Positions 1 through 33,486 of a stretch of 33,486 bases of DNA are shown in pieces. A program made the translations under genes and the position numbers. The stretch covers positions 1 through 33,486 of the forward strand of contig REDZ01000087.1 of assembly GCA_007695345.1 (NCBI GenBank), in the 5' to 3' direction. The notes beneath the pieces were generated by a model, which saw only the letters and a program-made list of their open reading frames with translations, made no database searches and had not been told where the DNA came from. Within the stretch, counting starts at the first letter, position 1; each line of letters opens with the position of its first letter. The DNA comes from Paracoccaceae bacterium (lineage in GTDB: Bacteria > Pseudomonadota > Alphaproteobacteria > Rhodobacterales > Rhodobacteraceae).

Positions 1-611
1 ACCTCGGCCTCGGCCAGCGCGGTTTTTTCCACGGGCGACCACATCACGGGCTTTGATCCCTGATAGAGCGTGCCGTTCATCAGGAGTTTCATGAACTCCT
101 CGGCAATCACGGCCTCGGCGTGGTAGTCCATGGTCAGATAGGGGTCATCCCATTTGCCGGTGATCCCGAGGCGCTTGAACTCTTCGCGTTGCACATCGAT
201 CCAGCCTTCGGCGAAGCGGCGGCATTCCTGACGGAAATCGACGATATCCACCGCGTCCTTGTCCAGCCCCTCGGCGCGATACGCTTCCTCGATCTTCCAT
301 TCGATGGGCAGGCCGTGGCAATCCCAGCCGGGCACATAGCGCGCGTCACGCCCCAGCATCTGCTGGCTGCGGGTGATGAAATCCTTCAGCACCTTGTTAA
401 GCGCATGGCCGATATGCAGATGCCCGTTTGCATAGGGGGGGCCGTCATGCAGGATGTAGGGCGGGCGGTCCCCGGCCGCCTTGCGCAGTCGGTCATAGAT
501 ACCCAGCCGTTCCCAGCGGGCCAGCCAGTCGGGTTCGCGCGCAGGCAGGCCCGCGCGCATCGGAAAATCGGTTTCGGGCAGGAACAGCGTGTCTTTGTAG
601 TCGGGTGTCAT
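1..611 (-). CDS. ileS: Isoleucine--tRNA ligase, N-terminal part (runs off the window)
   Basis: Charges tRNA-Ile with isoleucine in the cytoplasm. Only the first 203 codons or so are in the window; the gene continues past base 1. The N-terminus reads [20 protein letters not shown], the typical IleS opening, followed by [16 protein letters not shown] with the class I HIGH signature at residues 66-69, and then [15 protein letters not shown], the usual IleS block after HIGH. The ATG at 611-609 is chosen because the family consensus starts there; a GAAAG lies just upstream. An ATG-ATG-CCA-TGA tripeptide frame overlaps this start (see findings). Missing C-terminal sequence prevents checking the KMSKS loop and the zinc site. 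ValRS and LeuRS are excluded by the [17 protein letters not shown] start. Confidence 0.95.
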
Positions 612-659
612 GGCATCATCTTTCGCGATTGGTCAGGGATTTCTGGCGCCAGCCAAGGG

Positions 660-694
660 CCCGGCACTCCTGGGCGCGGGGTCAGAGTGCCGGG
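660..694 (-). promoter_or_regulatory. Perfect 10-bp inverted repeat in the ileS 5' leader
   Basis: CCCGGCACTC at 660-669 is the exact reverse complement of GAGTGCCGGG at 685-694, with a 15-base loop. It lies between the proposed ileS promoter and the ileS start, so the ileS mRNA would carry a strong hairpin about 50 bases before its start codon. There is no T-run after it in either direction, so it is not a standard intrinsic terminator. A role in translation or mRNA stability is only inferred. Confidence 0.5.
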
Positions 695-736
695 ACGCTA
701 ATTCGCGGGATGATCGCAACAATGCACATGGCGCGC

Positions 737-765
737 GTTATAGGTGCGCTTGGCGAGAGGGTCCA
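737..765 (-). promoter_or_regulatory. Probable sigma-70 promoter for ileS
   Basis: On the minus strand the sequence reads TGGACC (765-760), 17 bases, then TATAAC (742-737). The spacing is ideal and the -10 hexamer is one base from consensus. It sits about 125 bases upstream of the ileS ATG and points towards it. Transcription start has not been shown. Confidence 0.5.
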
Positions 766-899
766 GAGGGAAGCGCCGCGCCTGTGCCGCAGGCGGGGTG
801 CAGTTTGCGTATTTTCGGCAAGATGACGCATGGGCGGGGTTGCAAGGGCTTGCGGGTTTGCGCATCTCTCGGGGTCAGACAAACGAGGGAGTCGTGCCG

Positions 900-1313
900 A
901 TGCTGATGCCGTTTCATTTTGCCTATCATGTACGCGATCTGGACGAGGCGCGCGGTTTCTACAGTGGCGTGCTGGGCTGCCGCGAGGGGCGCAGCACGGA
1001 TAGCTGGGTGGATTTCGATTTCTTCGGCCATCAGATCAGCCTGCATCTGGGCGAACCCTTTGCCAATGCGCCGACCGGCAAGGTGGGCGATCATCTGGTG
1101 CCGATGCCCCATTTCGGGGTGGTGCTGGATGTTACACGGTTTCAGGAACTGGCCGCGCGGCTGGAGGCGGCAGGTGTGGAATTCGTGCTGCCGCCATCCC
1201 GGCGTTTTGCAGGGCAGCCAGGTGAGCAATGGACGATGTTCTTTCGTGACCCGTCCGGCAACCCGATCGAGGTCAAGGGCTTTGCCGATCACTCGGCGAT
1301 CTTTGCGTCCTGA
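900..1313 (+). CDS. VOC (glyoxalase/bleomycin-resistance fold) family protein
   Basis: A 137-residue single-domain vicinal-oxygen-chelate protein. Residues near the N-terminus (PFHFAYHVRDLDEARGFYSG) give the first beta-alpha-beta-beta-beta module with a His at position 6 or 10 as a possible metal ligand. The C-terminal half has HFGVVLDV and the family end motif FRDPSGNPIEVKGF. The ATG at 900 is preferred: GAGGGAG at 885-891 lies eight bases ahead of it, whereas the in-frame GTG at 894 would be too close. The substrate cannot be named. Some VOC proteins of this length are glyoxalase I or dioxygenases, but key residues do not settle it. Its 3' end overlaps the convergent cutA gene by 25 bases, so the two are not co-transcribed. 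Soluble and cytoplasmic by appearance. Confidence 0.85.
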   Translation: MLMPFHFAYHVRDLDEARGFYSGVLGCREGRSTDSWVDFDFFGHQISLHLGEPFANAPTGKVGDHLVPMPHFGVVLDVTRFQELAARLEAAGVEFVLPPSRRFAGQPGEQWTMFFRDPSGNPIEVKGFADHSAIFAS

Positions 1314-1621
1314 GTTTCCGCCGCGACCCAGTCGGCGACCCCTGGCGCCGCATCGTTGACTGGCAGCGCGATGATGGCTGGCAGGTCATAGGGGTGATGT
1401 GCCCCGACCACCCGGCAGACGGCGTCAAAATGCATGGCGCGCGCCTTCATCCGCAAGATGACTTCGGTCTCGGAATCGATCTGGCCCTGCCAGCGGAACA
1501 GGCTTTCGACACCGTGCAACAGGTTGGCGCAGGCGACAAGCCGGTCGGTCAGGCAGGCCCGCGCGATGGACTGCGCCGTTTCGGCATCGGGACAGGTGAC
1601 CTCGACCTCCAGTATCTTCAT
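1289..1621 (-). CDS. cutA: Divalent cation tolerance protein CutA
   Basis: A 110-residue CutA1-family protein, the usual length. It begins [20 protein letters not shown] and contains the family signature [21 protein letters not shown], then [10 protein letters not shown] and the conserved [13 protein letters not shown] block (about residues 75-88). CutA forms a trimer with a PII-like ferredoxin fold. It was first linked to copper tolerance in E. coli, but its true function is unclear. The gene lies 84 bases downstream of sdaA on the same strand and may be read from it. A short GC-rich hairpin (GGTGCG/CGCACC, 1664-1680) lies in the gap. Its end overlaps the VOC gene tail to tail. Confidence 0.93.
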
Positions 1622-1705
1622 TGTGCGCTCCTTTCATTGCTGTGGTTCCGACAGGATGGGCGCGGTGCGGATCGCGCACCATGATCTCGCGCAAAATGCG
1701 GGCGC

Positions 1706-3076
1706 TCAGCAATTGGGAATATTGACGGCGAGTCCGCCCAGCGCGGTTTCCTTGTATTTCTCGGACATGTCGGCGCCGGTCTGGCGCATGGCCTCGATGC
1801 AATTGTCGAGCGGCATGAAATGCGTGCCATCGCCGCGCAGCGCAAGGCTGGCGGCTGACACGGCCTTGATCGCGCCCAGCCCGTTGCGTTCGATGCAGGG
1901 CACCTGCACCAGTCCCTTGACCGGATCGCAGGTCATCCCGAGGTGATGCTCCAGGGCAATCTCCGCTGCGTTTTCAATCTGTTCGGGCGTGCCACCCAAC
2001 ACAGCGCACAGCCCCGCCGCCGCCATGGCCGAGGCCGACCCCACTTCGGCCTGACAGCCGCATTCCGCACCCGAGATCGAGGCATTGTGCTTGACCAGCC
2101 CGCCGATGGCGCTGGCGGTCAGAAGGAACTCGCCGATGCGGGTGCGGGATGCACCGGGCACATGGTCCAGCCAGTAGCGGATCGTGGCGGGCACGACCCC
2201 TGCTGCGCCATTGGTGGGCGCGGTCACGACCTGCCCGCCTGCGGCATTCTCCTCGTTCACGGCCATGGCATAGACCGAAATCCAGTCATTGATGACATGC
2301 GGGGCGGTCAGGTTCATCCCTTGCTCGGCCCGCAGTGCCAGGTGGATCGTGCGGGCGCGGCGACGCACACTCAGGCCACCGGGCAGCGTGCCCTCGCCCT
2401 CCAGCCCGCGATCGATGCACTCGGTCATGACCTGCCATATCCGCGCAAGCCCGGCATCCAGCGCTGCCGGGTCCAGGCGTGTCAACTCATTGGCGCGTTT
2501 CATTTCGGCAATGCTGCGACCGCTGTCGCGGGCCATCTGCAGCATCTGGGCCGCCGACTGGAACGGATAGGGGACCGGCGGGCCCGTGGGCGCGGACGGG
2601 TTTTCCAGCTCGGCCTCGGTCACCACGAACCCGCCCCCGATGGAAAACCAGGTCTGCTGCGCGATCACATCGCCCTGCGCATCGGTGGCCATCAGGCGCA
2701 GGCCATTGGCATGGCCGGGCAAGGGCGGGCCGTAATCGAAAATCAGATCGTCCTGCGGGGCAAAGCGCAGTTGTCCCAGCCCTGGCGCCGCAACCTGCCC
2801 TGTGGCGCGGATATCGGCCAGCACGCTTTCGGCGCGCGCGGCGTCATAAGCATCGGGGGTAAAGCCCGCCAGCCCCAGGATGACCGCGCGGTCCGTGGCA
2901 TGGCCCACCCCGGTAAAGGCCAGCGACCCGTGCAATGAGGCGCGCAACCCCGCCACGCCAAAAGGCAGCCCGCGCAAATGCTCAAGGAACCGTGCGGCGG
3001 CGACCATCGGCCCCATCGTATGCGATGAGGACGGGCCAATGCCGATCTTGAACATCTCGAAAACGGACAGGAACAT
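1706..3076 (-). CDS. sdaA: L-serine ammonia-lyase, iron-sulfur-dependent, single chain
   Basis: Converts L-serine to pyruvate and ammonia with an oxygen-sensitive [4Fe-4S] cluster. The 456-residue chain carries both domains in one polypeptide, as in E. coli SdaA. The N-terminal beta domain starts [20 protein letters not shown]. The C-terminal alpha domain holds NGAAGVVPA and three cluster cysteines: C341 in [10 protein letters not shown]383 in MTCDPVKG and C394 in VQVPCIERN. The spacing 42 and 11 equals that of the E. coli enzyme, so the protein should be active. The start at 3076 fits the family start; no strong Shine-Dalgarno sequence is visible. It stands alone between a divergent cytochrome gene and cutA. 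Confidence 0.96.
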
Positions 3077-3208
3077 CGGGCACGTATCCTTGCTGGCTGC
3101 CCCGCCTGCCTAGCATGTTCTGCGCCCCGGTCAGAAGACTCTGCGACATTCCACGCGCGAGAAAAGACACGGCTTGGCAATCGCGCGGAAATCCGGCAAT
3201 TTATCCGC

Positions 3209-3592
3209 ATGAAGAACACACTCCTGATGTCATGCGCCGCGATCCTGTCGCTGGGCGCCTGCTCCACTGGCCCCAGCACACAGGTGGGCCAGGATCTGTA
3301 TGAACAGCATTGCGCAAGCTGCCATGGTGCAGATGCGCGGGGCGGCGCGCAGATCCCCGATCTGCGCACTATCGCGTCGCGGGCGGGCGGGATCTATCCG
3401 CAGATGCGCGTGCTCGACAAGCTCGATGGCTATGCGCGCGGGCAGCGTGCCTATGATGGGGTGGAGATGCCCGATTTCGGCATGCTGCTGATCGGCCCGC
3501 TGGACCGGGTCGAGACCGATGACGGCTTGTCGCGCCCCCTGCCTGAAACGATCCTCGCGCTTGAGGCCTATCTGCGCAGCATTCAGGAGTAG
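3209..3592 (+). CDS. Small c-type cytochrome, predicted lipoprotein
   Basis: A 127-residue class I cytochrome c exported to the periplasm. The signal peptide ends in a lipobox, LGAC at residues 15-18, predicting lipidation at C18 and membrane anchoring. The haem motif CASCH is at residues 35-39 (C35, C38, H39). The likely axial methionine is M87 in VEMPDFG. The C-terminal helix ends LEAYLRSIQE, typical of this fold. It is a one-haem electron carrier; the partner is not evident from neighbours, since sdaA lies upstream on the other strand and rpiA downstream. The region before the ATG shows little Shine-Dalgarno complementarity. A large palindromic element begins exactly at its stop codon. Confidence 0.88.
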   Translation: MKNTLLMSCAAILSLGACSTGPSTQVGQDLYEQHCASCHGADARGGAQIPDLRTIASRAGGIYPQMRVLDKLDGYARGQRAYDGVEMPDFGMLLIGPLDRVETDDGLSRPLPETILALEAYLRSIQE

Positions 3593-3690
3593 CTTGCCCC
3601 CCGCCATGCCCGCGCGGGGCAAGCAAGCACCCGTCAGGGTGCGCCGCGAGGGTTGGGTGGGCGGGCCACGCGCGGGCATGGCGGGGGGCA
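3592..3690. repeat. Compound palindromic element with two competing stem-loops (REP-like)
   Basis: Arms of 22 bases at 3595-3616 and 3669-3690 are perfect reverse complements around TGCCCCCCGCCATGCCCGCG. The left arm can also fold locally: GCTTGCCCC (3592-3600) pairs with GGGGCAAGC (3616-3624). A third hairpin, GCACCC-GTCA-GGGTGC, occupies 3627-3642. The left arm therefore has two mutually exclusive partners. It could act as a transcription terminator or mRNA stabiliser for the cytochrome, or be a dispersed palindromic repeat. No second copy is seen in this window. The start of the element overlaps the cytochrome stop codon. Confidence 0.75.
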
Positions 3691-3764
3691 GACCTGCGGC
3701 GGATTTTCGACTTTCAACCCGGGCCGGAAACCGCCATAACCCGGCCAGAGGACGAGAGGGCGCC

Positions 3765-4553
3765 ATGACCGGACAACTGACCCCGATTGACCAGGCCAAA
3801 TATACCGCCGCCCACTGCGCGGCCGATCTTGTCAAGGACGGGATGCGCGTGGGTCTGGGAACCGGCTCGACTGCCGCCTGGCTGGTGCGCCGGCTGGGCC
3901 AGCGCGTGCGACGCGAGGGGTTGCGCATCATCGCTGTGCCCACATCGTCGCGCACGGCGCAGCTGGGCCGCGAAGTAGGCATCAATATCGTGACGCTGGA
4001 TGAGGCGCGCTGGCTGGACCTGACCATCGACGGCGCGGATGAGTTCGACAGCGAGCTGACGCTGATCAAGGGCGGGGGCGGCGCGCTCTTGCACGAAAAG
4101 ATCGTGGCCACGGCCTCGGACCAGATGGTGGTGATCACCGATGCCGCCAAGGAAGTGAAAACACTCGGCGCCTTTCCCCTGCCGGTCGAGGTGATCCCCT
4201 TCGGCTGGCAGGCCACCAGGGCGCTGGTCGAGGAAATCCTGGCCTCGATGGATGTGCTGGGCCGCCAGTCCGGCCTGCGCATGAATGGCGACAAGCCCTA
4301 TCTGACGGATGAGGGGAATTACATCCTCGATCTGGGGCTGGGGCGGATCGGCAATCCGCGGCAATTGTCGCTGGTGCTCAATCAGGTGCCTGGCGTGGTC
4401 GAGAACGGGCTGTTCGTCGATATCGCCGATCAGGTGGTGATCGGCCATGCCGACGGGCGCTGCGAGATGCGCGACCTGACCAGCGGCACCCCCGAGACGC
4501 GCCATGCCCAGGTCGATCTGGCCGAGGCGCGCAATATCTTCAGTGATCTGTGA
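3765..4553 (+). CDS. rpiA: Ribose-5-phosphate isomerase A
   Basis: Interconverts ribose 5-phosphate and ribulose 5-phosphate in the pentose phosphate and Calvin pathways. The 262-residue protein shows the family motifs in order: GLGTGSTAAW phosphate loop near residue 30, VPTSSRTAQLG, DGADEFD (catalytic aspartates) near residue 87, and LIKGGGGALLHEKIVA near residue 100 (catalytic lysine and glutamate), with FPLPVEVIPFGW later. The open frame extends upstream to 3519, but the family start and a GAGAGG at 3754-3759 point to the ATG at 3765. Upstream translation would run through the palindromic element and is rejected. The gor gene follows after only a few bases, suggesting co-transcription. Confidence 0.96.
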   Translation: MTGQLTPIDQAKYTAAHCAADLVKDGMRVGLGTGSTAAWLVRRLGQRVRREGLRIIAVPTSSRTAQLGREVGINIVTLDEARWLDLTIDGADEFDSELTLIKGGGGALLHEKIVATASDQMVVITDAAKEVKTLGAFPLPVEVIPFGWQATRALVEEILASMDVLGRQSGLRMNGDKPYLTDEGNYILDLGLGRIGNPRQLSLVLNQVPGVVENGLFVDIADQVVIGHADGRCEMRDLTSGTPETRHAQVDLAEARNIFSDL

Positions 4554-4559
4554 GACGTG

Positions 4560-5924
4560 ATGGCCTTTGACTATGATCTGTTCGTAATCGGCGGTGGCTC
4601 TGGCGGGGTGCGCGCGGCGCGCATTGCTGCCAGCCAGTATGGCGCGCGGGTGGCGCTGGCGGAAGAATACCGCATGGGCGGCACCTGCGTGATCCGGGGC
4701 TGCGTGCCCAAGAAGCTGATGGTCTTTGCCTCGGGCTTCCCTGACGCGGTCGCGGATGCGCAGGCCTATGGCTGGGAGGCGCAGATCGGCGGGTTCGACT
4801 GGTCGGCCTTTCATACCAGACTGCGCGCTGAACTGACCCGGCTGGAAGGGGCCTATCGCGGCAATCTGGACCGCGCAGGCGTGGACATCCATGATTGCCG
4901 CGCAACTGTCGCGGGCCCGCATGAGGTGCGTCTGGCCGATGGGCGCGTGATCAGCGCGAAACATATCCTTGTCGCCACGGGCGGGCGCCCGGTGGTCCCC
5001 GAGGAGTATCGCGGCGCGGGCTGCATGACCTCGGATGACATATTCGAGCTGCAAAGCCTGCCGCGCTCGATCCTGATTGTGGGCGGCGGGTATATCGCCA
5101 GCGAATTTGCCTGCATTTTCAACGGCCTGGGGGTCAAGACAACGCAGTTCTATCGTGGCGCGCAGATCCTGCGCGGCTTTGACGAGGAAGCGCGCGGCCA
5201 TATCGCATCCGAGATGATGGCCCATGGCGTCGATCTGCGCCTGGGCACAGATATTCAGGATATCGAGGCGCGCGATGGTGGCACCTGGGTCAAGCCCACA
5301 ACTGGTCCGGGCGAGGTGTTCGACAAGGTGCTGTTCGCGACCGGGCGGCGGCCCAATTCCGACGGGCTGGGGCTGCAGGATCTGGGGCTGGAGCTTGGCC
5401 CGAATGGCGCGATCCCGGTGGACCGCTACAGCCAGACGGCGGTGCCGTCCGTCTATGCGGTGGGCGATGTGACCGACCGCGCCAATCTGACGCCCGTGGC
5501 CATCCGTGAGGGCCACGCCTTTGCCGATACGGTTTTTGGCGGCACGCCCAGATATTTCGACCATGGCATCATCCCCACGGCCATTTTCACCCAGCCCGAA
5601 TTCGGCACTGTGGGCCTGAGCGAGGAAGAGGCGCGGGCAAAAGGGCCAGTCGATGTGTACTGCGCGGCGTTTCGCCCCATGCGCGGTGCCTTTATCGGGC
5701 GCGAAGAACGCACTATGATGAAGCTCATCGTTTGTCGTCAGAGCGACAAGGTGCTAGGATGTCATATTATAGCGGATCAGGCCGGAGAGATGATACAGCT
5801 TGCCGGGGTTGCCATCACGATGGGGGCCACCAAGGCTGATTTCGACCGGACCCTGGCCGTGCATCCGACGATGGCAGAGGAACTGGTCACAATGCGAACA
5901 GCCACGCGCAGCCATGGTGATTGA
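4560..5924 (+). CDS. gor: Glutathione-disulfide reductase
   Basis: An NADPH-dependent flavoenzyme that reduces GSSG to GSH in the cytoplasm. The 454-residue chain opens with the FAD dinucleotide fold (GGGSGGVRAARIAA, residues 11-24). It carries the redox-active disulfide GGTCVIRGCVPKK (C43 and C48) and the second nucleotide-binding motif IVGGGYIASEFA. The FAD-binding signature is VYAVGDVTDR, and the catalytic pair is H435 and E440 in AVHPTMAEEL. Spacing CxxxxC and the RGCVPKK context distinguish it from lipoamide dehydrogenase and mercuric reductase. A GTG at 4557 abuts the ATG at 4560; the ATG is preferred. It starts six bases after the rpiA stop, so the two are probably one transcript. Confidence 0.95.
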   Translation: MAFDYDLFVIGGGSGGVRAARIAASQYGARVALAEEYRMGGTCVIRGCVPKKLMVFASGFPDAVADAQAYGWEAQIGGFDWSAFHTRLRAELTRLEGAYRGNLDRAGVDIHDCRATVAGPHEVRLADGRVISAKHILVATGGRPVVPEEYRGAGCMTSDDIFELQSLPRSILIVGGGYIASEFACIFNGLGVKTTQFYRGAQILRGFDEEARGHIASEMMAHGVDLRLGTDIQDIEARDGGTWVKPTTGPGEVFDKVLFATGRRPNSDGLGLQDLGLELGPNGAIPVDRYSQTAVPSVYAVGDVTDRANLTPVAIREGHAFADTVFGGTPRYFDHGIIPTAIFTQPEFGTVGLSEEEARAKGPVDVYCAAFRPMRGAFIGREERTMMKLIVCRQSDKVLGCHIIADQAGEMIQLAGVAITMGATKADFDRTLAVHPTMAEELVTMRTATRSHGD

Positions 5925-5943
5925 GGGTTGATTTCGCAAGGCG

Positions 5944-5966
5944 GAATGCCACCCTGTGCGGCATTC
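5944..5966. other. Short inverted repeat between gor and hflK
   Basis: GAATGCC (5944-5950) and GGCATTC (5960-5966) form a 7-bp stem with a 9-base loop in the 75-base gap before hflK. No T-run follows, so termination is doubtful. It could be a leader structure for hflK. Confidence 0.3.
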
Positions 5967-5999
5967 ATATTCTACCAAACATAACGGAATGGAGCCAAG

Positions 6000-7136
6000 A
6001 TGTCTGGAAACAACGGCGGACCTTGGGGAGGCGGCGGTAACCGCGGCGGCGGCGATCGCGGCAGCGGCGGGAACGGAAGCGGCGGCGGTGGTCGCGGTCC
6101 CGGTGATCAGCAGCCCATCCCCGAAATCGATGAGATCGTGAAGAAAGGGCAAGAGCAGCTTCGCGTCCTGATGGGCGGCGGCGGCGGCAAGGGCGGCAGC
6201 GGCGGCACGGGCGGCCCCGGCTTTTCCAAGCGGGGTGTCACACTGGGCCTGCTGGGTCTTGTGGCGCTGTGGCTGTTTGCGTCCTTCTATACAGTGCGCC
6301 CCGAAGAGCGCTCGGTCGAGCTGATGTTCGGCCAGTTCTACCGCTCGGGCGAACCAGGGCTGAACTTTGCCCCCTGGCCCGTGGTGACGCATGAGGTCGT
6401 GCAGGTCACGACCGAACGCGTGACCGAAGTCGGCACCGGGCGCTCGCGTCTGGACACCGGGCTGATGCTGACGCGCGATGAAGCGGTCGTGGATATCGAA
6501 TTCCAGGTGGTCTGGAACATTTCGGACCCTTCGCGCTTCCTGTTCAACCTGGCCGACCCGCGCGAAACCGTGCGCGCTGCGTCGGAATCGGCGATGCGTG
6601 ACATCATCGCGCGCTCGGAACTCTCGCCCATTCTCAACCGGGATCGCGGCTCGATCGCGGCGGATCTGCGCGGTGCCGTGCAGGGACTGCTCGACAGCTA
6701 CGAATCGGGCATCAACGTCATTCGTGTGAACTTTGACAAGGCCGACCCGCCCGAGCAGGTCATCAACGCCTTCCGCGACGTGCAGACCGCGCGTCAGGAA
6801 CGCGACCGGCTGGAACGCGAGGCCGATGCCTATGCCAACCGCGTGCTGGCACAGGCGCGTGGTCAGGCTGCACAGCTTCAGGAAGAGGCCGAGGCCTACC
6901 GCGCAGAGGTGATCAACAACGCCCAGGGCGAGGCCGCGCGCTTCGTCTCGGTCTATAGCGAATATGTCAATTCGCCCGAAGTCACCCGCAAGCGGATGTA
7001 TCTGGAAACCATGGAAAACGTGCTGGGCGAAATGAGCCTGACCATTCTGGACAATGTCACCGGCGAGGGAGGGGGATCAGGTGTGCTGCCCTATCTGCCG
7101 CTTGATGGCCTGAGCCGCCCGAGGAGCCCGAACTGA
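6000..7136 (+). CDS. hflK: FtsH protease activity modulator HflK
   Basis: A membrane SPFH/band 7 protein that forms a large cage with HflC around the FtsH AAA protease, facing the periplasm, and moderates turnover of membrane proteins. The 378 residues comprise a long Gly-rich, low-complexity N-terminus (about 1-75) and a membrane helix at about 79-96 (GVTLGLLGLVALWLFASF). The SPFH domain starts at TVRPEERSVELMFGQF. A charged coiled-coil region (ARQERDRLEREADAYANRV) and the typical tail VLPYLPLDGL follow. GGAATGGAG just before the ATG gives ribosome binding. The stop codon overlaps the hflC start (TGATG), indicating translational coupling and a 1:1 complex. Confidence 0.95.
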   Translation: MSGNNGGPWGGGGNRGGGDRGSGGNGSGGGGRGPGDQQPIPEIDEIVKKGQEQLRVLMGGGGGKGGSGGTGGPGFSKRGVTLGLLGLVALWLFASFYTVRPEERSVELMFGQFYRSGEPGLNFAPWPVVTHEVVQVTTERVTEVGTGRSRLDTGLMLTRDEAVVDIEFQVVWNISDPSRFLFNLADPRETVRAASESAMRDIIARSELSPILNRDRGSIAADLRGAVQGLLDSYESGINVIRVNFDKADPPEQVINAFRDVQTARQERDRLEREADAYANRVLAQARGQAAQLQEEAEAYRAEVINNAQGEAARFVSVYSEYVNSPEVTRKRMYLETMENVLGEMSLTILDNVTGEGGGSGVLPYLPLDGLSRPRSPN

Positions 7137-8140
7137 TGAAAAAAGTTGGCATTCTAATCCCCATCGTCATTGTCGCGATCGTGACAGCTTTCTCGGCGGT
7201 TTTCGTCGTGGATGAGCGCGAGAATGTTCTGGTGCTGCAATTCGGGCAGGTGCGTCAGGAAATCACCGAGCCGGGTCTGGGTTTCAAGATCCCGTTCATT
7301 CAGGATGTGGCGCGTTACGACTCGCGTATCCTTGGCCTGCAGACTCAACCGCTCGAGGTGACCCCGCTGGATGACCGCCGCCTTGTGGTGGATGCGTTCC
7401 TGCGCTGGCGCCTGACCGATGTGCGCCGCTTCCGCGAAGCCGTGGGCCTTGACGGCACAGAGGCCGCACAGGGCCGGATGGACCGCATCATGAATGCCGC
7501 CATCCGCGAAGTGCTGGGGGCGGTTCCATCGAACGCGGTGCTGTCCGAAGACCGGACCTCGTTGATGAACCGCATCCGCGACCTCGCACGGCGTCAGGCC
7601 GAGCCGCTGGGCATCGACGTGATCGATGTGCGGCTGACCCGCACCGACCTTCCGGCCGAAAACCTTGAAGCGACCTTTGCCCGGATGCGCGCCGAGCGTG
7701 AACGCGAGGCCGCCGATGAGCGCGCCCGCGGGAACGAGGCCGCACAGCGCGTGCGCGCCCTGGCCGACCGGACGGTGATCGAGCTGGTGTCCGCCGCACG
7801 GCGCGAGGCAGAGATCGTGCGCGGTGAAGCCGATGCCGAGCGGAACCGCATCTATGCCGATGCCTATAACCTGGACCCCGAGTTCTTCTCCTTCACGCGC
7901 TCCATGCAGAGCTACGAGCGTGCGCTGCGGGGTGAAAACTCGACCATGGTGCTGCGTCCGGATAGCGAGTTCTTCAACTTCCTGCGCACGGCAGGGGTGA
8001 CCGATGACACGCTGACAGCCGTACGCGATGCCGCCGAGGCCCTGGAACGCGACCCCGATGCCCTGCTGCAAGGCATGCCGGAAGAGGAACCCGAAGAGCC
8101 CGACGCGGTGCGCGAGCTTGAGGAAATGATCGGCAACTGA
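7136..8140 (+). CDS. hflC: Protease modulator HflC
   Basis: Partner of HflK in the HflKC cage that regulates FtsH. The 334 residues start with an N-terminal signal-anchor helix (about 5-25, VGILIPIVIVAIVTAFSAVF). The band 7 domain opens VVDERENVLVLQFGQVRQEI, then come FKIPFIQDVARYD and a helical stretch ending in SFTRSMQSYERAL and the HflC hallmark MVLRPDSEFFNFL. The acidic C-terminal tail (about 45 residues rich in E, D and P) is longer than in E. coli HflC. It starts on the last base of the hflK stop codon. A small DUF2065 gene follows after seven bases, an arrangement common in proteobacteria. Confidence 0.95.
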   Translation: MKKVGILIPIVIVAIVTAFSAVFVVDERENVLVLQFGQVRQEITEPGLGFKIPFIQDVARYDSRILGLQTQPLEVTPLDDRRLVVDAFLRWRLTDVRRFREAVGLDGTEAAQGRMDRIMNAAIREVLGAVPSNAVLSEDRTSLMNRIRDLARRQAEPLGIDVIDVRLTRTDLPAENLEATFARMRAEREREAADERARGNEAAQRVRALADRTVIELVSAARREAEIVRGEADAERNRIYADAYNLDPEFFSFTRSMQSYERALRGENSTMVLRPDSEFFNFLRTAGVTDDTLTAVRDAAEALERDPDALLQGMPEEEPEEPDAVRELEEMIGN

Positions 8141-8147
8141 GGCGCTT

Positions 8148-8351
8148 GTGAGCTGGACAACACTTGTGCTGGCCCTGGGGCTGGTGCTGATTTTCGAGGG
8201 GCTGGTCTTTGCACTGGCCCCTCGTCGCATCGAAGACCTGCTGCGCGCCCTGACCGCGATGCCGGTCGAGGCGCGGCGCATGATCGGGTTTCTGGCGCTG
8301 GTGCTGGGGGTGCTGCTGATCAGCCTGTCGCGCGCCTCTCTCGGTTCCTGA
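8148..8351 (+). CDS. DUF2065 (YjeT-like) small inner-membrane protein
   Basis: A 67-residue protein with two predicted membrane helices (about 5-25, LVLALGLVLIFEGLVFALAP, and 43-60, MIGFLALVLGVLLISL) joined by a short basic loop. This pattern and the position directly after hflC match DUF2065/YjeT. Its biochemical role is unknown; the conserved linkage suggests a function with HflKC or FtsH. The start is a GTG at 8148, with GAGG a few bases upstream at the hflC stop. It is very likely part of the hflK-hflC transcript. A 134-base gap then separates it from the protease gene. Confidence 0.8.
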   Translation: MSWTTLVLALGLVLIFEGLVFALAPRRIEDLLRALTAMPVEARRMIGFLALVLGVLLISLSRASLGS

Positions 8352-8388
8352 CAGGCTTTCACGTCTGGTTGAATGCGGATGGCAGAAA

Positions 8389-8416
8389 TTGCGTTCCTGC
8401 ATTCACGGTTTAGATA
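8389..8416 (+). promoter_or_regulatory. Weak candidate promoter for the DegP-like gene
   Basis: TTGCGT at 8389-8394 and TAGATA at 8411-8416 are separated by 16 bases, about 70 bases before the protease start. Both hexamers deviate from consensus. No clear envelope-stress (sigma-E type) motif was seen. Tentative. Confidence 0.25.
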
Positions 8417-8485
8417 TACCAGAGTGCACCGAAAGGCGCCCCGCGCGCGCCCCGCGCAATACAGGCTTAATGACAGGAGATTTCC

Positions 8486-9973
8486 ATGAAATCAGACACG
8501 ATAACCCTGCCGCGCGCTGATCAGGCGCTCTGGCGCCTGATGTGGTCTGCCGCGCTGGTGCTGGCGTTGCTGATCGTTCAGGTCAGTGCGGTGCAGGCCC
8601 AGAGCGAGCGCCCCGAAAGCTTCGCTGATCTGGCCGAACGTGTCAGCCCCTCGGTCGTGAACATCACCACGACCACAACCGTCTCCTCGCGGCTGAATGG
8701 CGACCGGCCCCAACTGCCCGAAGGATCGCCCTTTGACGAATTCTTCCGCGATTTCTTTGGCGGCCCTGATGAGCAGCCCAATCGCCCCCGGCAGAATCAG
8801 GCGCTGGGATCGGGTTTCGTGATCTCGGAGGATGGCTATATCGTCACGAACAACCATGTGATCGACGGGGCCGATGAAATCCGTGTCGAATTCTTTACAG
8901 GGCTGGAGTTGCAGGCCGAACTGATCGGCACTGACCCCGCGACCGATATCGCGCTGTTGCGTGTGGAACATGACGAGCCCCTGCCCCATGTGCCCTGGGG
9001 GGATTCCGAAACTGCGCGTGTGGGTGATTGGGTGATCGCCGTGGGCAACCCGCTGGGCCAGGGCTTTTCGGTCAGCGCAGGCATCATCTCGGCCCGAGGC
9101 CGCGCGCTGCAGGGCAATTTCGACGACTACATCCAGACCGATGCCGCCATCAACCGTGGCAATTCGGGCGGCCCGCTCTTCAACATGGAAGGCGAAGTCA
9201 TTGGCGTGAACACGGCGATCCTGTCGCCCACCGGCGGGTCCATCGGGATCGGCTTTGCGATGTCGGCCAATGTGGCCACCAATGTTGTCGAGCAGTTGCA
9301 GGAATTCGGCTCCACCCGCCGTGGCTGGCTGGGCGTGCGCATTCAGGACATGACCGAGGAAATGGCCGAAGCCATCGGGCTTGAAGTGGCCGAAGGCGCG
9401 ATGGTCACGGATGTGATGGACGGCCCCTCTCTGGATGCAGGCATGCTGGCAGGCGATGTCATCATCCGCTTTGACGGCGGCTCGGTCGAGGATACGCGCC
9501 AGCTTGTGCGCCGCGTGGCCGCGACGGGTGTCGGCGAAGAGGTCGATGTGATCGTGTTCCGCGATGGTGAGGAAGTGACGCTGGCTGTCACTCTGGGCCA
9601 GCGCGAACTGGCCGAAGGCATGGGCCCCTCGGAGATGCCGGGCACCCCCGAACAGGCAGAGCCTGACACTGGCAGCTTCATGGGGATGGAATTGCAGCCC
9701 CTGACTGACGCACTGCGCGACGAGCTTGATCTTCCGTCTAATGCGGGCGGCCTGGTTGTGATGAGCGTCGAGGAAGGCAGCGATGCCGAACAGAAGGGCG
9801 TGCGTGTCAATGACCTGATCACCGAGGCCAATCAGCAGCCCGTGACCAGCGTCGCGGACCTGCAGGAACGCGCAGAGGCCGCGCGCGAGGCCGGTCGCCG
9901 GTCGATGCTGGTGCTGGTGCGCCGTGGCGGTGACCCGCGCTTCGTGGCGCTGTCGCTGGAAGAAGACGAATAA
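8486..9973 (+). CDS. Do-family periplasmic serine endopeptidase (DegP/DegQ/MucD-like)
   Basis: Degrades and possibly refolds misfolded envelope proteins. The 495-residue precursor has an N-terminal signal sequence with a hydrophobic core at about 20-36 and probable cleavage after VQA (residue 38). The trypsin-like domain has its catalytic triad in place: H124 (NNHVIDGA), D154 (DPATDIALLRV) and S227 (NRGNSGGPLFN). Two PDZ domains follow: about 300-390 (RRGWLGVRIQDM) and 405-490 (SFMGMELQPLTDAL). It is longer than DegS and has two PDZ domains, so it is DegP/DegQ/MucD type; which of these cannot be decided. AGGAGA precedes the ATG at good spacing. Its place after hflKC joins two membrane protein quality-control systems. 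Confidence 0.95.
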   Translation: MKSDTITLPRADQALWRLMWSAALVLALLIVQVSAVQAQSERPESFADLAERVSPSVVNITTTTTVSSRLNGDRPQLPEGSPFDEFFRDFFGGPDEQPNRPRQNQALGSGFVISEDGYIVTNNHVIDGADEIRVEFFTGLELQAELIGTDPATDIALLRVEHDEPLPHVPWGDSETARVGDWVIAVGNPLGQGFSVSAGIISARGRALQGNFDDYIQTDAAINRGNSGGPLFNMEGEVIGVNTAILSPTGGSIGIGFAMSANVATNVVEQLQEFGSTRRGWLGVRIQDMTEEMAEAIGLEVAEGAMVTDVMDGPSLDAGMLAGDVIIRFDGGSVEDTRQLVRRVAATGVGEEVDVIVFRDGEEVTLAVTLGQRELAEGMGPSEMPGTPEQAEPDTGSFMGMELQPLTDALRDELDLPSNAGGLVVMSVEEGSDAEQKGVRVNDLITEANQQPVTSVADLQERAEAAREAGRRSMLVLVRRGGDPRFVALSLEEDE

Positions 9974-9992
9974 GCGACCGGACCGACAGGAT

Positions 9993-10023
9993 GGCGCGCG
10001 CGGCCCACCGCGCGCGCCGTTTT
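9993..10023 (+). terminator. Intrinsic terminator after the DegP-like gene
   Basis: GGCGCGCGCGG (9993-10003) pairs perfectly with CCGCGCGCGCC (10008-10018) around a CCCA loop, followed by GTTTT. An 11-bp all-GC stem with a T-run 20 bases after the stop codon is a textbook rho-independent terminator. It also separates the protease gene from the convergent gene at 10052. Confidence 0.9.
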
Positions 10024-10051
10024 CATGCGCGGGTCAGTTGCGCGACCGCGC

Positions 10052-10997
<946 letters not shown>

Positions 10998-11057
10998 CCC
11001 ACCAGCGGCGCGGTTTTCACGCTTGCGCGTCCCCTGCGGGCAATGCAGTCTTGCGTC

Positions 11058-12269
11058 ATGGGGTTTCGCTTTCTGCATACGGCCGATCTGCATCTGGACA
11101 GTCCGCTGCGCAGCCTTGCGCTGCGCGACCCCGATCTGGCCGCGCTGATTGCTGACGCCACCCGCGCCTGCCTGCGCGCGATCATCGATCTGGCACTGAC
11201 TGAGCGGGTCGATGCCGTGCTGATCGCGGGTGATCTGTATGATGGCGGGCAGACCAGCATGAAGACCGCGCGCCATCTGGCCGCCGAACTGGCGCGGCTG
11301 AATGGTGCCGGAATCCGCTGTTTCATAATTCGCGGCAATCACGACGCCGAAAGCGCGATCACGCGCGAACTGACCCTGCCGCCGCTGACCCATGTCTTTA
11401 CCGGCCATGCCGGGACCGAGCTGCTGGACCTGCCTCCGCGCCCCGTGGCCATCCACGGCCTGAGCTTTCGCGACCGCCACGCGCCTGACAGCCTGCTGCC
11501 CAAATACCGCGCGCCGGTCGCGGATGCGCTGAATATCGGGCTGATGCATACCTCGCTGGGCGGCGCGGAGGGGCATGACAATTACGCCCCCTGTGCGCTG
11601 TCCGATCTGCAGGCCAGCGGGTTCGATTACTGGGCGCTGGGGCATATCCACAAACGCGCCGAATATCCGGGGCGCACCCATGTCGTGATGCCCGGCATCC
11701 CGCAGGGCCGCGCAATTGACGAGCCGGGCGCAGGCACGGTCACGCTGGGCCATGTCGATGATGCAGGCGCGCTGCACACACAAACCCGCGTTGTGGCGCT
11801 GGCTGAATTTGCCCGCGTGAGCCTCGCCATTGACGGGCTGGAGGATTGGGACGCACTGCTGGGTGCCATTCAAAAGACTCTCGATGCCGCGCGCGGCGCG
11901 GCCCCGCATCTGGTCGCGCGGCTGGTGCTGACCGGGGATGGCCCGCTGGCCGCGCGGCTGGCGCGCGACGCCGATCTGGCGCTGGCCGAGGCGCAGGAAC
12001 AGGCGCGCGGTCTGGGCCATGTCTGGGTCGAAAAGCTGGAGCTGCGCCTGCACCCACGCCCGCCGCGCGCTGGTGCGCTGGGGGAACTGGCCGCGATCAT
12101 CGCGCGCGATATCCAGCCCTCGCATGACTATGAACAGACGCTGAACGAGATCGAGCAGGCTGTCACCCGCGCCCTGCCGACAGAGCTCCGGCGCATGTTT
12201 GACCCGCCCAGCAAGGCCGAACGCGACCGCGCGCTGGCCGAGGTGCTGGCGCGTCTGGAACAGGGCTGA
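11058..12269 (+). CDS. SbcD/YhaO-like metallophosphoesterase (DNA repair exonuclease)
   Basis: A calcineurin-like phosphoesterase predicted to be the nuclease partner of the following ATPase, analogous to SbcD-SbcC or Mre11-Rad50. Of 403 residues, the metal-binding motifs are in order: D10 and H12 in FLHTADLHLDSP, GDLYDGG near residue 60, RGNHDAES near residue 96, MHTSLGG near 165, and GHIHKR near 197. The remainder is a C-terminal capping region rich in helices. The start is uncertain: ATG at 11043 or 11058; the latter matches the family start and is used here. Neither has a good ribosome-binding site. The stop lies four bases before the next gene start, so the two are translationally coupled. 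Confidence 0.9.
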   Translation: MGFRFLHTADLHLDSPLRSLALRDPDLAALIADATRACLRAIIDLALTERVDAVLIAGDLYDGGQTSMKTARHLAAELARLNGAGIRCFIIRGNHDAESAITRELTLPPLTHVFTGHAGTELLDLPPRPVAIHGLSFRDRHAPDSLLPKYRAPVADALNIGLMHTSLGGAEGHDNYAPCALSDLQASGFDYWALGHIHKRAEYPGRTHVVMPGIPQGRAIDEPGAGTVTLGHVDDAGALHTQTRVVALAEFARVSLAIDGLEDWDALLGAIQKTLDAARGAAPHLVARLVLTGDGPLAARLARDADLALAEAQEQARGLGHVWVEKLELRLHPRPPRAGALGELAAIIARDIQPSHDYEQTLNEIEQAVTRALPTELRRMFDPPSKAERDRALAEVLARLEQG

Positions 12270-12273
12270 GGGC

Positions 12274-15200
12274 ATGCGGATCGACCAACTGGGCCTGATC
12301 CGGTATGGCCATTTCACCGATGCGGCGCTGGATTTCCCCGCGCCCGAAGATGGCCAGCCCGATCTGCATGTGATCTTCGGGCCCAATGAGGCGGGCAAAT
12401 CCACCCTGTTTTCCGCCTGGCTGGACCTGCTGTTCGGCATGCCGCTGCAGACGCCCTACAACTTCCTGCATGACAACCGCACCCTGCGGATCGAGGCGCA
12501 GATCAGCGCAGGCGACACGCGCCACACTCTGGCACGGCTGAAGGGCCGCACCAACACCCTGCGCGATGCCGCCACCGATGAAACCCTGCCGGAAAGCACG
12601 ATTGCCGCCCTTCTGGGCGGGCTGGACCGGGCAGCATATTCGACCATGTTCTCGCTCGATGATGAAACGCTGGAGGACGGGGGCGAGAGTATCCTCGCCA
12701 GCAAGGGCGATCTTGGGCAGCTTCTGTTCTCGGCCAGCGCGGGGCTGGCGGAACTGAGCGACACATTGCGCGTGCTGTCGGATGAAAATGCAGCCTGGTT
12801 CCGCCCCAATGCGCGCAAGTTTCACCTGGCTGACCAAAAGGCGCGGCTGGCGGAACTGACCGAGACGCGCAAGGCCGCAGATCTGCCGGTGAGCGACTGG
12901 CGGCGCCTGCGCGATGCGCTGACACAGGCCGAGGCCGCGTATAACGATGCCAATACCAGGCGGGCCGAAACGCAGGCCCGCAAAGATGCCCTGCACCGCA
13001 ATCTGGATGCCCTGCCCCGGCTGGCGCGCCTGACCCGCGCCGAGGCCGCGCAAGACGCCCTGCCCGCGCCCGACCCGCTGCCTGCCGACTGGCCCGAGAT
13101 CGTCACCCGCGCAAGGCGCGAGGACGCCGAGATCGCGGGCTTGCAACAGGCCGCGAAACAGGCGCAAGCGCAGGCGCAGAAGGCGCGCGCGGACCTGCCA
13201 CAGGACGCCGCCGCACGCGCATTGGTGCCAGAGATCGAGGGGATGGAGCCGCGCTTCGGCGTGATTGCCAAGGAACAATCGGACCTGCCGCGCCGCCGCG
13301 AGGAACTGGCCGAGCTTGATGCGCAGATGACCCGCGCGCTCGCGGCGCTGGGGCGCCCGGACCTGTCCGCGCGCGAGGCTGCCCTGCCCGCCACGACGCG
13401 GGCCAGGCTGGGCACGCTGGTCGAAGAGGCGCCTGTGCTGCACGCAGCGCTGACAGCCGCGCGCAGCGAACATGCCCGCGCGCAAGAGGCCGTGCGCGAC
13501 GCCCCCGACACGCCACCGCTTGACCCGCAGGTGCTGGATCGTCTGGCCCCCATGCTGGCCGAGTTGCGCCGCGCGGACCTGTCCCGCGCGCTTGCGCAGG
13601 CCCGCGCCGCACGCGATGAAGCGCAGGCCAGTTACGCCGCACTGATGGCCCAGCTTGCACCCTTTGATGGCACGCTTGCGGCGCTGCTGGCGCTCGATCT
13701 GCCCGGCCCCGATGCGCTGCGCACACTCGCCCGCGCGCAGGATGACGCCGCGCAGGCAACACGCGCCGCGCAGACCGAGCATCAGCGTCTGTCCAACACG
13801 CTCGATCAGATGCGCGCCGAGTTCGGCACGGACCTGCCCGACAGCGCCCCCGACCCCATGGCCACCCGCGCAGACCGCGATGCCGCCTGGACGCGGCACC
13901 GCCGCAATCTGGACGCCGATAGCGCAGACGCGTTCGAGCAGATGATGCGCCGCGATGACAGCGCGCAGGCCGCGCAGATCGCGCTGGCCCGTCATGACGA
14001 AGAACTGCGGCAGTTGCGCCGCCAGCAGGTCGCGCTGACGCAAGCGCAGGCGCAACTGGACACCGCCCGCGCCGCGCAGGCGGAGGCTGACGCGCAGGTG
14101 GCAGCGCTGTGGGCGCAGATCGCCCCGCAGGCCGGGCCGCGCCCGCTGGCCGATCTGATCGCCTGGGCCGAGCAGCGGCGCGTTGTCCTTGCCGCCCATG
14201 ACGCCTGTACCGGGGCCGAGGCCGAGCTGGCCGCCATCACCGCCCGGATGGACGAGGCACGCGCAGCCCTTTCCGCCCTGCTGTCCAAGGCCGATCCCGG
14301 TCTGGCGCAGGCGGATTACGCGACCCTTCTGGCCGCTGCCGAGGCACTTTTGCAAAACGCCGAACGCATGACGCTTCACGCCCGGCAGCGCCGCGATCTG
14401 GCTGCGCGCACGACCGGGCTTGACGCCGCGCAGACTGCGCTGGCCGCATGGCAGGACGCGCTGGCCGAGGCGTGTGCCACCTGCTGGATCGGCACGCCCC
14501 CACCCGATGCGGCGCAATTGCGCGCCATGCTGGGCGCGCTGGCCGATCTGGACCGCCTGATCCCGCAGGCCGACGCGCTGGACCGTCGCATCACCCGCAT
14601 CGAGGAAGATACCAGCGCCTTTCAGGCCGACCTTGCGCGCATCGCGCAGGCGCTCGACCACCCCGCCGATGCAGGGCCGCTGCAACTCTGGCCGCAACTG
14701 CGCGACCGCCTGCGCCAAGCGGCGCGCGCAATCGAGGAAGAGGAACGGTTGCGCGCACAAGAACAGGCGGCCCGCGACCAGCTTGCCGCACTCGAGGCGC
14801 GCCTGCAGGCGCTGGCGCAAGGCCTTGCGCCCCTGCGCGCGCGCCTCGGCGATCTGCCGCTGGATGATCTGGCGCAGGCGCTCGAGGCGCAGACCCGCGC
14901 GAATCAACTGGCCGCCGAGGTCCGCACCCTGCGCGACGAACTTGCCACGCATCTGGGCGCGGAGGATCTGGACACCGCACGCCCGCGCCTGGCCGCGCTG
15001 GACAGCGACCAGCTACAGGCCGAGGAGGCATCCCTGCGCGCGACCCTGAAAGCGCAGGACCACGCCTTGCAGGCTGCCTATGCCGATCTGATGGCTGCCG
15101 AACGCGCCCTGAACGAGGCCGGCCATGACGGAGAGCCTGCACGCATCGAGGCCGAGCGCCAGACCCTGCTGATCGAGATGGCCGAGGATGCGCGCCGCTA

Positions 15201-15675
15201 TCTGGCGCGGCAGGCGAGTATCGTGGCCGTCGAAATGGCGCTGCGCCGCTACCGCGACACCCACCGCTCCGGCATGATGCGCGAGGCCGCGCGCGCCTTT
15301 GCCGATCTGACCGGCGGGCGCTATTCAGGGCTGACGACGCGGCCGGACGGCGCGCGCGAAACCCTGATCGCGCAGCTTGCCGGGGGTGGTGCGAAACCGG
15401 TCGATACCCTGTCCAAGGGCACGCGGTTCCAGCTTTATCTCGCGCTGCGTGCAGCGGGCTATCTGGAACTGGCGGGCCGCGCACCCAGCGTGCCCTTCAT
15501 CGCCGATGACATCATGGAAACCTTCGACGACACACGCGCGCATGCGGCGTTCAGGTTGCTGGCGCATATGGGGATGCACGGGCAGGTGATCTACCTGACC
15601 CATCATTCCCATCTGTGCGACATCGCCCGCGCGGCCTGCCCGTCAACGCAGGTGCATGATCTGACCGCGCTTTAG
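12274..15675 (+). CDS. YhaN/SbcC-like AAA ATPase with long coiled coil
   Basis: A 1133-residue Rad50/SMC-like protein, predicted ATPase partner of the upstream metallophosphoesterase. The Walker A motif GPNEAGKST is at residues 36-44. A very long Ala/Arg/Gln/Glu-rich coiled coil spans about 160-960. The C-terminal half-site has the ABC signature TLSKGTRFQLYLALR (about 1045-1059), Walker B VPFIADDIMETFDD (1073-1086) and the switch histidines THHSHL near 1110. Length and layout fit YhaN-type (DUF-AAA_27) proteins rather than classical SbcC, which usually has a CxxC zinc hook; none was found in the coiled coil. Role in double-strand break or hairpin processing is inferred from family and gene pairing. 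Confidence 0.9.
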   Translation: MRIDQLGLIRYGHFTDAALDFPAPEDGQPDLHVIFGPNEAGKSTLFSAWLDLLFGMPLQTPYNFLHDNRTLRIEAQISAGDTRHTLARLKGRTNTLRDAATDETLPESTIAALLGGLDRAAYSTMFSLDDETLEDGGESILASKGDLGQLLFSASAGLAELSDTLRVLSDENAAWFRPNARKFHLADQKARLAELTETRKAADLPVSDWRRLRDALTQAEAAYNDANTRRAETQARKDALHRNLDALPRLARLTRAEAAQDALPAPDPLPADWPEIVTRARREDAEIAGLQQAAKQAQAQAQKARADLPQDAAARALVPEIEGMEPRFGVIAKEQSDLPRRREELAELDAQMTRALAALGRPDLSAREAALPATTRARLGTLVEEAPVLHAALTAARSEHARAQEAVRDAPDTPPLDPQVLDRLAPMLAELRRADLSRALAQARAARDEAQASYAALMAQLAPFDGTLAALLALDLPGPDALRTLARAQDDAAQATRAAQTEHQRLSNTLDQMRAEFGTDLPDSAPDPMATRADRDAAWTRHRRNLDADSADAFEQMMRRDDSAQAAQIALARHDEELRQLRRQQVALTQAQAQLDTARAAQAEADAQVAALWAQIAPQAGPRPLADLIAWAEQRRVVLAAHDACTGAEAELAAITARMDEARAALSALLSKADPGLAQADYATLLAAAEALLQNAERMTLHARQRRDLAARTTGLDAAQTALAAWQDALAEACATCWIGTPPPDAAQLRAMLGALADLDRLIPQADALDRRITRIEEDTSAFQADLARIAQALDHPADAGPLQLWPQLRDRLRQAARAIEEEERLRAQEQAARDQLAALEARLQALAQGLAPLRARLGDLPLDDLAQALEAQTRANQLAAEVRTLRDELATHLGAEDLDTARPRLAALDSDQLQAEEASLRATLKAQDHALQAAYADLMAAERALNEAGHDGEPARIEAERQTLLIEMAEDARRYLARQASIVAVEMALRRYRDTHRSGMMREAARAFADLTGGRYSGLTTRPDGARETLIAQLAGGGAKPVDTLSKGTRFQLYLALRAAGYLELAGRAPSVPFIADDIMETFDDTRAHAAFRLLAHMGMHGQVIYLTHHSHLCDIARAACPSTQVHDLTAL

Positions 15676-15693
15676 CCCATGTGATCCGACAGA

Positions 15694-15710
15694 CCGTGTA
15701 TCAGACACGG
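15694..15710. other. Small hairpin after the YhaN-like gene
   Basis: CCGTGT (15694-15699) pairs with ACACGG (15705-15710) around ATCAG, 19 bases after the stop. It has no T-run directly after it, so termination is possible but weak. The rest of 15711-15810 shows no gene; it includes an AAGGCC followed by six T near 15787. Confidence 0.3.
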
Positions 15711-16029
15711 CATTATCGGTGATGAGGCTCGGGTTCTTCTCCTACGCCCACCCGCGTGCAACTGAATCATGATCTTTCTGAAATAAGGCCTTTTTTCCAA
15801 GCAGATCACCTTATACCTGCACGCGCAGCCGGCTTGGCGGCCCACTTGGCGAGCCTGTGAGCGCGGCTTTTACATATGCAGGCAGAGCGTCCGGGCGGGT
15901 CATGATCTGGAGAAACGACAGCCCTGTCTGCGTCTTGAAGAGACGTCCGGTCATGAGCAGTTGCGGCGCCATGGCCGGGACCCTCTGGCGAGATGGTGTC
16001 GCGATAACGGACCAACAGGTTTTGGCGCT

Positions 16030-16400
16030 GTCGTCACTGGCGCCCGACCGGGCGCGCCGGAGCATGACCATCATGGCACCCCCTTTGCAATGTCGTTGAG
16101 CACATTCTGCTGCGGCGACTGTCGAGGAAAGAGCCTGCATGAATCGCGGCGCCATCATCCAGCCCGGCGCAGGTCAGACGCCGTGCGGAGGCGACCGTAC
16201 AGGCATTGGCCGCCACCCGTGCGAGTGGTTCCTGAATCCCCCTGGAATTTTGCGATCGGCAGGCCGAACTGTTCGCGGATGCGGGCATAGGGCCGCGAAC
16301 CAAGGGACAATGCGATCGCGAGGCTGGCATTGGGTTCCGAAACAGCGGCCCCTGCGAATGCATATCTGTTGCTGCTTGAGGGGCTTGCAGCGCGGGCCGT
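16030..16400 (-). pseudogene. Remnant of an acyl-CoA dehydrogenase (FadE-like) with several frameshifts
   Basis: Acyl-CoA dehydrogenase sequence is spread over three minus-strand frames. One frame reads YARIREQFGLPIAKFQG from about 16289 to 16239. The next frame continues at once with IQEPLARVAANACTVASARR then LTCAGLDDG, down to about 16150. A third frame then gives ALSSTVAAAEC and GAMMVM to about 16060. In intact FadE-type enzymes these blocks are contiguous. The first shift is explained by one extra base in a five-C run at 16238-16242. The sequence weakens on both sides (possible traces from 15811 to 16430). This is a decayed gene, not a functional one. The remaining bases between 15811 and 16484 hold no gene I recognise. 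Confidence 0.75.
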
Positions 16401-16484
16401 TTCGCGCAAGTAAGTGCGCGCGCGAGCGTGGGCAAAGGACATGCCGGGGTGTTCGCGTGCCAGGGATATTGTGTGGGGCGGGAA

Positions 16485-17477
16485 ATGGACGGGATTCTGG
16501 CGCTGGCCGCGGAAAATCTGATCTCGCCCATCATTCTGTTCTTCGCATTGGGCTTTGCCGCAGCCTTCGCACGCTCGGAGCTGAGCGTCCCCGAGGCGAT
16601 CGCCAAGGGCATGTCGCTCTACCTGCTGCTTGCCATCGGCTTCAAGGGTGGGGTCAGCGTGGCGGATCACGGGGTCGATGCGACCCTGGTGCTGTCATTG
16701 GTGGCCGGGGTAATCCTTTCCTTCGCCCTGCCTTTTGTGGCGTTCGCTCTGCTGCGGGTGCTGACAGGGCTTTCGATCGTTGATGCTGCAGCGGTTGCGG
16801 CGCATTATGGCTCGATTTCCATCGTGACATTTGTGGCCGCGACCTCGGTCCTGACATCGGCGGGCATGGAGTCCGAGGGCTACATGGTCGCGGTTGCCGC
16901 GGCGATGGAAGCGCCCGCGATATTGAGTGCGCTGTGGCTGGTGGCGCGCGCTGGCGGGGGCGTGGGGACACGGGACAGCAGCATGGGCGGCGGTCTGTTG
17001 CGCGAAATCCTGCTCAATGGCTCAATCGTTCTCCTGATCGGTGCCTTTGCAATCGGTGCGGTCACCGGGCAAGAGGGCCTCACGGAGATTGAGGCTTTCA
17101 TCGTCGCGCCGTTCAAGGGCGTGCTCTGCCTGTTCCTGCTTGATATGGGGCTGGTTGCAGGTCGGGGCCTGCGCGAGTCCCGCGGTCTGTTGCGCCCTGG
17201 ACTGTTCGCCTTCGGCATCCTCATGCCGCTGGCAGGGGCGGGGTTCGGATTGCTGGCCGGTCTGATGCTTGGCCTCTCCACGGGCGGCGTGGTGCTGATG
17301 ATGACTCTCTCGGCATCGGCATCCTACATCGCCGTGCCCGCGGCCATGCGCGTGGCCCTGCCAGAGGCGAAACCGGCGATCTACCTGACGCTGGCCCTGG
17401 GGATAACCTTTCCCTTCAACCTGACGCTCGGCATTCCCATCTACATGGCGGTTGCGCGGGCGGTGACCGGGAGCTGA
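16485..17477 (+). CDS. sbtA: SbtA-type sodium-dependent bicarbonate permease
   Basis: An inner-membrane transporter of the Na_bicarb_SBT family (PF05982-like), which brings in bicarbonate with sodium. The 330 residues form about ten helices in two inverted halves. The opening NLISPIILFFALGFAAAFAR and IPEAI-like VPEAIAKGMSLYLLLAIGFKGG are characteristic of SbtA. YGSISIVTFVAATSVL, the central FKGVLCLFLLDMGL and SASASYIAVPAAMRVALPEA also fit. A loop with a Gly/Ser stretch (about residues 160-170) separates the halves. The frame is open upstream to 16428, but GGGGCGGG lies directly before the ATG at 16485. It is slightly shorter than cyanobacterial SbtA (about 370). The PII-like gene follows after four bases, as in cyanobacteria. 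Confidence 0.88.
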   Translation: MDGILALAAENLISPIILFFALGFAAAFARSELSVPEAIAKGMSLYLLLAIGFKGGVSVADHGVDATLVLSLVAGVILSFALPFVAFALLRVLTGLSIVDAAAVAAHYGSISIVTFVAATSVLTSAGMESEGYMVAVAAAMEAPAILSALWLVARAGGGVGTRDSSMGGGLLREILLNGSIVLLIGAFAIGAVTGQEGLTEIEAFIVAPFKGVLCLFLLDMGLVAGRGLRESRGLLRPGLFAFGILMPLAGAGFGLLAGLMLGLSTGGVVLMMTLSASASYIAVPAAMRVALPEAKPAIYLTLALGITFPFNLTLGIPIYMAVARAVTGS

Positions 17478-17481
17478 GATC

Positions 17482-17793
17482 ATGCAGACCCACAAGGCGA
17501 AACGCGTGGAGATCACCATCGAGGCCGTGATGGAGCGGCGCTTGACCGAAGCCCTCGATGACGCCGGTGTGGCGGGCTACACTGTCCTGCCAGTGCTGGG
17601 CGGTTCGGGCCGGTCAGGCAAATGGAGCCGCGAAGGCCAGGTGAGCCGTGCAAGCGGGATGGTCAATGTCGTCTGCATTGTCCGCCCCGAACGGTTGGCG
17701 CCACTGCTCGACGCGGCTCTTGGTATTCTTGACCGCCATATCGGAGTGGTCAACGTCACCGATTGCGACGTGCTCCGCGCCGAGCGCTTCTGA
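17482..17793 (+). CDS. sbtB: SbtB-like PII family regulator
   Basis: A 103-residue PII-like trimeric signalling protein expected to bind adenine nucleotides and gate the SbtA transporter. It opens KRVEITIEAVMERRLTEALD, has a T-loop region at about residues 34-58 (VLPVLGGSGRSGKWSREGQV), and ends with ILDRHIGVVNVTDCDVLRAE. There is no uridylylation tyrosine in the T-loop, unlike GlnB/GlnK, and the C-terminus lacks the CxxxxC redox extension of some cyanobacterial SbtB proteins. It lies four bases after sbtA with GGGAG overlapping the sbtA stop region, so they are co-translated. The functional assignment rests on fold features and pairing with SbtA. Confidence 0.8.
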   Translation: MQTHKAKRVEITIEAVMERRLTEALDDAGVAGYTVLPVLGGSGRSGKWSREGQVSRASGMVNVVCIVRPERLAPLLDAALGILDRHIGVVNVTDCDVLRAERF

Positions 17794-18080
17794 TGCGCGC
17801 CGATATTCTGCCTGCAAATCAGATGGGCGATGGCGCGCCAGGCGCCGGGGGTGGTCGATAATGGCAGAATCGCGCGGGCGATGGGCGTATCGATGATCTG
17901 CCGGACACCTCGGCGCGCATCTGCTCCCGTCCGGCGACAGTGTGTTTCGCTCAGGCCAGATCCGGACAAGTCCGCAATCGCCAGAACCACCAGCGAAAAA
18001 AATGTCTTGAACTGCTGTCCTTGTCAGATGACCCTTGCGCGTAAGGCAGGTCGCGCGCAGCATCACGGTCAAGAACACTC
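17794..18080. other. Gap without recognised gene
   Basis: The 287 bases between the PII-like gene and the DUF599 gene have coding-like GC content, but the frames in both directions give low-quality, Arg-rich peptides with no family resemblance. It may hold decayed coding sequence. No promoter for the next gene stands out. Confidence 0.3.
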
Positions 18081-18791
18081 ATGAACGAGCTTAACGTCAC
18101 TCACGGCCTGGACTGGCTTGATGCCTTGGCAGTTGCTGCATTTCTTGCTGTCTGGCTGTGGCTTGGCTGGAGAATTGGCCATCCTTCGGCTGCGCGTCCA
18201 TCGGTGACAGTGCTGATGTCGGATTACCGGCTGCAATGGATGCGCGTGATGGTCACACGCGAGCCGCGCATTTTCGATTCCCAGATCATGATGAGCCTGC
18301 GCCAGAGCACCGCTTTCTTCGCGTCCACCTGCCTCCTGGCCATAGGCGGTCTGCTGGCATTGATCGGCAATGTGGAGCTTCTGGACGGTGTCGCGATGCG
18401 GCTGAGCCATGTGGAGCACGGAGGCGCGGTGCTCCAGACCAAACTATTTCTGGCGCTGTTGATGCTTGGCAATGCGTTTCTGAAATTCGTCTGGGCCAAT
18501 CGTGTCTTCGGCTACAGTTCGGTCGTGATGGGGGCAGTTCCGAATGACCCGGACGATCCGCAAAGCATGCCGCTGGCGCTGAAGGCGGGAAAGCTCAACG
18601 GCCGCGCTGCCATGAACTTCAACGCCGGCCTGCGCTCGATGTATTTCGCGCTTTGCGCCCTTTTCTGGCTGGCCGGAGCCTTGGTCTTGCTGGTCGCAAT
18701 AGCGGTCACGGCATGGGTGGTCTGGAGCCGTGAATTCTCGTCTGCCTCACGAGAAATCATCATCGACAACGGCAGTGACACGGACCGCTAG
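18081..18791 (+). CDS. DUF599 family membrane protein
   Basis: A 236-residue integral membrane protein with about four predicted helices: residues 12-30 (LDALAVAAFLAVWLWLGWR), 77-97 (STAFFASTCLLAIGGLLALI), 120-137, and 187-214 (LCALFWLAGALVLLVAIAVT). Conserved-looking DUF599 blocks include WMRVMVTREPRIFDSQIMMS, KLFLALLMLGNAFLKFVWA and AMNFNAGLRSMYFAL. Function is unknown for the family. The ribosome-binding site is poor (AAGA five bases ahead of the ATG). It lies on the same strand as sbtAB, after a 287-base gap, so shared regulation is not established. Confidence 0.8.
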   Translation: MNELNVTHGLDWLDALAVAAFLAVWLWLGWRIGHPSAARPSVTVLMSDYRLQWMRVMVTREPRIFDSQIMMSLRQSTAFFASTCLLAIGGLLALIGNVELLDGVAMRLSHVEHGGAVLQTKLFLALLMLGNAFLKFVWANRVFGYSSVVMGAVPNDPDDPQSMPLALKAGKLNGRAAMNFNAGLRSMYFALCALFWLAGALVLLVAIAVTAWVVWSREFSSASREIIIDNGSDTDR

Positions 18792-18871
18792 ATCAAGCAG
18801 GAAACGGGAGCGCGCATGGGCACAGCGCCGCGCTGTTCAACCTTCAGTGAAACCCTTGATCTGACCAACGA

Positions 18872-18891
18872 CACGCCGAGGTCGCGGCGTG
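18872..18891. terminator. Possible hairpin between the DUF599 and tctA genes
   Basis: CACGCCG (18872-18878) pairs with CGGCGTG (18885-18891) around AGGTCG in the convergent gap. A smaller CCTCC/GGAGG hairpin follows. No T-run is present, so this is a weak candidate for bidirectional termination. Nothing else is seen in 18792-18982. Confidence 0.35.
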
Positions 18892-18982
18892 ACCCGACAC
18901 CTCCAAAGACGGAGGAACAGCCCAGCGAGCGGGCCACATGAAGGGCGCTCAGGGACTCTTGCATTGCGCCTTGCTCTGCAAC

Positions 18983-20467
18983 TCAGGCCTTGCGGCGCCA
19001 GAGCCTCCAGAGCGGTAGCAGCAGCAATACCACTATGGCGCAGACGAACCCCGCAGAGATCGGACGTTCGAGAAACACCATCGGGTCACCGCGCGCCACC
19101 AGCATGGCGCGGCGCAGATTGGTCTCTATCAGGGGGCCGAGAACGAAGCCAAGCAGCAGCAGCGCCGGACTGAGCCTGGCCAGCGTCATCAGATACCCGG
19201 CCAGACCGATCCCGGCAACAAGCACGATGTCGAATGTCAGCCCGCGCACCGAATAGACACCAAGACACAGAAAGACGATAATCGCAGGGTAAAGATAGTT
19301 GAACGGGATGCGCAGCATTGCGATCCAGATGCCGATCAATGGCAGGTTCAACAGGATCAAGAGCAGGTTCCCGATCCCGAAACTGGCCACAAGGCCCCAG
19401 AACATCTCGGGGCGAGCCTCGAGCATCATCGGACCGGGCTGGATGCCATGAATGATCAGCGCGCCCAGCATCAGCGCCATGATCGGGTCGCCGGGGATAC
19501 CCAGCGTCAGGGTCGGCGCGAAGGCCGTGATCGAGGCCGCATTGTTACCTGCCTCGGGGCCAGCGACCCCTTCGATGGCCCCTTTGCCGAAGCGCTCGGG
19601 CTGACGGGAAAGCCGCCGCTCGGTCGCATAGGCCAGAAAGGCCGAGAGCGTCGAGCCCGTTCCCGGCAAGGCCCCGAAGAAGCTGCCCAATGCACCGCCG
19701 CGCAAAACCGGCAGTGGAATGCGACGCAGATCCTCGCGCGTTGGCAGAAGGCTGCGCATGGATATGCGGGCCGCGGTTTTCTGCCGCTCGGGGTTGCGGA
19801 TATTGGCGATCACTTCGGCCACGCCGAACAACCCCATCGCAAGCGCCACAAGGTTCAGGCCATCGAGCAACTCGGTCTGACCAAAAGTGAAGCGTTGCGC
19901 GCCGGAGTTCACATCCGTTCCGATGCAGCCCAGCAGCACACCGAGCGTGATCATCGCGAACCCCTTGACGGGTCGCGTGGCCCCGATGGTCGAGGCCGCG
20001 ACCAGTCCGAAGATCATCATCATGGCATAATCGGCCGCGCCAAATCGCGTCGCCAGAGCCGACAGCCAGCCTGCCAGCACCACAAGCACGACGATGCCGA
20101 TCATTGCCCCTGTGAAGGAGGATATCATCGCCGTGAACAGCGCCAGCCCCGCGCGGCCCTGTTGCGTCAGCGGGTAGCCATCGAGTGTGGTCACGGCGGA
20201 TTGCGGGGTGCCGGGAAGACGCAGCAGGATCGAGGCCACGGCGCCGCCATATTGCGCGCCGTAATAGACCCCGGCCAGCATGATCAGCGCAGCCTCGGGG
20301 CTCATGTAAAATGTCAGCGGCAACAACATCGAGATCGCCGCCATGGCGCCGATTCCGGGTAGAACGCCGACGAATGAACCCAGCAGCACGCCAAGCACGC
20401 AATAGATCAGTATCTGCGGCTGCAATGCGAAGCTCAGCCCCAGAAGCAGGCTTTCCCATGTGCTCAT
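18983..20467 (-). CDS. tctA: TTT transporter large membrane subunit
   Basis: Large permease component of a tripartite tricarboxylate transporter in the inner membrane. The 494 residues are highly hydrophobic, with about twelve helices. TctA landmarks are GVLPGIGAMAAISMLLPLTF near residue 30, YYGAQYGGAVASILLRLPGT, FFGALPGTGSTLSAFLAYAT and GPEAGNNAASITAFAPTLTLG, the last a hallmark of the family. The open frame begins at 20569, but the ATG at 20467 overlaps the tctB stop codon (ATGA, four bases) and is the family start. Last gene of the tctC-tctB-tctA transcript. The substrate of this system cannot be read from sequence; TTT systems import citrate, aromatic acids and other carboxylates. Confidence 0.95.
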   Translation of the reverse strand: MSTWESLLLGLSFALQPQILIYCVLGVLLGSFVGVLPGIGAMAAISMLLPLTFYMSPEAALIMLAGVYYGAQYGGAVASILLRLPGTPQSAVTTLDGYPLTQQGRAGLALFTAMISSFTGAMIGIVVLVVLAGWLSALATRFGAADYAMMMIFGLVAASTIGATRPVKGFAMITLGVLLGCIGTDVNSGAQRFTFGQTELLDGLNLVALAMGLFGVAEVIANIRNPERQKTAARISMRSLLPTREDLRRIPLPVLRGGALGSFFGALPGTGSTLSAFLAYATERRLSRQPERFGKGAIEGVAGPEAGNNAASITAFAPTLTLGIPGDPIMALMLGALIIHGIQPGPMMLEARPEMFWGLVASFGIGNLLLILLNLPLIGIWIAMLRIPFNYLYPAIIVFLCLGVYSVRGLTFDIVLVAGIGLAGYLMTLARLSPALLLLGFVLGPLIETNLRRAMLVARGDPMVFLERPISAGFVCAIVVLLLLPLWRLWRRKA

Positions 20468-20910
20468 GACAGGCGTGGCCAGAGCGGCAGCGTCATGCGC
20501 AGCCCGACGTGAAAGATCAGCACTGTCACAAGCGTGATCGACAGCGCCAGAACACCCCGCCAGCGCCACCCGCGGCGCTGTGCAGGCAAGGTCGCGATCA
20601 GGACCGTGACAAAGCTTGCGCCGACAAGGCCCAGACGCGGCAGCGCAAGGCCAAAGACCAGCACTGCCGCAAGCACCAGGACCAGTGACACGCCATCAAA
20701 CTGCGCCCCTTCGCCGCCCCGCAAGAATGCCGGCAGCGCGATGATCAGCCCGAAGCCACAGAGCGCAAGACCTATGGCGACGGGAAAGAACCCCGGCCCC
20801 ATCTGGCGCAGGGTTCCCATATCGTAATTCTGCCATGCGTAGAGGGCAGCGCCGATCCCCACGATCGCGAGGATCAGACCGCCCCAGACCTCTGGCCAGT
20901 CGCGCTGCAT
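20464..20910 (-). CDS. tctB: TTT transporter small membrane subunit
   Basis: A 148-residue protein with four predicted helices, the typical TctB layout. It has VWGGLILAIVGIGAALYAWQ at the N-terminus, then the conserved TLRQMGPGFFPVAIGLALCG block (residues about 33-52). Two further hydrophobic stretches follow (SLVLVLAAVLVFGLALPRLG and VLALSITLVTVLIFHVGL). Family identity rests on the GPGFFP motif and its position between receptor and large permease. It begins 13 bases after the tctC stop and overlaps tctA by four bases, so the three genes are one transcript. Confidence 0.92.
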   Translation of the reverse strand: MQRDWPEVWGGLILAIVGIGAALYAWQNYDMGTLRQMGPGFFPVAIGLALCGFGLIIALPAFLRGGEGAQFDGVSLVLVLAAVLVFGLALPRLGLVGASFVTVLIATLPAQRRGWRWRGVLALSITLVTVLIFHVGLRMTLPLWPRLS

Positions 20911-20923
20911 CCTGGAACTCTGA

Positions 20924-21901
20924 CTATTGCGCCTCGACCCTGTCGATCACCGCGCCCCACATCTCGGTATCGACGACGATGCGCTCTGCCATGTCTTCAG
21001 GTGTGCCGGGGGCCACCTGCCAGCCCATTCCCAGCATCTGCTCCTGAACATCCGGATCCCCCAGAATATCGGTGATTTCTGCATTCAGGCGCGCGATGAT
21101 CGCCTCATCCGTGCCTGCTGGTGCAATGAAAGCGTTCCACAACTCGGCGCGGAAATCATCCGGCAGCCCCGCACTGCCTGCGATCGGCGCCACATCGGGC
21201 ATCTGTCCGAATGGTTCGGCGGATGTGATGCCAAGAACATTCATTGTCCCCGCTTCGACAAAAGACAGCGCGGCAGAGGGCGCCATGAAGCCCGCGTCGA
21301 TCTCTCCTCCGAGGATCGATGTCGTCACTTCCGCGTAGCTGGTAAAAGGAATATGGAGCATGCTCAGACCCGCTTCGGCCGCGAACAGCTCGGCCGTAAG
21401 ATGCGCGCCAGACCCCTGCCCGACTGAACCGTAGCTCAGGGCATCAGGCTCGGTCCCGGCAGCCGAGATGAACCCCTCCAGATCATCGATCCCGCTTTCG
21501 CTGGCCACAGCCAGCACCAGCGGCGAGGTTGCCAGAAGCGTGACTGGCGCAATATCTTCCGCAACGTCAAAGCCCGTGTCGTCCATCATCCGCTGTGATG
21601 TCGTCATCGGGCCATTGATGGTCGTGCCGAAGGTATGCCCGTCACCCGCAGATACCAGCATCTGCTGAATGCCGATGACCCCGCCAGCGCCTGGCCGGTT
21701 CTCGATCACGACCGGCTGACCCAGGCGCTCCGACAATTTTTCGGTCACGACACGCGCCAGCACATCAGGCGACGATCCCGCCGGAAAGCCGACAAAGACA
21801 CGCAGGGGCTGCGAGGGCCAGTCGTCCTGTGCACTTGCAGGTAGTGCAAAGCTGCAGAGCGCGCTGGCCAGCACCAGATGCATAGTGGTTGATTGCTTCA
21901 T
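20924..21901 (-). CDS. tctC: TTT transporter periplasmic substrate-binding protein
   Basis: High-affinity periplasmic receptor of the tripartite tricarboxylate transporter. The 325-residue precursor has a signal peptide (MKQSTTMHLVLASALCSFAL) with cleavage after ASA near residue 24. The mature part has WPSQPLRVFVGFPAGSSPDV, the usual TctC ligand loop, then VIENRPGAGGVIGIQQM and, in the second lobe, SYGSVGQGSGAHLTAELFAA and PDVAPIAGSAGLP. The start at 21901 is preferred over the open frame to 21955 because GGAGGA precedes it and the signal peptide begins there. The 228-base region upstream shows no clear promoter and no other gene. TctC proteins bind diverse carboxylates; the ligand is not known here. 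Confidence 0.94.
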   Translation of the reverse strand: MKQSTTMHLVLASALCSFALPASAQDDWPSQPLRVFVGFPAGSSPDVLARVVTEKLSERLGQPVVIENRPGAGGVIGIQQMLVSAGDGHTFGTTINGPMTTSQRMMDDTGFDVAEDIAPVTLLATSPLVLAVASESGIDDLEGFISAAGTEPDALSYGSVGQGSGAHLTAELFAAEAGLSMLHIPFTSYAEVTTSILGGEIDAGFMAPSAALSFVEAGTMNVLGITSAEPFGQMPDVAPIAGSAGLPDDFRAELWNAFIAPAGTDEAIIARLNAEITDILGDPDVQEQMLGMGWQVAPGTPEDMAERIVVDTEMWGAVIDRVEAQ

Positions 21902-22129
21902 GTCGTCCTCCGCTGATTTTGCGCGCACAAGACCAATATTTGATTTTGAATGCAAGTCATTCCGAATGTGTCAGGCGTCGCCGCAACCGCATCAGGGTGC
22001 ATGCAACGTACTCGCCTCTGATGCGATTGCTCCGGGGCGGGTCGAGCGTCTGCTCTCCAAGTAACCGGGTTTGCAGAGGTTACACAAAGTAGCCGCGAAG
22101 TGGCGAGGGGCATGATCATAGACGCGCGC
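21902..22129. other. Intergenic region upstream of tctC
   Basis: Between tctC and the 3' end of the hydroquinone reductase gene. It should contain the tctC promoter. An AT-rich stretch near 21930-21960 (minus strand CAAAATCAAATATTGG) is the most likely place, but no hexamer pair with good spacing was found. Confidence 0.3.
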
Positions 22130-23161
22130 TCAACCAGCCAGGTCAGGATGATCGTAAGCCTGCGGGTAAGGCATCGGCGCGAATGGCCCCAGCGGCACGG
22201 TCCCGTTCCATGAGCGTCCGAAATAGCCCTGGCGGCAATGGATCAGCGAACCGCTTTTTGCAACACCCGGCAGCGCATGGACCCGGCACAGCCAGCGCCA
22301 CAATTGCGGGTAGTCGAGGACCCGCGCGCCGTTCAGCTTCATCCGCAGGTAATAGACCGGGTCGTGGCGATAGATCGTCGGCAACAGGCGCAGATCGGCT
22401 TCGGTGAAATGGTCGCCGGTCAGGAAGGGCCGCCCATCGCCAAGGCGGGCCTCCAGCTGTTCCAGAGCCGCGAAATAGGCGTCGAACGCTTCGGCATAGA
22501 CCGCTTGATCCGACGAGAACCCGGCCTTGTAGGCGCCGTTATTCACGGCATTGTAAATGAACTCGTTCAGGGCGTCGATTTCGGCACGCGTGGACACTGT
22601 ATCGGGGTAGAGATCGGCCCGTGTCGCATCAGGCAGGCTGCTGCCCAGCGGACCGGCCATCGTGTTCAGCATCCGGATGATCTTGGCGCTTTCGTTGTTC
22701 ACGATGCGACCAGCCCGCTTGTCATAGAGGATCGGCACCGACCGCTCCGGCGACCCTTCGCTGCGGTAGATGTCCCGCACAAGCCGCACTCCGCGGCCTG
22801 TCCCGGTCTCCTGCGTGCATTCGGGCAGCGGCGCGCCAGTCAGTGTTGCAATGCGGTCCGGGGCGAATTCCCACCAGCCCGGCCCCTCCGGATCATCCTC
22901 GCCCGTGCGGTTGGGAAAGGCCACGTCCATGGTGATGCTGTCCTGCAGCCCCAGCACATTGCGCGCGAGCGTTACCCGGTGGCACCAGGGGCAGTTCAGC
23001 GCCACGAACAGATGGTAGCGGCCGGGTTCTGCCGGAAAATCGGGATCGCCGATTGCGTGCCGGAAGCCGCTGACGCTGCGGACAAACTCACCCCGCGCGC
23101 GGCGGGCCGCCGCGTTGGTCTGGCTCTCCTCAACCGCGCTGTCGCTGTCGGTGTCAGGCAT
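22130..23161 (-). CDS. Glutathionyl-hydroquinone reductase (YqjG/ECM4-type GST)
   Basis: Xi-class glutathione transferase that removes glutathione from glutathionyl-hydroquinones, in the cytoplasm. The 343-residue length is typical. The catalytic cysteine is C57 in ALNCPWCHRVTLAR. Further family marks are GWWEFAPD, RSVPILYDK, RIVNNESAKIIRML, NNGAYKAGFSSDQAVYAEAF and the C-terminal domain LLPTIYRHDPVYYLRMKLN. The ATG at 23161 is chosen because AGGAGG lies six bases upstream; an ATG six bases earlier abuts the Shine-Dalgarno sequence. It overlaps the end of the methyltransferase gene by eight bases and is probably co-transcribed with it. Such enzymes accompany quinone or chlorophenol detoxification. 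Confidence 0.92.
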   Translation of the reverse strand: MPDTDSDSAVEESQTNAAARRARGEFVRSVSGFRHAIGDPDFPAEPGRYHLFVALNCPWCHRVTLARNVLGLQDSITMDVAFPNRTGEDDPEGPGWWEFAPDRIATLTGAPLPECTQETGTGRGVRLVRDIYRSEGSPERSVPILYDKRAGRIVNNESAKIIRMLNTMAGPLGSSLPDATRADLYPDTVSTRAEIDALNEFIYNAVNNGAYKAGFSSDQAVYAEAFDAYFAALEQLEARLGDGRPFLTGDHFTEADLRLLPTIYRHDPVYYLRMKLNGARVLDYPQLWRWLCRVHALPGVAKSGSLIHCRQGYFGRSWNGTVPLGPFAPMPYPQAYDHPDLAG

Positions 23162-23831
23162 GGTCATCCTCCTGGCCGGGATTGCGGGTTTGGTCGGCAT
23201 CAGACTTTGCGCGACGGCCCGTCAGCACCTGAAGCTGCCACAGCCAGTCGATCCGGTGAAGGGTCTGGCTGTCGATGCTCAACCCTGCCCCTGTCACCAG
23301 CGCGGCAAGCTCGCGTCGCGTCAGCGCGCGGTGATGCGCCGGGTCGCGCAGCCGCAGATAGCCGTCCATCAGGCGCATGGGCCAGATCTCGCGGCACCAG
23401 TCGGTCAGGACGAACACGCCGCTGGGTTTCAGCACGCGGGCCATCTCGGCCAGACCGCGCATCGGGTCGGGCCAGTGATGCAACGAACTTGCGCTTGCCA
23501 CGACATCGAATGTGGCATCCTCGAAGGGCAACTGCTCCGCTGGCGCCCGGCACAGGGTGACCTGCGCGCCCAGCCGATCCGCAGCCCGCGCCAGCATCGC
23601 TGCGCTGACATCCACCCCGGTCAGCGCCAGCCCTGCGTTGCGTTCAAGCAGCGCGGCCAGCAGTGCACCGGTGCCGCAGCCGATATCGAGCACGCGCGCG
23701 CCGGGTGCCTGCCGGGGCAAAGCTGTCAGCGTCACCTGGGTGCTGCGCCTGAGATATTGCGCCCATCGCCGGTCATACTCAATGGCCTGCGCGTCATAGG
23801 ACTGTGCAATGGTGGCTTGCGACGTACGCAT
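23154..23831 (-). CDS. SAM-dependent class I methyltransferase
   Basis: A 225-residue methyltransferase of the UbiE/BioC-like (Methyltransf_11) type. Motif I VLDIGCGTG is at residues 47-55, followed by the acidic residue in LTGVDVSAAMLARAA. Motif post-I is APAEQLPFEDATFDVV, motif II is ASASSLHHWPDPMRGLAEMA, and motif III is RVLKPSGVFVLTDW. Substrate unknown. The ATG at 23831 has AAGG at usable spacing; the ATG at 23837 is too close to it. The start region overlaps the stop of a truncated DUF218-like fragment (GGATGACGATG). The downstream overlap with the GST gene suggests co-expression. Confidence 0.88.
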   Translation of the reverse strand: MRTSQATIAQSYDAQAIEYDRRWAQYLRRSTQVTLTALPRQAPGARVLDIGCGTGALLAALLERNAGLALTGVDVSAAMLARAADRLGAQVTLCRAPAEQLPFEDATFDVVASASSLHHWPDPMRGLAEMARVLKPSGVFVLTDWCREIWPMRLMDGYLRLRDPAHHRALTRRELAALVTGAGLSIDSQTLHRIDWLWQLQVLTGRRAKSDADQTRNPGQEDDHA

Positions 23832-23833
23832 CG

Positions 23834-24061
23834 TCATCCTTGTGCTCTGTTGTTCACACCGGGAATGAACAGCGTTTCGACCTGATCGCGCTCCAGCAGC
23901 GCAAGCCCGGCTTCCAGCCAGTCAAACTGGCCCGTGAAGACAATGGCGGTTTCAGGAAGACTGGCCGGAATTGCCGCGGGTACAGATCGACGCAGAAACT
24001 CCGCGCTTGGCAATAGCGCCAAGACCATCGGACTTGCTGTTGCGACCCGGATAACCGTCAT
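23834..24061 (-). pseudogene. Truncated DUF218 (YdcF/ElyC-like) protein fragment
   Basis: Seventy-five codons beginning with a hydrophobic segment (SPMVLALLPSAEFLR) and continuing ETAIVFTGQFDWLEAGLALL and ETLFIPGVN. This resembles the start of DUF218 domain proteins, where an AIVVLTGG-like strand is followed by a helix and LFISGV, in a domain of about 150 residues. Here translation stops straight after PGVNNRAQG, so about two thirds of the domain is missing. The stop codon lies on the methyltransferase start region, suggesting a deletion fused the two. Could still be expressed as a short peptide; I judge it non-functional. The family call is from motif resemblance only. Confidence 0.5.
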
Positions 24062-24085
24062 CAGCCATTTCAAATCATGCCACGC

Positions 24086-24469
24086 GCGACAAGGCCCGAA
24101 TAGCCCTTCGCGCCGCCCGACTGCAACACAAAGCCGAAACGAAAGGGCCTTGCTGCTTTCCCCACGCCCACAAGGCCGTTTCATGCTGACCCTGGACAAG
24201 CGCGGCCTACTGAGCAGCGTACCCGGTTTCGGGATCCCCGGCGATTTCCGGGTCATGGCCAGCGATTACGATCATCTGCTGCGGACCGCCATGCGCTGGT
24301 TCGACATCAGGTGATCCGACCCCGCACTTGGCGGGAACGCTGTGACTTCGCCGTGGTCATCGCCGGCCCGAACCCGGCACTGCGCAGGGGCCAGCCTTAC
24401 AGCAAGGACCTTCTTGACGCCGCGCATCGATGAGGATCGCCACGACAGTCGCGCGGTTATCGGCGCGGA
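24086..24469. other. Region with no firm gene; possible coding remnant on plus strand
   Basis: A plus-strand frame ending at 24314 contains a protein-like tail, FMLTLDKRGLLSSVPGFGIP then GDFRVMASDYDHLLRTAMRW, that is not low complexity and may be the C-terminal fragment of a lost gene. I do not recognise its family. The sequence before it and from 24315 to 24469 shows only poor frames. It lies within a stretch of decayed genes. Confidence 0.3.
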
Positions 24470-24625
24470 TCAGTCGCCCAGGATCGGAGGGATCGGGTCG
24501 GTGTGATTCATTACATCGCCCTGCTCTGCTTCGATCTCGTCCATAGCCGCAAGCCATGTAATCAAACGCAGTCGAACTTTATCGATCTCATCCTCAGGCA
24601 AGGGGATGCCGTGCCCGCCGGACCA
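24470..24625 (-). pseudogene. C-terminal fragment of an unidentified small protein
   Basis: The last ~50 codons of a minus-strand frame, HGIPLPEDEIDKVRLRLITW then LAAMDEIEAEQGDVMNHTDP and IPPILGD, look like a genuine helical protein tail. The pattern of a PLP segment, a two-helix stretch and a TDPIPP ending recalls small subunits encoded beside amidases (AtzG/DUF4089-like), but this is weak. The sequence upstream in the same frame is implausible, because it runs into the remains of a tctC-like gene in another frame. It seems to be a junction left by a deletion. Confidence 0.4.
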
Positions 24626-24766
24626 ACCATGGTCAGCGTGCGTTCCGGAAAATTTTCGGCCTGGGCATTCCAGCGGGCACAGTGATAGCGACTGGACCCA
24701 AGACAAGGGCTGCCGCGGCAACCGCTGCGAATCTCCGGCGGATGGGTATCTTGGTCGATTTTGCAA
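24600..24766 (-). pseudogene. Truncated and frameshifted TctC-like receptor
   Basis: From a possible TTG start at 24766 (preceded by GAGGAGA) one frame gives a clear signal peptide: AKSTKIPIRRRFAAVAAAAL, VLGPVAITVPAG. Near 24662 the homology changes frame and reads QAENFPERTLTMVGPAG, the standard mature start of TctC receptors (cf. WPSQPLRVFVGFPAG in the intact copy). After this the gene is cut off and joins the unrelated fragment ending at 24470. So a second TTT receptor once stood at the end of the catabolic cluster. Loss of about 280 residues makes it non-functional. Confidence 0.65.
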
Positions 24767-24900
24767 GTCTCTCCTCTGTCGATCTGAGAATTGAAAGAGA
24801 TGTGCCTCCTGCTGGCGAACCCCGGATCAGCTTTGCCAGCGTGGCGGGGCGGGGTCCCGTTTTTCCGGGCATGGGTTGACGGCACATTTCCCAAGTTAAT

Positions 24901-24919
24901 AATTGCATATTATACAATT
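24901..24919. promoter_or_regulatory. AT-rich imperfect palindrome, candidate GntR-family operator
   Basis: AATTGCATATTATACAATT matches its own reverse complement at 16 of 19 positions. It lies about 135 bases upstream of the broken tctC-like gene, inside an AT-rich island unlike the surroundings. A related motif precedes the GntR gene (TTGTATATTATGTAT at 31506-31520; 12 of 15 identical to this site read on the minus strand, TTGTATAATATGCAA). Operator function is inferred. Confidence 0.4.
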
Positions 24920-25086
24920 ATCTAGCTTACCCATCTGGTACCCCCAGTTTCCCTCAAGAATTATTCTTGTCTATTTTCATTTAGAGTCTTGCGGCGATAT
25001 CTACCGTTCTCAAGCATTCGGCAGTTACATAACAGCTGACACCTCTTGCGCGACTTTTCAGCGCTCTGGAAACGTCTTGCTCTTAC

Positions 25087-26454
25087 TCAAGCTTCTGCGG
25101 TGTCACTCTCGGGAATGGAGGCAGCGGTCAGAACGCCCAGATCAGAGATCTTGTCAAGCGTCCATGCCATCTCCAGCAGCTTCTCGGAAGCAGCCTGACC
25201 AATCACCAATGCAGATTGCGTCAGGAACTTCTCCTCAAGCTGAGCATTGGACAGCGGGCGCTCCCGGCTGCCGATGGCGCGCTCGACATGCTTTTCGACC
25301 GTGCTGCCATCTTTCATCTGCAACCGTATCGTGACCGAGGCCTCGTGACACGCCGGATCGGGCGTCGCTTTGACCTTGCCCCGCAGCGCGACGACAGCGG
25401 GCAGGTTAACCACCTCATCCGTAAAGGCGGTCGGCGCACCATCGCCGCGCAGAAGCGCACATGCAGCCGAATGATAGACGCTGAACTTGCCTTCAAGCCC
25501 GGTCCTGGGACTGGTCTTGCCAGTCAGCTCCAACACCAGCGGATGCGTCGTCAGTTCGACAGCGTCGATCTGTTCAATCTTCTGGGGACCAAGCTCCTCG
25601 CGCAGCTGCTGGCAGCCATCGATGGTCGGGTGGATCACGATGCCACAGGCATAGGGTTTGTAGCTGTTCAGCGCCGCTTCCCAACGCGTCCCAAGGCCCT
25701 CGAGGATTTCGTCATAATCCTGCTTGTCAGACAGGATATTGGCAAACCCGCGCCGCCCCTCGATCCCGGTAAGCGCGGAGTCAAACCCCGCTTCCGCCAT
25801 ATGCGCTGCAAATGCGCCATTCTGCGCGGCGCGGCCCGGATGGAATGACTTGGTCATGGTTCCGAACATCTCGCGCAGACCGGACGCCTGGGTTGCAGCC
25901 AATGACAGCGCCCATTGCATCTGGGTCCGGTTCAACCCGATCGCATACCCGACTGCCGCGGCGGCCCCAAAGACGCCCGCCGTACCGGTGATATGCCAGC
26001 CGCGATCATAATGATCCGGATAAACCGCATTGCCGATCCGGCATTCCACCTCGACCCCGATAATCATTGCCGTCAGCAGCTTGTCGCCGGGAATGCCACG
26101 GGTTTCGGCCAGGGGCACCAGCGCGGACGCGACCGGGCCTGCCGGGTGAATGATGGTTTTCAGATGTGTGTCGTCATAATCCAGCACATGGCTGGTGATC
26201 CCGTTCAGCAACGACGCATGCAACTGATCAAGCCGATCTGCACGGCCAATCACCTGAGCGGTCTTGGGCCCGCAAAAGGGGCCAATGGCGCTGATCGCAT
26301 GGCCCGCACTGGGATGGTCAGCCCCCCCCACAGCGCAGCCCAGCCAATTGACAAAGGTGCGCAACCCTTCCGCGCGGACCTCGGCAGAGATATCCGCAGG
26401 TTTCAGGTTCACGATCCAGTCGGCCAGTTGTTCGGTGACATTTGGTGTGCTCAT
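25087..26454 (-). CDS. MmgE/PrpD family protein, copy A
   Basis: A 455-residue member of the 2-methylcitrate dehydratase / cis-aconitate decarboxylase / iminodisuccinate epimerase superfamily. It has an N-terminal helical domain and a C-terminal lid domain. Family landmarks: SHVLDYDDTHLKTIIHPAGP near residue 90 (Asp, Thr and His of the active site), GWHITGTAGVFGAAAA near 150, TMTKSFHPGRAAQNG near 200 (Lys), YKPYACGIVIHPTIDG near 270 (Lys), and GLEGKFSVYHSAACAL near 315. All expected catalytic positions are present, so it should be active. It is clearly more distant from the two upstream copies than they are from each other. GAAGGA precedes the ATG; a strong hairpin lies in the 63-base gap upstream. 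Substrate unknown. Last gene of the operon. Confidence 0.9.
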   Translation of the reverse strand: MSTPNVTEQLADWIVNLKPADISAEVRAEGLRTFVNWLGCAVGGADHPSAGHAISAIGPFCGPKTAQVIGRADRLDQLHASLLNGITSHVLDYDDTHLKTIIHPAGPVASALVPLAETRGIPGDKLLTAMIIGVEVECRIGNAVYPDHYDRGWHITGTAGVFGAAAAVGYAIGLNRTQMQWALSLAATQASGLREMFGTMTKSFHPGRAAQNGAFAAHMAEAGFDSALTGIEGRRGFANILSDKQDYDEILEGLGTRWEAALNSYKPYACGIVIHPTIDGCQQLREELGPQKIEQIDAVELTTHPLVLELTGKTSPRTGLEGKFSVYHSAACALLRGDGAPTAFTDEVVNLPAVVALRGKVKATPDPACHEASVTIRLQMKDGSTVEKHVERAIGSRERPLSNAQLEEKFLTQSALVIGQAASEKLLEMAWTLDKISDLGVLTAASIPESDTAEA

Positions 26455-26480
26455 TGTGTTTCCTTCTCGAATTTGAACAT

Positions 26481-26501
26481 AGGGCGCGGCAGCCGCGCCC
26501 T
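26481..26501 (-). other. Strong hairpin between MmgE/PrpD copies B and A
   Basis: AGGGCGCGG (26481-26489) pairs with CCGCGCCCT (26493-26501) around a three-base loop, in the 63-base gap between the two genes. There is no T-run on the minus strand after it. It may stabilise the upstream mRNA or reduce read-through into copy A. Confidence 0.55.
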
Positions 26502-26517
26502 GTGAAAAGCGCAGTGT

Positions 26518-27930
26518 TCAGCGCCGCGTGAGCAGCCCCGCATCAACTGGCGCAGCCGTCCCGAACAGCCCATCGGCAAAGGCTGCAATTGCATCTGCAT
26601 CCGCACCGTTCCAGGACGCGAATGCCAGATTCGCGCGGCATTTCGACAGGATTTCAGGACGCGTCATCTTCTGACGGGTTCCACCCCGCAGTTGCGGCTG
26701 ATGTTCGCGCAGCCTTTGGCCCGATTTCAGGCGCAACTCGACCGTGCCGGTATAGTTGCGTGGATACTCGTCATCGGGGTCGATCTCATAGCGGGTCTTG
26801 GCGGCCATGGCGCGTGCGCGCGGATCGGCAATTGCCGTTTCGGTAAACTCTGACAAACCTGCATCGCCGAACACATAGCCCGCAGCCACTGTATAAGGCC
26901 CCGAGAATTTCGCTGCATAGGGTGTCGGCGGGGATTGTTTAAGCTCCAGCGGCGCCCATAGCCTGTGCACGGTTCCCTCGCCCACATAGCAGACAACCTC
27001 TTCGATCTCTTCGACGGGGACCTTGTGGGATGCAAGGCGGACGGCACAATCGATGAAGGGTTGGGTCATGGTCCCGCATGCATAGGGTTTGAAGGCGACA
27101 TTTGCCGCTTCCCAGCGCGTGCTCAATTCACCCGTGAGCGAATCGAAATCAGGCGTTCCGAGCGATGGCGCGAAGGCCTGGTATAACCCATGGACCCCTT
27201 CAAACACCGTTACCGGACCGCGAAACCCGGCCCCGCCCATCGCGGCGGCCCGGATCGCGGCCTGTGCGGCCCAACCGGGATGCATCCGTTTGGTCCATGT
27301 GCCATCGGCCAGATACTCGATGATACCGGAAGACTGACTTGCCGACACACCCAATGTGTCGCGCAACTGGGTTGCGCTCTGCCCGCGGGCAACACCAACC
27401 CCGAGGGCTGCCGCCACGGTTCCCAGCACCGAGGTCGGATGAAAGCCCTGCTTGTGCACCGCTTTTTGCGCAACAAGCCCCATACGGCACATCACCTCGA
27501 TGCCTACAGCCATGCCAAGCGCGACACGTTCTGAAGGCAATTCATAGGCTTCGCCCGCCGCGATGAGGGCCGGCACGATCACAACGCCTGAATGGACGGG
27601 ACACCCTTCATAGGTGTTGTCAAAATCCTCGCCATGGCCGGTCGTGCCATTGATCAGCGCGGCATCAAACGGGCTGCGGGTTTCACGCGCCCCGTAAACT
27701 GTGCATCCGCCCTCCAGATCGGCGGCGGATCGAACGGCCTGGCCATAATCCGTCTCTGTCGCGGCGATCGAAAGTCCGACAGTGTCGATCAGCGTATTGG
27801 CAACCGCGTCGCGCACCTCGCCGGGCAATGCGCTCACTTCAAGACCTGCGGCCCAGCCAGCCAGTTCCTCGGACACCGCTTTCTCGGCCACAAGATCCGA
27901 TCCTGCAACAGTCATGCTCTTCTCTTCCAT
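26518..27930 (-). CDS. MmgE/PrpD family protein, copy B
   Basis: A 470-residue MmgE/PrpD protein. Landmarks: GHGEDFDNTYEGCPVHSGVV near residue 90 (Asp, Thr and His), KQGFHPTSVLGTVAAALG near 155, EYLADGTWTKRMHPGWAAQA near 205 (Lys) and AFKPYACGTMTQPFIDC near 285. In the last block the His of the usual HPxID motif is Gln. The C-terminal domain has PPTPYAAKFSGPYTVAAGY and DPDDEYPRNYTG. It shares long near-identical blocks with copy C, implying tandem duplication. The ATG at 27930 begins two bases after the copy C stop, with GAGGA upstream; ATG at 27915 is an alternative. Reaction not assignable: dehydration, decarboxylation and epimerisation all occur in this fold. Confidence 0.9.
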   Translation of the reverse strand: MEEKSMTVAGSDLVAEKAVSEELAGWAAGLEVSALPGEVRDAVANTLIDTVGLSIAATETDYGQAVRSAADLEGGCTVYGARETRSPFDAALINGTTGHGEDFDNTYEGCPVHSGVVIVPALIAAGEAYELPSERVALGMAVGIEVMCRMGLVAQKAVHKQGFHPTSVLGTVAAALGVGVARGQSATQLRDTLGVSASQSSGIIEYLADGTWTKRMHPGWAAQAAIRAAAMGGAGFRGPVTVFEGVHGLYQAFAPSLGTPDFDSLTGELSTRWEAANVAFKPYACGTMTQPFIDCAVRLASHKVPVEEIEEVVCYVGEGTVHRLWAPLELKQSPPTPYAAKFSGPYTVAAGYVFGDAGLSEFTETAIADPRARAMAAKTRYEIDPDDEYPRNYTGTVELRLKSGQRLREHQPQLRGGTRQKMTRPEILSKCRANLAFASWNGADADAIAAFADGLFGTAAPVDAGLLTRR

Positions 27931-27932
27931 CG

Positions 27933-29309
27933 TCAATCGTCCTCCCCGCCGAAGCGTGCCAACCCGGACATGTCCGCCGCTGTGTCCAGCCCGCGCAGAT
28001 AGCCCAGAAGCCTGGCACCGCGCTCGGCCCTCCAACCGCCATAGGCGATGTTGGCCGCAAATTTTTCGGTAATCTCGGCCTCGGTCAGCGGCTCGCGCTG
28101 CCCACCGCGCATGTGTGGCTGGTCGTAGGACAGCTCGCGACCGTCCTTCAGCCGAACCCGCAGATGCCCGGAATAGTTCCGGGGGTATTCGTTCTCGGGG
28201 TCTATCCGATAGCTGATCTTGCGCGCGAGTGCGCGGATCGCGGGATCATGCGCCTTTTCATCGGTGAACTGGCCCAGCCCCGCGTCACCTTCGAAAAAGC
28301 CCACAGCCATGCAATAAGGCATGCTGAATTTCGCTGCATATCCGGACGGGGGCTCGTGCTTGGCGCCCAATGGCTCCCACAGCCGGTGGACAAGGCCTTG
28401 GCCGGTCGGACAGATGATTTCCTCGATCTCGTCAGCATGGATGCCGTCGCGCCCCATCCGGATCGCACAATCGATATAAGGATGGATCATTGTCCCGCAC
28501 GCATAGGGCTTGAAGGCGATCCGCTCCATGTAAAAATGCGTTCCCAGACCATCGGTTACATGCGAGAAATCGGGGGTCGCCGTGGGCGCGAATGCGTGGA
28601 AGAAGCCGTGATCGCCCTCCAGTACAGTACGGGGGGCAAAGAAACCCGATTGCGCAATGACAGCCGCACGCAGACCCGATTGCGCTGACCAACCCGGATG
28701 CAGCCGTTTCGTCCAGGCCCCATCGGCCAGATATTCGATAATCCCTGACGAAAAGCTGCCCGCGATCCCCAGCGCCATGGTCAGCCGACGCGCATCCAGC
28801 CCAAGCGCCGTACCTGTACCGACTGCCGCGCCCAGCGTGCCGATCACGCCCACAGGGTGAAAGCCCGCCTTGTGCATGTGCCCCGCCGCGACATGGTTCA
28901 GACGGCAGATCGCCTCGCAGCCCGCAACGATCCCGGTCATCACCCGCTCGCCCGACAGCCCGAAGCGTTCGCCTGCGGCCAGTACCGCAGGGATGACCAT
29001 GGCCCCCACGCGGATGGGCGCACCTTCCAGCGTGTCGTCGAAATCCTCTCCATGCGTTGCCGTGCCGTTCACAAGCGCCGCACCACCCGCATCCAGTCTG
29101 CGCCCATGGCCCAAGAGTGTGCAGCCCCCGTCACTGTCCCATGTCCGGACAAGCTGACCGATATAGTCCGTGTGCCGCGCAGCAATGCACAGCCCCGCCA
29201 TATCGATCAGGTCCAGCATCGCCACATGCCGCGCGCGTTCGGGCAGATCGGCCCATCGCAGCGCGGCCATCGCCTCGGCGAGATGCTCGGCCTGTGTTCT
29301 TGTGTCCAT
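27933..29309 (-). CDS. MmgE/PrpD family protein, copy C
   Basis: A 458-residue MmgE/PrpD protein and the closest relative of copy B. Shared blocks include HGEDFDDTLEGAPIRVGAMV, HKAGFHPVGVIGTLGAAVG, SSGIIEYLADGAWTKRLHPG, AFKPYACGTMIHPYIDCAIR and SGYAAKFSMPYCMAVGFF. The active-site Asp (D89) and Thr (T93) are kept, but the following His is replaced by Arg (R100), while HPxID is intact; copy B has the opposite pattern. This suggests either a different substrate or a B-C hetero-oligomer. The ATG at 29309 starts two bases after the ComA-like stop, with GAGGA upstream; a GTG at 29315 is less likely. Cytoplasmic. Confidence 0.9.
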   Translation of the reverse strand: MDTRTQAEHLAEAMAALRWADLPERARHVAMLDLIDMAGLCIAARHTDYIGQLVRTWDSDGGCTLLGHGRRLDAGGAALVNGTATHGEDFDDTLEGAPIRVGAMVIPAVLAAGERFGLSGERVMTGIVAGCEAICRLNHVAAGHMHKAGFHPVGVIGTLGAAVGTGTALGLDARRLTMALGIAGSFSSGIIEYLADGAWTKRLHPGWSAQSGLRAAVIAQSGFFAPRTVLEGDHGFFHAFAPTATPDFSHVTDGLGTHFYMERIAFKPYACGTMIHPYIDCAIRMGRDGIHADEIEEIICPTGQGLVHRLWEPLGAKHEPPSGYAAKFSMPYCMAVGFFEGDAGLGQFTDEKAHDPAIRALARKISYRIDPENEYPRNYSGHLRVRLKDGRELSYDQPHMRGGQREPLTEAEITEKFAANIAYGGWRAERGARLLGYLRGLDTAADMSGLARFGGEDD

Positions 29310-29311
29310 GC

Positions 29312-30121
29312 TCACCCGTCCTCTTCCGTGGTTCCTGCCATCATTCCGAAAAGCCCGCGCTTGCGGATTCCGCGACGGCAGGCCTCCAGCTCAAGAACCT
29401 GATCGCTGTCCACATCCAGGTTCACCGCTGCACCAAAGCGTGACAGGAAAAAGACGATCAGGTCAGATGTCTTTGCCTGAAAGATCAACGGTTTCAGGCC
29501 AAACCCTGCGACCAGATCCTCGATTACCGCGGCATTAATCTTTGCCACGCCCTCATTCAGCCCCTCTGCCTGGATCAACACACGCTCGGCGCCTGCATCG
29601 AGGCATGCCGCAACATCGGCGCGAACGCGCGCAGCACTTGTGGCCCAGTTGGCACCGCCCTTGGTGCCGACTTCGGCAACCACTTCAAGCCCTGCGCCGC
29701 GCGCGGCACCGATAAGTCTTGTTTTGGTGGGCAGATCGAGCGTGATCTGCGCATTCGACACCTCGACCCCCCAGGCACCAAGATCTGCAATGGCCCGATA
29801 ATAGTCCTGCGCCACGCCCTGCAGGATCGCCAGTTCCGAAACCTCACCCGCCAGAAATACCGGGATTTCTGCGCGGGAATACTTTGCAATCTTGTCTCGC
29901 AGCACAGCCTCGGGCAGCAATCGCGCAAGCCCCATCGCCAGTTTTGCCCGGTCAATGAACGCGGCCGACATGCTGATCAGATCGTCCTGCGCATAAGGGC
30001 CCAGACCGCGATCGGCCGCGACGGTCAATCCGCTGCTGCGCGGGCGCAGCGGGCGCGCGGCCATGCCCACCATCCCCAGCGGATGTTCTTTCAGGCCAGT
30101 GTCAGTGCGGGTATCGTCCAT
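29312..30121 (-). CDS. ComA-family (phosphosulfolactate synthase-like) protein
   Basis: A 269-residue TIM-barrel protein resembling ComA, which adds sulfite to phosphoenolpyruvate to make phosphosulfolactate in coenzyme M synthesis of methanogens. Matching landmarks in order: GLTVAADRGLG (31-41), FIDRAKLAMG (55-64), YSRAEIPVFLAGEVSELAI (81-99), LGAWGVEVSN (114-123), VVAEVGTKGG (147-156, with the conserved Glu and Lys), ERVLIQAEGLNEG, LIFQAKTSDLIVFFLSRFG and NLDVDSDQVLELEACRRGIR. The whole length of the family is covered. In bacteria such proteins are known from coenzyme M synthesis in Xanthobacter, but the neighbours here (MmgE/PrpD, SDR) do not match that pathway, so the substrate may differ. 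Ribosome-binding site GAAAGG; 20 bases after the SDR gene. Confidence 0.82.
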   Translation of the reverse strand: MDDTRTDTGLKEHPLGMVGMAARPLRPRSSGLTVAADRGLGPYAQDDLISMSAAFIDRAKLAMGLARLLPEAVLRDKIAKYSRAEIPVFLAGEVSELAILQGVAQDYYRAIADLGAWGVEVSNAQITLDLPTKTRLIGAARGAGLEVVAEVGTKGGANWATSAARVRADVAACLDAGAERVLIQAEGLNEGVAKINAAVIEDLVAGFGLKPLIFQAKTSDLIVFFLSRFGAAVNLDVDSDQVLELEACRRGIRKRGLFGMMAGTTEEDG

Positions 30122-30141
30122 CTGGGTGCAGCCTTTCGAAA

Positions 30142-30903
30142 TTACGGCAGGTAGGTGCCGCCATTCACATGAATTGTCTGACCAGTCACAAATCGACCAT
30201 CCGGACCGGCAAGGGTCGCAACCATACCGGCAATTTCGTCCGGCGCGCCACGCCGGCCCAGCAATGGTTTGTGAATATCGTGATGACGCGGGCGCGCCGC
30301 GACAGTGGACGTGTCGCGTTTGGTGTCGACCATTCCGGGGTGCACCAGATTGACTGTGATGTTGTCAGGCGCGAGGTCCCAGGCAAGCGCCTTTGTCATG
30401 CCTTGCAATCCGGCTTTGCCCGTTACCACATGGATACGATCTGCGGCGCCCGACGATCCGGTCATGCCGCCAATATTGATGATCGCGCCTGCCGCACTCT
30501 TGCGCAGATGCGGGACCGCTGCCTGCGCACACAGGAAAGCACCGTCGAGAATGATCGACAGGATATCGCGCCAGTCCTGCAGACTGACTGAGTCGATCCT
30601 GGCTTCACGCCGGATAGCAGCGTTATTGACCAGAATATCCAACCCGCCGAACTCGCGCACCGCTGTGCCGATGAGGGTTCGAACCGCGTCCGGGTCGGTG
30701 ATGTCAGCCAGACAGCCCACGGCCTGCCCACCGGCCGCACGTATGGCCTGCACTGTCTCATCCACCTGATCCTGACGCGTCCGCGCATTGATCAAGACAT
30801 TTGCGCCATCTGCCGCAAGACGCATGGCGATAGCACGCCCGATATTGCGCCCGCTGCCCGTCACCACGGCCACGCGACCCGCCAAAGGTTTGTGTTCTGC
30901 CAT
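30142..30903 (-). CDS. SDR-fold protein with a non-canonical active site
   Basis: A 253-residue classical-length short-chain dehydrogenase. The cofactor motif TGSGRNIG (15-22), ADITDPDAV (66-74), LVNNAAI (91-97) and the C-terminal FVTGQTIHVNGGTYLP are normal. The catalytic tetrad is not: aligned to FabG, Asn is I118 (SIILDGAF), Ser is G146 (NIGGMTG) and Tyr is V159 (HVVTGK); only K163 remains. An adjacent H158 might substitute. It may belong to a divergent SDR branch with GG-x-(S/T)-x-x-x-G-A-x-x-R-x-H-V motifs. R40-41 in NARTR suggests NADP preference, inferred only. The ATG at 30903 has GGGGTGG upstream; GTG at 30912 is an alternative. First gene of the operon. Confidence 0.88.
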   Translation of the reverse strand: MAEHKPLAGRVAVVTGSGRNIGRAIAMRLAADGANVLINARTRQDQVDETVQAIRAAGGQAVGCLADITDPDAVRTLIGTAVREFGGLDILVNNAAIRREARIDSVSLQDWRDILSIILDGAFLCAQAAVPHLRKSAAGAIINIGGMTGSSGAADRIHVVTGKAGLQGMTKALAWDLAPDNITVNLVHPGMVDTKRDTSTVAARPRHHDIHKPLLGRRGAPDEIAGMVATLAGPDGRFVTGQTIHVNGGTYLP

Positions 30904-30939
30904 TTCTGCCACCCCGAGCCCAGTATTGATTCCGTCCCT

Positions 30940-30972
30940 TAAATTCCTATCTTATATAAAATATAAAATCTA
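30940..30972. promoter_or_regulatory. AT-rich divergent promoter/operator region
   Basis: TATCTTATATAAAATATAAA lies between the divergent SDR operon and the 139-residue protein gene, in otherwise GC-rich DNA. It offers -10-like hexamers on both strands and loosely resembles the AT-rich palindromes at 24901 and 31506. Probable control point of the catabolic operon; precise elements cannot be fixed. Confidence 0.4.
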
Positions 30973-30973
30973 G

Positions 30974-31017
30974 CCCAGAGTTGCCAGCAAAAGTGGCAGA
31001 TGGCACGGAACTCTGGG
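30974..31017 (+). promoter_or_regulatory. Leader stem-loop overlapping the ribosome-binding region
   Basis: CCCAGAGTT (30974-30982) pairs with AACTCTGGG (31009-31017), with inner GCCA/TGGC pairs. The right arm ends at the Shine-Dalgarno stretch (GGGAGGGTGAGG) of the gene starting at 31031, so folding could hide part of it. Regulatory function is inferred. Confidence 0.4.
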
Positions 31018-31030
31018 AGGGTGAGGCAGA

Positions 31031-31450
31031 ATGACCTTGGTTACACGAAAGAGTTTCCTGGAAGCGCTGCGCGATCCCGGCGGTTTGCCACAAGGCGAAA
31101 TCGACAGAATCGATGGCCTGTGGCCGGGAGCAAAAGCAGCAGCGGAACAGGCACGCGCCGTGATGCCCGGGATCGGCTTTTTTTCGCCGCGTCGCCGGGC
31201 CGAGGCCTTTGTCGCGCTTTGCGCTGAACTTGACCGCGCGGCAAAGGATCAAGGCCTGGCGCAAGAGCAATGCCAGCTTGCGCTTGCCATCCTGCGAATG
31301 AGCGCAGCGCGCATCCGCAAAGCCGAAGCAGGTTTTCTGGCCCGGTTTCCACGCATGGACAGCGCCGCACAAGCGTCTCTACCAGAGACTGCCAAACATT
31401 TCCTGTATTCAATCCATCTGTTGCAGCAAGCCGACACTCCAGACACCTGA
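31031..31450 (+). CDS. Hypothetical helical protein
   Basis: A 139-residue protein of unknown family. It starts MTLVTRKSFLEALRDPGGLP and has no signal peptide or membrane helix. The composition (Ala, Arg, Leu, Gln, few beta-branched residues) predicts mostly helices; notable segments are GIGFFSPRRRAEAFVALCAE and ETAKHFLYSIHLLQQAD. A strong ribosome-binding site, GGGAGGGTGAGG, precedes the ATG, supporting real translation. It is divergent from the SDR operon and 103 bases upstream of the GntR gene on the same strand. A regulatory or accessory role in the cluster is possible, but nothing in the sequence shows function. Confidence 0.65.
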   Translation: MTLVTRKSFLEALRDPGGLPQGEIDRIDGLWPGAKAAAEQARAVMPGIGFFSPRRRAEAFVALCAELDRAAKDQGLAQEQCQLALAILRMSAARIRKAEAGFLARFPRMDSAAQASLPETAKHFLYSIHLLQQADTPDT

Positions 31451-31505
31451 TGTAGCGATTGGCAATGCACGCGCGGAAATTCATGCTATATCAATGCGCC
31501 AGGAC

Positions 31506-31523
31506 TTGTATATTATGTATTGG
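31506..31523. promoter_or_regulatory. AT-rich motif upstream of the GntR gene, candidate operator
   Basis: TTGTATATTATGTATTGG lies about 30 bases before the GntR start. The first 15 bases agree at 12 positions with the motif at 24901-24919 read on the minus strand. Placement fits autoregulation. Inferred. Confidence 0.4.
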
Positions 31524-31553
31524 CATCCAGCAGAATGTTGACGGGAGACCGGG

Positions 31554-32327
31554 ATGAACAGACGCGCACTCGATCCGGGTGGCAGCAGCAGCGACAGCGA
31601 CGATTTGCGCCCAAGCCCGCTGCCGCTTTATCAACAGGTCAAACGTCACCTGGTCCAACGTGTGCTCGCCGGTGAGTGGAAGCCGGGCCTGTCGCTGCCC
31701 TCGGAACAAAAGCTCGCGCAGGAATACAAACTCAGCCAAGGCACAGTTCGCAAGGCGATCGAGGAAATGGCGCAAGAAGGTCTGGTCAGCAGACGCGCCG
31801 GGCGCGGCACTTTCGTGACGTCGCATAGCGGAAATTATGAACCCTTTCGCTTTCATCGTCTGTTCGACAATGAGGGCCGGCGTATCGCAACAGACGCCGT
31901 TTCATTCGTCCGGGTCGAGGACAAACATATCCATGCCCGCGCTGCCGCCGGGCTTGAGCTTGATCATAGCGCACCAGGTACCGAATGCGTGCGTCTTCGC
32001 CATCTTGAAGATGAACCCGTGCTGGTCGAACAAATCGTGCTCGGCGCGCGCCTGACACCGAATATCGCACCTGCACTTGAGCGTGAACGCCCGCCCTCGA
32101 TTTATCAATTGCTGGAGCGGGATTATAATCTGTTGGTCACGCGGGTTGTGGAACGCGCACGTGCGCGCGGCGCCACGCATGAAGAGGCTGATTTGCTGAA
32201 CATCGCAGAAGGCACGCCTGTCCTCGAAGTGGAGCGCGTGGCTTACAGCCTGGGCGGCGAACCTGTCGAGTGGCGCATCATGGTGGGCGAAACCAGCAAG
32301 ATCCACTATCTGCAAACCAGCGATTAG
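31554..32327 (+). CDS. GntR/HutC-family transcriptional regulator
   Basis: A 257-residue ligand-responsive DNA-binding protein. The winged helix-turn-helix lies at about residues 22-90: PLPLYQQVKRHLVQRVLAGEW, then LPSEQKLAQEYKLSQGTVRK, AIEEMAQEGLVSRRAGRGTF. The UTRA effector-binding domain follows at about 100-245, with ECVRLRHLEDEPVLVEQIVL, ERPPSIYQLLERDYNLLVTR and the typical ending LEVERVAYSLGGEPVEWRIM. HutC-type regulators usually repress catabolic operons and are released by a pathway metabolite. It probably controls the divergent SDR-ComA-MmgE/PrpD operon and itself. GGGAG precedes the ATG at good spacing. Confidence 0.92.
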   Translation: MNRRALDPGGSSSDSDDLRPSPLPLYQQVKRHLVQRVLAGEWKPGLSLPSEQKLAQEYKLSQGTVRKAIEEMAQEGLVSRRAGRGTFVTSHSGNYEPFRFHRLFDNEGRRIATDAVSFVRVEDKHIHARAAAGLELDHSAPGTECVRLRHLEDEPVLVEQIVLGARLTPNIAPALERERPPSIYQLLERDYNLLVTRVVERARARGATHEEADLLNIAEGTPVLEVERVAYSLGGEPVEWRIMVGETSKIHYLQTSD

Positions 32328-32337
32328 ATGCGCCCGG

Positions 32338-33414
32338 CTACTCTTCTGGCGAGCGAATGCCCGTGCGCTTGCCGATGTGATGCAGGATGATGGGCGAGAG
32401 GCTGTTCAGCAGAACACTGCGCACTGTCTGATGAAATATCACGAACAGCGGATCGACCCCCAATGCGGCAGCAAGAATCGCCATCTCGGCTATCCCTCCG
32501 GGCGTAACGGCAAGTAGCGCCACATAAAACGGCACCCCCGTTGCCCAATGAATGATCAGCGCAAGCCCGGTGGCCAGCCCAAGGATCAGAGCAGTCGCGA
32601 CCACCGCATGGCCGCCCGGCGCAAGCAATTCGCGCGGGCTGCCGATACCATGGAACCGCCCGCCAATCGCAGTGCCAAGCACCAGGAACGTGCAGGCAAA
32701 CAGCCATGGCGGCAGCGTGATCTGCACAGCGGACAGGCTAAGCGCCGCGGTGACACACATCGGCGCCAGCAATTCGGGCATCGGCAAGCGAATCGCCCGG
32801 CCCAGATACCACGCGGGTGGCGCAAGCAGCAGCACCCAGATCCCGTCACCCAGCCAGCTGGTTTGAGGCCCGCTCCAGCCGCCATCCATGCCGGCGCCCT
32901 GCCAGACCATGTAAAGCGGAGGGACAAGGATAACGACAAGACTGATGCGCAGCAGCTGGGCGATCACCACCTGGCGTGGCTCGGCCCCCAGTTGCAACGC
33001 AATCACCGTGACATTGCTCAACCCGCCGGGCAAGGCGCTGGCAACGGCCGTTACCGGGTCGAATCGCGCGACCAGCCGGTAATACAAGGCCACCAGCACC
33101 ACGATTCCGATCATGCCAACAATCAGAATTGTCAGGCTCAGGGGCCATTGACCTACGCGCGCAAACACTTCTGGCGTGATCGCAGCCCCCAGCAGGACAC
33201 CGATCACGCCGCGCGCGCCCACCTTCAACGGATTGGGGATTCGGTACTTCATGCCTGCCATAGATACGACCGCACCAACCAGAAGCGGCCCCAGCATCCA
33301 CGGCAAAGGTAACCCGATCAGATTTGCGAGCACCCCCCCAACAAGCCCCACGGCAACCGCACGACCGAACAAGACAAGTGTTTCGCGTGTAGGCGTCAGT
33401 GGGGAAAACTTCAT
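32338..33414 (-). CDS. AbrB-family membrane protein (putative transporter)
   Basis: A 358-residue inner-membrane protein of the AbrB/PF05145 family, two repeats of about five helices each. Landmarks of the repeats are PLPWMLGPLLVGAV (near residue 37), ALPGGLSNVTVIALQLGAEP (near 150), ELLAPMCVTAALSL, and in the second half LLAVTPGGIAEMAILAAALG followed by DPLFVIFHQTVRSVLL. The PGG motifs in each half are family hallmarks. Earlier databases label such proteins ammonia monooxygenase, which is misleading. E. coli AbrB affects aidB expression; the transport substrate is unknown. It ends ten bases from the convergent GntR gene, so its 3' end is shared with the cluster. It may export or import the substrate of the neighbouring pathway. 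Confidence 0.85.
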   Translation of the reverse strand: MKFSPLTPTRETLVLFGRAVAVGLVGGVLANLIGLPLPWMLGPLLVGAVVSMAGMKYRIPNPLKVGARGVIGVLLGAAITPEVFARVGQWPLSLTILIVGMIGIVVLVALYYRLVARFDPVTAVASALPGGLSNVTVIALQLGAEPRQVVIAQLLRISLVVILVPPLYMVWQGAGMDGGWSGPQTSWLGDGIWVLLLAPPAWYLGRAIRLPMPELLAPMCVTAALSLSAVQITLPPWLFACTFLVLGTAIGGRFHGIGSPRELLAPGGHAVVATALILGLATGLALIIHWATGVPFYVALLAVTPGGIAEMAILAAALGVDPLFVIFHQTVRSVLLNSLSPIILHHIGKRTGIRSPEE

Positions 33415-33437
33415 ATGCCTGTATCAGTCAGAATGGG

Positions 33438-33460
33438 GTCGGCCGCGCAAGGCGGCCGAC
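33438..33460. terminator. GC-rich hairpin upstream of the AbrB-family gene
   Basis: GTCGGCCGC (33438-33446) pairs perfectly with GCGGCCGAC (33452-33460) around GCAAG. It probably ends an upstream minus-strand gene beyond the window, since it lies 23 bases before the AbrB-family start. No T-run on either strand, so this is uncertain. Confidence 0.4.
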
Positions 33461-33486
33461 AAGAGGGGGTATGAACCAATGCGTCA

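Follow-up and report, generated by a model that had tools for sequence, protein, structure and literature searches.

What does a bacterium do with an operon that joins a ComA-like protein, an SDR and three MmgE/PrpD proteins? A literature search (ComA with PrpD; MmgE with TTT, OCD or SDR) found no publication joining these genes, in agreement with the sequence-only reading of this locus, which knew of no described pathway that does so. Here, we found a conserved gene association, a cluster-specific DNA element and clade-specific changes of catalytic residues, and the locus is very likely an operon for the catabolism of a carboxylate. The features of interest in the window, i.e. the whole stretch of 33,486 nucleotides that was analysed, are the following.

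18986-21955, minus strand: intact TctC-TctB-TctA set
25087-26454, minus strand: MmgE/PrpD protein A, 455 aa (Pfam PF03972/PF19305)
26518-27930, minus strand: MmgE/PrpD protein B (ATG start inferred; the ORF list has an earlier TTG)
27933-29315, minus strand: MmgE/PrpD protein C (Pfam MmgE_PrpD_N and _C)
29312-30121, minus strand: ComA-like TIM-barrel-family protein, 269 aa (Pfam PF02679)
30142-30912, minus strand: non-classical SDR (Pfam adh_short_C2)
30950-30967, plus strand: operator-like element TCTTATATAAAATATAAA, preceding the five-gene operon
31031-31450, plus strand: orphan ORF (139 aa) separating the operon from the regulator; membership uncertain
31554-32327, plus strand: GntR/HutC-type regulator (Pfam GntR and UTRA)
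32338-33414, minus strand: AbrB-duplication membrane protein, membership uncertain (Pfam AbrB, 244 bits)

The operon spans positions 25087-30912 of the minus strand and its five genes are read in the order SDR, ComA-like, C, B and A. They are separated by 63 bases (A/B), 2 bases (B/C) and 20 bases (ComA-like/SDR), while C and the ComA-like gene overlap by 4 bases, an overlap that gives way to a gap of 2 should the later ATG be the start of C. Both the MmgE_PrpD_N and the _C domain are found in A, B and C alike, the former with Pfam E-values of 1e-50 to 1e-71. Coordinates, gaps and domains thus bear out the sequence-only reading of five closely packed genes, and the Pfam score its AbrB-type membrane protein nearby. 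The regulator that it called divergent does point away from the operon, but the orphan ORF intervenes. This ORF has no match in Pfam or NCBIfam and, among the loci compared by tblastn (matches above 60 bits), is present only in L004, where it is 100% identical. The AbrB-type protein of the window has its only tblastn match in the same locus, and annotated AbrB-family genes are also found in the clusters of P. versutus, P. yeei, Pacificitalea and Phyllobacterium. A scan of genome contigs gave one locus only. The window's genome, whose assembly is 91% complete, has three PF03972 matches and one PF02679 match in 3.26 Mb, and all are inside 5.1 kb. Such grouping goes beyond chance.

The sequence-only reading had proposed a search for co-occurrence in other genomes, and the gene set proved conserved, so the objection of non-conservation that it had held against itself falls away. 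The near-whole set recurs in one further alphaproteobacterial genus, that of G060 and G363, whose clusters include the ComA-like gene, three MmgE genes, an SDR, a HutC-type gene and TctCBA. Two other genomes (G329 and G780) carry the ComA-like gene together with B and C as well as a two-base MmgE, and four more genomes of G329's order carry it with C; the five genomes of this order other than G329 were found through ComA. Neither the SDR nor the HutC-type gene was seen in the stretches from this order, hence only the ComA-like gene and C are constant there. The ComA-like gene occurs with an Arg-type MmgE in three families, and the near-whole set in two. Within a sample of 385 genomes of the class, Arg-type C is found in four, the window's included, and is ComA-linked in all of them; the 20 stretches around other B/C-type hits contained no ComA match. 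No relatives of C were found in the viral contigs searched.

That the gene set is regulated, as had been suggested, is apparently so, given a DNA element common to the window, G060 and G363. Comparison of the upstream regions revealed an exact TCTTATATAARATATAAR ahead of the operon in all three, and also ahead of tctC in G060 and G363, with no further copies anywhere in the genomes holding these clusters. The operator-like element gave no match in shuffles of the window. Its exact form is present in four of six genomes, one of which (G003) is near-identical to the window, and these four are the ones with a HutC-type gene in the cluster stretch; it is absent from the two whose cluster stretch shows no such gene. 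The regulator has a relative 41-43% identical in the G060 and G363 clusters. It carries the GntR and UTRA domains and scores 110.2 bits on the NCBIfam HutC equivalog, against a cut-off of 220. A HutC palindrome was rejected as the operator, since between 116 and 496 of the 500 shuffles matched it as well as the real sequence did.

The three MmgE/PrpD proteins differ in their catalytic residues, which leaves the earlier suggestion of three successive PrpD-type steps unsupported. This comparison leaves out frames that scored under 150 bits or were shorter than 300 residues (the truncated C of L084 is one), and five rows of one clade were left ungrouped in the residue counts; L090, a duplicate of L041, was left out of the tree, and the His/Arg motif is unreadable in L124 and L125, two weak matches to the B/C superclade. 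Protein A, 66.7-71% identical to proteins of Paracoccus versutus, P. yeei and Pacificitalea, retains Asp91 and all seven of the residues given for iminodisuccinate (IDS) epimerase, in 5/5 members of its clade. The seven include the two bases His99 and Tyr145 and the carboxylate-binding set, as described in PMC12290011. In B, His99 is kept, Tyr145 is His and Asp91 is Asn, leaving a His/His site rather than the two-base pair. This pair is also missing from C, which has no family base: His99 is replaced by Arg in all nine clade members (Arg102 in the numbering of the window's C) and Tyr145 by His. The remaining six of the eight compared positions are kept in 9/9, and His85, Asp88, His150, Lys198 and Lys266 are retained. 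B and C are 48% identical, and the solved structures closest to C are IDS epimerase chains. Two structure models, with mean pLDDT of 43 and 52, were too poor for residue placement and were not used for geometry. Identity with PrpD, the 2-methylcitrate dehydratase, was rejected, as the best NCBIfam equivalog scores (48.4/950, 39.3/575 and 33.5/458 bits) are far under the cut-offs.

The ComA-like protein belongs to PF02679 (178.6 bits, cut-off 25.2) and falls short of the NCBIfam arch_ComA model (134.9 bits, cut-off 280). Among hits aligned over more than 120 residues, it keeps 22 of the 32 residues that do not vary within the CoM-type clade (numbered as in M. jannaschii). Eight CoM-invariant residues are lost in 9/9 members of its own clade, including E168Q, R170E, E205Q and a deletion at G177. 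Loss of both E168 and E205 is unique to this clade; the other homologues compared keep the two. The window and L004 are near-duplicates in the ComA and SDR counts, as are L093 and L096, both P. versutus-type. Since R170 with its adjoining loop, E168 and E205 are lost, the protein is probably not a phosphosulfolactate synthase, and the sulfite and phosphoenolpyruvate chemistry first proposed for it is unsupported in a site so rebuilt. No other CoM-type genes were found among the window ORFs scanned. The SDR, called degenerate from the start, has indeed lost its Ser-Tyr-Lys triad: the catalytic Ser is Gly, the Tyr is Val and the Lys is kept. Ser and Tyr are missing in 24 of 25 rows (matches above 120 bits), so that this loss is conserved in the clade. 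The protein nevertheless clears the cut-off of the NCBIfam FabG subfamily (224.3 against 222 bits).

Three enzyme families here lack residues used by their known relatives, and the chemistry is thus probably so far undescribed. We favour an operon that is inducible and serves to degrade a tricarboxylate or a substituted 1,4-dicarboxylate; a substrate that bears nitrogen or sulfur is also conceivable. The HutC-type regulator would bind TCTTATATAARATATAAR and repress until an acid effector occupies its UTRA domain. Protein A, rather probably of the epimerase or isomerase type, would use a two-base (His/Tyr) enolate mechanism to invert or isomerise the carbon adjoining a carboxylate, and B would act on the same backbone through its His/His site. 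Protein C should still bind a succinate backbone with its retained residues, the Arg in the base position probably holding an extra anionic group and allowing a one-base step only. The ComA-like protein might then be a lyase with a rebuilt site, cleaving a C-C or C-X bond in the product of C. We think it likely, on balance, that these two act in consecutive steps, and would stop just short of favouring a lyase over a synthase. The SDR would not be a classical Tyr dehydrogenase. The full proposal is tentative: an Arg-base MmgE/PrpD would pair with a ComA-family enzyme that lacks two glutamates, and is perhaps no longer metal dependent, to cleave a succinate backbone at a C-C, C-N or C-S bond, and the SDR would work without Ser and Tyr.

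One might instead suppose that C is a catalytically dead partner that regulates an active B, or holds its substrate, in a B/C heterodimer. The likeness of B and C, their 2-base gap and the loss of the base from C fit this idea, and the human family member ACOD1 is a dimer according to PMC12259180. We find it unlikely, given the six positions that C keeps throughout its clade and its occurrence without a B-type hit in L081-L084, although these stretches are either short or cut off by the end of a contig.

The substrate might also be a sulfonated carboxylate resembling sulfosuccinate, with the Arg of C holding the sulfonate, the ComA-like protein running the ComA reaction backwards (loss of sulfite by retro-Michael elimination) and, in relatives, a TauE-type exporter removing the sulfite. 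ComA forms a C-S bond. Both G060 and G363 have TauE/SafE-family genes adjoining the cluster or close to it, where the six other genes tested from the far side of L042 (OCD included) have no match in the L040 stretch. TauD-family genes lie near C in Sodalis and near a B-type MmgE in L145, L147 and L148. Yet TauE and TauD are broad families, unmatched in the window and in the ComA-bearing f113 loci, G060 and G363 are of the same genus, and the ComA-like protein lacks the loop, E168, R170 and E205. We consider this account improbable as a whole; chemistry at a C-S bond is still conceivable, given the TauE-family genes near these two clusters.

In a further account, which we judge doubtful, the substrate is an amino-polycarboxylate or opine-like compound: the MmgE proteins would work as epimerases on an N-substituted aspartate, in the manner of IDS epimerase, and cleavage or reduction of the imine would fall to an enzyme of the OCD/mu-crystallin kind. 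ComA has an OCD-family gene as its neighbour in 7/9 ComA-clade loci (one cut at the contig end), and such a gene adjoins C in a Sodalis plasmid, where ComA is absent from the 25 kb read. The C-linked OCD, 44-58% identical between groups, occurs in L041, L042, L080, L082, L083 and L084, and at the contig edge in L081. This linkage could be a sign of an amino-dicarboxylate substrate; the relatives of OCD include imine reductases, and the structures closest to C point the same way. However, a close OCD is absent from the window's genome and from G060, OCD relatives up to 49% identical lie outside the cluster in G329 and G783, so that the clade is not cluster-specific, and argininosuccinate/fumarase-type lyase references have no match in the module stretches. 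A chance neighbourhood, or a mobile segment in decay, whose genes share no function, which the ComA gene in just one of 23 other genomes of the genus and a lower G+C (61.3% against 64.8%) might suggest, is hardly credible, being largely contradicted by the open frames, the clade-wide residue changes and the conservation of ComA-like and C in three families and of the near-whole set with its element in two.

Transport counts against the inducible catabolic operon that we favour, as a module-type transporter is absent from the window, and so do the OCD linkage, the lack of SDR and HutC-type genes in the stretches of G329's order, the shared genus of G060 and G363 and the route through ComA by which most genomes of G329's order were found. 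The broken TTT receptor of the sequence-only reading does not hold: ten TTT proteins compared by tblastn with positions 24000-25086 gave a best E-value of 0.039, over a 35-residue piece. The intact TctCBA set nearby is probably not the operon's own transporter, since the TctA proteins of related clusters share no more than 32-41% identity with the one encoded there. In favour of carboxylate catabolism, related clusters include genes for TTT transporters, TcuA, PrpF and isopropylmalate/tartrate dehydrogenase.

According to PMC12290011, 19.2% of GTDB species have MmgE/PrpD homologues, yet the functions listed as characterised in 2025 numbered just four; there, the four enzyme kinds have a common 1,4-dicarboxylate backbone, and a common enolate mechanism with the above residues is proposed. 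The cluster singles out MmgE clades whose active-site changes are defined, together with a rebuilt ComA relative linked to them and an atypical SDR clade. With a candidate switch element and defined clades in hand, substrate screening becomes practical. Where a gene next to MmgE/PrpD genes is annotated as phosphosulfolactate synthase, the name may be wrong.

How does the operon compare with known systems? The phosphosulfolactate synthase ComA/XcbB of coenzyme M synthesis has PF02679, D20, K43, E103, E133 and K137 in common with the ComA-like protein, and differs in the residues, loop and model score given above. IDS epimerase (2hp0/2hp3) and (S)-(R)-methylsuccinate isomerase are of the same fold family as the MmgE/PrpD proteins, and A, which keeps their named catalytic residues, likely has 1,4-dicarboxylate chemistry in common with them. 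In contrast to these systems, the Tyr base is gone from B and both bases from C, and the five genes include no C-N lyase or itaconate-cluster enzyme. Cis-aconitate decarboxylase is related at the level of sequence only. As here, the 2-methylcitrate cycle and the itaconate-methylsuccinate clusters use an MmgE/PrpD enzyme in carboxylate catabolism, but the operon's proteins are far from the PrpD models. A further parallel is offered by the TctCBA-MmgE-SDR clusters of Alphaproteobacteria, of which we found no description, e.g. those on plasmids of Paracoccus yeei, Pacificitalea, Phyllobacterium, Neorhizobium and Rhizobium jaguaris. They have the same SDR clade and a B-type MmgE, in part also an A-type MmgE and the AbrB-type protein. 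They differ in an isopropylmalate-dehydrogenase-type gene (4/5 plasmids), and neither the ComA-like gene nor Arg-type C is seen there. C and the ComA-like protein may be a neofunctionalised addition to a commoner core of B-type MmgE, SDR and TctCBA.

The best-supported reading is that of a repressor-controlled catabolic operon, with a substituted succinate or a tricarboxylate as its predicted substrate, in which C and the ComA-like gene, both with altered active sites, would form an extension. The conservation, the DNA element and the residue changes described below are observed, whereas the substrate, the order of the steps and the reaction of the ComA-like protein are inferred. The features concerned are these:

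18986-21955, minus strand: intact TctC-TctB-TctA transporter set
25087-30912, minus strand: operon of SDR, ComA-like and MmgE/PrpD genes C, B and A
31031-31450: orphan ORF of 139 aa, between operon and regulator
31554-32327, plus strand: regulator with GntR and UTRA domains

The five tightly spaced genes do run in the order first proposed, SDR, ComA-like, C, B, A from 30912 to 25087: SDR and ComA-like lie 20 bases apart, ComA-like and C overlap by 4, and the gaps from C to B and from B to A are 2 and 63 bases. Pfam confirmed every gene family named in the sequence-only reading, but the broken TTT receptor that it described was not reproduced (best E 0.039). The window genome (3.26 Mb, 231 contigs, 91% complete) has three MmgE_PrpD_N matches and one ComA match, all inside the operon. 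ComA is rare: counting the window genome, the class sample has 17 carriers above the cut-off among 385 genomes, and the phylum sample has 3 among 398. Among 390 genomes of the window's order four match, namely the window genome and three weak cases at 74-118 bits. Of 23 other genomes of the genus only one (G003) has ComA, and its stretch L004 (65-6908) is 99.58% identical to the window over 6,844 bases. Hence the operon looks recently acquired by transfer, or the contig may be common to two bins. The orphan ORF is identical in the L004 contig and had no match in a family search. The window's TctA is 32-41% identical to the transporters of related clusters.

The gene set recurs, nearly whole or in part, beyond this genus. 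We fetched 20 stretches around ComA matches and then a second group of 16, of which 14 surround such a match. The search for co-occurrence of ComA-like and MmgE/PrpD genes, which the sequence-only reading had suggested, found the pairing again in three genomes (G060, G363, G329) and in five further stretches (L080-L084). In G060 and G363, of the same genus, a single strand carries the ComA-like gene, three MmgE genes, SDR, a HutC-type gene and TctCBA; ComA matches occur in 4 of 17 genomes of the family of G060, two of them strong. G329 has the ComA-like gene with MmgE genes of B, C and two further types, and searches for SDR and a HutC-type gene in its stretch gave no match. In its order 6 of 11 genomes match the ComA alignment, with top scores between 432 and 496 bits, and in L080-L084, from the five others of these six, C always adjoins ComA (in L084 the contig end cuts C). 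Across the class sample, MmgE is present in 5 of 19 non-window ComA stretches, some of which are short.

The regulator scores 110.2 on the HutC model against a cut-off of 220, and we thus class it as HutC-type and not HutC. Comparison of upstream regions yielded TCTTATATAARATATAAR, a putative operator that this regulator would bind. Its exact matches (one each in the window genome and G003, two each in G060 and G363) all lie at the cluster, upstream of the operon and, in G060 and G363, also upstream of tctC. There are none in G329 and G783, in whose stretches we likewise saw no HutC-type gene, and none in shuffles of the window. Allowing up to two mismatches adds one match, which overlaps a G363 site, and the reversed control pattern then has a single match each in G003 and G363; our claim is therefore limited to exact matches.

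B and C belong to one MmgE superclade, with 28 matches in 23 of the 385 class-sample genomes (E <= 1e-100): 22 with His at position 99, four with Arg and two unreadable. The four genomes with Arg-type proteins are the window genome, G060, G329 and G363, and in all four ComA adjoins. No ComA was found in the 20 stretches around other superclade matches of this sample, nor in five short loci of a second sample (343 genomes, seven with a superclade match), which gave no further Arg-type protein. The commoner layout among B/C-type stretches is TctCBA, B-type MmgE and SDR, found also on annotated plasmids of P. yeei, Pacificitalea, Phyllobacterium and Neorhizobium and, by blast, on an R. jaguaris plasmid. 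Several such clusters hold A-type proteins 56-71% identical to A, and some hold isopropylmalate/tartrate dehydrogenase, PdxA, TcuA or PrpF genes.

According to PMC12290011, a 1,4-dicarboxylate backbone is common to the MmgE/PrpD family, an enolate mechanism is proposed, and H85, D88, H99, Y145, H150, K198 and K266 are given for iminodisuccinate epimerase. We added D91 and aligned 51 rows (48 proteins, three references), 46 of them grouped by clade. The A clade retains every compared residue (5/5), the B clade keeps His99 with Tyr145 changed to His (11/11), and the C clade, including a Sodalis praecaptivus plasmid protein, has Arg at 99 and His at 145 (9/9). The third MmgE of G060, G363, G329 and G780 is of a non-A clade, yet has a complete two-base site, so that the two-base role seems constant across sets while the gene itself is not. 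Two PrpF-linked, ComA-linked proteins have Lys at 99; they cluster with ComA-like genes in Bradyrhizobium (L012 5358-8786) and Paracoccus versutus (L096 9983-19960). The ComA of P. versutus belongs to another clade and is accompanied by TcuA, PrpF and MmgE genes. His150 is Asp in methanotroph-type ComA-linked MmgE and in that of L046. In L014, L059 and L087 (methanotroph and related), an MmgE with this change and His85 to Arg is paired with a ComA-like gene whose clade has K137 changed to Gln. Changed sites are not a general rule of ComA-linked MmgE: L055 has a canonical one, and Asp at 150 is found too in an MmgE of Pacificitalea that has no ComA beside it.

An OCD/mu-crystallin gene adjoins ComA in L041, L042, L080, L082, L083 and L084, lies at the edge of L081, and adjoins C in Sodalis. 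The cluster-linked proteins are 44-58% identical between groups and 91% inside G329's genus; no close relatives occur in the window genome or G060, and further relatives elsewhere in G329 and G783 are at most 49% identical. TauE/SafE-family genes lie near the ComA operon in one genus (L040 10477-11337 in G060; L042 12848-13609 in G363), and six other genes from the TauE side of the G363 cluster had no match in the G060 stretch. These linked OCD and TauE-family genes are the main hints at nitrogen- or sulfur-bearing substrates. On the S. praecaptivus plasmid (L100 11886-20018), where the Arg-type MmgE adjoins the OCD-family gene, an ABC transporter, a flavoprotein and a TauD-family gene lie alongside, and this group is next to phn genes.

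The SDR clade has lost two residues that we take to belong to Ser-Tyr-Lys: of the 25 rows aligned, 24 have Gly for Ser and Val for Tyr (window and L004 being near-identical). The lone classical row is a second SDR of L138, far from the B-type gene. In ComA, 32 columns are invariant across nine CoM-type sequences; the window's clade (nine members) retains 22 and has lost eight. E168 and E205 are Gln in this clade only, and Glu wherever a residue is present in 34 other aligned homologues; R170 and its adjoining loop are also lost in most other non-CoM homologues. The clade sister to the window's, from Methylosinus, Methylocystis and two further genomes, has ComA next to MmgE in three of four loci, L085 being the exception. 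In L046 (3964-10306) another ComA clade adjoins genes for TcuA, an isopropylmalate dehydrogenase-like protein, PrpF and MmgE, and in L052 (7025-10563) a different ComA has TcuA and dehydrogenase-like neighbours. Judged by aligned residues, the predicted active sites of C and the ComA-like protein are unlike those of every characterised relative comparable here.
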